Position numbers and translations under genes: made by a program. This document shows, piece by piece, positions 1 to 64,000 of a stretch of DNA of 64,000 bases. The stretch spans positions 2,148,501 through 2,212,500 of the forward strand of contig NZ_CP015027.1 in NCBI RefSeq assembly GCF_002077155.1, in the 5' to 3' direction. Source of the stretch: Sporosarcina sp. P33 (GTDB lineage Bacteria; Bacillota; Bacilli; Bacillales_A; Planococcaceae). Under the pieces are notes generated by a model, which had not been told where the DNA came from, did no database searches, and saw only the letters and a program-made list of their open reading frames with translations. The stretch's first letter is position 1. Each line of letters starts with the position of its first letter.

Positions 1-1
1 T

Positions 2-760
2 AACTTGCTTCGTTCTTCAGCGATAGGAACATTTATAGGGATTATTCCGGCAACAGGATCAGGTGTAGCTTCATTCGTTGCTTATAATGAAGCAAAACGT
101 GCCTCAAAAGATAAATCCCAATTTGGAAAAGGAAACGTAGATGGTCTGGCTGCAACTGAATCTGCTAATAGTGCAGTAACAGGCGGAGCATTAGTACCGC
201 TGCTGACATTAGGAATTCCAGGTGATGTAATCACGGCAGTAATGCTTGGTGCATTGATGATACAAGGCCTGACACCGGGCCCTATGTTATTTACAACAAA
301 TGCCGATGTGATTTATGGAATTTTCATGGCATTAATTGTAGCGAATATCTTTATGCTCGCATTGGGACTTGGAGCCACTAAAATATTCCCGAAGTTATTG
401 CGCATACCGGAAGGAATTCTAATGCCGGTGATTGTGGTGCTTTGTGTATTAGGTTCATACTCCATCGCCAATTCAATGTTTGATGTAATGATCATGCTGA
501 TATTTGGATTGTTGGGCTATGTGATGCTAAAAGTCGAATTACCTCTGGCTCCTTTACTGTTAGCCATGATTCTGGCACCTATCGCAGAAACAAACTTCAG
601 AAGATCTATGTTATTGTCCCAGGAAAGTTTAAGTATCTTCTTCACAAGACCAGTCAGTGCAGTCATTTTAGTTATCACGTTCTTCGTATTTGGAAAAATT
701 ATATTTAATGAATTCAAAAAGTACACGCTGGCAAGGAAATTAGAAAAGGAAAGTGATTAA
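2..760 (+). CDS. Tripartite tricarboxylate transporter permease, TctA family (5'-partial)
   Basis: This is the C-terminal ~250 residues of a large TctA-type membrane permease; the reading frame is open to the window edge, so the true start lies upstream. The segment contains the family's glycine/proline-rich region (GIIPATGSGVASF near the visible start, TESANSAVTGGALVPLLTLG about 50 residues later) followed by several hydrophobic helices. TctA proteins work with a periplasmic-type binding protein (TctC) and a small TctB subunit to import carboxylates; those partners would lie upstream, outside the window. The M20 peptidase gene starts 3 bases after the stop, suggesting one transcript and an imported substrate that is hydrolysed inside the cell (inference). 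Confidence 0.9.
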   Translation, partial: NLLRSSAIGTFIGIIPATGSGVASFVAYNEAKRASKDKSQFGKGNVDGLAATESANSAVTGGALVPLLTLGIPGDVITAVMLGALMIQGLTPGPMLFTTNADVIYGIFMALIVANIFMLALGLGATKIFPKLLRIPEGILMPVIVVLCVLGSYSIANSMFDVMIMLIFGLLGYVMLKVELPLAPLLLAMILAPIAETNFRRSMLLSQESLSIFFTRPVSAVILVITFFVFGKIIFNEFKKYTLARKLEKESD

Positions 761-763
761 ATT

Positions 764-1927
764 ATGAGCGCGCAAGTCATGACAAAGCTTACCGAATACC
801 TGGCTGCAAATGAACAAGAAGCCCTGGACTTTCTCAAGTCAATTGTAAATACAGACAGTTATTCTTACGATAAAGCAGGCGTCAATAATGTAGCCGCAAA
901 GATTATGGAATTGCTTGACGGCAAAGGGATTTCCTATGAAGTAAGAGAAAATGAGGAATTCGGAAATCATATAATCGCTACTATTAAGGGGCCAAAAGAC
1001 GGGAAGATCCTACTGATGGGTCATATGGATACGGTCCATCCGGATGGAACGACAAAAGACAGACCGTTCGCCGTAGAGGGAAATCTTCTGCGCGGACCCG
1101 GAGTATCAGACATGAAAGCCGGCTTGGTGACGATGATTTATGCAGCTGCAGCGCTGAAGGAATTTGCTGTTGATGATTTATGCGATATTGAAATCTTGTT
1201 TACACCGGAAGAAGAAATTGGTTCCCCGATTTCGAGAGCAGTTATTGAAGAAAGAGCTAAGGATGCATTAGCAGTTTTTAATCTTGAAGCAGGGCGACCT
1301 GATGGTTCAGTTGTCACCGCAAGAAAAGGATCTGCTCATCTCAAAATTGAAGTAGAAGGAAAGGCATCCCATTCAGGAGCATTTATTGAAAATGGAATTA
1401 GTGCGAATGATGAACTTGCGTTAAAGATGATCAAAATTAAGGAACTAATGAATAATGATAAGGATGTAACCATTAATATTGGCATCATCCAGGGCGGTGT
1501 CAGCAACAATATGGTATCGCCGCATGCATCAGCTACGGTCCATTCAGGATTTTGGAAAACAGAAGATTTTGATGAAGTGTATAAAGAAATCGAAAAAATT
1601 GTAAATACATCATATATTCCAGGAACGAAAAGCAGTTTATCAGGCGGGGTCAGTATTTTGCCAATGGAATATAACGATGGCATAGCGAACCTTTACGAAA
1701 TTGTAGAAAAGTGTGCGCAGGACATGTCATTGCCAATCACAGAGCAGAAAACAAAAGGGGCCGCTGATGCAGGATTTGCCTCATCGATTGGAATACCTAC
1801 AATATGTGCAATGGGTCCCGTAGGCGGTAACTGGCATGCAGCCGATGAGTATATGGAATTGGATACATTTCTTCCGAGAATGGAATTGTTAATGCGATCG
1901 GTTCTGACATTTTCCAGAAGTATTTAA
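764..1927 (+). CDS. M20 family metallopeptidase (glutamate carboxypeptidase-like)
   Basis: A 387-residue zinc peptidase of the ArgE/DapE/CPG2 group. Visible metal and catalytic motifs are GHMDTVHP (first His and the Asp), GPGVSDMKAG (bridging Asp), TPEEEIGS (catalytic Glu pair), NLEAGRPDGS, and WHAADEYM near the C terminus (last His). The central dimerisation domain (about residues 190-305, starting KGSAHLKIEVEGKASHSG) is present, so the protein looks complete. It is 3 bases downstream of the TctA-type gene and probably cotranscribed. The family hydrolyses amide bonds of N-acyl or peptide-like amino acids; the exact substrate cannot be read from sequence. Start chosen at ATG 764; the ribosome site there is weak, so coupling to the upstream gene is likely. 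Confidence 0.88.
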   Translation: MSAQVMTKLTEYLAANEQEALDFLKSIVNTDSYSYDKAGVNNVAAKIMELLDGKGISYEVRENEEFGNHIIATIKGPKDGKILLMGHMDTVHPDGTTKDRPFAVEGNLLRGPGVSDMKAGLVTMIYAAAALKEFAVDDLCDIEILFTPEEEIGSPISRAVIEERAKDALAVFNLEAGRPDGSVVTARKGSAHLKIEVEGKASHSGAFIENGISANDELALKMIKIKELMNNDKDVTINIGIIQGGVSNNMVSPHASATVHSGFWKTEDFDEVYKEIEKIVNTSYIPGTKSSLSGGVSILPMEYNDGIANLYEIVEKCAQDMSLPITEQKTKGAADAGFASSIGIPTICAMGPVGGNWHAADEYMELDTFLPRMELLMRSVLTFSRSI

Positions 1928-2035
1928 TCGATAAATTGGCAGAAGGAGAAGTAAACAACCTTCATCTTCCTTTATGGACCATTGAAAAATTAATCGAAAT
2001 TCTTGTCATAAGCGAAATATATGTCTGTCATCTAC

Positions 2036-2070
2036 TGGTCCTCATCTTACAACAGGTGAGGGCCATTTTA
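2036..2070 (+). terminator. Intrinsic terminator-like hairpin downstream of the M20 peptidase gene
   Basis: TGGTCCTCA pairs with TGAGGGCCA (one G-U pair) across a 12-base loop and is followed by ATTTTAT. The same hairpin, with a perfect 9-bp stem, precedes the second yitT copy. It lies inside the direct repeat. Confidence 0.6.
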
Positions 2071-2115
2071 TGTACACAAAAACTCATCACCTGATGAGAC
2101 AGAAGGGGTGTAGTA

Positions 2116-2979
2116 ATGAAACAGAAATGGATCGATTATACAGCCTTGATTGCGGGCTCATTGCTTTTCGCAATTGGAATTAACTACTTCGCAATTCCAA
2201 ACATGCTGTCTGAAGGCGGCGTGATTGGACTTTCCATTATCGCGCATTATGTATTTAACTGGTCAACGGCTGCTGTCAGTCTTGTGTTGAACTTGGTCTT
2301 AATTTTGGTAGGCTATAAATTTTTAGACAAAAGGTCGTTTATCTATACATTGATTACAACTGTTTTCATGTCGGTATTTTTGCAGCTGAGCGTCCATTGG
2401 GGAGTGAAATTCAGCGATGACACGCTCTTGGCTGCATTGTTTGCCGGGCTGTTCGTGGGCATGGGCCTTGGAATTATTTTCAGAGTCGGCGGAACCTCCG
2501 GCGGGGCAACCATATTGGCCAGACTGATGTCCCAATTGCTAGGCTGGAGTGTAGGTAAATCCATGCTGGTCATTGATATCGCAGTCATCTTGCTCTCGGT
2601 TTTCGTTATAGGAATAGAAAAGGCGATGTATACATTAGTGGCTGTCTATGTCGGGGCGATTGTCATTGATAAAATCGTTGGCGGGGCAGACGATCGAAAA
2701 GCTGTGATGATTATCTCTAATCACCAGGAAACCATTCGACAGGAACTGCTGACTACTATGGGAAGAGGCGTCACCATCCTCGAAGGCCGCGGCGGCTACA
2801 CAATGGAAACAAAAGATATTTTGTATGTGATCATTAATCAGTCAGAACTCGTTCAGCTGCGACGCATTTTACAGCATACCGATGAAGAAGCGTATGTCAC
2901 GATCAACAATGTACAGGAAATATTCAAAAGGGGCTTCAAGAAGAAGTTAGACAAAAAACACTTTGCACGCATTGGGTAA
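2116..2979 (+). CDS. YitT family membrane protein (DUF2179), copy 1
   Basis: A 287-residue integral membrane protein. About five hydrophobic segments occupy residues 10-175, including the glycine-rich FRVGGTSGGATILARLMSQ stretch typical of YitT/YqfU/YpjC proteins. A soluble C-terminal DUF2179 domain follows (roughly 195-275, from DRKAVMIISN to VTINNVQEIF). The family is widespread in Bacillales and mostly of unknown function. The start is ATG 2116 behind an AGAAGGGGTG ribosome site. It differs from the copy at 8971-9834 by only three residues: Thr/Ala at position 10, Val/Ala near 54 and Phe/Tyr near the C terminus. The gene stands alone between two hairpins, so it is probably a monocistronic unit. 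Confidence 0.92.
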   Translation: MKQKWIDYTALIAGSLLFAIGINYFAIPNMLSEGGVIGLSIIAHYVFNWSTAAVSLVLNLVLILVGYKFLDKRSFIYTLITTVFMSVFLQLSVHWGVKFSDDTLLAALFAGLFVGMGLGIIFRVGGTSGGATILARLMSQLLGWSVGKSMLVIDIAVILLSVFVIGIEKAMYTLVAVYVGAIVIDKIVGGADDRKAVMIISNHQETIRQELLTTMGRGVTILEGRGGYTMETKDILYVIINQSELVQLRRILQHTDEEAYVTINNVQEIFKRGFKKKLDKKHFARIG

Positions 2980-3020
2980 GCGTGCAAAATGTCGTAAAAA
3001 AGTTTGTGCAAATGTGTAAT

Positions 3021-3056
3021 CTTCAGGTGCTGCGGGGTATTCAACAGCACCTGAAG
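3021..3056 (+). terminator. Perfect 12-bp hairpin after yitT copy 1
   Basis: CTTCAGGTGCTG and CAGCACCTGAAG form a perfect 12-bp inverted repeat with a 12-base loop. No T-tract follows, so it may be a weak terminator or an mRNA 3'-end stabiliser. The repeat homology ends precisely at its right arm. Confidence 0.5.
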
Positions 3057-3740
3057 TTCGACTGGAAAACAACTAATACTAGCGCTGTCCGTATATCAAA
3101 GGGCGATAAAATACCCCGTTTTAACATAATCCATATCAGACCCCTCCATAACCCACCTGCGGAAACACCAATCGAAATAGCTCCATCCTTTTATTGATGA
3201 AATTTACAAACGAAAATTAATAATCTTTGTATCGGCGTTTCTGTAATCATAGAACCTTCGTCAAATTTAGCGTGTTTACTAGCTAAAAATGTCCGGGGCT
3301 AACACAAAGTGTTTACATATGAGTTTGGGTGCAGTCGTCGCTAAGTAATATGCAGCAGCTGCTTTTTGCCTTCTAGGGCTAAATAAAACAAAGATTCGAT
3401 TCCAAACTCTATTTCACCACCTCTTGATAAGTAAAGCATTGAAATATTGGAGCTGCCTATAGTTCATCACTTAGTAGTTCTAATCACTCAGTAAATAAAA
3501 TTTTCTGAATAATTTTTCAGAATTTTTACCATATTAATATATTAATGTCTAAATGAAAAGTTCTTCTAAAAACAAGAATTTCATAAAAAAGCCCTTGATT
3601 GTTGAACAAGTGGAAGCTGGAGGATTTTCTGTGTACTTATCATACGTGCAGGCTTTCTTTCTGCTCCTGTTATAAAAAATAGGGTAAAAGTAGTTCTGCA
3701 TTCTATTGATTGGTAATTTTCAACATTATACATAAAACAA
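3057..3740. other. Intergenic AT-rich stretch without a convincing gene
   Basis: About 680 bases between the end of repeat copy 1 and the regulatory sites of the RraA-TRAP operon. The short open frames here lack ribosome sites and recognisable sequence. I saw no clear transposon or tRNA remnant. It may be junction DNA left when the cassette was gained. Confidence 0.5.
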
Positions 3741-3755
3741 ATGAAAGCGCTATCT
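3741..3755 (+). promoter_or_regulatory. Putative catabolite-response element (cre)
   Basis: ATGAAAGCGCTATCT matches 14 of 15 positions of the CcpA consensus WTGNAARCGNWWWCA. It is about 85 bases upstream of the GntR-type operator and about 106 bases upstream of the operon's first gene, consistent with carbon catabolite control of the cassette (inference). Confidence 0.55.
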
Positions 3756-3826
3756 TTAAATAACTAAATATTCGTAATAATCACAAAGCACTATTGTTTT
3801 TGAGATAAATTAACCGTAATATTCTA

Positions 3827-3838
3827 CTTGTATACAAG
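3827..3838. promoter_or_regulatory. Putative GntR-type operator upstream of the RraA-TRAP operon
   Basis: CTTGTATACAAG is a perfect 12-bp palindrome 23 bases upstream of the first gene. It has the core of the operator recognised by B. subtilis GntR and related FadR/GntR proteins. The operon's last gene (8221-8859) encodes a GntR/FCD regulator, so autoregulation of the whole cassette is the natural reading. Confidence 0.65.
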
Positions 3839-3861
3839 AAGTATTCGAGGAGGAATGGAAG

Positions 3862-4548
3862 ATGAAAATATTAAACCGTGTAGAAAATAGTAAATTAACG
3901 AGTGAACTTAAGGAACGATTCAGCAAGGTAGAGCCAGCGACAATTGGACACCACTTACATTATGGATTTATGGATCCAAGAATTAAAAGTATGTTTGAAA
4001 ATGTAAGCGTTGTCGGTACCGCATTTACAGTCAGAACAAGTGTAGATGACTCTACTATGGTACATAAGGCAGTGAGTTTAGCTGAAGAAGGAGATATCTT
4101 GGTCATTGACCGGACAGGCGATGTTAAACATGCTTGTGTTGGAGAAATGGTTGCATATGCGGCCAATGTAAGAAAGCTCGCAGCTATTATCATCGATGGA
4201 CCTTGTACGGACATTCAAGCGCTACGTGAAATTGGACTTCCTGTCTTTGCTACAGGATTATCACCCATCACAACGAAGCTTTATGGTGAAAGTGGAGAAA
4301 TCAACACATCTGTACAATGCGGCGGTGTAAGTGTAAATCCTGGTGATCTGATTGTCGCGGACGATAATGGGGTACTGGTTATGCCGGCAGATTTGGATTA
4401 TGAAGAAATCCTTGCAAAAACTGAAGCAAGCGAACAGAAGGAGCCAAATACGAAGAAATTGCTGGACGGTGGAAAAGTTCTTTCCAGTATCACTAGAGCA
4501 GATGAATTAATCGATGCATACTATTCTAAAATGGAAGGCGGAAAATAA
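3862..4548 (+). CDS. RraA-like / 4-hydroxy-4-methyl-2-oxoglutarate aldolase family protein
   Basis: A 228-residue protein of the RraA/HMG aldolase/demethylmenaquinone methyltransferase-like superfamily. The family core is visible: VGEMVAYAANVRKLAAIIIDG (residues 93-113) and the signature GDLIVADDNGVLVMP (161-175). Metal-dependent aldolases of this family carry a D-G-x-x-R-D motif that binds substrate and metal; here residues 112-117 read DGPCTD, with Thr in place of Arg. This argues against assigning classical HMG/oxaloacetate activity. It has a strong GAGGAGG ribosome site, and the TRAP binding-protein gene begins at the base after its stop codon. The role is probably a catabolic step on the TRAP-imported acid (inference). 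Confidence 0.82.
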   Translation: MKILNRVENSKLTSELKERFSKVEPATIGHHLHYGFMDPRIKSMFENVSVVGTAFTVRTSVDDSTMVHKAVSLAEEGDILVIDRTGDVKHACVGEMVAYAANVRKLAAIIIDGPCTDIQALREIGLPVFATGLSPITTKLYGESGEINTSVQCGGVSVNPGDLIVADDNGVLVMPADLDYEEILAKTEASEQKEPNTKKLLDGGKVLSSITRADELIDAYYSKMEGGK

Positions 4549-5574
4549 ATGAAAAGACTTCTTACAGTAATGCTAGTGTCGGCTTTTGCACTACTTGTAA
4601 GTGCTTGCAGCGGTGGCGAAGCTGACGGCAGCTCGAAGAATGGTTCGGAAAAAGCAGTCGTATTAAAGATGGGAACCAAAATGCCGCAAGATACCGCTGA
4701 AGGTCAAGGGTTTGAGCATTTTGCTGAACTAGTTAACGAGAAGAGTGACGGTAGCTTACAAGTAAAAGTTTACCCTGCAGAGCAACTTGGTAAAGGAACA
4801 ACGCAAATAGACAATATGCTGCTTGGGACTCAAGATATGTACGCTGAAGGTGCAAATTACTTCCAGGATTTTGATGCAAGAATTGAAGTTGGAAGTGTGC
4901 CTTATCTGTTCAGGGATTTTGAACATTACCAAAAGTTCAATACAGGCGAAATCGGAAAAGATATTGAAGAGAACTTAATTGAAAACGGAGTTAGAATCTT
5001 GAATACTGAACGGAACTTTAGACGCGGCCCATACCGTGTCATGTTGTCAAAAGAACCAGTTAAGACAGTAGAGGATCTAAAAGGATTGAAGTTACGGTCG
5101 TTTGAATCTGCGTTCTATTCCTCTGCTTATAATTCTGTAGGAGCAAAGCCTACAGTAATTGCTTGGACTGAGACGTATCTTGGTTTGAAACAAGGTCTTG
5201 TAAACGCAGTTACATCGCCAATTTCATTAGTATGGCCAATGAAGTTCACGGAAATTGCCCCATATATGACGAATATTGATGAATATCCACAAGATGTCGT
5301 CATTGCAATCAGTGAAGACAAATACTCCGAGCTATCTGAAGAACATCAGAAAATCCTTGTAGAGGCAGCTAATGAAGCAGGAGAAGAAGCGACGAAATTA
5401 ACGCTTGATGAAGTTGAAAAACATATGCAAATGATGAAAGACGATCATGGAATTGAAGTCTTTGAAATTGATAAAGATGAATGGGTAGAAGCATTTTCCG
5501 ATTACCACTACCAACTTGAAAAAGAAGGCAAGATCCCTGAAGGTTTCGTAGACAAGATAAAATCTATTGAATAA
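4549..5574 (+). CDS. dctP: TRAP transporter solute-binding lipoprotein, DctP family
   Basis: A 341-residue extracytoplasmic binding protein. The N terminus has a signal sequence and lipobox (LLVSAC, Cys at residue 20), so it should be anchored as a lipoprotein on the outer face of the membrane. The DctP fold follows, with typical LKMGTKMPQDT, VYPAEQLGKG and the region with RNFRRGPYRVM (the conserved Arg usually salt-bridges a substrate carboxylate). It supplies substrate to the DctQ/DctM membrane subunits encoded next. It is directly abutted to the RraA-like gene. Substrate unknown; most characterised family members bind organic acids. Confidence 0.93.
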   Translation: MKRLLTVMLVSAFALLVSACSGGEADGSSKNGSEKAVVLKMGTKMPQDTAEGQGFEHFAELVNEKSDGSLQVKVYPAEQLGKGTTQIDNMLLGTQDMYAEGANYFQDFDARIEVGSVPYLFRDFEHYQKFNTGEIGKDIEENLIENGVRILNTERNFRRGPYRVMLSKEPVKTVEDLKGLKLRSFESAFYSSAYNSVGAKPTVIAWTETYLGLKQGLVNAVTSPISLVWPMKFTEIAPYMTNIDEYPQDVVIAISEDKYSELSEEHQKILVEAANEAGEEATKLTLDEVEKHMQMMKDDHGIEVFEIDKDEWVEAFSDYHYQLEKEGKIPEGFVDKIKSIE

Positions 5575-5589
5575 TGAGGTGGACTCCCA

Positions 5590-6084
5590 GTGAAAAAGAT
5601 ACTCGATACAGTCGCAAACATCTATTTGTTCATCGCTTTACTTTGCTTCTTCGCTTTGATTGGGATCTTGTCGACAGAGATAGTGCTGAGATACTTCTTT
5701 AGTCATTCACTGGACTGGTCACAAGAACTATTCTCTATCTTAGTCTGCTGGATCACATTTTTAGGATTTGGAAAGATAGTGGTGGATAAAGAAGACATCG
5801 CGATTACATTTCTGGTCGATAAATTCAGTTATGGAAAGCAAAGAATCATTAATATGATTAACAGTTTATTATTGTTTATTGCTTCCGCTACGATGTTCTT
5901 CTTTTCATTGAAGCTGACAATTTCACATCTTGAAAAGACAACAGTTATTATGAAAGCACCCTCAGCCTGGTTTTATGCACCGCTGGTATTGATGCTGGCT
6001 CTAGTGGTTGTAACGGCGGCTTATGGAATTTTCCGCTCAATTAAACCAGCGCAGCATCTAGTCTCAGAAGAGGAGGTGGAATAA
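5590..6084 (+). CDS. dctQ: TRAP transporter small permease subunit, DctQ family
   Basis: A 164-residue four-helix membrane protein. The DctQ signature is present after the first helix: ILSTEIVLRYFFSHSLDWSQE (about 24-44), followed by LFSILVCWITFLGFGKIV. It pairs with the large DctM subunit in the transporter membrane complex. The start is GTG 5590 behind TGAGGTGG. The gene is 15 bases after dctP and 3 bases before dctM, so the three are cotranscribed. Confidence 0.92.
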   Translation: MKKILDTVANIYLFIALLCFFALIGILSTEIVLRYFFSHSLDWSQELFSILVCWITFLGFGKIVVDKEDIAITFLVDKFSYGKQRIINMINSLLLFIASATMFFFSLKLTISHLEKTTVIMKAPSAWFYAPLVLMLALVVVTAAYGIFRSIKPAQHLVSEEEVE

Positions 6085-6087
6085 CAT

Positions 6088-7374
6088 ATGCTATTAGCAA
6101 TTACATTGTTTTCGGTATTCTTCCTGTTGCTGCTGTTCGGATTCCCGATTTCCTTTGCTATGGCACTCTCGACAATTGTAGTGCTGGTCATGGGGGGGTA
6201 TACAACGGAAGTGTTACCGCTTATGTTGGTGGAAGGAATAAAAGGCTACACGCTTTTATCAGTGCCACTCTTCATATTAGCCGGTAACTTAATGAACTCA
6301 GCCGGTATTACGCAACGTATTTTTGCTTTTGCATCCGCTCTAATCGGTCATATTAGAGGGGGGCTGGCACAGGTAAACATTGCGGCCAGTGTCATATTCT
6401 CCGGGATTTCAGGAACGGCGGTAGGCGATCAGGCAGGTCTTGGAGCGATTGAACTTAAGGCGATGACAGACAAAGGATACCAAAAACCTTTCAGTGCTGC
6501 TTTGACATTAGCATCCTCTGTAATAGGGGCGATTATTCCGCCAAGTGTGCCTCTGATTATTTACGCATATCTGGCTGAAGTTTCTGTCGAAAAGCTGTTT
6601 ATTGCCGGTATTATTCCTGGGCTATTAATTGCAGTGACATTATCAATTTATGTATATATTGGTGCTGCGAGAGGCACGATTGTCACTCCTCCAGCAGAGC
6701 CATTTAAACTACAAACACTTGGACAGACATTTAAGGACGGATTCTTTGCAATTCTTGCTCCGGCGGTTATACTCGGCGGAATGCTTGGCGGGGTCGTAAC
6801 ACCGACAGAAGCGGGTGCAATCGCAGTTGTGTACTCTATATTCTGTGCAGCCGTCTATAAAGAATTGAAATGGGATACGATGAAAAAAGGGTTCGTTGAC
6901 AGTGTCGGTTCAACTGCACTCATTATGTTCCTTGTAGGAATCGGTACAGCTATGGGATGGGTCATCTCGGCTGAACAACTCCCTTACTTACTTTCTAACT
7001 TCCTGTTGGACTTAACGGACAATAAGTATTTGATGCTGTTAATCATCAACGTAATGTTGCTGGTCCTTGGAATGGCTATGGAAGGGATACCAATTAAGTT
7101 AATTTTATTGCCGATTCTATTGCCGATTATCGATAGTTTGGGTATTGATCGTATTCACTTCGGTATCGTCATGTCCTTTAACTTGTTGATTGGGATGGTC
7201 ACACCACCTGTAGGCTTAGGTCTTTATGTTATGAGCAGGGTGGGGAAAATCTCGTTTGAAAGTATTGTGAAAGCAATATTGCCGATGTACATTCCATTGT
7301 TCATCGCATTACTATTAATTACGTATTTCCCTCAGTTATCACTATGGCTGCCGGAACTACTGGGAAGTAAATAA
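6088..7374 (+). CDS. dctM: TRAP transporter large permease subunit, DctM family
   Basis: A 428-residue polytopic protein with the length usual for stand-alone DctM. Family motifs include AMALSTIVVLVMGG at the N terminus, SVPLFILAGNLMNSAGIT, GISGTAVGDQAGLGAIEL and the PPSVPLIIYA loop, plus a C-terminal MVTPPVGLGLYV. It catalyses ion-driven uptake of the ligand delivered by DctP. The start ATG 6088 has a GAGGAGGTGG ribosome site overlapping the dctQ end. No sign of damage. Confidence 0.95.
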   Translation: MLLAITLFSVFFLLLLFGFPISFAMALSTIVVLVMGGYTTEVLPLMLVEGIKGYTLLSVPLFILAGNLMNSAGITQRIFAFASALIGHIRGGLAQVNIAASVIFSGISGTAVGDQAGLGAIELKAMTDKGYQKPFSAALTLASSVIGAIIPPSVPLIIYAYLAEVSVEKLFIAGIIPGLLIAVTLSIYVYIGAARGTIVTPPAEPFKLQTLGQTFKDGFFAILAPAVILGGMLGGVVTPTEAGAIAVVYSIFCAAVYKELKWDTMKKGFVDSVGSTALIMFLVGIGTAMGWVISAEQLPYLLSNFLLDLTDNKYLMLLIINVMLLVLGMAMEGIPIKLILLPILLPIIDSLGIDRIHFGIVMSFNLLIGMVTPPVGLGLYVMSRVGKISFESIVKAILPMYIPLFIALLLITYFPQLSLWLPELLGSK

Positions 7375-7398
7375 TAAGATACCAGGAGGAATGTCGAA

Positions 7399-8205
7399 AT
7401 GAAAACAGCAGTTATTCAGTTGAATACACGAGACAATAAGAAAGAAAACTTAGAGAAAGCAAAGAAGTTTATTGAACAGGCGGCTAATGAAGGCGCAGAA
7501 CTAGTTTCCCTTCCGGAGTACTTCAACTTCATGGGGCCTGAAGAACAGAAGCCGGGAGCGGCAGAAGTAATTCCAGAAGGCGAAACTACTACGATGCTGA
7601 CGGAACTGGCAAAGAAACACAGTATCTTCATTCACGCTGGAAGTATTCTGGAGAAGCATACTGATGAAAAGTCATATAATACGAGCCTGTTTATCGGGAA
7701 AGACGGCGAGTTGCTTGAAACGTATAGAAAAGTGCATCTCTTTGATATTGGTATCGAAGGAAGAGGAACATATAAAGAATCAGATACAGTGCAAGCGGGA
7801 GAGTCTACTAAAATGGTTGATCTGCCGATTGGAAAAGCGGGATTGAGTATTTGTTACGACTTGCGATTCCCTGAACTTTTCAGAAGTTATGCCTTTAACG
7901 GTGCGAGTGTTCTGTTTATTCCGGCAGCTTTCACTTTATATACGGGAATGTTACACTGGGAAGTATTACTAAGAGCACGAGCAATAGAAAACCAATGTTA
8001 TGTTGTGGCAGCCGGACAGTTTGGAACTAATGTGCCTGGAAAAGCCTGCTATGGAAGCAGTATGATTATTGATCCTTGGGGAACAGTTGTCGCACGGGCT
8101 CCTGAAGGAGAAGGGTTCGTTATGGCGGATATGGATGCTGAAACTGTTAAGAATGCTAGAGAAAGTATTCCTTGCCTCGACCACAGACGACCGGCGGTTT
8201 ACTAA
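7399..8205 (+). CDS. Carbon-nitrogen hydrolase (nitrilase superfamily amidase)
   Basis: A 268-residue nitrilase-superfamily enzyme with the full catalytic triad: Glu40 in SLPEYF, Lys111 in YRKVHLFD and Cys152 in SICYDLRFPE. The FRSYAFNGASVLFIPAAFT strand resembles the omega-amidase/Nit branch, which releases ammonia from acid amides such as omega-amido-2-oxoacids. It is the last enzyme of the RraA-TRAP operon, 24 bases after dctM, with an AGGAGGAATG ribosome site. A carboxylate amide as imported substrate would unite transporter, amidase and aldolase-like enzyme, but this is inference. Confidence 0.9.
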   Translation: MKTAVIQLNTRDNKKENLEKAKKFIEQAANEGAELVSLPEYFNFMGPEEQKPGAAEVIPEGETTTMLTELAKKHSIFIHAGSILEKHTDEKSYNTSLFIGKDGELLETYRKVHLFDIGIEGRGTYKESDTVQAGESTKMVDLPIGKAGLSICYDLRFPELFRSYAFNGASVLFIPAAFTLYTGMLHWEVLLRARAIENQCYVVAAGQFGTNVPGKACYGSSMIIDPWGTVVARAPEGEGFVMADMDAETVKNARESIPCLDHRRPAVY

Positions 8206-8220
8206 TCGTGTCAGGATGAG

Positions 8221-8859
8221 GTGACTATCATTTCAAAGCCAAAGTATTTAAATGATAAAGCTTATGCACAGATTAAGGAACTGATTATTAAGGGCGAATT
8301 AAAAGGTCCCATGGTATCCGAAAATGAGTTAGCAGACTTACTGGGTATGAGCCGAACTCCGATCAGGGAAGCATTATTAAAATTGGCTTCTGAAAATTTT
8401 GTTGAGATTTACCCGAGAAAAGGAATCTATATCAAACAAATGACAGTTGCAGAAACGAACAATGTCATGGATGTACGGCTGGCCATTGAGTTATTCTCAA
8501 TAGAAAAGCTATCGGCTGTTTTCGCTGAAGAACATCTGGAGCGTTTGGAAGCCCTCGTTGAGGAACAGCAAAAGATTTATGAAGAGTCTAAAGTCTACGA
8601 ATTCATCAAATCCGATCTGGAATACCATTCCTATTTATTGCAGCTGACCGGCAATGACTACTTCGTGAAAATACTTGGCAACGTCAGTGATAGGTGCTTT
8701 CACCACGGAATGAAAATTTTTCAGGATCTCAGCCGGATTCAAATGTCCATAGACGATCATATTCTAATAAACGAAAATCTGAAAAAACGTGATTTCGATA
8801 TGGTTAGATCCGTTATGGAGCAACATATATTGAAGGGTAAACAACATTTCTTGTCTTAA
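8221..8859 (+). CDS. GntR family transcriptional regulator (FadR/FCD subfamily)
   Basis: A 212-residue regulator: an N-terminal winged helix-turn-helix (residues 8-75, with SENELADLLGMSRTPIREALLKL) and a C-terminal all-helical FCD ligand-binding domain (about 85-210). The gene closes the RraA-TRAP-nitrilase operon, and a matching palindrome lies upstream of the first gene, so it probably represses or derepresses its own cassette. The start is uncertain. GTG 8221 directly touches the AGGATGAG ribosome site, while an ATT codon at 8230 sits 7 bases after GAGGTG and would be better spaced. Confidence 0.9.
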   Translation: MTIISKPKYLNDKAYAQIKELIIKGELKGPMVSENELADLLGMSRTPIREALLKLASENFVEIYPRKGIYIKQMTVAETNNVMDVRLAIELFSIEKLSAVFAEEHLERLEALVEEQQKIYEESKVYEFIKSDLEYHSYLLQLTGNDYFVKILGNVSDRCFHHGMKIFQDLSRIQMSIDDHILINENLKKRDFDMVRSVMEQHILKGKQHFLS

Positions 8860-8884
8860 CGTGAAATAAACGTCTATCATCTAC

Positions 8885-8919
8885 TGGTCCTCATCTTACA
8901 ACAGGTGAGGACCATTTTA
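8885..8919 (+). terminator. Intrinsic terminator of the RraA-TRAP-GntR operon
   Basis: TGGTCCTCA and TGAGGACCA form a perfect 9-bp stem with a 12-base loop, followed by TTTTAT. It lies 26 bases after the gntR stop codon and within repeat copy 2. Confidence 0.65.
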
Positions 8920-8970
8920 TGTACACAACAACTCATTTGGTTCACCTGATGAGACAGGAGGGGTGTAGTT

Positions 8971-9834
8971 ATGAAACAGAAATGGATCGATTATGCAGCC
9001 TTGATTGCGGGCTCATTGCTTTTCGCAATTGGAATTAACTACTTCGCAATTCCAAACATGCTGTCTGAAGGCGGCGTGATTGGACTTTCCATTATCGCGC
9101 ATTATGTATTTAACTGGTCAACTGCAGCAGCCAGTCTCGTGTTAAACTTGGTTTTGATTTTAGTAGGCTATAAATTTTTAGACAAAAGGTCGTTTATTTA
9201 TACACTGATCACGACTGTTTTCATGTCGGTATTTTTGCAGCTGAGCGTCCATTGGGGAGTGAAATTCAGCGATGACACGCTCTTGGCTGCATTGTTTGCC
9301 GGGCTGTTCGTGGGCATGGGCCTTGGAATTATTTTCAGAGTCGGCGGAACCTCCGGCGGGGCAACCATATTGGCCAGACTGATGTCCCAATTGCTAGGCT
9401 GGAGTGTAGGTAAATCCATGCTGGTCATTGATATCGCAGTCATCTTGCTCTCGGTTTTCGTTATAGGAATAGAAAAGGCGATGTATACATTAGTGGCTGT
9501 CTATGTCGGGGCGATTGTCATTGATAAAATCGTTGGCGGGGCAGACGATCGAAAAGCTGTGATGATTATCTCTAATCACCAGGAAACCATTCGACAGGAA
9601 CTGCTGACTACTATGGGAAGAGGCGTCACCATCCTCGAAGGCCGCGGCGGCTACACAATGGAAACAAAAGATATTTTGTATGTGATCATTAATCAGTCAG
9701 AACTCGTTCAGCTGCGACGCATTTTACAGCATACCGATGAAGAAGCGTATGTCACGATCAACAATGTACAGGAAATATTCAAAAGGGGCTTCAAGAAGAA
9801 GTTAGACAAAAAACACTATGCACGCATTGGGTAA
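8971..9834 (+). CDS. YitT family membrane protein (DUF2179), copy 2
   Basis: A near-identical paralogue (287 residues) of the gene at 2116-2979: an N-terminal multi-helix membrane domain and a C-terminal DUF2179 domain. It has the better ribosome site of the two (AGGAGGGGTG). Three residues differ from copy 1. Several silent differences cluster in codons 50-80, while the rest of the gene is essentially identical, a pattern expected from recent duplication or gene conversion. Function unknown, as for most YitT proteins. Confidence 0.92.
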   Translation: MKQKWIDYAALIAGSLLFAIGINYFAIPNMLSEGGVIGLSIIAHYVFNWSTAAASLVLNLVLILVGYKFLDKRSFIYTLITTVFMSVFLQLSVHWGVKFSDDTLLAALFAGLFVGMGLGIIFRVGGTSGGATILARLMSQLLGWSVGKSMLVIDIAVILLSVFVIGIEKAMYTLVAVYVGAIVIDKIVGGADDRKAVMIISNHQETIRQELLTTMGRGVTILEGRGGYTMETKDILYVIINQSELVQLRRILQHTDEEAYVTINNVQEIFKRGFKKKLDKKHYARIG

Positions 9835-9875
9835 GCGTGCACAGTGTCGTAAAAAAGTTTGTGCAAATGTGTAAT

Positions 9876-9911
9876 CTTCAGGTGCTGCGGGGTATTCAAC
9901 AGCACCTGAAG
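9876..9911 (+). terminator. Perfect 12-bp hairpin after yitT copy 2
   Basis: Same 12-bp inverted repeat (CTTCAGGTGCTG / CAGCACCTGAAG) as after copy 1, again without a T-tract. Confidence 0.5.
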
Positions 9912-10045
9912 CCCAATTGAAATAATCAAGACGAGCAAAGATTCATAATCGGCAGGGCTGTTCTTGAATAAATGCGAAGCTGAGGAAGAGTGCCTATTGA
10001 GTTCAAGGATAGTAGTTATAGAATAACAGCAGCAAAGTGGAAAGC

Positions 10046-12478
10046 TTATATGTCAGCACTCTTTCTTTCAAAATACCAATGCAGGCGATATTCACAAATC
10101 TCCTTCACCCAGCCGTACAAGATTTCCTCGTGCTCCTCTGCAACATCTATCTTAGGTATGAACATCCCGTCCTCAAACACAATCTTGCCTTTAGAAGCCC
10201 CGCTCCACTTCGTCATCGGCATGGCAGCAATCAGTTTGGCTATCTTTTCTTCATTATATAGCCGGAGTGATTTGCCTTGTTTATCCGACAGATCTGCATC
10301 ACGGCGATAGGGCTTCTCCATCAAATACGCATGGAAAAACGGCGCAGCTTCTTTTGGGGTGACGGGCTGATGCCAATTGGCAGGTCCTCTCGTCAGCATG
10401 TACTTTAACAAAATCATCTTATAGCTTTTCGTCATTGTCGTCTTGTTCACTTCAATTAGCCAATCTTTATGCTGTGTAAGAACTTCTTTCTCCAAATCAT
10501 TCAGTTCATCAGCATATTTCAGGAGTAGCGGGTACGTCTTGAATTTTTGCTGGATGGCTTTTGCATCTTCAGTGGCTTTCAGATGGTATTCCAGATAGGA
10601 AGGGCGGTGCCCCAGTTCAGCTTTTAGTTCAAAATAGGCAGTAATCAGCCGTTGCTGGACAGGTTCATTTTGTTTCATAGCTTCAAGCAGATCAACGACA
10701 GCCGTTTCAAAATGAAATTCAAAATAACTCGGTTCACTGAATGTCCCGCTGCTGATCTTCGCCGGCAGCTCGTTCGACTCGTTGAATACTTGGAACTTTT
10801 TCCGGGCATTGCGATAGTTTCCAATCAGGTCAATGATTACGCAGTGTGACTTGCCTGGCGCGATTCGTAAACCGCGGCCGATTTGCTGCGTGAAGACAGT
10901 TAATGATTCGGTAGGGCGGACGAATAATAAAGTATCGACGTTCGGGATGTCGACGCCTTCATTAAATAAGTCGACGGTGAAGATCATATCGAGTTGACCA
11001 GTTTCCAGCATGTTTCGGGCTGCAATGCGTGTGTGCCGGTCCGTGCCTCCGTGCAGCGCAAGTGAACGGAAGCCGGCTTCTGTGAAGTAGTCGCTTAGGA
11101 AACTGGCTTGTTTAACGGAAGAACAGAAGGCGATGGTGCGGGTTTTCTTATGTTCGTTCCATGCAGTGATTACAGCTTCCGCGTAACTGTCCCGCAATTG
11201 CAGCCGGGACAGTTCCTCTTCGTCATAGCGGTTATTGCGCCATTTCAGCTCGCTGTAATCCGTTTTGTCCAGTACACCGTAATAGACGAAAGGGGAAAGC
11301 CAATTTTGCCGGATGGCGTCCAGAAAGTGGATAGAGATCGCTTCATTGCCGTTGCACAGGCTGTAGACATCTTTATTGTCGAGCCGGTCCGGTGTGGCGG
11401 TGAGGCCGAGCAGAAATTCTGGCGTAAAGTAATCCAGGACGCGTTCATATGTAGTGGCCGCCGCATGATGGAATTCATCCACGACAATCAAATCGAACGC
11501 GGCTGAAGAGAACTTCTCCAGATGGTATTGTCTGGCGAGCGTCTGGATAGATGCGAAAACAAATTCTGTGTCAGTTTCTTTTTGCTGGCCGTTATAAATA
11601 CCGCTCGTCCGGTTCGGAAAAACGCGCGAGAAGGAAGCTTGCGCCTGTATCAGCAGTTCTTCACGATGGGCAATGAAAAGTACGCGTTTGAACGATTCAG
11701 CGAAGAACGCGGCTAGGTATGTTTTACCGAGTCCGGTAGCGAGAACAGCGAGCGCTTTTTCATAGCCATTTTTGACAGTTTCATTTAGAGCAGCCAGCGC
11801 AAGTTCCTGTGCAGGCCGCGGTTCCAGTACAGCTGACTCATACGTGGCTGCGGGATCGGTGAAACTTTCGGCGGGTGCATGTTCAGCCGGACCAAATGTC
11901 ATTTCGATTTCGGTCGCGGCTGTATATGGCTCCCATATAGAACTGAATGGCAGTTTTCGATTGGTTTCGTCATATCGCTGCCGGTATTGTTCGATTTGAT
12001 TCTCATTGATTGCTACGGTGTTCGGCGACAAGAACATTTCTGTAAATGCGCTGGCAGAGGTCTCGAAAATATCTTCATCTGCAGACGACGGCGCGTAGAG
12101 ATTCCACTCGATTCCATTAGTTAATGCGGATTTAGAAAGATTCGAGGAGCCGATGATCACGGCAGCGCTGTCTGCTGACTTAAATAGATAGGCTTTCGGG
12201 TGAAAGGAAGTGCCGCCGCTCTCCATCATCCGAAGTTCGGCGCCCGGCAATCCATCGTACAGTAAAGTAAGGGCATCAGGCTGAGTGATGGATAGATAAT
12301 CGCCTGTCAGGATCTTGATTTCTGCGCCGCGAATGGCAGCATCACGAAGAGAGGGAAGTACTTCCTTAACGCCTGACTTCATCATAAATGACGTCATCCA
12401 GTAGATTGTATCTGCTTCTGCAGTCAGTTGTTTTAAGTCATTCACCAAGTTTTTCGTCAGCAGCCGCAGTTTAGTCAT
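10046..12478 (-). CDS. PLD-nuclease/SF2 helicase fusion protein (DEAD/DEAH-box family)
   Basis: An 810-residue fusion. Residues 1-125 form a phospholipase-D-like domain with one HxK motif (HPK at 93-95, then GSSNLSKSAL). Residues 225-560 form an SF2 helicase: Walker A ATGLGKT (247-253), motif II DEFH (334-337), motif III TATP (360-363), and motifs V-VI in FNEGVDIPNVD and QQIGRGLR. The last ~240 residues are of unrecognised type. Such proteins resemble restriction-enzyme or defence helicases and DNA repair factors, but no methylase or specificity subunit lies nearby. The start ATG overlaps the end of the MazG-like gene by 8 bases, indicating translational coupling. Actual role unproven. Confidence 0.88.
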   Translation of the reverse strand: MTKLRLLTKNLVNDLKQLTAEADTIYWMTSFMMKSGVKEVLPSLRDAAIRGAEIKILTGDYLSITQPDALTLLYDGLPGAELRMMESGGTSFHPKAYLFKSADSAAVIIGSSNLSKSALTNGIEWNLYAPSSADEDIFETSASAFTEMFLSPNTVAINENQIEQYRQRYDETNRKLPFSSIWEPYTAATEIEMTFGPAEHAPAESFTDPAATYESAVLEPRPAQELALAALNETVKNGYEKALAVLATGLGKTYLAAFFAESFKRVLFIAHREELLIQAQASFSRVFPNRTSGIYNGQQKETDTEFVFASIQTLARQYHLEKFSSAAFDLIVVDEFHHAAATTYERVLDYFTPEFLLGLTATPDRLDNKDVYSLCNGNEAISIHFLDAIRQNWLSPFVYYGVLDKTDYSELKWRNNRYDEEELSRLQLRDSYAEAVITAWNEHKKTRTIAFCSSVKQASFLSDYFTEAGFRSLALHGGTDRHTRIAARNMLETGQLDMIFTVDLFNEGVDIPNVDTLLFVRPTESLTVFTQQIGRGLRIAPGKSHCVIIDLIGNYRNARKKFQVFNESNELPAKISSGTFSEPSYFEFHFETAVVDLLEAMKQNEPVQQRLITAYFELKAELGHRPSYLEYHLKATEDAKAIQQKFKTYPLLLKYADELNDLEKEVLTQHKDWLIEVNKTTMTKSYKMILLKYMLTRGPANWHQPVTPKEAAPFFHAYLMEKPYRRDADLSDKQGKSLRLYNEEKIAKLIAAMPMTKWSGASKGKIVFEDGMFIPKIDVAEEHEEILYGWVKEICEYRLHWYFERKSADI

Positions 12479-12797
12479 CTTGTACTTCCACTAGAAAAAT
12501 CCGGTCTGTGAATCCGCCGCGTGCACTGGCTTTTTCGGCGCGCACCGTTTCCAGCTCCTCAACTGTCACGCCATGATGATTGGCAGCCGCATGGATCAGT
12601 TCCAGTAAGTCGGACAGTTCTTCCACTGCTGCTTCTGCTGTATCGGCTTCTTCATACTCCGCGAGCTCTTCGTGCATTTTCTTATTCAATTCAGCAATGT
12701 ATTGCGTCTCATTAAGTGTCTGGGTTACACATGTCTTTCCATCGGCTTCGATAATCTGTGGAATCAAGTCACGTACAAGTTTATTGTAGATAGGCAT
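12471..12797 (-). CDS. MazG-like / phosphoribosyl-ATP pyrophosphohydrolase family protein
   Basis: A 108-residue all-alpha NTP pyrophosphohydrolase-like protein. The metal-binding signature of the MazG/HisE superfamily is visible as HEELAEYEE (about 42-50) followed by EELSDLLE (60-67). The N-terminal YNKLVRDLIPQII resembles small phosphoribosyl-ATP pyrophosphohydrolase-like proteins, but no his genes are near. It is the first gene of a two-gene operon with the PLD-helicase. A nucleotide-hydrolase plus nuclease-helicase pair might act on foreign or damaged nucleic acid (inference). The ribosome site AAAGGAGAG precedes ATG 12797. Confidence 0.85.
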   Translation of the reverse strand: MPIYNKLVRDLIPQIIEADGKTCVTQTLNETQYIAELNKKMHEELAEYEEADTAEAAVEELSDLLELIHAAANHHGVTVEELETVRAEKASARGGFTDRIFLVEVQDD

Positions 12798-13086
12798 AAA
12801 CTCTCTCCTTTAAGCAGTAATTTCCTGTATTCTACCATACTGCGGCGATAGAAGTACGTACACTTTGTACATCTGTTGCGATCCCTTACAAATAAAACAT
12901 AATGCCAGCAGAAAGTTACTAAAAACAGGGAGAAACACCTCCATATTACTCGGAAATAAATTGACTATACTAGTAAAATAGTAAATAATAGTAGAATAAA
13001 CTTTTATGTATAACGTTTACCATGAGTAGTTAGAATCACTATAAAGTATGAATCTCCCTTTTATATGGGTTGAGGAGGTGGAACGG

Positions 13087-15138
13087 ATGTTTAGTGCACC
13101 AGACTACCAAGAACTATCACAATTAACCGGTTCCTATTCGCTGGAAATGAACATATTGTCCATTCTGGTAATAGTGTTCGCTTCCTTTACGACGCTTAAT
13201 CTATATGACCGGATGCAAAAACCCAGCTTTTTCAAACGGGAAGTCTGGCTTGTGCTGGCTTCGCTGGCACTCGCATTCGGAATATGGTCTACACATTTCC
13301 TGGCGATGAATTCACTCGTGCTGCCCGTAGAAATGCATGTAGACTACACATGGGGATTCCTTTGTATTCTGCCGATATTTTTTGCGGCGTTGCTGGCATT
13401 CCATCTTGTGCAGACCCCGATGAAAATATGCTGGCGTCATGCGGTAGCGGCGGCGCTCATAGCAGACGGGATGAGCATCATGCATTTACTCGGTATGAAA
13501 GCGATGAAGATGGATGTGTACATCAGCTATAATTGGTTGCTGATGATACTGGCAAACGTAATTGCCGGGTTGTTGACCTATTTCGCACTTCGGGCGATCA
13601 GTCATCCGAAACGCGCGGTGTTATCGAAAGTGTCAGCAGTCGCGTTTCTGACTGCCGGAACAGCAGCCGTGCACTTTATCGGAATGTTCGGAACGGGCTT
13701 TTACATAGAAACTGGACAAGCGTTAGGTGAACCCGTGATGCATATGCATTTCATGAATACATTAATAGGTGTCGGAGCGGGTTTGCTGCTTGTTGCGATG
13801 CTATTGGTTTCATATGTAGACGGTTATTTGGATTATTGGCTAAAGTATTTTGACGTATTGACAAAACTTCCGAACCGCCGGAATTGGGAGCGTTGTTTAA
13901 CCGATGACGTGGCAGCGGGGGATGTGGCAGTCTGGAATTTCCCTGACCTTCAGCGGATCAATCAATTATACGGCTATGAAGCGGGGGACGAAATCCTGCA
14001 GGAAATTGGCTCGCTGCTTGCGAAGTGGAAACCTACATTCACCGAGTTGTACCGTGTCAGCGGGAACCGTTATTTGTTTTATGTCAAGCAGGCAGGACGT
14101 TACGCAGATTTTCATAAGTTTTTAGTCATTATGCAGCGGGAAATCGATCAATTGCTGCCGATCAAACGGCAAGAGATGCGCTACGTTTGCGGGGTGGCAA
14201 AAGCCGATCAGCATAAATCAGTCAAGCAGTTGTATAAAGAGGCGATGATGGTCGTGGAACAGGCAGCGATTACACGTGAGTGGGGCTTGCTGACGTTCGA
14301 TCCTGCCATCCACGGTATGTCTTATGAGCGGGATGTATTGCGTGATATTTCCAAGGCGCTCAAGGAAAATCATATTTCCCTCGTCTATCAGCCGAAAGTG
14401 AAAGGTGCCCATGCTGAATTTGTCGGGGTCGAAGCGTTGCTGCGCTGGATGCATCCGGATCTTGGGCCGATTCCGCCTGCCACGTTCGTTCCGATTTTAG
14501 AGCAGGATGGACGGATGGGAGAAGTGACTGACTGGATCATCCGGGAAGTGTGCAGACAGATTCATAACTGGGATTCCCAGGGCACACATATACCTCAGGT
14601 AGCCATCAATATACCGGGGGAGTATGTGACAGATCCCCATTTGCTGGACTTGCTTTGGAAAGAAACCGGTGCGTATAAAATCGATCCAAGCCGTATTGAG
14701 CTGGAAATTACAGAAACAAGTACCGCGAAATCGATTCCGCAGGCGATTGCTGCTATGAAGCGGTTCAAGCGCTATGGTTTTTCGGTGGCTCTTGATGATT
14801 TTGGAACAGGCGTATCATCGCTTTCCTATTTGCAGCAGCTGCCGATCACGACGCTGAAAATCGATAAATCTTTTACAGACGGGGTGCCAGCACCGCCAAA
14901 GAAATGTGCCGTGCTGAATGCCATCCTGGCGATTGGCTGCTCGATGGATTTGGCTGTCGTCATTGAAGGGGTAGAGCGGCAGAAGCAAGCGGAGTTTCTG
15001 CTGGAACTAAAGTCTGATTTAACTTTTCAAGGGTATTACTTTTCAAGGCCGCTGACTGTTCCGCAGCTGAATGACTGGGTGGCAGAAGCAATGAAGCGCA
15101 AGAAATCTCCGAATCTAAGCGCATTCCCAATAAAATGA
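13087..15138 (+). CDS. MHYT-GGDEF-EAL protein, probable c-di-GMP phosphodiesterase
   Basis: A 683-residue membrane signalling protein. The start is ATG 13087, set by GAGGAGGTG 8 bases upstream, not the open frame before it. The N-terminal ~240 residues form a seven-helix MHYT sensor with repeated motifs (STHFLAM, MHLLGM, VHFIGM), proposed to bind copper or a gas. The GGDEF domain is degenerate: where GG[D/E]EF should be the sequence reads SGNRYLF. The EAL domain keeps its catalytic set: QPK, EALLRW, NIPG, ELEITET, LDDFGTG, KIDKSF, the Glu of VIEGVER and QGYYFSRPL. It should therefore degrade rather than make c-di-GMP. The gene is monocistronic and followed by cheV. Confidence 0.9.
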   Translation: MFSAPDYQELSQLTGSYSLEMNILSILVIVFASFTTLNLYDRMQKPSFFKREVWLVLASLALAFGIWSTHFLAMNSLVLPVEMHVDYTWGFLCILPIFFAALLAFHLVQTPMKICWRHAVAAALIADGMSIMHLLGMKAMKMDVYISYNWLLMILANVIAGLLTYFALRAISHPKRAVLSKVSAVAFLTAGTAAVHFIGMFGTGFYIETGQALGEPVMHMHFMNTLIGVGAGLLLVAMLLVSYVDGYLDYWLKYFDVLTKLPNRRNWERCLTDDVAAGDVAVWNFPDLQRINQLYGYEAGDEILQEIGSLLAKWKPTFTELYRVSGNRYLFYVKQAGRYADFHKFLVIMQREIDQLLPIKRQEMRYVCGVAKADQHKSVKQLYKEAMMVVEQAAITREWGLLTFDPAIHGMSYERDVLRDISKALKENHISLVYQPKVKGAHAEFVGVEALLRWMHPDLGPIPPATFVPILEQDGRMGEVTDWIIREVCRQIHNWDSQGTHIPQVAINIPGEYVTDPHLLDLLWKETGAYKIDPSRIELEITETSTAKSIPQAIAAMKRFKRYGFSVALDDFGTGVSSLSYLQQLPITTLKIDKSFTDGVPAPPKKCAVLNAILAIGCSMDLAVVIEGVERQKQAEFLLELKSDLTFQGYYFSRPLTVPQLNDWVAEAMKRKKSPNLSAFPIK

Positions 15139-15278
15139 AGCGGGCAGATAGATTCTTCTGAAATTACGTAGATTCCCAGACATCCTGTATGGTATAGTAG
15201 TCCTATACATCGACAAAATATGGATATGGCGTATAAGTATAAGGAAATAGATTAAATTGTCTGAGAGGGTGGAAGAAA

Positions 15279-16184
15279 TTGTCCAATGATTCAGGTATTT
15301 TATTGGAAAGCGGCACAAATGAACTGGAAATTGTCGGTTTTGAAATGCAGGGTAACCGTTATGGCATCAACGTGATCAAAGTAAAGGAAATCATTATGCC
15401 GCTGCCTATTACACCGATTCCTCATGCGCACTTTGCAGTGGAAGGTATCATCCAGTTGCGCGGAGAAGTGCTGCCGGTCATCAGTATGGAGAAAATCTTA
15501 GGGATGGCGCCTTCCGTCAATCCGCAAGATGCAAAATATATTGTTGCTTCATTCAATAAGCAGACTGTCGTGTTCCGTGTGCACAATGTGACACAGATCC
15601 ATCGTATTTCCTGGAATCAAATCGAGAAACCTTCGGGCATTTATGCGGCGGAGAACTCACAGGTGATCGGCGTCATTAAACTGGACGGCGACATGTTGCT
15701 GCTGCTTGATTTTGAAAAGATTATTCTGGATATCAATCCGGAAGCAGGCATTAACGTCGATCAAGTGAAAAAACTTGGAAAACGGGAACGTTCTGATAAA
15801 CGAATTTTAATCGCGGAAGATTCGCCGTTATTGCGTAAATTATTGCATGATACACTCAGCGAAGCGGGCTATGAAAATCTGGATTTTTATGAGAACGGTC
15901 AGGATGCGCTGGATTATTTGATGACACTGGCGACGGATGACGTCGATGTAAAAAAAGAGATTCAACTCGTCATCACAGATATCGAGATGCCGCAGATGGA
16001 TGGCCATCATTTCACGAGACGGATTCGTGAAACGCCGAAACTCGCGGAACTGCCGGTCATTATCTTCTCTTCACTCATTACAGATGACCTGAAGCACAAA
16101 GGCGACAGTGTCGGAGCGGACGATCAAGTCAGCAAGCCAGAAATTGCTGAATTGGTATTGAAGATTGATAAGTATATATTATAA
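15279..16184 (+). CDS. cheV: Chemotaxis coupling protein CheV (CheW-receiver fusion)
   Basis: A 301-residue fusion of a CheW-like domain (about 12-155, with YGINVIKVKEII and VEGIIQLRGEVLPVISM) and a response-regulator receiver domain (about 173-301). The receiver has the acidic pair AEDSP, the phosphoacceptor Asp in LVITDIEMPQMDG and the conserved Lys in QVSKPE. CheV couples chemoreceptors to CheA and mediates adaptation in Bacillales. The start is TTG 15279 after GAGAGGGTGGAAG. It stands alone, with a terminator directly after it; no other che genes are in the window. Confidence 0.95.
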   Translation: MSNDSGILLESGTNELEIVGFEMQGNRYGINVIKVKEIIMPLPITPIPHAHFAVEGIIQLRGEVLPVISMEKILGMAPSVNPQDAKYIVASFNKQTVVFRVHNVTQIHRISWNQIEKPSGIYAAENSQVIGVIKLDGDMLLLLDFEKIILDINPEAGINVDQVKKLGKRERSDKRILIAEDSPLLRKLLHDTLSEAGYENLDFYENGQDALDYLMTLATDDVDVKKEIQLVITDIEMPQMDGHHFTRRIRETPKLAELPVIIFSSLITDDLKHKGDSVGADDQVSKPEIAELVLKIDKYIL

Positions 16185-16189
16185 GAATG

Positions 16190-16221
16190 AAAGACTTCCG
16201 TTTCATGCGGGAGTCTTTTTT
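16190..16221 (+). terminator. Intrinsic terminator of cheV
   Basis: AAGACTTCCG pairs with CGGGAGTCTT (one T-G pair) around a 7-base loop, followed by a T6 tract. Confidence 0.8.
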
Positions 16222-16237
16222 CGATCGCGCAGTAAAA

Positions 16238-16262
16238 ACACGCCACTTTGCGGTGGCGTGTT
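16238..16262 (-). terminator. Intrinsic terminator of the small minus-strand gene
   Basis: ACACGCCAC pairs with GTGGCGTGT; read on the minus strand the hairpin is followed by TTTTTAC. It sits just after the stop of the gene at 16273-16452. Confidence 0.7.
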
Positions 16263-16272
16263 GTGATGTTAT

Positions 16273-16452
16273 TTATTTATCGTCGTCTTTTTTCACGTTA
16301 TCGTCTATCGGAACATATTCTCCCTTAAGTCCATCTTTCTTGATGTCGTAGTATTTGTCTGCACCTACGCCGCCTTCATCAATCATTCTTGAAATACCTT
16401 TCGTGCGCATTTCATGTTCTTTAACAATTTTTTTACGGTCATCTTTAGTCAT
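16273..16452 (-). CDS. Small hypothetical protein, tandem paralogue 1
   Basis: A 59-residue acidic/basic soluble protein beginning MTKDDRKKIV. The ATG at 16452 is preferred over an in-frame GTG 12 bases upstream because AAAGGTGGAG lies 7 bases before it. The sequence contains KxxEMRTKxISxMIxEGGxGADKYYxIKK, shared almost residue for residue with the next small gene (16527-16700). The tail is highly charged (DDNVKKDDDK). I do not recognise a named family. Two tandem copies each with a good ribosome site argue for real genes; expression may be stress- or sporulation-linked, but nothing here shows that. Confidence 0.72.
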   Translation of the reverse strand: MTKDDRKKIVKEHEMRTKGISRMIDEGGVGADKYYDIKKDGLKGEYVPIDDNVKKDDDK

Positions 16453-16526
16453 GTTCGTCTCCACCTTTTACTAAAATGTATTTTCGGAAAAAGTTGTGTG
16501 ACTGTCAAGATTCATCTGCCGCTAAA

Positions 16527-16700
16527 TTAGTCTTTGCTGTTATTGTCCTCGGGTACTTCAATGATTTTTTCTGCTGGCGGCACTTTTTTAATATTATAAT
16601 ACTTATCCGCGCCCATTCCGCCTTCACCGATCATTTTAGAGATCTCCTTCGTGCGCATTTCGTTAGTCTTCACAATTTCTTTTCTGTCGTCTTTACCCAT
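16527..16700 (-). CDS. Small hypothetical protein, tandem paralogue 2
   Basis: A 57-residue protein starting MGKDDRKEIVK at ATG 16700, with an excellent AAAGGAGGAA ribosome site. It aligns over its first ~40 residues with the protein at 16273-16452: DDRK-IVK, EMRTK-IS-MI-EGG-GADKYY-IKK. The C-terminal ~18 residues diverge (VPPAEKIIEVPEDNNSKD). The two are separated by 74 bases on the same strand and may be cotranscribed. Function unknown. Confidence 0.72.
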   Translation of the reverse strand: MGKDDRKEIVKTNEMRTKEISKMIGEGGMGADKYYNIKKVPPAEKIIEVPEDNNSKD

Positions 16701-16922
16701 TTATAATTCCTCCTTTAAAATAAAAGCGTATTTTACTCTTTGGGGAAATGGAATGTGTGACAGTACTCTGTGATGTATCTACACTTTTATTTTACCACAA
16801 ATACGTCATGGGTAGGGGGATTGGAGTTACTCTGTCAGCCTATTAACGGAAAATGCCGCTATTAAAAAGACAGTTGATAGAAAGAAATGGTATATTTATT
16901 GAATCGAAGGGAGTTGTGTAAT

Positions 16923-17345
16923 GTGAAAAGACTTTTTTTACTTGTTATTGTGATTAGCAGTCTGCTGGCTAGCTGCGGTGAAAATACAGTATCTTATCGG
17001 GAAGTGCCACAGGAAAAAGTCAATGAAAACGTGAAAATCTTCATTCAGAGTGTACAGGGGATTCAAGATCAGGGACGAAATGGAATATATAAATACTACG
17101 ATAAAGAAAACATTCAATATTTATATGTGACTCAGGATTTTCTCGCTGACGGAAAAGGTTTTGGCGGGTTAGATATCGAAACAGATGCAGATTCAATGCA
17201 TTTATATTTAAAAGAAAGTGAAGAGCCGACAGAAGATACGTATCGGCTGTATCGAATTGAATCAAATCGTGAATTTACGTATTCAAAGATTTACAAAAAT
17301 GGTGAAGAAACATATTTCGGTACGATCGGCGTGCGCGGCGATTAA
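16923..17345 (+). CDS. Hypothetical lipoprotein
   Basis: A 140-residue predicted lipoprotein. The GTG at 16923 follows AAGGGAG at 8 bases and gives a classical signal peptide, MKRLFLLVIVISSLLASC, with the lipobox Cys at residue 18; upstream in-frame codons would spoil the signal. The mature part is a small, mixed alpha/beta-looking domain with many tyrosines (NGIYKYYDKENIQYLYVTQ, STYSKIYKNGEETYFG-like segments). I do not recognise a family with certainty. It appears monocistronic. Confidence 0.72.
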   Translation: MKRLFLLVIVISSLLASCGENTVSYREVPQEKVNENVKIFIQSVQGIQDQGRNGIYKYYDKENIQYLYVTQDFLADGKGFGGLDIETDADSMHLYLKESEEPTEDTYRLYRIESNREFTYSKIYKNGEETYFGTIGVRGD

Positions 17346-17611
17346 AAGTATACGAAGAAGGGGTATCATAGGATTATCATTAATAAATTTAGATGTATAA
17401 ATGTAACCTGAATCTCAACTGTCCATTTAAGCTATTCAAGATGCAGAGCATAGCTTCAACTCATCGATCTGCATCACAATTTTACATTCTATTTGTTCTG
17501 TATGTATATTTGTATTAAACGAACAGGGGTGTAAACTGAATAGCCATTGCGCATCTGTCAGGCCATTATGTTGAAGCCTCAGATTTGAGAATAGTAATTG
17601 GAGCTGAAAAT

Positions 17612-17983
17612 ATGACAAAACAAAAACCACAAACTATTGAAGAATATGTATCTCAATTCCCGCTGGAGACGCAGCGAACATTAGATGCTTTGCTGACATG
17701 TCTTACTGAGGTAGTTCCGGAGGCAGAAAAGGAACTAAAATGGGGTGCTCCCGCATTTACTTATCGCAGGATTTTGTTCACTGTTGCAGCATTTAAGAAG
17801 CATGTAAATTTCTATCCTACACCTGCCACAATTAATGTGTTTAACGAAGAACTCAAACCTTTCTCAACAACTAAAAGCGCAATACAGTTAAAATTGAATG
17901 AGCCTTTACCATTAAAATTAATCCGTGAAATAGCCAGCCATCGATTGAAGGATGTAGTGGAAAATGATGCAAAATGGATGTGA
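17612..17983 (+). CDS. DUF1801 family protein (YdhG/Fra-like)
   Basis: A 123-residue protein starting at ATG 17612 behind GGAGCTG. It has the typical DUF1801 layout: TIEEYVSQFP at the N terminus, the LKWGAPAFTY motif (about 51-60), a central hydrophobic strand pair, and the C-terminal helix LIREIASHRLKDV. B. subtilis YdhG (Fra), a frataxin-like iron chaperone, belongs to the same family, but many members are uncharacterised, so a role in iron delivery is only a possibility. Confidence 0.8.
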   Translation: MTKQKPQTIEEYVSQFPLETQRTLDALLTCLTEVVPEAEKELKWGAPAFTYRRILFTVAAFKKHVNFYPTPATINVFNEELKPFSTTKSAIQLKLNEPLPLKLIREIASHRLKDVVENDAKWM

Positions 17984-18133
17984 AAGCCACGATTATCTGA
18001 CGGGAATAATTTATAACATAAGTATCCAACTACCGGGTTGTTAAAGTTTATGAAATACGTTCTATTTAGTCATTTAGTAGATTTGCGCGGAAGCCGCGGA
18101 AAGCATCCGTATGCAGCGCAGATCAACGGATTC

Positions 18134-18166
18134 AAACCGCCATCCAACTAACGGCTGGTTTTTCTA
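18134..18166 (+). terminator. Probable terminator after the DUF1801 gene
   Basis: AAACCGCC can pair with GGCTGGTTT (one bulged base) with a loop of about 13 bases, followed by a short T-run. Located about 150 bases downstream of the stop codon. Confidence 0.4.
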
Positions 18167-18190
18167 ATTAAGAAGTTTGGGGGTGCAGTG

Positions 18191-18742
18191 ATGACAAGTT
18201 TTTTCAGATACTCCCTTTTTCTGCTCATTTTCCTTCTGTCCGGTTGCAGCGGCATTGCGAAGTATGACGATCATGAACCGGCGGCCATTGTGAAAGGGCA
18301 GGAAATTACAATTGGGGATTTACGGTTCTTATATCCAGATGAGACAGCATTGGATTATTTGGACGGAACAATAAAATTAGAATTGGTAAAGCAGGAAGTG
18401 CAGGAAATGGGTCTCGATATCACTGGAAATTTAGAAACAGACCAAGACTGGTTTGCAGAACTGCCTCCTAAAAACACAGAAGATGAAGGCGGCAGGCAAA
18501 TACGTAACTTTGCTGAATCTCAAGCAAAAAAATTGAATATGGATCCAGAAGAATACCAAAAGGAGTATGCCAGAAGAATAAATGAACTCAATGCAAATCT
18601 CATTACCTTTCTTGAAGAAAAATTAGACGGCTATCAATTCGGCGATGAAAAGATGAATGAAGAAGCGAAACAGTTGTTGGAGAAATTGGCAGAGGAGAAT
18701 AAAGAGGAAATTAAGGTGCTGATTAAACCAGCTGCACGGTAA
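18191..18742 (+). CDS. Hypothetical lipoprotein, SurA/PrsA N-terminal-like
   Basis: About 183 residues. ATG 18191 (an overlapping GTG at 18188 is an alternative) follows a GGGGGTG ribosome site. A signal peptide with the lipobox LLSGC places Cys near residue 20. The mature sequence begins EPAAIVKGQEITIGDLRFLYPDE and continues with charged helices (VKQEVQEMGLDI, AKKLNMDPEEYQKEYARRIN). This resembles the helical N-terminal chaperone segment of SurA/PrsA-type foldases, but no parvulin PPIase domain follows. It may be a small extracytoplasmic chaperone-like protein (inference). Confidence 0.75.
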   Translation: MTSFFRYSLFLLIFLLSGCSGIAKYDDHEPAAIVKGQEITIGDLRFLYPDETALDYLDGTIKLELVKQEVQEMGLDITGNLETDQDWFAELPPKNTEDEGGRQIRNFAESQAKKLNMDPEEYQKEYARRINELNANLITFLEEKLDGYQFGDEKMNEEAKQLLEKLAEENKEEIKVLIKPAAR

Positions 18743-18748
18743 ATGGGT

Positions 18749-18784
18749 CAGCTCTTTGCCAAGGCTGTAAAGGAGTTATTTTTT
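18749..18784 (+). terminator. Probable intrinsic terminator
   Basis: AGCTCTTT pairs with AAAGGAGTT around a loop of about 12 bases, followed by ATTTTTT. It follows the lipoprotein gene directly. Confidence 0.6.
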
Positions 18785-18825
18785 GAATCTATGAAAGAAA
18801 TTCATATAAAAGGTGGGCAAAGCCA

Positions 18826-19191
18826 ATTAATAAAAATACGTTAAAAGTGTTTTTAGTCGTCAGTTTATTGTTAACTGCATTTATTGGTTATGGGGTGTAT
18901 TGGGCGTTCTATGATATGAGCAGATTGCCGACAGGAGAATACGTGACGGAAGAAACATCACCTGATGGAAAATACACAGTAAAAGTCTATGTCACGAACG
19001 GAGGGGCTACTGTGCCCTATGCTATTCGCGGAGAATTGGTTTTCAATCAAGAAAATAATAAAACGAAAAATATTTATTGGAATTATAAAGAGGATACGGT
19101 AATTATCACTTGGACAGATAACGATACAGTAGTTATTAATGGGCATACCTTGAATGTGCCAAAAGATAAATTTAATTTTAGACAGCAATAA
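18826..19191 (+). CDS. DUF5412-like membrane-anchored protein
   Basis: One N-terminal membrane helix (VFLVVSLLLTAFIGYGVYWAF) is followed by a small extracytoplasmic beta domain: EETSPDGKYTVKVYVTNGGAT, a YAIRGELVFN strand, then KNIYWNYKEDTVIITWTDNDT and the ending VINGHTLNVPKDKFNF. This pattern matches the DUF5412 family. Start choice is odd: no ATG/GTG/TTG sits behind the clear AAAGGTGGG ribosome site (18808-18816). A rare ATT codon at 18826 lies at the right distance and restores the usual short basic N terminus; the first conventional start is GTG 18847. Function unknown. Confidence 0.72.
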   Translation: MNKNTLKVFLVVSLLLTAFIGYGVYWAFYDMSRLPTGEYVTEETSPDGKYTVKVYVTNGGATVPYAIRGELVFNQENNKTKNIYWNYKEDTVIITWTDNDTVVINGHTLNVPKDKFNFRQQ

Positions 19192-19314
19192 CACAGTACT
19201 TCATTGTTGGGCACGATTGCCGTATATATAATGAAGCCTATAAAGATATAAAGCCAGTTTCTCTGCGAAGACCCGTGCGGTTTTACAGGATTTTTCTAGA
19301 AAGAAGGAAGAAAC

Positions 19315-19956
19315 ATGACGCTAAATGAGTGTATGATGAATAAATTTCCTGGCCTGAAGCTCGGGTCGCCTCTTTTTTACTCGTGGGATACGAGCTTACG
19401 GTTCGAACTTGGAGTGAACGAAAGCTCTGTCAGTATTCATGAAAACCCGCTGTATTTACAAGGGGTATACCGGCGGGCAATTGACTTATTTGAAGCCTTG
19501 CATGCTCCTGAGGATGAGCTTTACCTTGTGGTTGATGCGCACGACTTTGGAAAAGGATATGCCCTGGGTCGGAAGCTGAACGTCTTTGCGAAGTATGTAA
19601 AAGACCATTCAGTTTTGCGCCGGCTGCAGCACGAGAGCTTGCCATACATCTATCCGGAAGATGATGAAGCCTGGGACTGGCGTACACATCGTTTCAGTTT
19701 AAGATGCCGTCGTTCGGATTTCCAGTATGCGTCACTTCTGAAAGCGGTCTGCAACCAGGATATGGGCATACGTCCGAGCATTCACTATCCTGTCTACTTT
19801 GTGAATGAAACGAAAGGCACGGTCTTCTATGTCTACGATGACAGGGGCTGTGATCTGCTCGGAGCGGACAAGGAAGCAATACGCTGGGTGTATGAAGAGT
19901 GTAACAGCTGGATTTTAGATTATGACCGCGCAGAAATTGATGAGGTGTTCACTTGA
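19315..19956 (+). CDS. DUF3885 domain-containing protein
   Basis: A 213-residue soluble protein with the DUF3885 layout: FPGLKLGSPLFYSWDTSLRFELG at the N terminus, YLQGVYRRAIDLFEALHAPEDELYLVV, the hydrophobic-aromatic segment LRCRRSDFQYASLLKAVCNQD, and the C-terminal VYFVNETKGTVFYVYDDRGCDLLG and YEECNSWILDYDR. The family is common in Bacillales and Planctomycetes and has no assigned function. The start ATG 19315 has an AAGGAAG ribosome site. The G+C content is higher than that of the neighbouring small genes. Confidence 0.82.
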   Translation: MTLNECMMNKFPGLKLGSPLFYSWDTSLRFELGVNESSVSIHENPLYLQGVYRRAIDLFEALHAPEDELYLVVDAHDFGKGYALGRKLNVFAKYVKDHSVLRRLQHESLPYIYPEDDEAWDWRTHRFSLRCRRSDFQYASLLKAVCNQDMGIRPSIHYPVYFVNETKGTVFYVYDDRGCDLLGADKEAIRWVYEECNSWILDYDRAEIDEVFT

Positions 19957-20097
19957 CTTGGCAAGACAGTCAACTGGCAGCGCTGGTTTTAGATATTGTT
20001 GGAAACTAGTAAAAGAATAGAAGCATGGCAATCAGCAGTGATGGTTATATATATTATTTTAGCTTTATTCCAGTCATCTAGAGAGGAAGTCATATGT

Positions 20098-20706
20098 ATG
20101 GATCATGTAAAGAACGGATCAGAAAATATAAATCGTGATTTCAAAATCAAAGACGCAGTTTTTGTGTTTTCTTCGTTTACATTCGTTTGTTCTGCTGTAA
20201 TCTTTGCGCTTGTGATTTATGATGTGCTCACTATTGGAAATATATTTTCTGTAAATAATCCAATAGAATCGATCATGATTGCAGTTATTTCTTCTGTCGC
20301 TTTATTAGCACTCGGGGTCCTCTTAACCTTTATCATTCCATCGAAACACATTGACGACACCAATAAAACATATCAAGACCATTCATTGTCAGCTATTATT
20401 ATTTTCATGTTTATAATTGTATTGTTTGAGGAACTGTTATTTAGAGGGATTATTCAAAACCTGCTCTTCGTATTTACAGATCACCAATGGATTGCCATTC
20501 TGTCGACGACTTTATTGTTTCTGGCCGCCCATGTCCAATATTTTAAAAAGCCAATTATGTTTTTGAATATCTTCATTCCAGGACTGGTTTTTGGCTGGAT
20601 ATATTTTAAAACAAATAATATTTTAGTTCCGGTTTTCGTTCATTTCATTTTGAATGTCGGAATGACTATTTTATTTAAATACAAAATAATAAATTTGAAG
20701 CAATGA
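20098..20706 (+). CDS. CPBP family intramembrane metalloprotease (CAAX protease-like)
   Basis: A 202-residue protein beginning at ATG 20098 behind AGAGGAAG; the open frame upstream lacks a ribosome site. About five membrane helices are visible. The abortive-infection/CPBP motifs are EELLFRGIIQ (EExxxR), LAAHVQYF (second motif His) and VHFILNVG (third motif His), which form the intramembrane metal site. Family members include prenyl-protein proteases, bacteriocin-immunity proteins and scaffolding proteins; nothing in the neighbourhood selects among these. No bacteriocin gene was found. Confidence 0.85.
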   Translation: MDHVKNGSENINRDFKIKDAVFVFSSFTFVCSAVIFALVIYDVLTIGNIFSVNNPIESIMIAVISSVALLALGVLLTFIIPSKHIDDTNKTYQDHSLSAIIIFMFIIVLFEELLFRGIIQNLLFVFTDHQWIAILSTTLLFLAAHVQYFKKPIMFLNIFIPGLVFGWIYFKTNNILVPVFVHFILNVGMTILFKYKIINLKQ

Positions 20707-20741
20707 TTTTCTATTTAAACTAACGGATGGTTATATAAAAA

Positions 20742-20828
20742 TTCCAGGCAAACTCTTAGTCGATGGGAGTGGTAGGCGGCAACTCCATCGGGTTCACCGC
20801 CCGCTCCGCAAAACGCATTCGCCTGGAA
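20742..20828. repeat. 87-nt element with nested inverted repeats
   Basis: The element is bounded by a perfect 8-bp inverted repeat (TTCCAGGC / GCCTGGAA). Inside are two mutually exclusive hairpins: GATGGGAGT with ACTCCATC (one bulge), or GGAGTG+GGCGG with CCGCC+CGCTCC. It lies between convergent genes (CPBP protease and DUF1259). It could be a REP/MITE-like repeat, a structured RNA or an unusual terminator; no T-tract follows. Confidence 0.5.
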
Positions 20829-20876
20829 CAGAAATCAGCGGTTCTTTAAAAAGAACGTGCGCAGATATTATGATGC

Positions 20877-21293
20877 TTACGATACAGGCAAACTGCTTAA
20901 TTGTGAGAATGCATACTTCATTTTTTGGGCAAACTGAAGCGGCGGTTCAACTGACTGGGCGTGAACATACATAATTTGTGGCGGATCAGTCACAAGCCAA
21001 TGATTGTGAACGGCACTTACAGCGATGCCCTGTTGTGTCAATGCATAAACATACGCCGGAACTTCCTCTTGCAAAACCGCTGTTTCAGAAATGTTTAATG
21101 CATTACCCTGGTTATCTAAATCTTGAAAGTTGACGCCAACACCTAAAATCGATGAAGCATCTTTGCCCATCATTCTGACACCAAATGTGCGGTGTAATGA
21201 TACGGAACAACTTCCGTTTTGTATGTTGCTTTTTCCATTTAATATCTTGGCAAAATCATCGCAAATTGAATTAAAATACATGCTGGTTTCCAT
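20877..21293 (-). CDS. DUF1259 domain-containing protein
   Basis: A 138-residue, single-domain DUF1259 (LppY/LpqO-like) protein. Recognisable segments are RTFGVRMMGKDASSILGVGVNFQ (about 31-53), EEVPAYVYALTQQGIAVSAVHNHW (76-99) and the closing IMYVHAQSVEPP. The HNHW segment with a preceding His and the later VHAQ suggests metal binding, but the function is unknown. The ATG at 21293 is preceded by GGGGGGAAAC on the minus strand. There is no signal peptide. Confidence 0.8.
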   Translation of the reverse strand: METSMYFNSICDDFAKILNGKSNIQNGSCSVSLHRTFGVRMMGKDASSILGVGVNFQDLDNQGNALNISETAVLQEEVPAYVYALTQQGIAVSAVHNHWLVTDPPQIMYVHAQSVEPPLQFAQKMKYAFSQLSSLPVS

Positions 21294-21614
21294 CGTTTCC
21301 CCCCTGGGTTACCCTATGCATACAACTTACAATAGTCCACCGGATAAGCTGTAGTTTTTAAATGTTTGCAGCCGGCATAAATGTGGGGTCAATTAAAATC
21401 ATCAGTCAAATAGTTGACCACAGCCCTTGAATTACAATGGCCCTTACATGTAAAGGGCAGTTCATAAAACGAAGGGGTGCAGTACCAGCATTGGCAAGCA
21501 TTGCATGTGCGGGAAGCACCTAATGTCTCAATCATAACAGGGCCTGAGGGGTTCACTCTCAGGCCGTAAGCAAAAGGTTTGAAACTACAATTCCGTGATA
21601 GGAGATACAAGCAT
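21294..21614. other. Intergenic region between DUF1259 gene and the antiporter gene
   Basis: About 320 bases between divergent genes. The only clear structure is a perfect 8-bp hairpin, GGCCTGAG (21541-21548) / CTCAGGCC (21558-21565), about 50 bases before the antiporter start. There is no T-tract and no match I could make to a known riboswitch, although this would be a natural place for one. Confidence 0.5.
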
Positions 21615-22568
21615 ATGTCATATGTTTTACTGATTGTTGGATTTATATTATTAATAAAAGGGGCCGATTTTTTCGTTGACGGCTCCTCTAATATCGCAAG
21701 ACTGCTGCGCGTCCCGCCTATTTTAATCGGGCTGACTATTGTTGCGCTTGGAACAAGTTCTCCGGAAGCGACTGTCAGTATTATTGCGGCGTTCGGAGGG
21801 AATGCGGATGTTGCTGTAGGTAACGTTGTGGGCAGCAATATTTTTAATATCACCGTTGTAGTTGGATTGGCGGCTTTCCTTTTTCCGCTGAAAGTTCAAA
21901 GTGAAACTATCAAGAAAGAAATTCCATTTACGATGCTGGCGAGTATTGTCATGCTCGTGCTGATGAGCGATATAGCACTGCAAGGTTTCAGCAGTAATGT
22001 ACTTACTCGCAGTGACGGGATTATTCTTCTGCTATTCCTATCAATTTTTATGTATTATGTAATTGAACTTGGCCTGAAAAGCCGGCAAAATGCCGTGCCT
22101 GTCTCATCCTCACAGAATATCAGCTGGGGGAAGAATATTGTCATTACTTTGTTAGGGCTGATTGCCATCATTTTTGGAGGAGATTTGGTCGTCGATAATG
22201 GCACGAAGATCGCTTATTCCCTCGGCATGAGTGAAACATTGGTCGGACTAACAATAATTGCCATTGGAACATCTTTGCCTGAACTTGTAACGTCTATTTC
22301 GGCGGCGCTGAAAAAAGAAAGTGAAATTGCTCTGGGGAATATTGTAGGGAGCAATATTTTCAATATCCTGTTTGTATTAGGAGCTTCGTCTGCCATTACG
22401 CCGATCGCGGTGAACGAAAAGGTTTTTATCGATGTGGTGATCATGATTGTGTTGACCGTGGTGCTGCTGTTGTTCTCGAGAACTGGTTTCAGGATCGGAA
22501 AGCGTGAAGGTGTAATGCTGGCAGCGGCTTACGTAATATATCTGGTGTATATCATTCTGCGTAATTAG
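21615..22568 (+). CDS. Calcium/sodium antiporter, CaCA family (YrbG-like)
   Basis: A 317-residue cation/Ca2+ exchanger. It contains the two inverted alpha repeats: PPILIGLTIVALGTSSPEATVSI with GNVVGSNIFNI in the first half, and SETLVGLTIIAIGTSLPELVTSI with GNIVGSNIFNI in the second. These carry the Glu and Asn/Ser residues of the ion-binding sites. About ten helices are visible. The ATG at 21615 is chosen because AGGAGATAC precedes it; the open frame upstream is non-coding. Likely role: Na+(or H+)/Ca2+ exchange across the cytoplasmic membrane. Confidence 0.93.
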   Translation: MSYVLLIVGFILLIKGADFFVDGSSNIARLLRVPPILIGLTIVALGTSSPEATVSIIAAFGGNADVAVGNVVGSNIFNITVVVGLAAFLFPLKVQSETIKKEIPFTMLASIVMLVLMSDIALQGFSSNVLTRSDGIILLLFLSIFMYYVIELGLKSRQNAVPVSSSQNISWGKNIVITLLGLIAIIFGGDLVVDNGTKIAYSLGMSETLVGLTIIAIGTSLPELVTSISAALKKESEIALGNIVGSNIFNILFVLGASSAITPIAVNEKVFIDVVIMIVLTVVLLLFSRTGFRIGKREGVMLAAAYVIYLVYIILRN

Positions 22569-22643
22569 TAAGCACTGCCTGTGTAAGCTTGCCGGCTGGA
22601 ATGCCGAAGTTCCCCGGACTTATTAGTTAAGGGAGGGAATTCA

Positions 22644-22913
22644 ATGTTTATATACTACACGCTTTTCTCTCTGTTTATATTTTTGGTTGTGATCAGTGCT
22701 GTTGTCGGCTTTTTATTTCACGAATTAAGTGACAAAATAACATCCTCCAAAATAATAAGCCTCCTGGCAGGAGCGGCTGCATCCGTAATTGCCAGCAGCC
22801 TGATAACTAAGCTTTTGCTTTCAGATATTTGGAATCTTTACGCAGCGGCTATAGCAGTAACTCTAGTGTTGTATGTCATTCTGGTCAGATCATTAAATAA
22901 ACATTATAAGTAG
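22644..22913 (+). CDS. Small hypothetical membrane protein
   Basis: An 89-residue hydrophobic protein with three predicted membrane helices (about 4-25, 36-58 and 64-83) and a short basic C terminus (RSLNKHYK). It starts at ATG 22644 with a strong GGGAGGGAA ribosome site, 75 bases after the antiporter gene on the same strand, so it may be cotranscribed. I do not recognise its family. Confidence 0.65.
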   Translation: MFIYYTLFSLFIFLVVISAVVGFLFHELSDKITSSKIISLLAGAAASVIASSLITKLLLSDIWNLYAAAIAVTLVLYVILVRSLNKHYK

Positions 22914-23340
22914 GTTTATTTTCGAAGGCCATTTGGACAGCAGTATCAGCAATTCTTTCCGAATCGAAGAATGAATCAGATTAATAAAGAAATAACTGAA
23001 ACATAAAGAATTATTTACTCTGTTTAGTAATGCGAGTTTTCCATACAAGATAGTAATAATATTTGTACCTATTTTGAGTATCTGGCCAATAATGCTTATA
23101 GTCCCTCAAAATAGAAAGGGATTATTTGAGCCGTACGTAAGTAAACGGAGACAGTTTCTAATCGGATACCGTGCCATTTACAAAAGATCTATCAGAAAAA
23201 AATAATAAAACCATTACATCGTCCCTTTATATAGAGGGGCGATTATTTTTTTGTAAGATCCGTAAACTGATTGCCGACAGTCCTTTGTGATGGTTGTGAT
23301 GTTGCAGCACCCATACAATTACTTTGCTGAGCAGACTTTT
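22914..23340. other. Intergenic region without a gene
   Basis: AT-rich DNA with short hairpins (for example AGTCCCT near 23101 with AAAGGGATT) and the terminator at 23218-23252. No open frame with a ribosome site or recognisable product was seen. Confidence 0.5.
23218..23252 (+). terminator. Intrinsic terminator upstream of the oxidase operon
   Basis: ATCGTCCCT pairs with AGGGGCGAT (one G-U pair) around a short loop and is followed by TATTTTTTT. It isolates the oxidase operon from upstream transcription. Confidence 0.8.
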
Positions 23341-23344
23341 ATTC

Positions 23345-23358
23345 TTGACGTACATCAA
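23345..23358. promoter_or_regulatory. FNR/CRP-type site and probable promoter of the ba3 oxidase operon
   Basis: TTGACGTACATCAA matches the TTGAT-N4-ATCAA form of FNR-type sites at 9 of 10 positions. A plausible -10 element (TACTAT at 23383-23388) places the site centre around -43, the usual spot for class II activation. The leader would then be about 480 bases and non-coding. Bacillus Fnr usually prefers TGTGA-N6-TCACA, so the cognate regulator is uncertain. Confidence 0.45.
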
Positions 23359-23874
23359 GGTTTAAGTCCACTGGATGTTTCATACTATAGTTAAAGGTTA
23401 GATATACAGTAAATAGTCCTTGTCAAATGACGTTAGTGAAAATCTATTCCTTTCTCCGTTTTTTGGATAGGACATTGCTATCGCCAATGATTTAGATTGC
23501 ACAGATAAAAGTCTGGATGATAATAATAAATTGGATGAATTACGTTTGATAGCACCCAGCTGCCTGACTAGTAATCTGAAAATTAAAATTAGATAGGTAA
23601 AAAGAACTCAGTAAAGTTCATACCCAGCAAAATACGCACATCATTCGAAGGAAAGTTTATTGGTACAGGTTAAATGCAGTAAAACATTGCCAACCCGAAT
23701 AAATCTTTTATGCCTCGGCAGCGGGCAAAACATCATCCTGTTTATTAAAACAGAAAACTTCATATAGTAACTGGGTTTTCATCTGTCTGATAATAACTCA
23801 TTCATTCAATTGGTTACGGTTACAATGACTTACTATACATTTTCATTAAAGACTTATCTAAAGGGGGGGACAAA

Positions 23875-24027
23875 ATGAAAAATTCACCAACTAAACAAGT
23901 GAACAATGAAGAGACAGTGGATGAGAAGTCATTCAGGAACGCGATGTATGCTTCCATCCTATTCGTTGGAGGGGGTATCGCATTTTTTTGGCTAATATTA
24001 TTCATCATTTTTTCAGTAAGACTATAG
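23875..24027 (+). CDS. Cytochrome c oxidase subunit 2A (ba3-type)
   Basis: A 50-residue protein at ATG 23875 behind AAGGGGGGGA. It has a charged N terminus (KNSPTKQVNNEETVDEKSFRN) and one membrane helix (residues ~27-48, ASILFVGGGIAFFWLILFII). Size, topology and position directly before subunit II identify it as the single-helix subunit 2A of ba3 oxidases, which in Thermus replaces a missing helix of subunit II. It is 12 bases upstream of the subunit II gene. Confidence 0.82.
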   Translation: MKNSPTKQVNNEETVDEKSFRNAMYASILFVGGGIAFFWLILFIIFSVRL

Positions 24028-24039
24028 GGAGGGAATCAA

Positions 24040-24507
24040 ATGAAGATGCATCGATATGAAAAGATCTGGCTTTTCTTGGCTGCTTCCATGCTGGTTATTG
24101 CAGTAGTGTATAGCGGAGTACAAACCTTTGCATTAGGTCAGGGACCGCCAAGTGGTGTAGGTATGATTGACCCGGAAAAAGTTGAGGAAACAGCGCCGTT
24201 TGATAATCCGGGGATTTCTAAAATCGGTGAGAATGAATATGAAGTTGTCATGATATTACGCGCATTCTCATTCGAGCCGAATGCAATTGAAATACCTGCT
24301 GGTGCAACCGTACATTTTAAAATGACTTCTACTGATGTAATGCATGGTTTTCAAGTTATTGGAACAAATTTAAACGCGATGATCATGCCTGGTCATATTC
24401 AAGAAGCGAAACAGAAATTTACGAAGCCCGGTGAGTATTTAGTAATATGTAATGAATACTGCGGCATAGGTCACCAATTAATGAGTATGACAATTACAGT
24501 TAAATAG
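24040..24507 (+). CDS. Cytochrome c oxidase subunit II, ba3 type
   Basis: A 155-residue subunit II: one N-terminal membrane anchor (about 8-28) and a cupredoxin domain. The CuA ligands are visible: the His of VMHGFQ, the pair CNEYCGIGHQLM (Cys, Cys, His, Met) and the intervening Glu. The short length and single anchor are typical of ba3/B-family oxidases, not of A-family oxidases, which have two anchors. It accepts electrons from cytochrome c and passes them to subunit I. It has a GGGAGGGAA ribosome site and lies between subunits 2A and I. Confidence 0.93.
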   Translation: MKMHRYEKIWLFLAASMLVIAVVYSGVQTFALGQGPPSGVGMIDPEKVEETAPFDNPGISKIGENEYEVVMILRAFSFEPNAIEIPAGATVHFKMTSTDVMHGFQVIGTNLNAMIMPGHIQEAKQKFTKPGEYLVICNEYCGIGHQLMSMTITVK

Positions 24508-24520
24508 GGAGGTGAATGAA

Positions 24521-26185
24521 ATGGAAACAACAGAAAAGAAATTCCGTAAACTATCAGGCGGAAACAAGCTGGATTCACGTCTTACATTAACGTATTTCTC
24601 AATCGCTTTTGTCACTTTGTTTATCGGCGGACTTCTCGGTCTGCTTCAAGGACTTAACCGTGCCGGATTACTTGAACTGCCGGCAAACTTTAACTACTAC
24701 CAGGTCTTAACCGCGCATGGTATTCTATTAGTTTTAGTGTTCTCCGTGTTATTTGTAATCGCTTATTTTTACTCAGTGCTTTCTCATACAATGGACGGTT
24801 TATTTCCTGTCGTTAGAAAGATGGGATGGATTGCTCTCGTTACAATGCTAATAGGGGTAGTTTTTGTAGTTACTACAGTCGTAATGGGCAAGGCATCTGT
24901 TATGTATACATTTTATCCGCCTATGAAGGCATCGCCATGGTTCTATGTCGGTTTATTCATTGTTGTTGCTGGCATATGGATGGCGGCTTTTGGCGGGTTT
25001 ATTCAAATAGCCAAGTGGAGAAAGAGAAACCGCGGCGAACATATACCATTACTGGCATTCTTTGCAATGGGAGTTTTCACACTTCTCTTTTTTGGAAGTC
25101 TTGGTGTAACAGCAGAAGTGTTAATGCTTATACCTTGGGCGTTTGGCTGGACAGAAAAAATCAATGTAATGCTCAGCAGAACTTTATTTTGGAGCTTCGG
25201 CCATACATTCGTAAACATATGGTACTTAACGGCAGTTTCTTTATGGTATGTAGTTGTACCAAAAGTGATTGGCGGGAGATTATTCAGTGATACGTTAACA
25301 AGGGTAGTAGTTATACTGCTGGTTGTTTCTAACATTCCAGGCGGCTTTCACCACCAAATTGTCGACCCGGGAATGTCAGAAGGGATTAAATTGACACATG
25401 CACTGATGAGTATGGTCATCGGCTTTCCTTCCTTAATGACAGCATTTGCTATGTTCTTCGTATTCGCCCGCGTCGGCAGGAAGAAGGGCGCAAATGGGGT
25501 ATTTGGCTGGATTACAAAAATGCCTTGGGGAGATGTGCGTTTCCTGGCGCCTATGATCGCGATGATTTTCTTCATCCCGGGGGGAGCAGGAGGAATTGCT
25601 CAAAATGCGAACCAGTTGAATCAAGTCGTTCATAATACGTTGTGGGTTGTAGGTCATTTTCATATAACAGTTGGCGTAACAGCTGTGTTAACCTTCTTTG
25701 GTGCAATGTATTGGCTGATACCTTATTTGTCAAAGCGGACACTTACGCCGGCAATGAATAAGTTAGGCGTTATTCAAACACTCATATGGACTCTGGGAAT
25801 GCTTTTCATGGCCGGTGGTATGCATACGGTTGGTCTTCTGGGTGCGCCAAGAAGAACGTCTTATACGACATACGGTGATAGTGCTGTCGCTGCAAGCTGG
25901 GACCCATATTTACTTTTGTTGGCGGTGGGAGGAACACTGTTAACGATAGGTCTCGTGCTGATCGTCTATATTGTCTTCAATTTAATGTTCTTTGCGCCAA
26001 AAGGAGATACAGAGTTTCCTATTGCGGAAGGTGAAGATAATGCCAGTGATACACCGAAATGGACTGAACGCTGGAGTTTGTGGATCGCAATTATGCTGTT
26101 TATTGTCGCTTTCGGGTATGTAATCCCGTTGATTGACATGATAGGAAATGCACCGCCGGGATCAGCGCCATTTATTACATGGTAG
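24521..26185 (+). CDS. Cytochrome c oxidase subunit I, b(o/a)3 type
   Basis: A 554-residue haem-copper oxidase core with about 13 helices. Haem and copper ligands are visible: LTAHGILLVL (low-spin haem His), WSFGHTFVNIWYL (CuB His), GGFHHQIVDP (CuB His pair) and VVGHFHITVGV (high-spin and low-spin haem His). As in B-family enzymes, the Tyr of the A-family His-Tyr crosslink region is arranged differently and D-channel motifs are lacking. The ATG at 24521 is chosen for its AGGGAGGTGA ribosome site; an in-frame GTG at 24512 overlaps that site. High-affinity oxygen reduction at the cytoplasmic membrane is the expected role. A strong terminator follows. Confidence 0.94.
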   Translation: METTEKKFRKLSGGNKLDSRLTLTYFSIAFVTLFIGGLLGLLQGLNRAGLLELPANFNYYQVLTAHGILLVLVFSVLFVIAYFYSVLSHTMDGLFPVVRKMGWIALVTMLIGVVFVVTTVVMGKASVMYTFYPPMKASPWFYVGLFIVVAGIWMAAFGGFIQIAKWRKRNRGEHIPLLAFFAMGVFTLLFFGSLGVTAEVLMLIPWAFGWTEKINVMLSRTLFWSFGHTFVNIWYLTAVSLWYVVVPKVIGGRLFSDTLTRVVVILLVVSNIPGGFHHQIVDPGMSEGIKLTHALMSMVIGFPSLMTAFAMFFVFARVGRKKGANGVFGWITKMPWGDVRFLAPMIAMIFFIPGGAGGIAQNANQLNQVVHNTLWVVGHFHITVGVTAVLTFFGAMYWLIPYLSKRTLTPAMNKLGVIQTLIWTLGMLFMAGGMHTVGLLGAPRRTSYTTYGDSAVAASWDPYLLLLAVGGTLLTIGLVLIVYIVFNLMFFAPKGDTEFPIAEGEDNASDTPKWTERWSLWIAIMLFIVAFGYVIPLIDMIGNAPPGSAPFITW

Positions 26186-26245
26186 GCGCTGTAAGTATCG
26201 GGCGTCTGCCGCTTATCTAATCCGGGCCATGGCGTGAAATAAAAG

Positions 26246-26284
26246 AAAAAGTCCCGCCATCTCAATGATTGGCGGGACTTTTTG
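26246..26284. terminator. Strong bidirectional terminator between the oxidase operon and the DeoR gene
   Basis: AAAGTCCCGCCA and TGGCGGGACTTT form a perfect 12-bp stem with a 10-base loop, flanked by A-rich sequence on the left and T5 on the right. It can therefore serve both converging transcripts. Confidence 0.9.
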
Positions 26285-26315
26285 ATGTGTATAGATATGA
26301 TACAGGGGAGGGGAA

Positions 26316-27095
26316 TTACTTTACTTCCGACGGATCCGTATAACCTATTACTTCTATGCCTTTATCGATATACAATTGTGCAGTTTTATGGCTTAATTGA
26401 TTATCCGTAACCATGACATCTATTTGACTGGTCGGGCATACTTTCACAAATGCCTTTTTGCCGAATTTACTGTGATCAGATACTGCAATCACTAACCTTC
26501 CGCTCTCGATCATCGCTCTTCTTACCCGGGCTTCTTCAAGATGATAGTCAGAAATCATGTCAGCAGTTATACCGCCTGCGCCAATTATCGTTTTATCCAC
26601 CGTGAAGTTTTGAATTAATTGTTCAGAAATAGAGCCTGATAAACTTAATTCGTTCGGACGTAAAATCCCTCCAAGCAATATGACCCTAAATGTCGGTACG
26701 TCCACTAACTCTTCCGCTATCACCATACTATTTGTGATGATCGTTAAATTTTTCTTTTCTTTTAAATGGCGGGCAACTTCTAAAGTCGTTGTTCCCAGGT
26801 CAATCATCAGACTGTCTCCATCTTCCACAAGCTTTGCTGTCTCTTTTCCAATATGACTCTTTTCTCTAGTGTACTCTGTGTATCTCTTTGTATACGAAGG
26901 TTCCAAAGCAGGCTCTTCTTTCAGTATTGCTCCGCCGTAGATCCGCTTTAACTTGTTTTTTTGCTCTAAATATTCCAGATCTCTTCTAATGGTCTCTATG
27001 GACACCTCAAATTTTTTGCATAGCTCAGAAACTTTTACAATTTTATTTTCATGTAAAAGGTCGATAATGATTTCATATCTCTCTTGTGCTAACAA
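26316..27095 (-). CDS. DeoR/GlpR family transcriptional regulator
   Basis: A 259-residue regulator. It has an N-terminal DeoR helix-turn-helix (residues 5-57, with VKVSELCKKFEVSIETIRRDLEYLE) and a C-terminal sugar-phosphate-sensing DeoR domain (about 75-235, with LIDLGTTTLEVARHL, TIITNSMVIAEEL and GAGGITADMISDYHLEEARVRRAMIE). It is divergent from the FGGY-kinase/oxidoreductase cluster and very probably controls it in response to a phosphorylated intermediate. The shared upstream region holds a tandem 19-bp repeat that could be its operator. Confidence 0.9.
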   Translation of the reverse strand: MLAQERYEIIIDLLHENKIVKVSELCKKFEVSIETIRRDLEYLEQKNKLKRIYGGAILKEEPALEPSYTKRYTEYTREKSHIGKETAKLVEDGDSLMIDLGTTTLEVARHLKEKKNLTIITNSMVIAEELVDVPTFRVILLGGILRPNELSLSGSISEQLIQNFTVDKTIIGAGGITADMISDYHLEEARVRRAMIESGRLVIAVSDHSKFGKKAFVKVCPTSQIDVMVTDNQLSHKTAQLYIDKGIEVIGYTDPSEVK

Positions 27096-27502
27096 TGTAG
27101 AACCTCCATTTATTTGTAGTGTGTTGGCCGCATAATTTACTGTTCATCATTTCTTGTAATGGCTGCGTATGGATGGTCGTCTTTGTGGGCAAAGAAAGAC
27201 TTTCATCCGTTATGTGCATTCAGTAAAATTCCTCCATCTAATTTTATCACAATAGGATCTTGGGATTCTCAAATAGCTGCGGCAATCATTTACTTTAGAT
27301 CTGACTGTAAAGCTGTAACTCTTTTCATAAATTATTGCTATCGCTGACTAATCCTCCCAGATTCTTACTCTTGAAAAAATAACAAATATAGCGGAATATA
27401 CTGTGCAATTGAAGTTGTCACATTTTATTGAATTGTAACCGCTTTATACTCTTTTTAATGGAAATATATACAACATACCACATAATGCTAGCAAAAAACT
27501 AC
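27096..27502. promoter_or_regulatory. Divergent regulatory region between the DeoR gene and the FGGY kinase gene
   Basis: About 400 bases of AT-rich, non-coding DNA holding promoters for both directions. A cre-like sequence, TGTAACCGCTTTATA (27434-27448), matches the reverse form of the CcpA site with two mismatches. No ORF with a ribosome site was found. Confidence 0.45.
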
Positions 27503-27540
27503 AGAAATGGTATTTGAACAGAGAAATGGTATTTGAACAG
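27503..27540 (+). repeat. Perfect tandem 19-bp repeat directly upstream of the kinase ribosome site
   Basis: The unit AGAAATGGTATTTGAACAG occurs twice in a row, the second copy ending 18 bases before the start codon. DeoR-family repressors often bind direct repeats, so this is a candidate operator. A chance short duplication is the alternative. Confidence 0.85.
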
Positions 27541-27558
27541 TAGATGAGGTGGAAAGAA

Positions 27559-29067
27559 ATGAAGGCGAAACCATCAAATAAATTTTTCATGGGTATTGAC
27601 CAGGGGACAACGGGTACCACCACGCTCATCTTAAATGATGACTGGGAAGTGCATTCACAAGGTTATATTGAACACACACAGTTGTACCCCCAGCCTGGAT
27701 GGGTCGAGCACGATGCTTTAGAGATATGGGATAAAACAAAGATGTCCATAAACCCGGCATTGAAAAATGGGGATTTGAAAATAGATGATGTCATTTCACT
27801 AGGCATCGCGAATCAAGGGGAAACAGTAGTAGTTTGGGATAAAAAGACGGGGATACCTGTCTATAATGCGATCGTCTGGCAGGATAAAAGAACGGCGAAA
27901 GAAGCAGATGAAGTGAAAGAAACGTGGGGGGAGATAATAAAAAGCAAAACTGGTCTCTCAGTGGACTCTTACTATTCAGCACTCAAAATAAAATGGATTT
28001 TAGATCATGTGGAAGGCGCAAGAGAAAAGGCAGAAGCAGGACAATTGGCAGCTGGTACGCTGGATACATGGCTTATTTGGAAGATGACAAATAAAGAACT
28101 GCATATTACAGACCATTCGACAGCCTCAAGGACAATGCTCATGAATATCGCTGGCGGCTGCTGGGATGACGAGATTTTGGAGATACTGACTATACCCAAA
28201 TCCATGATGGCGGAAATTAGGTCTTCCAGTGAGCTGTACGGCAAGACTGATCCAACAAGTTTTTTAGGCGCGAACCTTTCAATTAGCGGAAGTATTGTCG
28301 ACCAGCAGGCCGCGCTCTTCGGTCAGGCATGTTTTAGCGCTGGTGACAGTAAAACGACTTACGGCACAGGATGCTTTATGTTAATGAATACGGGAGAGAA
28401 GGCAACTGAGTCAAAAAGCGGATTAATCAATACAGTTGCCTGGTCAATAGAAAATAACGTCTCATTTGCCTTAGACGGAGGCATTTACATCGCAGGCGCA
28501 GCGATTCAGTGGTTAAAAGATGGAATAGGTATTATAAAAACTGCTGAAGAAACAGATTCATTGGCACGCTCTGTTCCAGATACAGGCGGTGTGTATTTCG
28601 TGCCCGCTTTTGTGGGGTTGGCATCCCCTCATTGGGATCAATATGCCCGCGGGACGATCGTCGGTATTACAGGCGAGACCACGAGAGCACATATTGTCAG
28701 GGCGGCGTTAGAAAGCATCGCATATCAGGTGAAAGAAAATATGGATGCAATGGAAAAGGAAACAGGGATTACCATTCAATCCATGAAAGTAGACGGCGGC
28801 TTGGTTTCCAACGAATTTCTCATGCAATTTCAGGCGGATATATTGGGAATACCGATTGAGGTGCCAAAAATAACAGAAACAACGGCACTGGGAGCGGCTT
28901 ATTTAGCCGCATTGGCAATCGGGGAGTTTCGTAGCGTACATGAAATCGCCTCCAAATGGAAGGTAAGTAAAACATACACACCGCAAATGACAAAAGAAAA
29001 AAGAGAATTATTAATGAGCAATTGGAGCAGAGCTGTAGAAAGATCAAGGAATTGGGCTGTAAATTGA
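27559..29067 (+). CDS. FGGY-family carbohydrate kinase, glycerol-kinase-like
   Basis: A 502-residue kinase starting at ATG 27559 behind GAGGTGG. Overall it aligns along the whole of GlpK: MGIDQGTTGTTTLI (ATP phosphate loop), YPQPGWVEHD, YNAIVWQDKRTA, TYGTGCFMLMNTG, and LGAAYLAALAIG near the end. Of the six E. coli GlpK glycerol contacts, Glu, Trp (107), Tyr (138/139), Asp248 and Gln249 are kept, but the Arg of NQRET is Gly87 (NQGET). The His phosphorylated by HPr in Firmicute GlpK is also absent (SFLG at that place). Both suggest a polyol other than glycerol and no PTS-HPr control (inference). It is followed by FAD oxidoreductases in glpA/glpB-like order. Confidence 0.9.
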   Translation: MKAKPSNKFFMGIDQGTTGTTTLILNDDWEVHSQGYIEHTQLYPQPGWVEHDALEIWDKTKMSINPALKNGDLKIDDVISLGIANQGETVVVWDKKTGIPVYNAIVWQDKRTAKEADEVKETWGEIIKSKTGLSVDSYYSALKIKWILDHVEGAREKAEAGQLAAGTLDTWLIWKMTNKELHITDHSTASRTMLMNIAGGCWDDEILEILTIPKSMMAEIRSSSELYGKTDPTSFLGANLSISGSIVDQQAALFGQACFSAGDSKTTYGTGCFMLMNTGEKATESKSGLINTVAWSIENNVSFALDGGIYIAGAAIQWLKDGIGIIKTAEETDSLARSVPDTGGVYFVPAFVGLASPHWDQYARGTIVGITGETTRAHIVRAALESIAYQVKENMDAMEKETGITIQSMKVDGGLVSNEFLMQFQADILGIPIEVPKITETTALGAAYLAALAIGEFRSVHEIASKWKVSKTYTPQMTKEKRELLMSNWSRAVERSRNWAVN

Positions 29068-29173
29068 CGTTCATTAAAGCTTCCTGTGGATTTATAGTAG
29101 TTTGACTTGTACTTTTGTTGATTGTATACTAACTTACATTACTTATTACTTTGTGTGAAAGGTGTACAGATTA

Positions 29174-30574
29174 ATGCAAAATACAATCAAAGACGTCGTG
29201 GTTATTGGTGGCGGAGTCGTTGGAACTGCCATTTTAAGAAGCCTCTCACTTTACGACTTGTCAATCTGCTTAATAGAAAAACAGCCGGATATTTGCGAAG
29301 GGGCAAGTAAAGCAAACAGCGGCATTGTTCATACAGGTTTTGATGCGCCTCCCGGTTCATTGGAGGCAGAATGTTTAAAACGGTCACGTGAATTATGGCC
29401 GGATTACGCGGAGCAATTAAAAATCCCATATATTCCTTGCGGGGCGCTCATGATTGCAACGAGCGACGAAGAAAGAATGATCATTGAAAGCACGTATATA
29501 CCAAACGCAGAAAAAAACGGTGCGGAGGTAGAATGGCTGAACAGAGAAGAAGTTCTGGAAATGAATCCGGCCGTTACAGATCAAACGGTTGGTGCTCTTT
29601 CCATTCCAGGCGAGTCAATCTGCGATCCATTTACTGCAACCCGTGCATATGCGGAATTAGCTGTATTAAACGGGGCCGAATTGCTTCTCGGAAATGGTGT
29701 CCTCGATATTAAAGAATCGAATGACGGCTTTGTCATTGTGCTGGAAAACGGTCAAGAAGTTACTGCAAAATATATTGTGAACGCAACGGGGATAAAATCG
29801 GACGAGATCAGTCGGATGATTGGTGATGAAAGCTATACTTTGTCGCCGAGAAAAGGACAATTCATTTTGACAGAAGAAGAAATTCAGATTTCGCAAGTTA
29901 TTTTGCCTGTTCCTACAGCTAAATCAAAGGGAACTTTGATCTCACCTGTTGTATTCGGCGGCTTCTTGCTCGGTCCGACGGCAGAAGATCAGCTGGATAA
30001 GGAAGATAATTCAACCAGCGCTGAAGGAATTGAACAAGTCTTGACCGGCTGTGCAAAGTTAATACCGGAAGCGAGAGAATATAAAAGTCTTCGTCAATTT
30101 GCGGGAGTCAGATCTGTCTGCAGCACAGGAGACTATGTAATTGAATCATCAGAGAAAAATAAGTGCTTTATTCATGCCGCCGGAATACGTTCCACAGGAT
30201 TATCCGCTTCTCCAGGAATTGCTGAAGTGGTAGTAGAACGGCTTGAAAAAGCAGGACTGCAACTGCAGGAAAATAAGAACGCAAAAATCTCGGTTGACAA
30301 CTTATTTGACGATTCGGAAGAAAACACGGGCGAAATTATTTGTCTTTGCAGAACTATTACGAAAAGCGAAATTACAAATGCATTACATGGTCCAGTTCCG
30401 CCGACAACGATTGACGGCGTAAAAAGAAGAACGGGCGCAACTTTGGGTGAATGCCAAGGGAACTGCTGTATCCCGCGAATAATAGATTTATTATCAGAGA
30501 ATCAAACGCTTGATGAAATTCCTCTAAAAGGTCTGCAAAACTCCCGGCTTGGCGTTAAAGGAGGGACTTTGTGA
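29174..30574 (+). CDS. FAD-dependent oxidoreductase with C-terminal BFD-type [2Fe-2S] domain (GlpA/LhgO-like)
   Basis: A 466-residue flavoprotein. The dinucleotide-binding GGGVVGTAILRSL lies near residue 14, followed by the DAO-type FAD domain to about 360. The C-terminal domain (about 375-450) has the cysteine pattern CLCR...ECQGNCC of BFD-like ferredoxin domains, as in anaerobic glycerol-3-phosphate dehydrogenase GlpA. It probably oxidises the phosphorylated polyol made by the upstream kinase, together with the following subunit. The ATG at 29174 follows GAAAGGTG; a GTG at 29162 lies inside that site. The protein's last base overlaps the next start (TGATG). Confidence 0.88.
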   Translation: MQNTIKDVVVIGGGVVGTAILRSLSLYDLSICLIEKQPDICEGASKANSGIVHTGFDAPPGSLEAECLKRSRELWPDYAEQLKIPYIPCGALMIATSDEERMIIESTYIPNAEKNGAEVEWLNREEVLEMNPAVTDQTVGALSIPGESICDPFTATRAYAELAVLNGAELLLGNGVLDIKESNDGFVIVLENGQEVTAKYIVNATGIKSDEISRMIGDESYTLSPRKGQFILTEEEIQISQVILPVPTAKSKGTLISPVVFGGFLLGPTAEDQLDKEDNSTSAEGIEQVLTGCAKLIPEAREYKSLRQFAGVRSVCSTGDYVIESSEKNKCFIHAAGIRSTGLSASPGIAEVVVERLEKAGLQLQENKNAKISVDNLFDDSEENTGEIICLCRTITKSEITNALHGPVPPTTIDGVKRRTGATLGECQGNCCIPRIIDLLSENQTLDEIPLKGLQNSRLGVKGGTL

Positions 30575-31404
30575 TGAAATATGAACATGTCATTATAGGT
30601 GCAGGTATAACAGGCATGAAAGTTATGTTGGCTGCCCAAAAGCTTGGATTGAAAAATGTGCTGCTGGTCGATCATAACCCGAAACTGGGCGGTTTCAACA
30701 GCGCAATTTATCAGGAAAAGGGCTTTGAAAAAGAACGGTCTTTAATCAGTGAATGCAATGATACTCCTTATGAAATATGGACAAACTCTACAGTAATCGG
30801 GCTGTTTGAGTCATCAGATGATAGTCCTCATGAAATCAATATTCAAACGCCGGACGGCACCAAAGATATTAAAGCCGCTTATATTTACATTTGCTCCGGC
30901 AGTTTGGCAAAACCGAGGGAAGCCCACAAAATTGGCGGAACGAGGCCAGCTGGTGTCATGACGTCTAATATGGCTGCCGGGTTATTGGACAGAGATATAC
31001 TGCCTGGAAACCAAGTGGCAGTTTATGTAAACAGCAAGGAAACGCTGGCTTCGGCAGAAGTGCTGGCTGCTAAAGGGGTTGCTGTACAACAAATAAATGC
31101 CGATCAGCACTTGATTCACATGATTTACGGGAAAAACCATTTGGAAAAAATCGATATAATCCATAAGGAAAATAAAGAACTGCAGACAATAGAATGCGAC
31201 AGTCTGATCTTTAGCGAGGGACTGATTCCGGCTACTTTTTATTTAAGAGGAACGGGAATTGAATTGAACGAAGACCACTTTGTTAAAACAGGCGTGGATG
31301 GTACGACCAATGTAAAAAACATACTGGCGTTCGGTACTTGTACCGTTCAGCAAGACGCCCAGGAATCCGAAATTGAAAAGAGCATCAAACAAATATTGCA
31401 ATAA
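30574..31404 (+). CDS. FAD/NAD(P)-binding oxidoreductase subunit
   Basis: A 276-residue pyridine-nucleotide-disulfide-type oxidoreductase. The FAD-binding motif is VIIGAGITGMKVMLAA (about 5-20). The mid-region YIYICSGSLAKPRE (about 108-121) and the end NVKNILAFGTC match the second half of such proteins. It is much shorter than the ~420-residue homologues in similar gene pairs, because the NAD-binding insert is small. It is translationally coupled to the preceding gene (TGATG overlap, AAAGGAGGG ribosome site) and likely forms a GlpAB- or HcnBC-like complex with it. Both would be cytoplasmic or membrane-associated. Confidence 0.83.
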   Translation: MKYEHVIIGAGITGMKVMLAAQKLGLKNVLLVDHNPKLGGFNSAIYQEKGFEKERSLISECNDTPYEIWTNSTVIGLFESSDDSPHEINIQTPDGTKDIKAAYIYICSGSLAKPREAHKIGGTRPAGVMTSNMAAGLLDRDILPGNQVAVYVNSKETLASAEVLAAKGVAVQQINADQHLIHMIYGKNHLEKIDIIHKENKELQTIECDSLIFSEGLIPATFYLRGTGIELNEDHFVKTGVDGTTNVKNILAFGTCTVQQDAQESEIEKSIKQILQ

Positions 31405-31422
31405 GTTAGGCGAGGGTAAATC

Positions 31423-31873
31423 ATGAAGATGACAGATTCATTTACTATTTCAGCTCCCAAAGAAAATGTATGGGAAGTATTTATGGATGTAGAAAAGTTA
31501 GCCGGCTGCCTGCCTGCCTGGTTGTGAAGGGTTAGTAGCCCTCAGTGATAAAGAGTATGAAGCAGACATGGTCGTCAAAACGATGTTTATGACCATAAAG
31601 TTTAAAGCGAATGGCATTCTCAAAGATTCGGTTGAAGGCGAAGAGATGAATGTAGAAATGGTCGGTAAACCGATGAAATTGGCTGGTTTGTTTAAAACGA
31701 AAATGAATATAACGCTTGATGAAGTTGGAGATACTGAGACGAAAATCACGTATGCAATGGACTTGCAAATGACGGGCCGGCTGGCAACGCTCGGGGATGT
31801 ACTGATGAAAGGTACAATCAAAAAGTCAGCCAATGAATTTGCCGAAAACGTCCAGACTTTATTTGCAGGCTGA
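31423..31873 (+). pseudogene. CoxG-like SRPBCC protein gene, frameshifted at a TGCC tract
   Basis: The frame opens at ATG 31423 (MKMTDSFTISAPKENVWEVFMDVEKLAGCLPAWL, then stop). It resumes one frame over with CEGLVALSDKEYEADMVVKT and runs to 31873. The two parts together form a full ~149-residue CoxG/carbon-monoxide-dehydrogenase-subunit-G-like START domain. The break lies exactly at three tandem TGCC units (31507-31518); removing one unit restores LAGCLPGCEGLVAL. It is therefore either inactivated by a 4-bp slippage duplication, phase-variable, or a sequencing artefact. It sits between the oxidoreductases and the C45 enzyme in the catabolic cluster. Confidence 0.82.
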
Positions 31874-31888
31874 GCAAGATCATTGATA

Positions 31889-31924
31889 GTTTCTATTTTA
31901 CTGTCTGATTCAGTAAAATAGAAA
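31889..31924 (+). terminator. Terminator-like perfect hairpin after the CoxG-like gene
   Basis: TTTCTATTTTACTG and CAGTAAAATAGAAA form a perfect 14-bp inverted repeat around a 7-base loop, though AT-rich. The following sequence is only moderately T-rich. It may separate the kinase-oxidoreductase operon from the C45-YfcC genes. Confidence 0.55.
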
Positions 31925-32028
31925 ACTGCATCCGGAGTTTTTGGAATATTTTGTTTAAAAGTTATTCTTGAATAGTTATTTTGCGTGATAGAGGAATCGG
32001 ACAATAAAAAAACTGAAGGTGGATAAAC

Positions 32029-33102
32029 ATGAAAATTTTAAATTTGAGCGGTTCGCCGTATGAGATTGGTTTTAGTCATGGAGAACAAGCCAAAAGTGAA
32101 GTGGCGTCCAGTATAACTGCGTATGAAAAATTATTTTATAATAATGCAGATATCACATGGAATCAGGCAAGAGAGATGGGGAAAAAACATTTACACGCTA
32201 TCGAAAAAACGAACGTCGATTTAATTGAAGAAATGGAAGGGCTTGCAAAAGGTGCTTCTGTAGATTTTGAAGACATTCTAGTATTAAATGCACGAAGTGA
32301 AATTGTATTAACGCAAAATAAAACAGACGGCTGTACAAGCTTTGCGATCATGCCCCCTAAATCAGAGTACGCATTCTTGGGCCAAACTTGGGATTGGACT
32401 TCGGCTCAATCTAAAAGTCTGATTATGACGAAGATTACTCAGCAGAACGGACCGAAAATTCACATGGTCACGGAAGCAGGAATCATTGGAAAAATCGGCT
32501 TGAATGAACACGGACTGGGCGTTTGCCTGAATGCTTTACGTTCAAACCTCAAATCAGATGAACTGCCGATCCATCTCGGTTTAAGAGAAGTGTTAAATTC
32601 GACGGACATTGAGGAAGCGAGAAATAAAGTAGTAGATGGCAAGCTGGGGTCTTCAGCGAACTTTTTAATGGCTCAGGCAAAGGGCGATGTTCATAAAGCG
32701 ATAAACTTGGAGCTGTCTCCGAATAAATTTGGCGAAAAGGTCACCGAAGACTCGTATCTTTACCATACAAATCACTTCTGTTCAAAAGCTGTTATTGACG
32801 ATATTGGAAGCGATAATTTAAGTACGGAAGAAAATTCGTATAGCCGAATTGACCGTATGGGGGAGTTAATAAAAAACTCTACGAAAGACAACATCACAGT
32901 GAAGGAACAAGACATAGAAGGCTGGCTGGCCGACCACGAGAATCAGCCAAACTCCATTTGTATACACAAAGTGCCTGGAACGTCAGACTTCACAGATACA
33001 ATTACTGTCTTTTCGGTAATTATGAACTTAACAAATAAAAGTATGTATTTAAAAGAAGGCCAGCCTTGCCAGCCGATCGATAAACAGCGTTTTAATTTTT
33101 GA
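32029..33102 (+). CDS. C45 family peptidase / acyl-CoA:6-aminopenicillanic acid acyltransferase-like protein
   Basis: A 357-residue Ntn-hydrolase of the penicillin acyltransferase family. The self-processing site is visible at Gly101-Cys102 (TDGCTSF), where Cys becomes the N-terminal nucleophile after autoproteolysis. Around it are VLNARSEI (about 86-93) and FLGQTWDW (about 119-126), both family hallmarks, and the downstream KIGLNEHGLGVCLNAL. Bacterial members hydrolyse or transfer amide-linked acyl groups; the substrate is unknown. It begins with a GAAGGTGG ribosome site and is followed by the YfcC transporter, suggesting processing of an imported amide. Confidence 0.9.
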   Translation: MKILNLSGSPYEIGFSHGEQAKSEVASSITAYEKLFYNNADITWNQAREMGKKHLHAIEKTNVDLIEEMEGLAKGASVDFEDILVLNARSEIVLTQNKTDGCTSFAIMPPKSEYAFLGQTWDWTSAQSKSLIMTKITQQNGPKIHMVTEAGIIGKIGLNEHGLGVCLNALRSNLKSDELPIHLGLREVLNSTDIEEARNKVVDGKLGSSANFLMAQAKGDVHKAINLELSPNKFGEKVTEDSYLYHTNHFCSKAVIDDIGSDNLSTEENSYSRIDRMGELIKNSTKDNITVKEQDIEGWLADHENQPNSICIHKVPGTSDFTDTITVFSVIMNLTNKSMYLKEGQPCQPIDKQRFNF

Positions 33103-33185
33103 TCACAAAAGTTATAAAAATAGAATTACGTAAGACAAAAGAATATATTCAAGTCCAATCAGATTGATTGACTGAGGAGGATCTC

Positions 33186-34615
33186 ATGGAACAAGAACGC
33201 AAAAAAAAAAGCGTCTGAAATTTGCGATGCCAGATGCATATATCATTATATTCAGCATTATAATATTGGCGGCTATTGCAACCTATCTGATACCAGCGGG
33301 ATCTTATGATCGGGAAACTGTAGATGATATAACAAAAGTAGTACCCAATAGTTATACTGCACAAGAGTCTAACCCTGCCAATTTATTAGATTTGTTTACA
33401 TCCATTCAATTAGGAATGGTTCAAACTGCAAATATCATTTTCCTGATCTTTATTATTGGAGGAATTATAGCAGTCATTGAGTCAACAGGGGCTATTGATG
33501 CCGGTCTGAATAAATTAATAGATAAAACGAAAGGCCGGTATATCGTTTTAATAACAACAGTCAGTGCAATGTTTGGAATTTTAGCTTCTATGGGAGTTGT
33601 AGCAAACGCCGTGATCGCCTTTATTCCGATTGGTATCGGTTTGGCGCGATCCCTGAAGCTTGATGCGATAACCGGAGTTGCGATGATTTATTTGGGATAT
33701 TACTCCGGTATGATTGCAGGCGTTTTTGATCCCACAATATTAGGTTTTGCACAAACAATTGCGGAATTACCGCTCTTCTCAGGAATAGTGCTTCGTGTAA
33801 TTGTATTTGTAGCGTTAATTACAGTAACTATCCTTTATACAAACAATTATGCAAGAAAGATTAGAAATAATCCTGAGAAATCTATTATGGCTGGTAAACC
33901 GTTCGGTGATCATCAGCAAGTTACAGACGGAGAGGAAGATCCTGCAGAGCGTAAAGCTACAAGTTTCACTACTGTACAAAAGCTTGTAATTTTGGCATTT
34001 GTCGGATCGCTGGTCTTTTTCGTATACGGAGCCTTCACTAAGCAATGGGGGATTAATGAATTAGCGGGTATCTTCATCATGATGGGTGTAGTAGTGGCAA
34101 TTATTGCACGCATTAACCCGAATAACTTTGTGAAAATCTTTATTTCGGGTGCACAATCTATTGCATACGGTGCATTGGTGGCAGGTTTGGCAAGAGGTGT
34201 TGTCATTGTAATGGAGAACGGGCATATATTGGATACCATTGTAAATATGGTTCTCGTGCCATTGGAGTCGACGACATTATTAGTAGGGGCATTGCTGCTA
34301 TTTTTATTTAATATGTGCTTTAACCTTCTAGTAACAGCAGGGGATGCGCAGGCAGCTATCGTTATGCCTATTATGGTTCCTATTGTAGATATTTTAGGAA
34401 TGACCAGACAAACTGGAGTTCTTACATTTAAGCTGGGAGATGGCTTTACCAACATTATTGCGCCGACTTCTGGGGTGTTAATGGCAGTGCTTGCTATCGG
34501 CGGTGTCAAGTGGACACAGTGGATCAGGTTTGCGATTCCGCTATTATTAATGTGGATTGTGGTGGGCGTTATTGCGATCACTTATGCGGTCATGACAGGG
34601 TATGGCCCATTCTAA
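33186..34615 (+). CDS. YfcC family (DcuC/ArcD-like) transporter, start separated by an A10 frameshift tract
   Basis: A ~475-residue polytopic carrier with the YfcC/AbgT-like layout: FAMPDAYIIIFSIIILAAIATYLIPAGSYDR at the N terminus, later LGYYSGMIAGVFDPTILGFAQ and GDGFTNIIAPTSGVLMAVLA near the C terminus. The strong GAGGAGG ribosome site serves ATG 33186, but that frame runs through a run of ten A (33201-33210) into a stop 11 codons on. A -1 shift in the run gives MEQERKKKKRLKFAMPDAY, exactly the expected basic N terminus. The frame open from ATG 33227 has no ribosome site. Either slippage at A10 is used, the gene is inactivated, or the count is a sequencing error. Confidence 0.85.
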
Positions 34616-34639
34616 TTGAAGGAATAATGGAAGAAAGTA

Positions 34640-34665
34640 AAAAAGCCGGGCACTTGGACAATTTT
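34640..34665. terminator. Left half of an intrinsic terminator split by the IS element
   Basis: AAAAAGCCGGGCAC followed by GGACAATT. Its pairing partner (AATTGTTCC, GTGCCTGGC, then T7) lies at 35964-35991, on the other side of the IS. Without the IS this is a bidirectional terminator of ~17 base pairs between the YfcC gene and queF. Confidence 0.85.
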
Positions 34666-34707
34666 TAGACTGACCTAGCGATATGAGACACATATAAAAC
34701 ACCATGA

Positions 34708-35544
34708 TTAGGCTGCTTTGACACCATATTTTATCGGTGTCAGGTAGCCTAATTTTTCTTGGATACGTTCTTCATTATAATAATTTAAATAGGCAATTAC
34801 TCGTTCAACTACAATATTATTGCGTAATGAATTAAATTTAACGTATTGAAATTCTTCAGATTTCAGACTCGAATGAAATGATTCAATCACCGCATTGTCC
34901 CAACAGTTTCCTCGACGTGACATGCTGCCGATCAGGTCGTTATCCTTGATATAGGCTTGATACGCGTATGACGTATACACACTCCCTTGATCCGAATGTA
35001 TAATCACTCCTGTGGGGTGGTTTCTCGCAGCTAGTGCCGCCTTTAACGTGTCAATTACGAGTGGTGTCTGTTGATGGTCGTATAATTTGTAAGCAACAAT
35101 TTCATTATTGTATAAATCCATAATGTTTGAAAGATATTTTGTCGTACTACCATACTGGATATAGGTGATGTCGGTTACCCACTTCTGATTCGGTTCACTA
35201 GCTGTGAAATTACGTTTAAGAAGATCTGGGGCAATTATGATACTTTCCCCTTGAGATTTCCACTTTCGTTTAGGCTTGATACGACACTGTAAATTATGCT
35301 TTTGCATGAGGCGTTGAACCGTATTGCGATTCAATTCTATGTTGTATTCCTGCTTTAGAAATGCTTTGATTTTTCTATGTCCATTCCGATATTTAGTGCG
35401 TTTACACAATTCTATAATAGCCTCCTCTTCCACTGAAAGAGACTTATCCGTTTCCTCCAGACGCCACCTATAGTAGGTAGCTCGTGGTACTCCTAATGCG
35501 GATAAAATGGCTGTTATTGTATACTTCTTTTTTAGTTTTTCCAC
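34708..35544 (-). CDS. IS3-family transposase OrfB (DDE integrase core)
   Basis: A 278-residue rve-type integrase. The N-terminal part has the HTH_21 segment (EAIIELCKRTKYRNGHRKIKAFL), and the catalytic core has KWVTDITYI (first Asp), IIHSDQGSVYTS (second Asp) and VIESFHSSLKSEEF (Glu), the D,D,35E triad. The GTG-initiated open frame shown is probably made mainly as an OrfAB fusion through -1 frameshifting in orfA. The gene looks intact, so the element may be active. Confidence 0.93.
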   Translation of the reverse strand: MEKLKKKYTITAILSALGVPRATYYRWRLEETDKSLSVEEEAIIELCKRTKYRNGHRKIKAFLKQEYNIELNRNTVQRLMQKHNLQCRIKPKRKWKSQGESIIIAPDLLKRNFTASEPNQKWVTDITYIQYGSTTKYLSNIMDLYNNEIVAYKLYDHQQTPLVIDTLKAALAARNHPTGVIIHSDQGSVYTSYAYQAYIKDNDLIGSMSRRGNCWDNAVIESFHSSLKSEEFQYVKFNSLRNNIVVERVIAYLNYYNEERIQEKLGYLTPIKYGVKAA

Positions 35545-35555
35545 AATCTGAAGAA

Positions 35556-35873
35556 CTATTTCTTTCTCAATCTCCTTTCGATCTCCATGTACTTTTTTAG
35601 AATCTCATTCTCCATTTTTAAATGAGACATCTGTCGTTCTTTCTTGTCCGCTTCACTCGAAAGTTCTGGCCCATGACCGAAGGTATATTGTTTACCTATC
35701 GGTTGATCAAAACGATATATTTCATTTGCACGATACCATCTCATCCAGGTTTCAATCTGGGATTTATTTTTGACTCCGTGCTTCTCCATAATTTCTTTAG
35801 TTGTTAATTCCCCACTCAATTTATCTTTGACAACTGCCCATTTTACTTCGCTTGAATATACGTTTTTGCCCAC
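35556..35873 (-). CDS. IS3-family transposase OrfA (helix-turn-helix)
   Basis: A 105-residue DNA-binding OrfA. The start GTG 35873 (VGKNVYSSEVKWAVV) has a perfect GGAGGTG ribosome site 7 bases upstream. The HTH region is SGELTTKEIMEKHGVKNKSQIETWMRWY, and a C-terminal leucine-zipper-like helix (MSHLKMENEILKKYMEIERRL) follows. Near its end lies the slippery heptamer A-AAA-AAG; a -1 shift there joins orfB in frame. Confidence 0.9.
   Translation of the reverse strand: MGKNVYSSEVKWAVVKDKLSGELTTKEIMEKHGVKNKSQIETWMRWYRANEIYRFDQPIGKQYTFGHGPELSSEADKKERQMSHLKMENEILKKYMEIERRLRKK
35592..35598 (-). other. Programmed -1 frameshift site (A6G) of the IS element
   Basis: In orfA the codons CTA AAA AAG contain the A-AAA-AAG heptamer. 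Slipping back one base gives a frame that runs without a stop into the OrfB sequence VEKLKKKY, as in IS150/IS911-type OrfAB production. Confidence 0.8.
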
Positions 35874-35987
35874 GCAAAAACACCTCCGTTGTAAGTACTT
35901 TTTACAAGTGTACCACTTCGAAGGTGTTTTATATTGTCTCAAAAATTTAGGTTAGCCCATTTGTAATTGTTCCGTGCCTGGCTTTTT

Positions 35988-36476
35988 TTATCTGTTGTCG
36001 ATATTCTCTGGATACAGATCGTGCTGAAACAGTCTTTCTTTCGCCATCTGTTCAAAAACGGTTCCAGGTTTACCGTAATTACAATACGGATCTATCGAAA
36101 TTCCGCCGCGCGGGGTGAATTTAGCCCATACTTCAATATATCTGGGATCCATCAGGGCAATTAAGTCTTTCATAATAAGGTTTGCGCAATCTTCATGAAA
36201 CCCCGGATGATTTCTGAAGCTGAACATATACAGTTTCAATGACTTACTTTCTACCATCTTTACATCAGGAATATAAGAAATGTACACAGCTGCAAAATCC
36301 GGCTGACCGGTAATCGGACATAGACTGGTAAACTCCGGGATATTAAATTTCACAAAATAATCATTGTCTTGGTGCTGATTTTCAAATGTCTCTAAAATAT
36401 CTGGATCATATTCGTAATTATATTTTGTATCTTGATTTCCGAGTAATGTAAGATCTTTTTTATCTTGGTCCCGCAT
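35988..36476 (-). CDS. queF: NADPH-dependent 7-cyano-7-deazaguanine reductase QueF
   Basis: A 162-residue single-domain (YkvM-type) QueF of the T-fold family that reduces preQ0 to preQ1 in queuosine synthesis. The nucleophilic Cys53 is in [13 protein letters not shown], followed by the catalytic Asp. The [21 protein letters not shown] motif and the closing Glu/His residues of the family are present. The start ATG 36476 is set by AAAGGAGAATT; an upstream in-frame ATG lies before that site. The gene overlaps the transporter gene and is the last gene of the queC operon. Its terminator is interrupted by the IS. Confidence 0.95.
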
Positions 36477-37044
36477 GTTGAATTCTCCTTTCGTGTACAT
36501 CTGAAATGTTTGGTTCGTATAAATTTAGCTTGATTACGACTTGTCTAATTCCGCCTGCAACGAGTAACTGCATCAATACTTTCGCAATCCATTGTCCTAG
36601 TATGGCGTACGGCACCAGTTCCCACGGGACGAATTGAAGTCCAAGCGGTCCGATTCCGATGATGACAAACAAACTGGAGTCTAAAAATCCGGCTACAATA
36701 CCCGAAAAGAGAACTCTTTTTACGAAAGGCAGTTTAAAACGTGTGTAAATTTCGGTATCAGCTGTTTCTGAAACGATAAAACTGAGCGTACTTGCAAAGA
36801 CGACCCACAATTGATCTCCTAATAAATAACTTGAAAGAGCGGATAATAGGAGTGCGGCGCCAATCAATATGTACGTCTGAAATCTTCCGAATCTATTTTG
36901 AACCATGTCTCTCATGACAAGTGTTAATCCAATGAATAGGGTACCATAAGGAATAATGAGCGGTCCGATTTCAAATGGTGCAAATCTTGCTGTAATCACG
37001 TTGGCCAGTATAATGGACAGTAAATAAATGGTGATTCGGATCAT
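36460..37044 (-). CDS. VUT family protein, queuosine precursor transporter (YhhQ-like)
   Basis: A 194-residue membrane protein with about six helices. The VUT/ECF-like signature is visible in [24 protein letters not shown] (about 11-34), [16 protein letters not shown] (about 88-103) and [17 protein letters not shown] (about 118-134). E. coli YhhQ, the best-known member, imports 7-deazaguanine precursors. Its place between queC and queF, overlapping queF by 17 bases and queC by 4, supports salvage of preQ0/preQ1. Confidence 0.9.
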
Positions 37045-37691
37045 GAGACACGGTGTCCTTGCATGTACATTTTGAACCCGTCATTCCGCAATGTGCAGGC
37101 CGGGCACTCTTTACAGCCGTCACCCATTACGCCGTTGTAGCAAGTTAACGTATTCTCCTGAATATACGCAAGCCGTCCCATTTGATCGGCCATCTCCCAA
37201 ACTTCCGCTTTGTTTTTCCACATTAAAGGGGTGCTTAACGTAAAGGGGTAATCCATTGCCAAGTTTAGCGTTGTATTCAATGAACGAATAAACTCATCCC
37301 GGCAATCAGGATATCCGCTGAAATCTGTTTCACTTACACCAGTAATCACCGTGCTTGCCCCGATTGTTTTTGCATAGATCGCCGCGAAGGAAAGGAATAC
37401 ATGATTTCGTCCTTCTACAAACGTATTGGGCACGCTTCCTTCTTCTGCTGCAATGTCCATATCGCTCCGGGTTAAGGCATTGTCAGTTAATTGATGAAGA
37501 ACATCCATTTGAATGATCTTTTGTTTAACACCTAAATCCTTTGCAATCTTTCGGGCGCATTCCACTTCCTGCTCATGTCTTTGCCCATACAAAAACGTGA
37601 CGGTTTCTACTTCGTCGAATTCTTCCAATGCCCATAACAGGCACGTGGTCGAATCCTGTCCGCCACTAAATACTACAATTGCCTTATTCAC
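37041..37691 (-). CDS. queC: 7-cyano-7-deazaguanine synthase QueC
   Basis: A 216-residue enzyme making preQ0 from 7-carboxy-7-deazaguanine, ATP and ammonia. The PP-loop [10 protein letters not shown] is at residues 9-18, and a Zn site of four Cys is at the C terminus ([16 protein letters not shown]). GTG 37691 is preferred over ATG 37706 because the GGAGG ribosome site (37700-37704) lies between them, inside the preQ1 riboswitch tail. It is the first gene of the que operon, so all three genes should be switched by preQ1. Confidence 0.95.
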
Positions 37692-37697
37692 TTTACA

Positions 37698-37746
37698 TTC
37701 CTCCATAGTTTTTATTTCAGAGGGGATGGTTTCGAACCCTCTTCAC
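37698..37746 (-). promoter_or_regulatory. PreQ1-I riboswitch controlling queC
   Basis: On the minus strand, AGAGGG pairs with CCCTCT around a ~10-base C/A-containing loop (TTCGAAACCATC region), followed by an A-rich tail AAATAAAAACTATGGAGG. This is the compact preQ1-I arrangement in which the tail enters the pseudoknot. The tail contains the ribosome site GGAGG, so ligand binding should block translation initiation of queC. The downstream genes agree fully with the ligand. Confidence 0.85.
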
Positions 37747-37952
37747 TCATCCAAACGCCTGCATATGTATGACGCTTATAATCAGTGATAGTTAAAATAT
37801 ACATGGAAATGGCACTTTTCACAAGTCGGTGCGGAATAAGGGAATGGCAAATACATCTGCGTTCATATGTTCTTTTCACCTGTTGGAAAACGAGTCAGAG
37901 ACGTGCGATCGCAGCGCTGACTCGTTTGGTGTTTTGAGGATGAATACAACAT

Positions 37953-38687
37953 TTACTTTTTATGATTGTCTGCGTAGACTGCCATGGCATCACGCATAAA
38001 TCGGGCCAATCCCTCGCCGAATTGATCAATATTTTTCGTGAAGCGCTCGTCAGCCACATACAGTTCACCTAAACCTTTAAATGCTTCTGGTGAGTAATAA
38101 TTGCCAGTGCTAGAATTTAAAAAGTGGTACCATTCAGCAATACCTGTTTGTGCTTCAACAGATTCGGGCGGGATATCTGTAAGTGCCGCCAGCCTGCGAA
38201 AAATATCATTCATCTTTTCGCCTAATGCTTCATTTGTAAATGCAGTGTTTGCTTGATCGACAGCCTGATTGCTCCACCGTTTGCGGGCTTCTTCTTCGTA
38301 AGGATTATGGCTGAAGTCAAACCCCGCGAATTTCTCTTCGTTCGTCATATCAATCTCTCCATTCATGTGTTTAGTTGTTTTATCGATGGTCGCTATCATC
38401 AGATCAATGCGCTCACGCTTCTTTTGCAGCATTTCCCGATGAAGCCTGAGCGCCTCGACTCGGTCAAATGATGGCGCAGTAATGATTTCCTTGATTTCTT
38501 TCAGCGGGAAGTCCAATTCTCTGAAAAATAATATTTGCTGTAATGTCTCAAGGTTCTGATCAGAATAATAGCGGTATCCCGCCTCAGTTGTCTCATCCGG
38601 CTTCAGTAACCCGATGTCATCATAATGATGCAATGTCCGCACACTGATCCCGACTAGATCAGCAACTTCCTTTACCTTCATTTTCAT
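37953..38687 (-). CDS. MerR family regulator with TipAS-type domain (Mta/TipA-like)
   Basis: A 244-residue regulator. Residues 1-70 form the MerR winged helix (MKVKEVADLVGISVRTLHHYDDIGLL, AGYRYYS), residues 75-115 the dimerisation coiled coil, and residues 120-240 a TipAS-like drug-recognition domain (EARKRWSNQA, FRRLAALTDIPPES, YADERFTKNID). Such proteins activate multidrug exporters or themselves when a bulky toxic ligand binds. No exporter gene is adjacent, so it may be mainly autoregulated. The GGAGG ribosome site lies 9 bases before the start. Confidence 0.92.
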   Translation of the reverse strand: MKMKVKEVADLVGISVRTLHHYDDIGLLKPDETTEAGYRYYSDQNLETLQQILFFRELDFPLKEIKEIITAPSFDRVEALRLHREMLQKKRERIDLMIATIDKTTKHMNGEIDMTNEEKFAGFDFSHNPYEEEARKRWSNQAVDQANTAFTNEALGEKMNDIFRRLAALTDIPPESVEAQTGIAEWYHFLNSSTGNYYSPEAFKGLGELYVADERFTKNIDQFGEGLARFMRDAMAVYADNHKK

Positions 38688-38711
38688 CGTTTTAACCTCC
38701 TGACAACTCTT

Positions 38712-38742
38712 ATTGTAAAGTGTGACGTAACGTGAGAGTCAA
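38712..38742 (-). promoter_or_regulatory. MerR-type promoter with a 19-bp spacer
   Basis: On the minus strand TTGACT and TACAAT are separated by 19 bp, the over-long spacing that MerR proteins untwist to activate. The spacer contains the near-palindrome CACGTTACGTC. It lies 25-55 bases upstream of the MerR gene, supporting autoregulation. Confidence 0.65.
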
Positions 38743-38881
38743 TACCAATATGTCGGCTTTAGCTCAAATATTTTCAGCTGTCTTTATATGAAAGTGCTGC
38801 TGTGGTAATTTATTGATAGAATAGTTAGATAATACATGTGATAATAGGGTAAAGAAAGAATAAGAAAGCGAGGGATATAGT

Positions 38882-39391
38882 ATGGATGTAAAATTTCCAA
38901 TTGGAAAATTACAGGTGCCTGAACAAGTTACTCAGGAAGATATTCAAGGATGGCTAGGGGAAATTACAACGTATACTTCGCGGTTAAGAGAAACTGTCGA
39001 TTCATTGAATGAAGAGGAATTGCGAAAAACATATCGAGAGGGAGGCTGGACAGTCCGTCAATTGGTGCATCATATTGCGGATTCCCAGTTGAATATGTAT
39101 CAGCGCCTGAAGCTGGCTTTAACAGATGATAACCCGACAGCACCGGCCTTTGACCAAGACCAGTGGGCCGTGCAGCCAGATACGGAGCTTCCTGTGGAAA
39201 GCTCCATTAAAATGCTTGAAGGAATCAATGAGCGGATTGTTGCTTTAGGGAACCGTTTGACAAACGAGCAGCTGGACCGGACGTTTACTCATGCAGAGAA
39301 CGGTGAAATATCAGTTGCGGCAAAGCTGGCGAAATTAGCGTGGCATGAGGAGCATCATTTGGCGCACATTACGAACGCGCTGGAGAAGTGA
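38882..39391 (+). CDS. DinB/YfiT family protein, putative bacillithiol S-transferase
   Basis: A 169-residue four-helix DinB-like metalloprotein very similar in layout to B. subtilis YfiT: FPIGKLQVPEQ at the N terminus, GGWTVRQLVHHIADSQLNMY (metal His 63 or 64) and WHEEHHLAHIT at the C terminus (the other His ligands). YfiT/BstA-type proteins act as metal-dependent bacillithiol S-transferases or hydrolases. It starts at ATG 38882 after AAGCGAGGG, is monocistronic and is followed by a good terminator. Confidence 0.87.
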   Translation: MDVKFPIGKLQVPEQVTQEDIQGWLGEITTYTSRLRETVDSLNEEELRKTYREGGWTVRQLVHHIADSQLNMYQRLKLALTDDNPTAPAFDQDQWAVQPDTELPVESSIKMLEGINERIVALGNRLTNEQLDRTFTHAENGEISVAAKLAKLAWHEEHHLAHITNALEK

Positions 39392-39404
39392 TACTGTATA
39401 TTGG

Positions 39405-39438
39405 AAACAGGGTTATCGGAGCCCGATAAGCCTGTTTT
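39405..39438. terminator. Intrinsic terminator between the DinB gene and the aromatic exporter gene
   Basis: AAACAGGGTTATCGG pairs with CCGATAAGCCTGTTT (one mismatch at G/G), followed by T-rich sequence. Located between convergent genes. Confidence 0.8.
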
Positions 39439-39451
39439 TCTATGTCTGCTT

Positions 39452-40504
39452 TTATTGTTTGTCCAGTACATTGTCAGGGTACTTCGCGGCGGTGTGATAA
39501 TAAAATTGATTCACTGCATGATAAATTGCGGCCAGTTCATACAGGATCATGAACTCCTGAGAAAATGGAGCACTCGCTGCCTTATTGTCTTTCGTTGCGT
39601 TCTCATGGTCAATCCAGAACAGATCCGTAATAGTCTGTAAGTGCTGCTGTTGCTTGTCATGATTGTAACCTGCAGAATTCTTCAAGTTCTGAGCAAGCTC
39701 CGTTACAGCATGCATGATACGATCGCGTTCCGCCGTTGTCCATGAAATGTGCTGCAAAGGGATATGAAGCAACGTAGTGAGATGGTACTCCAGGTTATGT
39801 AAAAACAGCAATTGTTCTTCAGCTAGCCTAAGATCTTTTTTATTTCCTCGCACCCAAGAAAACAATGTGGATTCATCGCGCTGGAATTGAATGAGCGTTT
39901 CTGTTCTTCTGATTACTTCTGTCAGTTGTTGAATGACTGCTTTTTCCTCAGTCCGCTCCCCGTGCCCCTCATATAAGATCGTTCGGAATAGCCGGTCCAA
40001 TACGGTGCCTGTCCGTTCACTCACCAGTTGAATGTTCTTCGCAATATCTTTTCTGTAGTCAGGCGGAAAAACTAACAGGTTGACGGCGGTGGATACGAGC
40101 AGTCCTGTCGTCGTTGTGCCCAATCTGATAAAAAATGCGATCAAGTAATTACTGTGGATGACTTCCACCATGGCGACAGCTGTCAATGTGGCAACCAGCA
40201 GACCCGCATGCAGTTTAAGTTTATAACAGACTAAAATCGTGGAAACGGCTGCCAGGGTATAGGTAATGGGAGAGTTCCCAAACAGTGTGATGAAAAAAAC
40301 GGCAAACGCAGAACCGATTGCAGATGCCGGAAATCGAATGATTCCTTTTTTAATGGAATCACTGACAGTCGGCTCAATTGTAACAATGGCTGTGATCACC
40401 GCAAATACCGGCGGCCAATTCATCCATTCGCAAATAATGGCCGTCAAAAATATAGCTATCCCTGTCTTCACTATTCGACTGCCGTTGAAATGAAAGGATC
40501 GCAT
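39452..40504 (-). CDS. Aromatic acid exporter family protein (ArAE_1/DUF939, FUSC-like)
   Basis: A 350-residue protein. The N-terminal ~160 residues hold about five to six helices with the ArAE signature: FLTAIICEWMNWPPVFAVITAIVTIEPT (about 19-46), GIIRFPASAIGSAFAVFF and AFFIRLGTTTTGLLVSTAVNLL. The C-terminal half is cytoplasmic and helical (QLTEVIRRTETLIQFQRDE). Members resemble AaeB-type efflux proteins for aromatic carboxylates; the substrate is unproven. The gene is alone on the minus strand. Confidence 0.85.
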   Translation of the reverse strand: MRSFHFNGSRIVKTGIAIFLTAIICEWMNWPPVFAVITAIVTIEPTVSDSIKKGIIRFPASAIGSAFAVFFITLFGNSPITYTLAAVSTILVCYKLKLHAGLLVATLTAVAMVEVIHSNYLIAFFIRLGTTTTGLLVSTAVNLLVFPPDYRKDIAKNIQLVSERTGTVLDRLFRTILYEGHGERTEEKAVIQQLTEVIRRTETLIQFQRDESTLFSWVRGNKKDLRLAEEQLLFLHNLEYHLTTLLHIPLQHISWTTAERDRIMHAVTELAQNLKNSAGYNHDKQQQHLQTITDLFWIDHENATKDNKAASAPFSQEFMILYELAAIYHAVNQFYYHTAAKYPDNVLDKQ

Positions 40505-40676
40505 ACTTTCTCAGCCCCCTATGCCTTCTGTTTCGTATATGTTCTTTAGTATGTACTGTAATATATTATATCATCAACTTCCACCGATATTTCCAGCGTG
40601 CAGCGTGCCCGAGCTTGACAGGGGTCAAGGCGCGGACTGCCGGGCGCTTGATAAACTAAAGACAGAGGTGATTATT

Positions 40677-41150
40677 ATGAAAAAGTTCATTCTGTTCACA
40701 CTCGTCTTTTTATTAACAGCGTGCAGTAACAGCCTGTCCGTTCGCACGCTGGATATTCCTTCTCCGGACCAGGAGCTTCATCAGTCGGAAGCAGGATTGT
40801 CACTTTCTATATCAAAAGATATCTATACGGACCCGACACCTGTCTTCGATGCCGAGCTGAAAAATGAAAGCGGAAAAGACTTCGGATATGGTGCGTATTA
40901 CCGTATGGAGATGCTTGAAGAAGACGGCTGGCATATTATGACCCATTCGGATGCAGTATTTCTCGAAAATCCCGATTTTAAAAACTTCGGGCTGATATTA
41001 AAATCAGGAGCCGTGACGCAGCAGACATTCTCGGTTGATATGCTGGGGGTCAAATTGATACGGGGGCAATACCGTTTGGTTAAGACATTTTTAGCGCCAG
41101 CAGAACCTTTCTATGAAGTAACTCTTGCAGTGCCGTTTACTGTTGAATAG
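40677..41150 (+). CDS. Lipoprotein with bacterial Ig-like (Big_14-type) domain
   Basis: A 157-residue lipoprotein starting at ATG 40677 behind AGAGGTG; the open frame upstream is non-coding. The signal peptide MKKFILFTLVFLLTAC ends with lipobox Cys16. The mature domain has the pattern of immunoglobulin-like domains found in Bacillales surface lipoproteins: LSISKDIYTDPTPVFDAELKNESGKDFGYGAYY, then the WHIM and RGQYRLVKTF strands. The function is unknown; it is likely an extracytoplasmic accessory protein. Confidence 0.82.
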   Translation: MKKFILFTLVFLLTACSNSLSVRTLDIPSPDQELHQSEAGLSLSISKDIYTDPTPVFDAELKNESGKDFGYGAYYRMEMLEEDGWHIMTHSDAVFLENPDFKNFGLILKSGAVTQQTFSVDMLGVKLIRGQYRLVKTFLAPAEPFYEVTLAVPFTVE

Positions 41151-41202
41151 AATAGGGGCATCCAGCATTCTAGCAGTTAACGTACCGGGTGGGTGATTAT
41201 AG

Positions 41203-41922
41203 ATGATAGAAGATGCGGGAATACTAATTGTCATTGTGCTAGTGGCTTCGCTGCTGCAGTCGAGTACCGGTTTTGGTTTCTCCATTATCGGAACTCCTTT
41301 TTTATTATTGATATACCCTGTACATACAGCGGTTCAAATTAATATTATTCTTTCGATTGTTCTCTCCGCTGTAATGATCGTGAGGATCAGGAGGGAAATA
41401 GAAGGCGGATTGCTGATAAGGCTAATAAAAGGAAGTGTGCCGGGATTGGTTTTAGGAATTTTGGTTTATCTGTTTATGGATATCAGGCTGCTGAAAATGT
41501 CAGTCGGTGCACTCATTCTTATTTTAACAGCGCTTCTTATTTTCAGGTTGACGCTTGAACGAACGAAACAGAAAGATTTGATTGCTGGCGGGGTTTCGGG
41601 ATTATTAACGACAAGCATCGGCGTGCCCGGCCCTCCGCTGCTGCTGTACTTTTCCGGTTCCGGAATAGATAAAACGACACTTCGCAGTACCACACTGGCG
41701 TATTATCTATTTGTTTATTCAGCCAGTCTGATGATGCAGCTGACGTTTGGCGGGACGGCTAAGGAGGCATGGATTTCCTCGCTGTGTGCACTGCCTTCTT
41801 TATTCGCAGGCGTATGGATGGGGCAAGTATTATTTAAGTGGATCAGCCAGAGAACGTTTCAAGTCATTACTTATGTAATTTTGATATGTACGGGTGTTTA
41901 TTTGATAGTGACAAGCCGTTAG
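41203..41922 (+). CDS. TauE/SafE family sulfite/anion exporter-like permease
   Basis: A 239-residue membrane protein with about seven to eight helices and the internal repeat of the TauE/SafE family: VASLLQSSTGFGFSIIGTPFLLL in the first half (about 14-36) and GGVSGLLTTSIGVPGPPLLLYFSGS in the second (about 128-152). Family members move sulfite, sulfoacetate or other organosulfur anions; the substrate is not evident. The start ATG 41203 follows GGGTGGGTG. Confidence 0.9.
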   Translation: MIEDAGILIVIVLVASLLQSSTGFGFSIIGTPFLLLIYPVHTAVQINIILSIVLSAVMIVRIRREIEGGLLIRLIKGSVPGLVLGILVYLFMDIRLLKMSVGALILILTALLIFRLTLERTKQKDLIAGGVSGLLTTSIGVPGPPLLLYFSGSGIDKTTLRSTTLAYYLFVYSASLMMQLTFGGTAKEAWISSLCALPSLFAGVWMGQVLFKWISQRTFQVITYVILICTGVYLIVTSR

Positions 41923-42081
41923 CGGGGCATTTCATGTCCGCGCTGCGCTCATCTGCCGGATACCGTGTACTTAACAGGCTATTTCAATATCAGTTCACCT
42001 GAAATATAGATTCTCCATGATATTTCCACTGTATTTTATTTCATTCAATCTGCTAAAATACAAAGAAAGGGAGTGGCGGCC

Positions 42082-43200
42082 GTGAAGATTGTGATTGCGC
42101 CTGATGCATTTAAAGGAAGTCTGCGTGCAGGAGAAGCAGTTGAGGCCATGTATCGAGGGGTGAAAAAGGTATTCCCGCATGCAGAAGTGCTGCGTTTGCC
42201 TGTAGCAGACGGCGGTGAAGGAACGCTTTCCGCTTTGATAACGACAACAGGAGGAACGAGTGAGACGGTGTCCGTGCAGGATCCGCTCGGCCGGATAATT
42301 AATGCCTCGTTCGGTGTGCTCGGTGACCAAGAGACGGCAGTCATCGAAATGGCACAGGCTTCCGGTCTGATGCTGCTGGCGGAGGATGAGCTGGATCCAA
42401 TGAAAGCGTCTGCATATGGTACAGGACAATTGATTCGTCATGCGCTTGATCGGGGCTTCCGCAAGTTTATCATCGGTCTCGGCGGCAGTGCGACAAATGA
42501 CGGCGGGACAGGTCTGCTCGAGGCTCTCGGTGTCCGTTTTCTGTCAGAAGGCCGGTTACTGCGGATGAATGGTGCAGCACTTTCGTCAATTGATAGCATC
42601 GATCTGTCGCAGCTGGACAGGCGCATACTTCAGGCGGATATACGGATCGCGTCCGATGTGGAGAATCCTTTTATTGGTGAGCAGGGGGCATCATTTGTGT
42701 TTGGTCCGCAAAAAGGGGCGGATGCGGATATGGTTCTGCGTTTAGATGAGGGGCTGCAGCATTTTGCTGATGAAACCGAACGGCTGACAGGGATTCGCCT
42801 GCATGATCTGCAAGGTGCAGGCGCTGCTGGCGGCTGTGCGGGTGCATTGATTGCTTATGCAGGTGCACGTTTGGAGAGCGGAATAGATGTGGTGCTAAGT
42901 GCAATTGGGTTTGTCGAATCGCTGATGTCTGCCGATTTTATTTTGACCGGAGAAGGCGCGACAGACCGGCAGACTCTGGCCGGTAAAGCACTGATGGGGA
43001 TTGCGAAGGCAGCGAAAAAACATGGTGTGCCGGCAGTTGTGATTTCAGGATCTGTGGAAGAAGAGGCGCGCGAAGAGCTGCAGAAGTGGTTTACTCAACT
43101 GCATTCACTGGACGACGGATGTACGCCGTTATCAGAACTGATGGAAAACGCGTTTGGGCTATTGGAATGTAAAACAGCGGTTGTGATGCAGAGCATGTAA
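42082..43200 (+). CDS. Glycerate kinase (GlxK/GarK type)
   Basis: A 372-residue type-1 glycerate kinase. Visible motifs are KIVIAPDAFKGSL at the N terminus, PVADGGEGT (about 46-54), IIGLGGSATNDGGTGLLEALG (about 131-151) and FILTGEGATDRQTLAGKA near the C terminus. It phosphorylates D-glycerate to 2-phosphoglycerate. GTG 42082 is preferred over GTG 42073 because AAGGGAG ends 9 bases before it. No glyoxylate or tartronate genes adjoin; the following gene is an amino-acid symporter. Confidence 0.93.
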   Translation: MKIVIAPDAFKGSLRAGEAVEAMYRGVKKVFPHAEVLRLPVADGGEGTLSALITTTGGTSETVSVQDPLGRIINASFGVLGDQETAVIEMAQASGLMLLAEDELDPMKASAYGTGQLIRHALDRGFRKFIIGLGGSATNDGGTGLLEALGVRFLSEGRLLRMNGAALSSIDSIDLSQLDRRILQADIRIASDVENPFIGEQGASFVFGPQKGADADMVLRLDEGLQHFADETERLTGIRLHDLQGAGAAGGCAGALIAYAGARLESGIDVVLSAIGFVESLMSADFILTGEGATDRQTLAGKALMGIAKAAKKHGVPAVVISGSVEEEAREELQKWFTQLHSLDDGCTPLSELMENAFGLLECKTAVVMQSM

Positions 43201-43277
43201 AAAGTAATAGGTTATTTATCTCTGATGTGCATAGGAGACAGGTTGACAGGGTATAGCATACACAAGGAGGTGGTCGG

Positions 43278-44705
43278 ATGTTTCAAGATGCTTTGGACTG
43301 GCTGGTAGGGCCAGCGAATAATTTTATTTGGACATATGTTTTGATTGGACTATTATTACTAGCGGGTTTGTATTTTACGTTTCGTACGAAATTTGTACAG
43401 GTGCGATTATTTCGTGAAATGTTCCGTCTGATTGTAGAGAAGAAGAGCAGTAATGACGGAGTATCGCCGTTTCAGGCATTCACAATCAGTGCAGCGTCGC
43501 GTGTAGGGACCGGTAACGTGGCAGGGGTGGCCCTTGCGATCGGTATCGGCGGCCCGGGTGCTGTATTTTGGATGTGGGTGATCGCGTTAATCGGCATGGC
43601 GACGGCATACGTTGAAAGTACGCTGGCGCAAGTGTATAAAGTGAAGGACGGCGAAACATTCCGCGGAGGGCCGGCGTATTATATGGAAAAAGCGCTTGGC
43701 TGGCGGAAGCTTGGTATTGTCTTCGCTGTTTTACTGACCATGAGTTTTGGGTTCATTTTTAACTCCGTGCAATCGAACACGATCAGTCAGTCGTTTACAG
43801 ATGTATTCGGCATTCCCGACTGGGGTGTCGGTATTGGCCTGATTGTTTTGACTGGGTTTATCGTCTTCGGCGGAGTAAAGCGTATTGTAAAAGTAACACA
43901 GACCATTGTCCCGGTAATGGCGACGTTTTATATTATCGTGGCATTGTTTATTGTCGTTATGAATATTACGCAGGTTCCTGCGATGATTGCATTGATTTTC
44001 CAGCATGCATTCGGTCTCAAGGAAGTCATGGGCGGCGGGATCGGTATGGCTATCATGCAAGGTGTGCGCCGCGGTCTCTTCTCCAATGAAGCGGGTATGG
44101 GTAGTGTACCGAACGCCGCAGCCACGGCGAACGTATCACATCCCGCGAAACAGGGGCTTGTACAAAGCCTGGGCGTATTCTTTGATACGATCATCATTTG
44201 TTCTGCAACTGCCTTCATCATCTTGCTTGGCGGTCTGTATGAATCAGGCGAAACAAACGGTATTCTTTTAACACAGGCATCAATGGCTGTACATGTAGGC
44301 GCTTGGGCACCATACTTCATCGCCGTAGCCATCATGTTCTTCGCATTCAGTTCCATCATCGGGAACTACTACTATGGCGAAACGAACATAGAATTCATTA
44401 AGGCAAACAAAGCATGGAAATTAGTTTATCAAATCCTGGTACTCGCAATGGTCTTCTTTGGAGCCGTTGCAAAAGTACAAATCGTATGGAACATGGCTGA
44501 CCTGTTTATGGGACTAATGGCCATCATTAACCTGATCGTCATACTGTTACTCGGCAAAGTCGCCTTCAAAGTACTCGACGACTTCAGCAAACAACGAAAA
44601 GCAGGCAGAAACCCCGTATTCAAAGCCGCGAGCATCCCGGACTTAAAGGGAGCAGAATGCTGGGAAGAAACAGCTGAAGAAGCGGAAGAGCGGCTGCGAC
44701 TGTGA
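43278..44705 (+). CDS. Sodium:alanine symporter family protein (AGCS, AlsT-like)
   Basis: A 475-residue carrier with about eleven helices. The AGCS signature is seen in FQAFTISAASRVGTGNVAGVALAIGIGGPGAVFWMWVIALIGMATAYVESTLAQ (about 64-117). GGPAYYMEKALG and FSNEAGMGSVPNAAATA, typical of DAACS/AGCS transporters, follow. It imports alanine or glycine with Na+. The start has an AAGGAGGTGG ribosome site, and a terminator hairpin lies about 170 bases downstream. Confidence 0.94.
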   Translation: MFQDALDWLVGPANNFIWTYVLIGLLLLAGLYFTFRTKFVQVRLFREMFRLIVEKKSSNDGVSPFQAFTISAASRVGTGNVAGVALAIGIGGPGAVFWMWVIALIGMATAYVESTLAQVYKVKDGETFRGGPAYYMEKALGWRKLGIVFAVLLTMSFGFIFNSVQSNTISQSFTDVFGIPDWGVGIGLIVLTGFIVFGGVKRIVKVTQTIVPVMATFYIIVALFIVVMNITQVPAMIALIFQHAFGLKEVMGGGIGMAIMQGVRRGLFSNEAGMGSVPNAAATANVSHPAKQGLVQSLGVFFDTIIICSATAFIILLGGLYESGETNGILLTQASMAVHVGAWAPYFIAVAIMFFAFSSIIGNYYYGETNIEFIKANKAWKLVYQILVLAMVFFGAVAKVQIVWNMADLFMGLMAIINLIVILLLGKVAFKVLDDFSKQRKAGRNPVFKAASIPDLKGAECWEETAEEAEERLRL

Positions 44706-44870
44706 AGTGATAAGAGGCAGATTGTAAGGAGTTAGTTTTTTAATTTTGCTTCCTGAATCAGTAATCAAGTGGAAAGATTTTAAAACATTATTTTCAAATG
44801 CTGAACGTTCACACAAACTATTTAGTCAAGAAGTAAAAAGTTTGATATACTATAAAATGCTGAATATCAA

Positions 44871-44926
44871 AAGTCGAATCGTAGTTCAGAAGATAGATTC
44901 TGAACTTCGGTTCGATTTTTGTTTTG
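44871..44926 (+). terminator. Intrinsic terminator downstream of the alanine symporter gene
   Basis: GTTCAGAA and TTCTGAAC form the inner stem, and TCGAAtCG with CGgTTCGA extends it. It is followed by TTTTTGTTTT. Confidence 0.75.
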
Positions 44927-44935
44927 CATGTTTGA

Positions 44936-44985
44936 ACACAACATGTTAGGGTTATATAGGAAACAACATACTATATATAGTGTAT
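44936..44985. promoter_or_regulatory. Two putative NrdR boxes upstream of the RNR operon
   Basis: ATACTATATATAGTGTAT (44968-44985) closely fits the palindromic NrdR box ACACwATATATwGTGT. A weaker match, ACACAACATGTTAGGG (44936-44951), lies 33 bp upstream, centre to centre. Tandem boxes about three helical turns apart are the usual NrdR arrangement. They sit just before the cobalamin riboswitch, and AT-rich -10-like sequence overlaps them. Confidence 0.65.
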
Positions 44986-45153
44986 AACGGTAATTAGATG
45001 AATTGGTACCCAACAAGTTTAAAAGGGAATCCGCGAAAAACGGAGCTGCCCCCGCAACTGAGGGCACGGACGACTGTCTTAGTAAATCCACTGCTTCGGC
45101 GGGAAGGAAAGATGGAAGGAAGATGTGCCAGCCAGTAGACCTGCCAATCGTCT
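44986..45153 (+). promoter_or_regulatory. Cobalamin riboswitch of the RNR operon
   Basis: Landmarks of the B12-aptamer occur in order: GGTACC, AAAAGGGAA, the paired GAATCCG/CGGAGCTGCCCCCGCAACTG segment, the B12-box-like CCACTGCTTCGGCGGGAAGG, and the GCCAGCCAGTAGACCTGCC closing segment. It is followed by an intrinsic terminator (45249-45280), so binding of adenosylcobalamin would stop transcription before the reductase genes. Regulation of a B12-independent reductase by B12 implies a B12-dependent class II enzyme elsewhere in the genome (inference). Confidence 0.9.
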
Positions 45154-45248
45154 CAGCAAAACATTCTTCGGGGTTGGAGAGTGAAAGCAAACAGCAGTGT
45201 TTTTTTGCCTGCCTAAACCTTTCTACTATCTGCCATACGTCAGCTGTC

Positions 45249-45280
45249 GACTCCCGATTTTATTGGGAGTCTTTTTATTT
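45249..45280 (+). terminator. Intrinsic terminator, expression platform of the cobalamin riboswitch
   Basis: GACTCCC and GGGAGTC form a 7-bp stem around a 9-base loop, followed by TTTTTATTT, 41 bases before the start of the reductase alpha gene. Confidence 0.85.
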
Positions 45281-45320
45281 ACCGCAAAACATCATCACTC
45301 AACTAAAGGGAGCGGATATA

Positions 45321-47543
45321 ATGGCTATTATTCAAGAAACAGTCGGACTTCAGCTATTGATGGAAAATTTACAAGAGGAATTTGGAAAGAAGCAAATTGA
45401 GCCATTGATCGAAGCGAGTGAGAAATTTCAGCAGCGTCATCCCGCGAGTTCCGCTGCGGAGTGGACGAATGCGATGGTGCTCGAATCATTGAGCCGTATT
45501 GATGAAGCAAATGCGTATTGGACATTCGTTGCTGCACGTATTTATTTATTCGACGTCTATGCGAAACAAAAAACCTTGCGCGGTGCAGATGTTTATGCCG
45601 ATTTTGCGAAAAATGTAGAACGATTGGTGGAGCAGGGACTTTATACGCCTGTTCTGACGGAGAAATACAGCCGGCAGGAGCTGCAGGAAATCGGCAAATT
45701 GATCGACCCTGCGCGCGATTTATTATTCACTTACATCGGTTTGAAAACATTGGTGGACCGTTATGTAACGGTGAATTTCAAAAAGCAGCCGGTCGAGCTT
45801 CCGCAAGAACGCTGGCTGATCATAGCGATGACGCTGATGCAGGATGAAACGGAAGATCGCATCCATAAAATCGGCGAAGCATACTGGGCGATGAGTAATC
45901 TGTACATGACGGTGGCTACTCCCACATTATCAAACGCAGGGAAAATGCACGGCCAGCTGTCGAGCTGCTTTATCGATACAGTCGATGATTCACTGCAAGG
46001 TATCTATAGCAGCAATACGGATATCGCGAATCTGTCGAAATTTGGCGGCGGCATCGGCGTCTATATGGGGAAAGTCCGGTCCCGCGGTGCTTCCATTCGG
46101 GGATTTGAAGGCGCGTCCAGCGGGGTGCTTCCGTGGATCAAGCAGCTGAACAACACGGCAGTAAGCGTCGATCAGCTTGGCCAGCGCCAAGGGGCAGTGG
46201 CAGTTTATCTGGACGTATGGCATCAGGATATATTCACATTCCTCGATCTGAAGCTTAATAATGGCGATGACCGTTTGCGTGCCCACGATATTTTCACAGG
46301 CGTTTGCCTGCCGGATTTATTCATGGAAAAAGTGGAGTCACGTGAAGACTGGCACCTATTTGATCCGCATGAGGTCCGTGTAAAGATGGGCTATTCATTG
46401 GAAGATTTCTATGATGAAACAAAAGGGCAGGGAACATTCCGTGAAAAGTACGAAGAGTGTGTCCGCAATGAAGACCTATCCAGAGAAACGGTTCCGGCGA
46501 TTGAGATTATGAAACGAATCTTGCGCAGCCAGCTTGAAACAGGAACGCCATTCATGTTTTACCGCGATGAAGTAAATCGGATGAATCCGAATAAACATGA
46601 AGGGATTATTTATTCTAGTAATTTATGCACAGAAATATTGCAAAATATGTCAGCTAGTACACATGAATCGGTTACGCTGGAAGATGATCTGGTTGTCACG
46701 CGCACGAAGCCTGGTGATTTTGTCGTCTGTAATTTGTCATCGATTAATTTAGGAAAAGCAGTTCCAGCGGATGTATTAGAGCGCTTGATTACTATTCAAG
46801 TCCGTATGCTCGACAATGTCATCGATCAGAATAAAATTCCGGTGGTCCAGGCGCAGCGTACAAATGCGCGTTACCGCGGAATCGGTCTAGGGACATTTGG
46901 CTGGCATCATTTACTCGCATTGAAAAATATCCAATGGGAATCTGATGAGGCTGTGGAATATGCGGACAAGCTTTACGAAAATATTGCATACTTGACGATC
47001 AAAGCGTCAATGGAATTATCGAAAGAAAAAGGGGCATATCCATTGTTCGATGGGTCGGACTGGCAGACAGGCGAGTATTTCGAACAACGTGAGTATGATT
47101 CCAACAAATGGCGTGAGCTGCGAATGGACGTAGCTATTAACGGTATGCGTAACGGCTACTTAATGGCAGTCGCACCGAACAGTTCCACATCCGTCATCGC
47201 TGGCTCAACAGCGTCCATCGACCCGGTGTTTAAGCCGTTCTACCATGAGGAGAAAAAAGATTATAAATTACCGGTTATCGCACCGGATTTGGATCATAAC
47301 ACGTATGATGTATACCGCCGTTCTGCGTATATCGTTGATCAGCGCTGGTCCATCAAACAAAATGCCGCCCGTCAGCAACATATCGACCAGGCGATTTCAT
47401 TCAACATCTATGTTCCGAACACCATCCGTGCATCTGTCATTCTGGACCTGCACTTGCAGGCGTGGAAATCGGGCATGAAAACGACATACTATATGCGTTC
47501 AACCGCAGCTGAGATCGAGGAGTGCGAGTGGTGTCATTCCTGA
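45321..47543 (+). CDS. Class I ribonucleoside-diphosphate reductase, alpha (catalytic) subunit
   Basis: A 740-residue RNR alpha subunit without an N-terminal ATP-cone. Conserved catalytic features are the redox Cys in GQLSSCFIDTV, the NxCxE loop in IIYSSNLCTEIL, the partner Cys in VVCNLSSINLG, the radical-transfer region near the C terminus and the terminal redox pair CEWC. ATG 45321 follows GGGAGCGG; the same frame is open through the riboswitch but is not coding there. It makes deoxyribonucleotides with the beta subunit encoded two genes on. Expression should be repressed by NrdR-dNTP and by cobalamin. Confidence 0.94.
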   Translation: MAIIQETVGLQLLMENLQEEFGKKQIEPLIEASEKFQQRHPASSAAEWTNAMVLESLSRIDEANAYWTFVAARIYLFDVYAKQKTLRGADVYADFAKNVERLVEQGLYTPVLTEKYSRQELQEIGKLIDPARDLLFTYIGLKTLVDRYVTVNFKKQPVELPQERWLIIAMTLMQDETEDRIHKIGEAYWAMSNLYMTVATPTLSNAGKMHGQLSSCFIDTVDDSLQGIYSSNTDIANLSKFGGGIGVYMGKVRSRGASIRGFEGASSGVLPWIKQLNNTAVSVDQLGQRQGAVAVYLDVWHQDIFTFLDLKLNNGDDRLRAHDIFTGVCLPDLFMEKVESREDWHLFDPHEVRVKMGYSLEDFYDETKGQGTFREKYEECVRNEDLSRETVPAIEIMKRILRSQLETGTPFMFYRDEVNRMNPNKHEGIIYSSNLCTEILQNMSASTHESVTLEDDLVVTRTKPGDFVVCNLSSINLGKAVPADVLERLITIQVRMLDNVIDQNKIPVVQAQRTNARYRGIGLGTFGWHHLLALKNIQWESDEAVEYADKLYENIAYLTIKASMELSKEKGAYPLFDGSDWQTGEYFEQREYDSNKWRELRMDVAINGMRNGYLMAVAPNSSTSVIAGSTASIDPVFKPFYHEEKKDYKLPVIAPDLDHNTYDVYRRSAYIVDQRWSIKQNAARQQHIDQAISFNIYVPNTIRASVILDLHLQAWKSGMKTTYYMRSTAAEIEECEWCHS

Positions 47544-47968
47544 TTGCCTACGCATCCTGGAGCGGCAATACACAGGAAGTGGCAGAGTTAATTACAGAAA
47601 ATCTGGAAAGTGAAGGCATCGAAGTCGATACACATCGTATCGGCCTCGGTGTGATTCCGGATATTAGCGAATACGACGCGTTCTGCATCGGTTCTTTCAC
47701 CTGGGAAAAGGGCGCAACACCGGATGAAGTCAAAGATTTCGTGGCAGACATCGGCTATAAGCCCGAGCCTGTCTACGTCTTCGGGACGGGGGACACACAG
47801 TTTGGAGGCGACGAGCTATTTTGCAAAGCTGCAGACAAACTTGCAAAATTCTACCACTCTCCCTTTGAACCATTAAAGATTGAACAAAGCCCGCGCGGCG
47901 TACAAGAACAAACAGTTATGAACTGGACGAAAGGAGTGCTCGACCATTGGCGACACTTACACGAGTAA
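47531..47968 (+). CDS. Flavodoxin within the class I RNR operon
   Basis: A ~145-residue flavodoxin. The FMN phosphate loop is AYASWSGNTQEVAEL, and the later loops are IGSFTWEKGATPDEV and VFGTGDTQFGGDELFC. It is placed between the alpha and beta genes, overlapping both. Its size and motifs fit a long-chain-like flavodoxin, not the smaller NrdI, although a NrdI-like role in reducing or activating the beta metal site is a natural idea. GTG 47531 (or 47528) follows GAGGAG at 8 (or 5) bases. Confidence 0.88.
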   Translation: MSFLIAYASWSGNTQEVAELITENLESEGIEVDTHRIGLGVIPDISEYDAFCIGSFTWEKGATPDEVKDFVADIGYKPEPVYVFGTGDTQFGGDELFCKAADKLAKFYHSPFEPLKIEQSPRGVQEQTVMNWTKGVLDHWRHLHE

Positions 47969-48984
47969 AAGTATTGAACCCGGCAAATCCGAATAAAGCG
48001 ACAGCAATATTCGGCGGGGAAGCAAGCGGCATCTTGAACTGGAATGACCTCGCGCACCCGCATTTCTATACACTGCGTCAGCGCATCCGTTCTCTTTTTT
48101 GGACAGCAAATGAAGTAGACATGACGCAGGACGTCAAACAGTTTGCAAGTCTGACTAAAGAAGAGCAATCTGCATTTCTGAAAATCATTGGTTTGCTTGC
48201 GACACTGGATGGTCCGCAAACCGTCATCGCAATGAAAATTGCAGACTTTACAACAGATCCTTCCGTCAAGTCGATTATGGCAACGATTGCCGATCAGGAA
48301 AGCGAGCATAATCACAGTTATGCATACGTGCTGTCATCGGTCACAAATCTTGACAAGCAGATGGAATCTTTTGAGATGGGCCGTACAGATGAAGTGTTAA
48401 TGAAGCGTAATGAACGGATTGTAGAAGTTTACAATGAATTTGCAGAGAATCCGACGATTGAAACAGTACTAAAAGCAATGGTCTACACCACGCTGCTTGA
48501 AGGACTCTTCTTCTACAGCGGCTTCGCATTCTTCTATAATTTGGCGCGTCATCAGAAAATGGTCGGCACATCTACGATGATCTCCTATATCAATCGTGAC
48601 GAACTTCAGCACGGCAAAGCAATCAGCGACATCTTCCGCGCAGCACTGGCGGAAAACCCTGAGTACAATACGGATGAATTCACGGAATGGATCTACGACC
48701 AATTCCGCCACTCCGTAGAACAAGAAGTCATCTGGAGCCGCTATGTACTTGGTGACATCGATGGTCTAGAAATGGATGAAATGGAAGGCTACGTAAAATA
48801 CCGCGCCAACAAAATGCTGCGCATGCTCGGCCTGAGCGAAATCTATCCCGAGTTTACAGACAACCCAATGAAGTGGATCCGAGCGTACGTTGACAACTTC
48901 GACGACACGAAAACGGACTTCTTCGAGCAGACAAGCCGCCAGTATGTGAAAACCAGTGATTTAAATGGCTTTGATGATTTGTAA
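47947..48984 (+). CDS. Class I ribonucleoside-diphosphate reductase, beta (metal-cofactor) subunit
   Basis: A 345-residue ferritin-like RNR beta subunit. The six dimetal ligands are all present: Asp88 (TLDGPQ), Glu118 and His121 (ESEHNHSY), Glu185 (LLEGLFF), Glu219 and His222 (DELQHG). The Tyr125 position four after His121 matches the radical-forming tyrosine of class Ia/Ib. The C-terminal tail is acidic. The start TTG 47947 is 10 bases after AAAGGAGTG and overlaps the flavodoxin gene by 22 bases, so translation is coupled. A terminator follows directly. Confidence 0.94.
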   Translation: MATLTRVKVLNPANPNKATAIFGGEASGILNWNDLAHPHFYTLRQRIRSLFWTANEVDMTQDVKQFASLTKEEQSAFLKIIGLLATLDGPQTVIAMKIADFTTDPSVKSIMATIADQESEHNHSYAYVLSSVTNLDKQMESFEMGRTDEVLMKRNERIVEVYNEFAENPTIETVLKAMVYTTLLEGLFFYSGFAFFYNLARHQKMVGTSTMISYINRDELQHGKAISDIFRAALAENPEYNTDEFTEWIYDQFRHSVEQEVIWSRYVLGDIDGLEMDEMEGYVKYRANKMLRMLGLSEIYPEFTDNPMKWIRAYVDNFDDTKTDFFEQTSRQYVKTSDLNGFDDL

Positions 48985-48994
48985 TACGTAAGAG

Positions 48995-49026
48995 AAAGCG
49001 GAATCCGTAAAGGGTTTCGCTTTTTT
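48995..49026 (+). terminator. Intrinsic terminator of the RNR operon
   Basis: AAGCGGAATCC pairs with GGGTTTCGCTT (two G-U pairs), followed by a T6 tract. It precedes the 21-bp repeat array. Confidence 0.85.
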
Positions 49027-49066
49027 GGTGTGTAGGGAGGAGAGGGGGAAGGGCGTATCCGGATTC

Positions 49067-49675
49067 GCTCATACTACTTTCGCAAGCGCTCATAGTCACC
49101 CCGCGTGCGCTCATCCCGCCTTCGCAACCGTTCATAGTCGCCCCGCATGCGCTCATACTACTTTCGCAAGCGCTCATAGTCACCCCGCGTGCGCTCATAC
49201 TACTTTCGCACGCGCTCATAGTCGCCCCGCGTCCGCTCATATTGCCTTCGCAAGCGCTCACAGTCACCCCGTGTCCGCTCATCCCGCCTTCGCAAGCGCC
49301 CCTAGTCACCCCGCGTCCGCTCATACTGCCTTCGCACGCGCTCATAGTCACCCCGCATCCGCTCATCCCGCCTTCGCAACCGCTCATAGTCACCCCGTGT
49401 CCGCTCATCCCGCCTTCGCAAGCGCCCCTAGTCACCCCGTGTCCGCTCATCCCGCCTTCGCAACCGGTCATAGTCACCCCGTGTGCGCTCATCCTGCCTT
49501 CGCACGCGCTCATAGTCGCCCCGCGTCCGCTCATATTGCCTTCGCAAGCGCTCACAGTCACCCCGTGTGCGCTCATCCCGCCTTCGCAAGCGCCCCTAGT
49601 CACCCCGCGTCCGCTCATACTGCCTTCGCACGCGCTCATAGTCACCCCGCGTCCGCTCATCCCGCCCCCGCAAGC
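49067..49675. repeat. Array of 29 tandem 21-bp repeats
   Basis: Every unit is exactly 21 bp and nearly all start GCTCAT, with no insertions or deletions over 609 bp. Two unit types alternate: odd units carry YTTCGCA near their end, and even units carry AGTCRCCCCG in the middle, giving a 42-bp dimer. A higher-order copy is visible: units 8-13 match units 22-27 except for one base in unit 10/24, i.e. a 294-bp segmental duplication. The array lies between two convergent terminators (RNR operon and acetyl-CoA transferase). Both strands read as long open frames of 7-residue repeats only because 21 is divisible by three. Function unknown. Confidence 0.97.
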
Positions 49676-49694
49676 GCTCAATCAAAAAAACAAC

Positions 49695-49731
49695 GCAAAA
49701 AAAGACAAGCGGACCTAAGTCCGCTCGTCTT
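49695..49731 (-). terminator. Intrinsic terminator of the acetyl-CoA hydrolase/transferase gene
   Basis: On the minus strand AAGACGAGCGGAC pairs with GTCCGCTTGTCTT (one mismatch) around a 4-base loop, followed by T6. It lies between the repeat array and the gene. Confidence 0.85.
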
Positions 49732-49744
49732 CATAGTTATGAAA

Positions 49745-51265
49745 TTATTTTTGTGCTTCAGCAGCTTTGTGCATTGTCTTGTTTTTTGCAAGATTTACGT
49801 GCCAAGATAGGGCTTCTTCCAGAATGTGTGGAGTCTGTCCGCCAACTTGTTCACATGCTCTGTTGTAGTAATCGCGCAGCTCTTCCTTGAAATCAGGGTG
49901 AGCACAGTTTTCAATCAACAGTTCTGCTTTTTGTCTTGGAGCCAGGCCGCGAAGATCCGCATAACCTTGTTCCGTTACAATTACGTCTACGTCGTGCTCC
50001 GTGTGGTCCACGTGAGAAGAGAAAGGTACGATTGATGACACGTCTCCGCCTTTTGCGTAAGACTTCGTAACGAAAATCGCGATGCGCGCGTTACGAGCGA
50101 AGTCACCAGATCCGCCAATACCATTCATCATGCGTGTTCCAGCAACATGTGTAGAGTTAACGTTTCCGTAGATGTCCAGTTCAAGCGCCGTGTTGAAGGA
50201 AATAACACCCAAACGACGAATTACTTCCGGGTGGTTTGAAACTTCCTGTGGACGGAATACTAGCTTATCGCGGTATTTAGCGATATCGTCCTGGAAGCTG
50301 TCCAAACGCTTTTTAGAAAGTGTTAATGAAGTCGCAGAAGCGAATTTCACAACGCCGTCATCGATCAAGTCGAAGATTGCATCCTGAAGAACTTCAGAAT
50401 ATACTTCGATGTCTCTGAATTCAGATGTTCTCATGCCGTCAAGAACAGCGTTTGCTACTGAACCAACACCTGATTGAAGAGGAAGAAGTGACTCGTCCAT
50501 GCGACCCAATTTGATTTCGTCACGGAAGAATGTCAGCAAGTTGTTTGCAATCTCCTGTGTCTCTTCATCTGGAGGAACGATAGGGGACGGAATATCTCCC
50601 TGCTCTGTAAGAACGATACCGCGTACCTTTTCAGGATCCACTTTGATTCCAGGTGTACCGATTTTATCTGTCACGCTGAAAACAGGAATTTCTTTGCGGT
50701 CGCCCTGGTATTCAGGAATATAGATATCATGCAAACCTTCAAATTCAACAGGAGCATTCACATTCAATTCGATGATAACATTCTTCGCTTCCTGAACAAA
50801 AATAGGGGAGTTACCAACAGAACCAGTCGGAATAATCTGACCATCTTCTGTAATTGCAGCTGCTTCGATAATTGCATAGTCAACAGGGCCGATTACGCCT
50901 TGACGAATCCATTCAGCTGTATGAGAAAGATGCTGATCGATATAGAATGACTCACCATTGTTGATTTTACCGCGCATTGTCGGGTTACCCTGATAAGGAA
51001 CGCGTAAATTAATTACGTCTGCTTCAGCCATCAGCTGGTCAACGTTTGGCCCCATGGAAGCACCGGTGAAAACGTTTACTTTGAAGTCTTCTTTTTTACC
51101 TCTTTCAGCCAATGCCAATGGAACCGCTTTCGCGTCCCCGGACAAAGTAAAGCCGCTCAGACCCAATGACATTCCATCCTCGATCCAAGAAGCTGCTTCT
51201 TCTGCTGTTACAATTTTGTCTTTTAGTGCTTCACAACGAAGTACTTTATTTAGTTCGTTTGCCAC
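49745..51265 (-). CDS. Acetyl-CoA hydrolase/transferase family protein (succinate CoA-transferase-like)
   Basis: A 506-residue family I CoA-transferase. Both halves of the fold are visible: DGMSLGLSGFTLSGDAKAVPLAL in the N-terminal domain, and the active-site Glu in YSEVLQDAIFDLID plus SGVGSVANAVLDG and GIGGSGDFARNARIAIFV in the C-terminal domain. Members move CoA between acetate, succinate or propionate, or hydrolyse acetyl-CoA. Such enzymes support acetate overflow and reuse. GTG 51265 is preferred over ATG 51289 because AAGGTGG lies 8 bases upstream of it, while nothing precedes the ATG. Confidence 0.92.
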   Translation of the reverse strand: MANELNKVLRCEALKDKIVTAEEAASWIEDGMSLGLSGFTLSGDAKAVPLALAERGKKEDFKVNVFTGASMGPNVDQLMAEADVINLRVPYQGNPTMRGKINNGESFYIDQHLSHTAEWIRQGVIGPVDYAIIEAAAITEDGQIIPTGSVGNSPIFVQEAKNVIIELNVNAPVEFEGLHDIYIPEYQGDRKEIPVFSVTDKIGTPGIKVDPEKVRGIVLTEQGDIPSPIVPPDEETQEIANNLLTFFRDEIKLGRMDESLLPLQSGVGSVANAVLDGMRTSEFRDIEVYSEVLQDAIFDLIDDGVVKFASATSLTLSKKRLDSFQDDIAKYRDKLVFRPQEVSNHPEVIRRLGVISFNTALELDIYGNVNSTHVAGTRMMNGIGGSGDFARNARIAIFVTKSYAKGGDVSSIVPFSSHVDHTEHDVDVIVTEQGYADLRGLAPRQKAELLIENCAHPDFKEELRDYYNRACEQVGGQTPHILEEALSWHVNLAKNKTMHKAAEAQK

Positions 51266-51289
51266 GGTATTATCCACCTTACCTTTCAT

Positions 51290-51483
51290 TTTGTATATAA
51301 TTCTATCAGTTATCTGAATAAAATCAACATAATATTAAGAGAACTATACTTAATTTCCCACTCTATGAATAATTACACTAAAATCAAATGGCAAGCGGGT
51401 AAAATAACAGAGTTGTTGTGAACGCCGGCAGTAAGCGTTTCCCCTTAAATTCAAATATACAAAGGGTGTTCTGTGGGCGAGAA
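51290..51483. other. Non-coding part of the divergent region before narG
   Basis: About 190 bases upstream of the first NreC-type box. It should contain the promoter of the minus-strand CoA-transferase gene. No ORF with a ribosome site and no clear additional operator was identified. Confidence 0.5.
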
Positions 51484-51498
51484 TAGGGAAAACCCTTA
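51484..51498. promoter_or_regulatory. NreC-type box 1 upstream of narG
   Basis: TAGGGAAAACCCTTA fits the TAGGG-N4-CCCT inverted repeat described for the Staphylococcus carnosus NreC regulator. It lies about 200 bases upstream of the narG start; nreABC are encoded at 58254-60427. Confidence 0.75.
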
Positions 51499-51588
51499 TG
51501 GAAAGACCTGTTAAAACACGTATAATTATCAAATATAAAGATAATAAATTGTAATTAGTTGAAACGTCCTGTGATACAAAAATGAAAA

Positions 51589-51603
51589 TAGGGAATTCCC
51601 TTA
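51589..51603. promoter_or_regulatory. NreC-type box 2 upstream of narG
   Basis: TAGGGAATTCCCTTA, a second and fuller inverted repeat of the same type, 105 bp (about ten helical turns) downstream of box 1 and ~95 bases before narG. It is positioned to activate a promoter around 51610-51640. Confidence 0.8.
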
Positions 51604-51698
51604 GTTTATATTCAGATTAATCAGTTTGTTTTAGGGTACTGTGAGTAATAGGTTTGTTTCATTTACTGCTACATTCTGAGAAGGAGTGGAAATGTTCG

Positions 51699-54600
51699 AT
51701 GAAAAAGAGATTCGGATTGAATTATTTTAAACCTGTCGAGAGTTATTCCGGAAGCTGGTCGGTGCTGGAAGAAAAGAGCCGTGATTGGGAAAATATGTAC
51801 CGTCAGCGCTGGTCACATGACAAAGTGGTGCGTACTACACACGGCGTAAACTGTACAGGTTCCTGCAGCTGGAAAGTATTCGTCAAGAACGGCATCATCA
51901 CGTGGGAAAATCAGCAAATAGATTATCCTTCCTGCGGTCCGGATATGCCTGAATTTGAACCCAGAGGCTGCCCCCGCGGAGCTTCATTTTCCTGGTATGA
52001 ATACAGTCCTTTGCGCGTGAAGTATCCTTATATAAGAGGGAAGCTGTGGCGCATGTGGAACGAAGCTTTGCAGGAAAAGAAAGATCCCGTGGAAGCTTGG
52101 ACATCCATCGTCGAAGATCCAGAGAAAACTAAAGAATATAAAAGTGCGCGCGGTAAAGGCGGCCACGTTCGGATTCATTGGCGTGATGCAACGATGCTGA
52201 TCGCGGCGCAGCTCATCTACACGGTACAAAAATACGGTCCGGATCGCGTAGCGGGATTCACGCCGATTCCTGCGATGTCGATGGTCAGTTACGCGTCAGG
52301 TGCACGTTTCATTTCATTGCTTGGCGGCGAAATGCTCAGCTTCTACGACTGGTATGCGGACCTTCCGCCTTCCTCTCCGCAAATCTGGGGTGAGCAGACC
52401 GATGTTCCGGAATCAAGTGACTGGTTCAATGCCGGTTATATCATTATGTGGGGCTCCAACGTGCCGCTTACCCGGACGCCAGATGCACACTTCATGACAG
52501 AAGTCCGCTATAAAGGAACGAAAGTCGTTTCGGTGGCACCGGATTATGCAGAAAGTGTTACACATGCGGATGACTGGATCGCGGCAAACCCCGGAACGGA
52601 TGCCGCTGTAGCACAGGCGATGACACATGTTATATTGGATGAATTTTATCAGAAACGTAAAGAGCCGACATTTTTAAATTATGCGAAACAATATACGGAC
52701 ATGCCGTTTCTGATTTTATTGGATCCGCATGAAGATTCATATAAAGCGGGACGGTTCCTTCGTGCCAGCGATTTAGGGCAGCAGGATGCACACGCCGAGT
52801 GGAAACCTATGCTGTTTGATGAAGCGGCAGGCAAAGTGATTGTTCCGAACGGCACGATGGGACAGCGCTGGGAAGATGACGTTAAATGGAATTTGCAGCT
52901 TGAAAATGAAGACGGCACTTTTGTAGAGCCGGCATTGTCCATTGAAAAGCAGGCGGACAGCTGGGAAGAAATTCATTTCCCTTACTTTGATAACCGGGGC
53001 AACGGCACATTCAAGCGGCCAATTCCTGTAATGAAATTACAGCTTGCAGACGGCACAGAGCGTCTGGTCGCGACAACATATGATGTCATGCTGAGCCAAT
53101 ACGGCGTCAACCGCATTGACAGTGAATTGGAAGCGACAGGATATGATGATGTAACTTCTATATATACTCCAGCCTGGCAGGAGGCTATCACTAATGTGAA
53201 GCCTGAACTAGTTACGCAGATTGCGATGGAGTTTGCGCAGAATGCGATTGATACCGGCGGACGTTCGATGATCATCATGGGAGCGGGCATCAATCACTGG
53301 TTCAACAGTGATACGATTTACCGCGCGATATTGAATCTTGTCACGCTGACAGCTTCGCAAGGCGTCAACGGCGGAGGCTGGGCGCATTATGTCGGACAGG
53401 AGAAATGCCGTCCGATTGAAGGATGGAGCACCATTGCATTCGCAAAAGACTGGCAAGGGCCGCCGCGTCTGCAAAACGCGACGTCATTCTTCTACTTCGC
53501 TACGGATCAGTGGAAATACGAGGAAGCGGGTGCCGATACACTTATGTCGCCGCTCGGAGGAAAAGCCAGATATCAGCATCCTGCTGACTATAACGTACTC
53601 GCAGCACGATTGGGCTGGCTGCCGTCTTATCCGCAGTTTAATAAAAATAGCCTGCAGCTTGTCGAAGAAGCCGCAAAACTTGGCAAGACAGAACCGAAGG
53701 AAGTGGTCTCGCACGTTGTTGACCAGCTGAAATCGGGAGAACTGCAATTTGCAGCGGAAGATCCGGATGCACCAGAAAACTTCCCGCGTTCCCTGTTCGT
53801 CTGGCGCTCGAATTTAATTTCGAGTTCGGCAAAAGGGCAGGAATATTTCATGAAGCATTTGCTAGGGGCGTCAGACGGCCTGCTGGCTACGCCGAATGAA
53901 GATATGAAACCAGAAGAAATGGTCTGGCGCGACGAAGTGGAAGGTAAACTGGATTTACTGGTGGCGCTTGATTTCCGTATGACAGCAACGCCGCTCTACG
54001 CAGATATCGTTCTGCCGGCTGCTACATGGTATGAGAAAGTGGATCTGTCTTCTACGGACATGCATCCATTCGTCCACCCGTTCAATCCGGCAGTCAATCC
54101 GCTGTGGGAATCAAGATCAGACTGGGATATTTACCGCACAATTGCGCAGACGTTCTCAGAATTGGCGAAGATCCATTTGCCGGGCGTCTACAAAGACTTG
54201 GTCACGTCGCCGTTAGCACATGACTCCATTCAGGAAATTGCGCAGCCGTTTGGTGAAGTGCATGACTGGAGTAAAGGGGAAATTGAGGCGGTACCGGGCA
54301 AAACAATGCCAGGCATGACGATTGTAGAACGGGATTACACTCAAATTTATGACAAATATATTACGCTCGGACCTTTATTGTCCACAGGCAAGACAGGGGC
54401 GCACGGCGTCAGCTTCTCTGTAGCGGAAGAATACGAACTGATGAAAGGCATCAACGGCGTCTATGATGACGATACCGTAAAGAGCGGCTTGCCGAAGCTG
54501 TATACGGCGAAGCACGCAGCGGAAGCGATGCTGACATTGTCCTCCGCAACGAACGGCCGTGTATCGCAACGTGCATTTGAAGCGGCGGAGCATGATACGG

Positions 54601-55373
54601 GTGTAGAGCTGAAAGATATTTCAGCAGACCGCGCAGCGGAGCGCTTCACATTCGCCAATATTACCGCGCAGCCGCGTGAAGTGATTCCGACGCCAGTATT
54701 CAGCGGTTCCAATAAACTTGGACGGCGCTACTCACCGTTTACAACGAATATTGAGCGTCTGGTGCCTTTCCGGACACTGACCGGCAGACAGCATTTCTAC
54801 GTCGATCATGAACTGTTCCTTGGATTTGGAGAAGCATTGCCGATCTATAAACCGACCTTGCCGCCATTTGTCTTCGCGGACCGCGATGATGAAGTCAAAG
54901 GCGGACAGGATGCCCTCGTCCTGCGCTATCTAACACCGCACGGCAAGTGGAACATCCACTCGACTTACCAGGATAATCAGCACATGCTGACATTGTTCCG
55001 CGGCGGCCCGACGGTCTGGCTGTCCAATCTCGATGCAGAAGAGCATGGAATCGAAGACAATGCATGGCTTGAAGTATATAACCGGAACGGCGTCGTCAAC
55101 GCACGTGCCGTCGTCAGTCACAGAATGCCAAAAGGTACGATGTTCATGTACCACGCACAAGACAAACACATTCAGATGCCGGGCTCGGAAATTACCGAGC
55201 AGCGCGGAGGAAGCCATAATGCACCGACGCGTATCCACATGAAGCCGACTCAAATGGTAGGCGGCTATGCACAGCTCAGCTATGGATTCAACTACTACGG
55301 GCCGATTGGTAACCAGCGTGATGTCTACGTCGCAGTCCGTAAGATGAAGGAGGTCAACTGGCTTGAAAATTAA
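51699..55373 (+). CDS. narG: Respiratory nitrate reductase alpha subunit NarG
   Basis: A 1,224-residue molybdopterin enzyme that reduces nitrate to nitrite on the cytoplasmic face of the membrane. The FS0 cluster motif is THGVNCTGSCSW (His48, Cys52, Cys56) and a later Cys in PRGCPRG; the next residues hold the conserved YPYIRGKLWRMWNE. The molybdenum-ligating Asp lies in the N-terminal third (GEQTDVPESSDWFNA region). Full family length is kept. ATG 51699 is chosen for the AAGGAGTGG upstream; the longer open frame lacks such a site. It is the first gene of narGHJI, expected to be induced by NreC under low oxygen and nitrate. Confidence 0.97.
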   Translation: MKKRFGLNYFKPVESYSGSWSVLEEKSRDWENMYRQRWSHDKVVRTTHGVNCTGSCSWKVFVKNGIITWENQQIDYPSCGPDMPEFEPRGCPRGASFSWYEYSPLRVKYPYIRGKLWRMWNEALQEKKDPVEAWTSIVEDPEKTKEYKSARGKGGHVRIHWRDATMLIAAQLIYTVQKYGPDRVAGFTPIPAMSMVSYASGARFISLLGGEMLSFYDWYADLPPSSPQIWGEQTDVPESSDWFNAGYIIMWGSNVPLTRTPDAHFMTEVRYKGTKVVSVAPDYAESVTHADDWIAANPGTDAAVAQAMTHVILDEFYQKRKEPTFLNYAKQYTDMPFLILLDPHEDSYKAGRFLRASDLGQQDAHAEWKPMLFDEAAGKVIVPNGTMGQRWEDDVKWNLQLENEDGTFVEPALSIEKQADSWEEIHFPYFDNRGNGTFKRPIPVMKLQLADGTERLVATTYDVMLSQYGVNRIDSELEATGYDDVTSIYTPAWQEAITNVKPELVTQIAMEFAQNAIDTGGRSMIIMGAGINHWFNSDTIYRAILNLVTLTASQGVNGGGWAHYVGQEKCRPIEGWSTIAFAKDWQGPPRLQNATSFFYFATDQWKYEEAGADTLMSPLGGKARYQHPADYNVLAARLGWLPSYPQFNKNSLQLVEEAAKLGKTEPKEVVSHVVDQLKSGELQFAAEDPDAPENFPRSLFVWRSNLISSSAKGQEYFMKHLLGASDGLLATPNEDMKPEEMVWRDEVEGKLDLLVALDFRMTATPLYADIVLPAATWYEKVDLSSTDMHPFVHPFNPAVNPLWESRSDWDIYRTIAQTFSELAKIHLPGVYKDLVTSPLAHDSIQEIAQPFGEVHDWSKGEIEAVPGKTMPGMTIVERDYTQIYDKYITLGPLLSTGKTGAHGVSFSVAEEYELMKGINGVYDDDTVKSGLPKLYTAKHAAEAMLTLSSATNGRVSQRAFEAAEHDTGVELKDISADRAAERFTFANITAQPREVIPTPVFSGSNKLGRRYSPFTTNIERLVPFRTLTGRQHFYVDHELFLGFGEALPIYKPTLPPFVFADRDDEVKGGQDALVLRYLTPHGKWNIHSTYQDNQHMLTLFRGGPTVWLSNLDAEEHGIEDNAWLEVYNRNGVVNARAVVSHRMPKGTMFMYHAQDKHIQMPGSEITEQRGGSHNAPTRIHMKPTQMVGGYAQLSYGFNYYGPIGNQRDVYVAVRKMKEVNWLEN

Positions 55374-56973
55374 AGCACAAGTTGCAATGGTGATGAATTT
55401 AGACAAGTGTATCGGGTGTCATACGTGCAGTGTGACGTGTAAAACGACATGGACGAACCGTGAAGGTGCCGAGTACATGTGGTTCAATAACGTAGAAACA
55501 AAACCGGGAATCGGCTATCCGAAACGATGGGAAGACCAGGAGCTCTATAAAGGCGGCTGGCAGTTGCGAAAAGGCAAGCTGGAGCTGAAATCAGGCACGA
55601 AGCTGTCGAAAATCGCGCTTGGAAAAATCTTCTACAACCCGGATATGCCGGAAATGAAAGATTACTATGAGCCGTGGACATATGATTACGAGAAGCTGAC
55701 GTCAGCGCCGGATCAGAAACATACGCCGGTAGCTCGCGCAAAGTCTGTTGTGACAGGCGAATATATGGATCCTGAATGGGGTCCGAACTGGGAAGATCAG
55801 CTGGCGGGCGCGCATATCACAGGACCGACTGACCCGAATATTGAGAAAATCGAAGAAGAAATCAAATTCAACTTCGAGCAGGCATTCATGATGTATTTGC
55901 CAAGACTATGTGAACACTGTCTGAATCCGAGCTGTGTGGCATCTTGTCCTTCAGGTGCCATCTACAAGCGTGACGAAGACGGAATCGTTCTGGTCGACCA
56001 GGAAGCATGCCGGGGCTGGCGTTATTGCATGACCGGCTGTCCGTATAAGAAAGTCTACTTTAACTGGAAAACAAATAAAGCAGAGAAATGTACATTCTGT
56101 TTCCCGCGTGTGGAATCGGGATTGCCGACAGTATGTTCTGAAACATGTACAGGCCGGATCCGTTATCTGGGTGTTCTGCTCTATGACGCAGACCGCGTGC
56201 AGGAAGCGGCTTCCACGCCGGACCCGAAAGATCTTTACCAGGCACAATGCGATTTGTTCCTAGACCCGAATGACCCGGAAGTGATCGCACAGGCGATCAA
56301 AGACGGCATTTCGGAAGACTGGATTGACGCAGCGCAGAACTCGCCGGTGTATAAATTGGCGATAGAGTACAAGCTTGCATTCCCGCTGCACCCGGAATAC
56401 CGTACACTGCCGATGGTATGGTACGTGCCGCCGCTCAGTCCGATCATGAACTACTTTGAAGGTAAAGACTCCATCAAAAATCCGGACATGATTTTCCCGG
56501 CTATCGAAGAAATGCGCATTCCGCTTCAGTACTTGGCGAATATGCTGACGGCTGGAGATGTGGATACAGTGAAAGGAGGCCTGCAGCGTATGGCGATGAT
56601 GCGTTCATACATGCGTGCAGTTTCTTCCGGCAAGGATTTCGATGAAACAAAACTGGAGCGCGTTGGACTGACTGCGCAACAGACAAAACAGATGTACCGC
56701 CTGCTTGCGATTGCGAAATACGAGGACCGATTCGTCATTCCGACATCGCATAAAGAAAGTCAGATGAACGTCTACCGTTCCCAAGGTTCCGCGGGGTATG
56801 ACGGCATGGGCACGTATGGCGAACAAGCGCCGGCTTCCAATCCGTATTCATTCTCTGTGATGGGCTCAGATGGAGGCTGTGACGGCTGCGGCCCAGCGTC
56901 GCCAGGAGCGCCGGTGAAAACAGGGAAGGAAATCTACCAGGAGAACTTCTATGGGGGGATCTGGCGTGATTAA
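55363..56973 (+). CDS. narH: Respiratory nitrate reductase beta subunit NarH
   Basis: A 536-residue iron-sulfur subunit carrying electrons from NarI to NarG. The four cluster groups are CIGCHTCSVTC (about 17-27), CEHCLNPSCVASCP (about 184-197), CRGWRYCMTGCP (about 217-228, with the Trp typical of the [3Fe-4S] cluster) and CTFCFPRVESGLPTVCSETC (about 244-263). A C-terminal Cys-rich tail (GGCDGCGPAS, about 506-515) is extra compared with the E. coli protein. The start is TTG 55363 behind AGGAGG, overlapping narG by 11 bases. Confidence 0.96.
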   Translation: MKIKAQVAMVMNLDKCIGCHTCSVTCKTTWTNREGAEYMWFNNVETKPGIGYPKRWEDQELYKGGWQLRKGKLELKSGTKLSKIALGKIFYNPDMPEMKDYYEPWTYDYEKLTSAPDQKHTPVARAKSVVTGEYMDPEWGPNWEDQLAGAHITGPTDPNIEKIEEEIKFNFEQAFMMYLPRLCEHCLNPSCVASCPSGAIYKRDEDGIVLVDQEACRGWRYCMTGCPYKKVYFNWKTNKAEKCTFCFPRVESGLPTVCSETCTGRIRYLGVLLYDADRVQEAASTPDPKDLYQAQCDLFLDPNDPEVIAQAIKDGISEDWIDAAQNSPVYKLAIEYKLAFPLHPEYRTLPMVWYVPPLSPIMNYFEGKDSIKNPDMIFPAIEEMRIPLQYLANMLTAGDVDTVKGGLQRMAMMRSYMRAVSSGKDFDETKLERVGLTAQQTKQMYRLLAIAKYEDRFVIPTSHKESQMNVYRSQGSAGYDGMGTYGEQAPASNPYSFSVMGSDGGCDGCGPASPGAPVKTGKEIYQENFYGGIWRD

Positions 56974-57535
56974 TCTTGATTTGCTATATGAAAAGAAACA
57001 GATCTTCGGCTTTTTCTCCCAACAGCTGAACTATCCGGAGAAGCTGACGTTCCATCCAGATATGTGGAATGAATTCGTGCCAGATAATGCTGCAGCTTAT
57101 GATGAGCTGCAGCTGTACTGGGAAACGATGCAGACGTACAGTTTAGATGAAATACAGGAGATGTACACGTACACCTTTGATTTCCAAAAAGATGCCACGC
57201 TGTTTATGACATACGTAAAATTCGAGGACTCGAAAGAACGCGGTCAGACGCTGGCACAGTTGAAAGTGCTGTACGAAATGTTCGGGCTTGAAATGCCGGA
57301 CGAAGAACTATCCGACTTGCTTCCATTAATGTGTGAATTTATTTATGCAGCGGAATGGAAGGGAGATCCGAGAGCACAGCATAGCTTTTCTATGCTGCTC
57401 GCGGTAATCGAGGACGGTACATACTTTTTAATGAAAGCTTTGGAGAAGTATGAAAGTCCGTGGGTTCATTTAATCCGTGCACTGCGTGAAACATGTAAAT
57501 CATGTATTCAACGGGAGGTTTCCGCTAATGACTAG
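56966..57535 (+). CDS. narJ: Nitrate reductase assembly chaperone NarJ
   Basis: A 190-residue TorD-like chaperone that inserts the molybdenum cofactor into NarG and is not part of the final enzyme. The helical fold shows the family features FGFFSQQLNYPE at the N terminus, DFQKDATLFMTYVKFEDSKERGQTLAQL in the middle, and PDEELSDLLPLMCEFI. GTG 56966 is preferred because GGGGGG lies 7 bases before it and it overlaps narH by 8 bases. Confidence 0.93.
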   Translation: MINLDLLYEKKQIFGFFSQQLNYPEKLTFHPDMWNEFVPDNAAAYDELQLYWETMQTYSLDEIQEMYTYTFDFQKDATLFMTYVKFEDSKERGQTLAQLKVLYEMFGLEMPDEELSDLLPLMCEFIYAAEWKGDPRAQHSFSMLLAVIEDGTYFLMKALEKYESPWVHLIRALRETCKSCIQREVSAND

Positions 57536-58223
57536 TCAATTTTTGTGGGTCATTTTTCCTTATGTCTGTATCGCAATATTCATTGTAGGGCATATTTTCC
57601 GTTACCGTAACGATCAGTTCGGCTGGACGGCAAAATCGAGTGAATTCATTGAAAAGAAGCAATTGATGATCGGCAGTCTGCTGTTCCATATCGGAATCTT
57701 TCCCGTCATTTTAGGTCATGTGGCAGGGCTGGGAATTCCGAAAGAATGGACGCGGGCAATGGGGATCAGCGACCATATGTACCATATTGGTGCGGTGTGG
57801 GGCGGCGGTTTTTTCGGCGTCGTGACACTGGCGGGGATGATTATTCTGACATCCCGCCGTTTTACGAAAGCAAATGTACGGAAATTGTCTTCCCGTTCTG
57901 ATTTAATCGTCAATTCGTTTTTGCTGTTTATCGTCTTCATTGGTGTCTACAGCTCGCTGATCACGAACACGATGACACCTGGCTTTGATTACCGTGACAC
58001 GATTTCAGTATGGTTCCGCTCCCTATTAATTTTCAGGCCGGAAGCAGCGTATATGGCATCTGTTCCCATTGCGTTCAAACTTCATGTGTTAGCAGGGTTT
58101 CTGATTTTTGCAATGTGGCCATTTACGCGTTTGGTTCACGTTTGGAGTGTGCCGTTGAATTATGTAGGCAGAAGTTATATTCTATATAGAAAACATCAGC
58201 CGACCAAGCAGACACCCCGATAA
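57528..58223 (+). CDS. narI: Respiratory nitrate reductase gamma subunit NarI
   Basis: A 231-residue cytochrome b subunit with five helices that oxidises menaquinol and anchors NarGH. The haem-ligating His residues are in FIVGHIFRYRNDQFGW, LLFHIGIFPVILGHVAGLGIPKEW and FKLHVLAGFLIFAMWPFTRLVHVW. The start ATG 57528 follows GGGAGG and overlaps the end of narJ; the longer open frame upstream belongs to narJ in another frame. Confidence 0.96.
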   Translation: MTSQFLWVIFPYVCIAIFIVGHIFRYRNDQFGWTAKSSEFIEKKQLMIGSLLFHIGIFPVILGHVAGLGIPKEWTRAMGISDHMYHIGAVWGGGFFGVVTLAGMIILTSRRFTKANVRKLSSRSDLIVNSFLLFIVFIGVYSSLITNTMTPGFDYRDTISVWFRSLLIFRPEAAYMASVPIAFKLHVLAGFLIFAMWPFTRLVHVWSVPLNYVGRSYILYRKHQPTKQTPR

Positions 58224-58253
58224 GCGAATGATGAATATTAGGAGATTAGGTCT

Positions 58254-58733
58254 ATGACTGGACAACAGAGTTTTAATTTTCAACTGGCGATCGATGAACT
58301 GAAAGACACGTTACACGCGGATTTCATTGGATTAGCGCTTGTGGATTTGAAAAAACACCACTATGAATTGAAATGGCGGTACGTGGCGGGGAATATCAGT
58401 TTGCGCTACCGCCGGATTGTACTTCAGTCAGGCAAAGGGGTGGCGGGAATCGTCTTCAAGACGGGCAAGCCGATGGTAAACGAAAACGTAGAGAACTGTG
58501 TGAATGCAGGAGATCTGTATAATTACCCAATCATCGTATTCGAGAAGCTCAAAAGTTTTGGTGCGATTCCCCTGTTTCAAGATGATCATGTGCAAGGCGT
58601 GATCATGATCGGTTACCGTGAAGTGGACCGGTTGACGCCCGCCATATTTGAGCAGTTTAAGCAAACCGTCGGACCTCAATTCGGATCGTTTCACTTGAAG
58701 GAGCGATTAAAAGATGACGTTATTGAACAATGA
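58254..58733 (+). CDS. nreA: GAF-domain nitrate sensor NreA
   Basis: A 159-residue single GAF domain. The strands DFIGLALVDLKKHHYELKWRYVAG, VLQSGKGVAGIVFKTGKPM and GAIPLFQDDHVQGVIMIGY are typical. In Staphylococcus, NreA binds nitrate and restrains NreB; location and size fit exactly. It is 30 bases downstream of narI with a GGAGATTAGG ribosome site, and its end overlaps nreB by 20 bases. Confidence 0.9.
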   Translation: MTGQQSFNFQLAIDELKDTLHADFIGLALVDLKKHHYELKWRYVAGNISLRYRRIVLQSGKGVAGIVFKTGKPMVNENVENCVNAGDLYNYPIIVFEKLKSFGAIPLFQDDHVQGVIMIGYREVDRLTPAIFEQFKQTVGPQFGSFHLKERLKDDVIEQ

Positions 58734-59796
58734 CCAGCTGACGAATCTTTTGCATACATTATACGACCGCACGACGGAGCCTATGTTCTTTTTTGGTGCG
58801 GCGGGTGAAATTATTTCAATGAACACAGCAGCACAACAAATTATTGAGCCAGCACTCTATGAAAAGATGCTGCAAGGTGAGAAGGACGCTATTTGTCTGA
58901 CGTGCCGCGGCTATACGAGTGAAGAAGAGCAAATGACATGTGTGGCGTGTTTCATGGAAAAACCGGAAAAAACGTTATCTTCATTTCAATTGTATCTGGA
59001 AACGAAAGATTTTGGCATACAGCCATACAGTGCGACGTACCAGTTTCTTGATGAAGAGCAAAAGATATCCGTGCTGATGCTGCGCAATCTGACGAAGCAA
59101 ACACAGACATCGGAAATGCTTCACCAAAAACTGAGGATGCAGCAAGTGATTTTGGCGCAAGAAAATGAGCGCAAACGAATATCAAGAGAATTGCATGACA
59201 GTGTAGCGCAGGAAATGCTCAGTTCACTTGTAGATTTACGGGTCCTGAAGTATATGGGAATGAACGAAAAAGCGCTGGAGAAATTACGTCAGACAGAAGG
59301 TTCCCTGATGCGCCTGCTCGATGAAATCCGCCACCTGTCCGTTGAATTACGGCCGGCAGTGCTGGACGATTTCGGTTTGGAAGCGGCGTTCCGGACGCAT
59401 ATCAAAGGACTTGAGAAAAATTACGGCCTCTACGTTCATTTTGACTCGGAACTGGGAGATCAGCGCTATGACGGTGCAATAGAAACGGTTGCGTACCGTA
59501 TTGGGCAGGAAGCGATTTTAAACGCCATGAAGTATGCCCATGTAGAAGATGTGTTTTTGACATTGAAAGAGACGGACGGCCATCTGCAAATTCAAATTTC
59601 CGATGAAGGCACGGGTTTTGACGTCAACGACTTCACGCCCCAGGGAACGGGTCTCGGTCTTTATGGCATGAAAGAGCGTGTGGAACTGGTGGGGGGAAGT
59701 TTGACAATCGTCTCCAGTCAGCAGGGAGGCACGACTGTCCAGGCTGATATTCCACTAAAAAAGGAGAGAGCAACGAGTGAAAATCATAATAGCTGA
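58714..59796 (+). CDS. nreB: Oxygen-sensing histidine kinase NreB ([4Fe-4S])
   Basis: A 360-residue cytoplasmic HisKA_3-type kinase. A PAS-like N-terminal domain has the oxygen-labile cluster site: Cys61, Cys64, Cys76 and Cys79 in a CxxC-x11-CxxC arrangement. The phosphorylated His161 lies in [13 protein letters not shown], and the ATPase domain includes [10 protein letters not shown] and [18 protein letters not shown]. Under low oxygen it phosphorylates NreC. It overlaps both nreA and nreC. Confidence 0.95.
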
Positions 59797-60427
59797 TGAT
59801 CATGCAGTCGTCCGCACGGGATTCATGCACATTTTGAATTTCCAGGATGATATGGAAGTCGTAGCAACGGCGGCAGACGGATTGGAAGCATATGAGCTGG
59901 TTGCCAAACACAGACCGGATATCATTTTACTGGATTTGAGCATGCCTCCCGGACAAAGCGGACTGATTGCGACCGGCAAAATTCATGAAGACTTTCCGGA
60001 AACGAAGATTGTTATTTTGACGATGTACGATGATGAAGAGTATATGTTCCATGTATTGAGAAACGGGGCATCCGGTTATATTTTGAAAAACGCGCCCGAC
60101 GAGGAACTGCTGAATGCGCTTCGGGAAGTGTACGACGGCGGGACGTATGTCCATCCGTCGATGGCAACTTCGCTCGTGCGGGAGTTTGTGAAAAAAGGGC
60201 CGAAACAGACTGATGAAGATGATCCGTTCAAGATTTTATCCAAACGGGAAATCGAGATACTGCCATTGGTCGCGAAAGGTTACGGCAACAAGGAAATTGC
60301 GGAAATGCTTTACATTTCGGTCAAGACTGTAGAAGCGCATAAAGCGAAGATGATGGATAAGCTGCAGTTAAAGAGCCGTCCGGAACTGGTCGAGTATGCG
60401 CTGCGCAAGAAGTTTTTGAATTTCTGA
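59777..60427 (+). CDS. nreC: NarL/FixJ family response regulator NreC
   Basis: A 216-residue regulator: receiver domain (1-120) with [14 protein letters not shown], phosphoacceptor Asp53 (ILLDLSMP) and the Thr/Lys residues of the active site, and a LuxR-type helix-turn-helix (about 148-212, [45 protein letters not shown]). It probably binds the two TAGGG-N4-CCCT boxes before narG. It starts at GTG 59777 inside nreB, behind AAGGAGAG. Confidence 0.95.
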
Positions 60428-60445
60428 TTGAAGAGGTGAAGGTTG

Positions 60446-60979
60446 ATGGTCAATCCGGGTTTTACGTATAGCCTGCCTGCGTTGCGCGTGCTGGAAAATG
60501 AACATCGTTTCCTGACGCATGAAATGAGTCAGTGGCATGCGATTGTACTGGACTTTGAGAACGGACGGTATAACCGTGAAGAAGGACTTAAAGCGCTCCA
60601 GCAATTGCGCAAGCTGATTGTTGAATTCATCGAGCCGTTGAAAAATCATACGGAAAAGGAAGAAGAATTCCTGTTTCCGATGCTGGCGAAGTATGTGGGC
60701 AATGATCAAGGACCAGTTCAGGCGGTGCAGGAAGAACACGACGAAATCGATGCATATATCGGACACTTTCTTCATCACACAAGAGGAGATTTATCGGCAT
60801 TTACGCTCGAGATGATGCAAGACGTGGTGAAAGACGCAGGAGAAGCGTTTGAAGTGATCATGATTCACTTTGTGAAAGAAGAAAACGTTATTTTCCCGAT
60901 GGTCATGTCAGTTTTGCGGGCGAAAGAGCAGGATGAATTATTCGATCAACTGTATACATCGATAGTACCAGAATCATAA
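60446..60979 (+). CDS. Hemerythrin-like domain protein
   Basis: A 177-residue four-helix protein with the hemerythrin HHE pattern: LENEHRFLTHEMSQWH, KNHTEKEEEFLFPML, VQEEHDEIDAYIGHFLHH and HFVKEENVIFPMV, supplying the His and Glu ligands for a di-iron site. Likely an oxygen- or NO-responsive protein, or one repairing iron-sulfur damage, as with ScdA/Ric relatives (inference). It is 18 bases after nreC with a GAGGTGAAGG ribosome site and so belongs to the nitrate operon. ATG 60446 is preferred over TTG 60443. Confidence 0.88.
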   Translation: MVNPGFTYSLPALRVLENEHRFLTHEMSQWHAIVLDFENGRYNREEGLKALQQLRKLIVEFIEPLKNHTEKEEEFLFPMLAKYVGNDQGPVQAVQEEHDEIDAYIGHFLHHTRGDLSAFTLEMMQDVVKDAGEAFEVIMIHFVKEENVIFPMVMSVLRAKEQDELFDQLYTSIVPES

Positions 60980-61048
60980 TCAGCAATTAGTAAAGAAATA
61001 AGAGTAGTTGGGTTGTTCAGTAACTAACTTCAGATTGGATGGATTCCT

Positions 61049-62560
61049 ATGACACAAAAGATCCAGTTGCCGCTGCAAACGGCAAATCTAGTTGTCGGTT
61101 TCATGGTATGGGTGCTTATCTCTTCTTTACTGCCTTTTATCAGTGAAGATATTAGCATACCGCCTGAACGCGTGGCCATCATTACAGCAATCCCTGTAGT
61201 ACTCGGTTCGATTCTGCGGATTCCGCTTGGCTATTATGCCAATGTGTATGGCGCGCGTGTAATGTTTTTTATCAGTTTCATCGTACTGCTGTTTCCTGTT
61301 TACTACATAAGTGAAACATCGACAGTGACAGGTTTATTGATCGGCGGTACGTTACTTGGGGTGGGCGGTGCGATTTTCTCTGTCGGTGTTACGTCATTGC
61401 CGAAATATTACCCTAAAGAAAAGCACGGACTCGTCAACGGTATTTACGGAATGGGGAACATCGGGACGGCTATCACGACATTTTCTGCACCGGTGCTGGC
61501 AATGAAATTCGGCTGGTCGATGACTGTTAAAATGTATTTAGTGTTACTGCTTGTGTTCATTGCGCTAAACTTCTTCTTCGGTGACCGCAAGGAAGTAAAA
61601 GTGAAGGCGCCGATAGTGGATCAGATTAAAGGTGTCTATAAGAATGAGAAACTTTGGTTTTTCTCATTGTTCTATTTCATCACATTTGGTTCATTCGTGG
61701 CATTCACCGTTTTCCTGCCGAATTTCCTCGTCAACTATTTTGGCCTGGAGAAGGTCGACGCGGGGCTCCGGACAGCGGGCTTTATCGTCGTCGCGACGCT
61801 ATTGCGGCCGGTAGGCGGCTGGCTCGGTGACAAATTCCAGCCGTTATTTTTATTAATGGGCTGTTTCGCTGGCTTGACTGCCGCGTCGATTGTCCTGGCA
61901 TTTTCGCCGGACATCGCGATTTATACAGTCGGCAGTATCATGATCGCTGCAGCTGCAGGTATTGGAAACGGGGTTATCTTTAAATTAGTGCCGCTTTATT
62001 TCAGTAAACAAGCGGGTACGGTGAACGGGATTGTTTCGATGATGGGTGGTCTGGGCGGATTTTTCCCTCCTTTATTGCTCGCAACGATTTTCTCGATGAC
62101 CGGATCCTATTCGATTGGTTTTATGGCGTTTTCACAAGTATCGCTCGTCAGCCTGGTACTGACGGTCTGGCTCTATTATATGGATCGTGCGAGCCTGTCG
62201 AAAGAAGTTTTTGACTCTACCGGACAGGGTATTCTTGTAACTGACCGAAACGGGAAGATCGTTTCAGTCAATCCGGCATTCACAAAGCTGACAGGATACA
62301 GCGAAGAAGAAGTGCTTGGCAAAAGTCCGAATATCCTCAGCTCCGGCAGGCATGATCGTGCGTACTATGATACGATGTGGAGCGCGATTGAAGAGCAGGG
62401 CATGTGGCAAGGTGAGATTTGGAATAAGAAGAAAAGCGGCGAAGAGTATTTGGAGTTCCTTTCCATCAGTGCCGTAACAGACGGGACGGGCGACGTCGTT
62501 CGCTACGTTGGTTCATTCAGCGATATCAGTCCCGAATCAAACGAAGGCAATCGGTCGTAA
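61049..62560 (+). CDS. narK: NarK-type nitrate/nitrite transporter fused to a C-terminal PAS domain
   Basis: A 503-residue fusion. Residues 1-~385 form a 12-helix major facilitator with NarK features: the NarK nitrate signature region GIYGMGNIGTAITTFSAPVLA (about 132-152), FTVFLPNFLVNYFGL and GIGNGVIFKLVPLYF. From ~388 a PAS domain follows: FDSTGQGILVTDRNGKIVSVNPAFTKLTGYSEEEVLGKSP, then the PAC-like end YLEFLSISAVTDGTGDVVRYVGSFSDIS. The PAS may sense ligand or redox state and regulate transport (inference). There is no stop codon or damage between the domains. Confidence 0.93.
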   Translation: MTQKIQLPLQTANLVVGFMVWVLISSLLPFISEDISIPPERVAIITAIPVVLGSILRIPLGYYANVYGARVMFFISFIVLLFPVYYISETSTVTGLLIGGTLLGVGGAIFSVGVTSLPKYYPKEKHGLVNGIYGMGNIGTAITTFSAPVLAMKFGWSMTVKMYLVLLLVFIALNFFFGDRKEVKVKAPIVDQIKGVYKNEKLWFFSLFYFITFGSFVAFTVFLPNFLVNYFGLEKVDAGLRTAGFIVVATLLRPVGGWLGDKFQPLFLLMGCFAGLTAASIVLAFSPDIAIYTVGSIMIAAAAGIGNGVIFKLVPLYFSKQAGTVNGIVSMMGGLGGFFPPLLLATIFSMTGSYSIGFMAFSQVSLVSLVLTVWLYYMDRASLSKEVFDSTGQGILVTDRNGKIVSVNPAFTKLTGYSEEEVLGKSPNILSSGRHDRAYYDTMWSAIEEQGMWQGEIWNKKKSGEEYLEFLSISAVTDGTGDVVRYVGSFSDISPESNEGNRS

Positions 62561-62602
62561 CCGGTTGCCTCGCTTCTTGTCGAATGAAAGGAAGTAGATC
62601 AA

Positions 62603-63622
62603 GTGGAAAATCGATACTCAAGGCAGACATTATTTCAGCCGATCGGCACGCCGGGGCAGCGGCAGTTAGCAGATTCGCATGCGGTCATCATCGGCTGCGG
62701 CGCGCTCGGTTCGGCAATCTCTGAAACACTTGTGCGTGCAGGGATCGGCAAAGTGACACTCGCTGACCGCGATTATGTAGAAGCATCCAATCTGCAGCGT
62801 CAGCAATTATTTATTGAGACAGACGCGATAAACAGCGTGCCAAAAGTGGTGGCGGCAGAGCGCCGGCTGCGTGAAATCCGGGAAGACGTGGAAATCGTCA
62901 CGGTCCTCGATCACGTGGATGGTCCGCTGCTCGAAGACATCGCATTGGGCGCAGACATTTTGCTTGATGCAACAGATAACTTCGAAACACGTTTGCTGAT
63001 CAATGATGTTGCTTGGAAACTGAATATTCCCTGGGTCTACGGCGCTGTCGTCAGCAGTTCGGGCAGCGTCTTTCCTTTCATTCCTGGCAGGACGCCTTGT
63101 TTCCGCTGTTTATTGCCGGTCATGCCGGCGGTCAATGAAACTTGTGATACAGTTGGGGTGATTGCGCCCGCTGTACAGATTTCGGCTGCACATCAAAGTG
63201 CGGAAGCAATGAAATGGCTGACAGGGAACGAGCCGGCCATGCGCACTAAACTTCTGCATTTTGATGTGTGGAATAATACATCCGTCGAAGCAGGAATCAG
63301 CCGTTTGAAAAATCCGCAATGTGAGACATGCGGCGAGCATCCGGTATATCCTGCCTTGCATCAGTCATCGGGCACGCAGTATGCAGTGTTGTGCGGACGT
63401 GATACCGTGCAAATCATTCCGGACGCCGGACGTGAATTGACTGTGGCGCACGGTGTGAAAGTCGCGGAACAATTGGGATCGAAATACCGGCAGACACCGT
63501 TTTTCGTGGAGTTTCATGCAGAAAACTACCGCTGTATTTTATTCGGTAACGGCCGGCTGCTGATCCACGGATTGAAAGATATGCGTGAAGGACGGAAAAT
63601 CTATCATTCATTATTCGGTTAG
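62603..63622 (+). CDS. moeB: ThiF/MoeB family adenylyltransferase (probable molybdopterin-synthase adenylyltransferase)
   Basis: A 339-residue E1-like enzyme. It shows YSRQTLFQPIGTPGQRQLADSHAVIIGCGALGSAISETLVRAG with the nucleotide-binding loop, the DYVEASNLQRQQLF segment (catalytic Arg), LLDATDNFETRLLIND and the Zn-binding pairs CFRC (about 170) and CETC (about 236). The C-terminal ~90 residues are extra beyond the E. coli MoeB length. In a nitrate reductase cluster, activation of MoaD for molybdopterin synthesis is more likely than thiamine synthesis. The start is GTG 62603 behind AAAGGAAG. Confidence 0.87.
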   Translation: MENRYSRQTLFQPIGTPGQRQLADSHAVIIGCGALGSAISETLVRAGIGKVTLADRDYVEASNLQRQQLFIETDAINSVPKVVAAERRLREIREDVEIVTVLDHVDGPLLEDIALGADILLDATDNFETRLLINDVAWKLNIPWVYGAVVSSSGSVFPFIPGRTPCFRCLLPVMPAVNETCDTVGVIAPAVQISAAHQSAEAMKWLTGNEPAMRTKLLHFDVWNNTSVEAGISRLKNPQCETCGEHPVYPALHQSSGTQYAVLCGRDTVQIIPDAGRELTVAHGVKVAEQLGSKYRQTPFFVEFHAENYRCILFGNGRLLIHGLKDMREGRKIYHSLFG

Positions 63623-63633
63623 GGGGATGGAAC

Positions 63634-64000
63634 ATGGAAGAAGCTCATTTGCCGCAAAAAGCGCGCAGGAAGTCTATAGCGGTTGCGGTGCTGACAATCA
63701 GTGATACGCGGACGAAGGCAGACGATAAGAGCGGCAAAATTATCCGGGAGAAGCTGCTTGATGCAGGACATGAAGTAAAGGACTATGAGATCTGTGCGGA
63801 TGAGGGCGGGCATATCGAAGAGCAGCTTTCGAAATGGCTGTCAGATTCATCGGTTGATGCAATGATCTTCACAGGCGGAACAGGAATCGGTGCGCGCGAT
63901 ATTACCGTTGAAACGGTGACGCCACATTTCACGAAGCCGCTTGACGGTTTTGGCGAGTTGTTCCGGTTTTTAAGCTATACCGAAGATGTAGGGTCAAAAG
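63634..64000 (+). CDS. moaB: Molybdenum cofactor biosynthesis protein MoaB/MogA family (3'-partial)
   Basis: The first 122 residues of a molybdopterin adenylyltransferase-type protein, cut by the window edge. Conserved segments are AVLTISDTRTKADDKSG near residue 18, GGTGIGARDITVETV near 82 (substrate-binding loop) and PLDGFGELFRFLSY. It starts at ATG 63634 after AGGGGGATGG, 11 bases after moeB, and supplies the cofactor of NarG. Confidence 0.92.
   Translation, partial: MEEAHLPQKARRKSIAVAVLTISDTRTKADDKSGKIIREKLLDAGHEVKDYEICADEGGHIEEQLSKWLSDSSVDAMIFTGGTGIGARDITVETVTPHFTKPLDGFGELFRFLSYTEDVGSK

Follow-up and report, generated by a model that had tools for sequence, protein, structure and literature searches.

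The array at 49067-49675 of the window, by which we mean the whole 64,000-nucleotide stretch analysed, is one of at least 40 in the chromosome of Sporosarcina sp. P33 that mark mostly gene 3' ends in the direction of replication. We give a probability of about one half to the reading that some 30 sites for a putative sequence-specific DNA-binding protein are lined up in it, all facing one way and one to every two turns of B-DNA. What carries the analysis beyond one window is the presence of some 40 copies across the genome, a core that is near-invariant against near-random linkers, a polarity relative to replication, kept sites, and the occurrence of other cores.

A phased array between convergent genes

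From 49067 to 49675, direct reading of the sequence gives 29 successive 21-bp units with zero indels, odd units being of type A and even units of type B, and a 30th core, GCTCAA, stands at 49676-49681 right after unit 29. TRF reports a 42-bp unit in 14.3 copies, with 85% matches, 0% indels and a score of 833. Between units 8-13 and units 22-27, offset by 294 bp, 1 base in 126 differs. Re-reading and TRF thus bear out what the earlier note had described: 29 indel-free units of 21 bp, the A/B alternation and the 294-bp duplication. The 29 units carry 19 distinct linkers, duplicated linkers among them, and are better phased as CGCTC(A/T) plus linker, with the start one base earlier (49066). The features of the locus are as follows.

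47947..48984, plus strand: nrdF, ribonucleotide reductase small chain (Pfam PF00268), the leading-strand neighbour
48995..49026, plus strand: hairpin followed by a T run, probable nrdF terminator (by eye; missing from the terminator scan's list)
49066..49681, plus strand: array, 29 complete 21-bp units and a last core; the core strand is the replication-leading strand
49214..49339, plus strand: units 8-13, copy 1 of the higher-order duplication at 294 bp; units 22-27 differ from it at 1 of 126 bp
49508..49633, plus strand: units 22-27, copy 2 of the 294-bp higher-order duplication
49701..49732, minus strand: terminator-like hairpin of the convergent acetyl-CoA hydrolase gene (terminator scan)
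49745..51289, minus strand: acetyl-CoA hydrolase/transferase gene (Pfam PF13336 and PF02550), the convergent lagging-strand neighbour

As nrdF (+) and the acetyl-CoA hydrolase/transferase gene (-) flank the array, the flanking genes are convergent; nrdF ends 81 bp before the array phased from 49066. The array had been placed in a pocket between two terminators. The minus-strand one (49732-49701) was recovered by the scan, while the plus-strand one (48995-49026) is seen by eye only and the scan does not list it. Elsewhere in the window there is a cobalamin riboswitch at 44986-45162 (+; Rfam RF00174, 88.6 bits), upstream of the ribonucleotide reductase genes located before the array, and a two-copy exact 19-bp tandem duplication at 27503-27540.

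At least 40 host arrays share a core and a spacing

Combining two BLAST queries with pattern hits and fetched stretches, we obtained, as a lower bound, 40 arrays of at least four units sharing the core CGCTC plus A or T in the one-contig, 3,235,441-bp host genome. Short arrays outside this count were also seen at 2607919-2608913 (+), where a short 7-unit element occurs in five copies about 215 bp apart, and at 2734393 (-), the latter lagging. Genome-wide, a pattern of two GCTCAT separated by 15 bases (at most one mismatch) has 489 matches against 9 for a reversed-pattern control, and four phased GCTCA cores (at most one mismatch) have 403 against 0. Arrays with a CGCTC-type core are absent from eight random 15-kb host stretches and from the dnaA stretch. 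They sit mostly at gene 3' ends, and 28 of the 40 lie clockwise of dnaA, an about twofold excess that recurs in the relative G039 (29 of 43). Four arrays lie behind rRNA operons, starting 63-65 bp past the 5S gene (1206918, 1870822, 1896227 and 1976918; L137, L140, L141 and L142). At two further loci (L149, 3827-4361; L158, 3851-4355), paired 7-unit arrays stand about 360-390 bp apart, each within a longer dispersed repeat sharing flanks. The CRISPR-like look of a flank at L153 was dropped, as no repeat array was found there.

The general host unit is CGCTC(A/T) plus linker, and its sequences are diverse (472 distinct among 685 units of 21 bp). In unit pairs from different arrays, with degenerate units placed by phase rather than by core (the arrays themselves still having been found by core), agreement is 0.89-1.00 at core positions 1-5, against 0.29-0.37 at linker positions 10-12 and 14-17, where 0.274 is expected. 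Constraint is thus specific to sites within the unit, unlike in an unconstrained minisatellite. In six relatives, units located by their linkers have a core mismatch of 0.081 per site against 0.120 in linkers, the linker value being capped by the search and off-target hits being included. Another test of core conservation in six relatives was conditioned on the core. These tests are weak, and we relied on the host between-array comparison instead. C precedes the core in only about 0.42 of units, which limits any match to Chi, AGCGG in B. subtilis, to that fraction; moreover, AGCGG itself is found 180 times leading and 98 lagging in the eight control stretches, but the arrays bear its complement on the leading strand. 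Chi was rejected as the wrong way round.

Adjacent spacings in the host stretches (n=602) are 21 bp in 558 cases, 20 bp in 43 and 22 bp in one. The absence of indels is therefore a property of the window array and not a rule of the family, but phasing by two helical turns is upheld, as the 21/20-bp spacing persists even in old, diverged arrays. The earlier note had seen in the lack of indels a hint of selection on phasing or of recent amplification; we attribute it mostly to homogenisation within arrays, since units inside one array have a linker similarity of 0.84 (11 arrays tested), although the diverged arrays keep the 21/20-bp spacing as well.

Twelve of the 14 short arrays (at most 9 units) measure 145-146 bp, with 6 or 7 units. 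By eye, several retain a recognisable unit-type order, so short dispersed elements may predate the long arrays. Their length is near the gyrase footprint. This fits a topology element, in which phased flexible DNA lying downstream of transcription units would wrap gyrase or some other topoisomerase and sequence would be secondary to bendability. The near two-turn spacing with differing cores is also in keeping with it, as are the location at gene 3' ends and the four arrays that start 63-65 bp beyond rRNA operons. Wrapping, however, needs neither exact core conservation within a genome nor strand polarity, and we consider such an element improbable.

Array direction follows replication

We set the host leading strand from dnaA at 1855661 (+) and assumed the terminus to lie opposite; the array at 286909 is within about 50 kb of it. 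The core is on the replication-leading strand in 36 of the 40 host arrays. All 26 arrays of more than 9 units are leading, against 10 leading and 4 lagging among the short ones (Fisher p 0.011), the four reversed arrays all being short. Between convergent genes, 16 of 16 arrays are leading, short ones included; p is 3e-5 on the assumption of independence, and two of the arrays are near-copies separated by 390 bp. Because arrays share ancestry, these p values are too small. Isolated CGCTC cores in the eight control stretches have no leading bias (67 leading, 105 lagging).

Polarity recurs in relatives. In G039 (dnaA 2844702), 41 of 43 arrays are leading, the exceptions being a 15-unit array at 1783888 and a neighbouring 6-unit array, and in convergent gaps the raw count, any insertion sequences included, is 15 of 16. 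All six BLAST matches in G193 are leading, as are all 10 in G127, a genome of another genus with the core ATACTCG and dnaA at 337; two 4-unit arrays of G127, at 1193688 and about 1198068, are lagging.

The excess of leading arrays among the long ones is what the main rival to protein binding predicts, namely satellite DNA shaped by orientation-dependent slippage. Slippage or unequal exchange would seed and grow arrays in one fork-relative direction only, the arrays would survive where promoters are unharmed and have no host function, and amplification and dispersal would themselves keep the cores. Homogenisation within arrays and the predominance of 3' ends agree with such an origin. On the other hand, convergent short arrays in the host are leading too, and neutral decay should strike core and linker equally, yet linkers are near random between arrays and cores near invariant. 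We hold a satellite without function to be possible, if doubtful.

In co-directional gene pairs, replication and transcription are largely confounded. Array polarity tracks replication better than transcription, as judged from the convergent sites, from the long host arrays at 2463499 and 2505794, which are leading though the upstream gene is on the other strand, and from the G039 array at 324149, which is leading between two lagging-strand chemotaxis-receptor genes. The last is the one that we used as a clean case among nine co-directional G039 cases with lagging-strand genes and leading arrays, several of which are flanked by IS66/Mutator-type transposases or weak ORFs. The same three arrays count against an RNA or transcription element made from the upstream gene, be it a Rho-dependent terminator, a 3'-UTR or a structured RNA. 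Such an element would explain why host arrays come after the end of a co-oriented gene at 16 of 16 convergent sites and at most co-directional ones, and why they are C-rich (C 0.38, G 0.21). Yet composition is C 0.29 and G 0.24 in G039, and the tested G127 array is A/G-rich; a Rho utilisation site, C-rich and G-poor, accordingly matches the host arrays, matches G039 weakly and does not match the G127 array (C 0.15, G 0.31), and was rejected on this difference between lineages. Terminator-like hairpins also stand on both sides of the window array. A structured RNA, one of the earlier suggestions, finds no support in folding, with z values of -1.3 and -0.9 for a 294-nt part of the array on the two strands, and besides the cobalamin riboswitch located elsewhere no Rfam family reaches gathering scores in the window. 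We rate an RNA element as very improbable.

Sites are kept while letters are replaced

A family-wide search of 250 genomes found at least 20 exact pairs in 12 of 57 same-genus genomes, the host included, and the named contigs rich in such arrays are from Sporosarcina. The earlier note had held that an array confined to this assembly would speak against a non-coding array; arrays are present beyond it. With a G039 list drawn from 40 candidates scored out of 71, 11 of the 40 host arrays have a G039 counterpart with matching flanks (68-86% identical over at least 500 bases) in the same orientation, and none of the flank matches between host and G039 arrays is in the opposite orientation. At these 11 shared sites the linkers are no more alike (0.459) than those of mismatched partners (0.435, sd 0.019). 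That 11 sites are common to both genomes despite linker turnover tells against satellite DNA. In G039, IS66-type and Mutator-type (PF00872) transposase genes lie between array pieces at L302, L303, L304, L312 and L319 (at L304 by ORF sizes only), as though insertion into arrays were preferred or harmless; that insertion sequences lie in or beside arrays there with no visible penalty is what a satellite would allow.

The window's own site can be followed further. We located nrdF in 60 of 61 Sporosarcina genomes and read the downstream regions in 50 of these 60. Among the first 30 nrdF loci, 10 (host included) have downstream CGCTC arrays, all in the same direction. A period scan gave z of at least 5 in 16 of the 50 regions, every one at lag 20, 21, 40 or 42; the other 34 lack a strong period, one of them, in G182, having a short CGCTC array. 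Genomes without an array often have a different gene downstream of nrdF (by eye, uncounted). At one and the same site, unit numbers run from 7 to 38 (by core counts or by reading the sequence), a species-level comparison and a further point in line with satellite behaviour.

By eye, the cores at the nrdF site are CGCTC (9 genomes), ACCGMGCCAA (2), CGCATAA (2), CGTCCAAAG (2) and GGCGRKCATAA (1). A midpoint-rooted tree built from nrdF and its upstream region joins the two ACCGMGCCAA genomes to two CGCTC genomes with support 0.78, within a clade of support 1.0. Since they group among CGCTC genomes, the core at this site probably changed while the site was kept.

The nrdF site also bears on whether the array encodes a protein of seven-residue repeats. 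One strand has open frames of 261 and 158 codons, the other one of 275 codons, and these span much or all of the window array, but a stop-free 21-bp unit opens frames by itself, all frames at the nrdF site are closed in 5 of 10 genomes (G002, G094, G110, G128 and G196), and 20-bp units break the frame. A coding repeat is almost certainly the wrong explanation, and the array is non-coding, as had been proposed.

A wider class of 20/21-bp arrays

In 1.2 Mb sampled from G237, G199 and G127, 30 of 33 tracts with a lag match of at least 0.55 have lags of 20, 21 or 40-42 (one N run excluded), and the remaining ones have lags of 12, 18 and 30. At a lower threshold of 0.48, shuffled copies of the sample gave one detection; in the real stretches, weak detections at other lags were numerous between 0.48 and 0.55 and came at least in part from coding sequence. 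Coiled-coil coding sequence also yields weak 21-bp periods (control stretches L163 and L165), so that a weak detection at lag 21 does not count as evidence. A 400-kb sample of G199 (L262-L281) contains at least eight core families of 20/21-bp arrays, their polarity mixed or too sparse to judge. The reversed control pattern, which pairs two TACTCG at a distance of 21 bp, is enriched in six genomes from four further genera (G005, G035, G049, G127, G170 and G180). There it marks a second family of 21-bp arrays, whose core is AATACTCGCGGA in G049 and G127.

A proposed model of oriented protein binding

The kept core against near-random linkers, the two-turn spacing, the single direction and the conserved places together speak for a protein that would recognise double-stranded DNA from one helix face. 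Putative monomers could line up on that face, as plasmid Rep proteins do on iterons, and form an oriented patch that would be tolerated where no promoter can be harmed. The direction of the patch might be read by something moving with or following the fork, such as the replisome, a translocase, or a topology or nucleoid factor. Unit number and linkers would shift by slippage or unequal exchange, binding would preserve core and spacing, and a change of specificity in a lineage's binding protein would lead to cores being swapped at the same sites.

One protein per lineage is too simple, given the number of core families in G199. Against the binding-array reading as a whole stand the reversed arrays (4 of 40 in the host, two in G039 and two in G127), the several core families of G199, and the shared ancestry of arrays. 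The suggestion of a protein-binding or chromosome-positioning array, made at the outset from the window's letters, stays a live possibility on account of core, spacing, polarity and kept sites. A broader proposal, which we advance tentatively and think less likely than not, is that phased arrays may serve as polar landmarks across the family, with fast-evolving putative proteins and their cores changing together between lineages as sites, spacing and replication direction are kept.

If the binding reading is true, dozens of direction-marked gene-end arrays in Planococcaceae have had their letters rewritten between species with place, spacing and direction constant. Chromosome architecture of such a kind would be new, and it would offer a natural experiment in the co-evolution of DNA-binding proteins and their sites as well as a direct route to testing how replication direction is written into chromosomes. 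Under the satellite rival, the arrays would still be a clear case of bacterial satellite DNA with fixed monomer length and replication polarity.

Comparison with known systems

Plasmid iterons are direct repeats bound by Rep proteins. Like them, the arrays have direct repeats about two helical turns apart (21, 20 and 22 bp in 558, 43 and 1 cases), a conserved core and the same helix face. They differ from iterons in forming tens of chromosomal arrays with replication polarity and species-specific cores at the same site, and Rep genes are absent among 20 scanned neighbour proteins, 18 of which flank arrays other than the window's; the window array is flanked by nrdF and the acetyl-CoA hydrolase gene.

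The REP/BIME elements of enterobacteria are palindromic, dispersed at gene 3' ends and lineage-specific, with a possible link to gyrase. Dispersal at 3' ends, lineage specificity and a possible gyrase link are shared, but the arrays are non-palindromic direct repeats at fixed helical spacing, without an excess of hairpins (fold z -1.3 and -0.9). Bacterial minisatellites, or VNTR, are tandem, homogenised within arrays and variable in unit number. The arrays resemble them in all three respects, unit number varying between species, and depart from them in a core near-invariant between arrays, near-random linkers, one period, polarity and kept sites. CRISPR arrays have repeats of about 23-50 bp with unique spacers. 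There too a constant part alternates with a variable one, but here the constant part is about 6 bp, the period is 20/21 bp and linkers are copied within arrays, which confirms that CRISPR-type spacers are lacking.

Polar octamers of the KOPS type are short leading-biased sequences thought to be read directionally. PMC5993296 describes AIMS in similar terms, as dispersed single octamers that increase towards the terminus. Here, by contrast, isolated cores are without leading bias (67 leading, 105 lagging), for which reason identity with AIMS or KOPS was rejected, and the signal lies in the phased arrays.

As a tandem repeat the window array is ordinary. As a set of properties, it departs from iterons, AIMS/KOPS, REP/BIME, CRISPR and plain minisatellites, in each case in a defining feature that we tested, going mostly by commonly used definitions. 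We found no published description of such arrays in the open-access literature, and the idea of an undescribed Planococcaceae repeat family is thereby supported. The relatives, with places, spacing and direction kept and letters rewritten, suggest that the arrays may belong to an undescribed class of DNA landmark.
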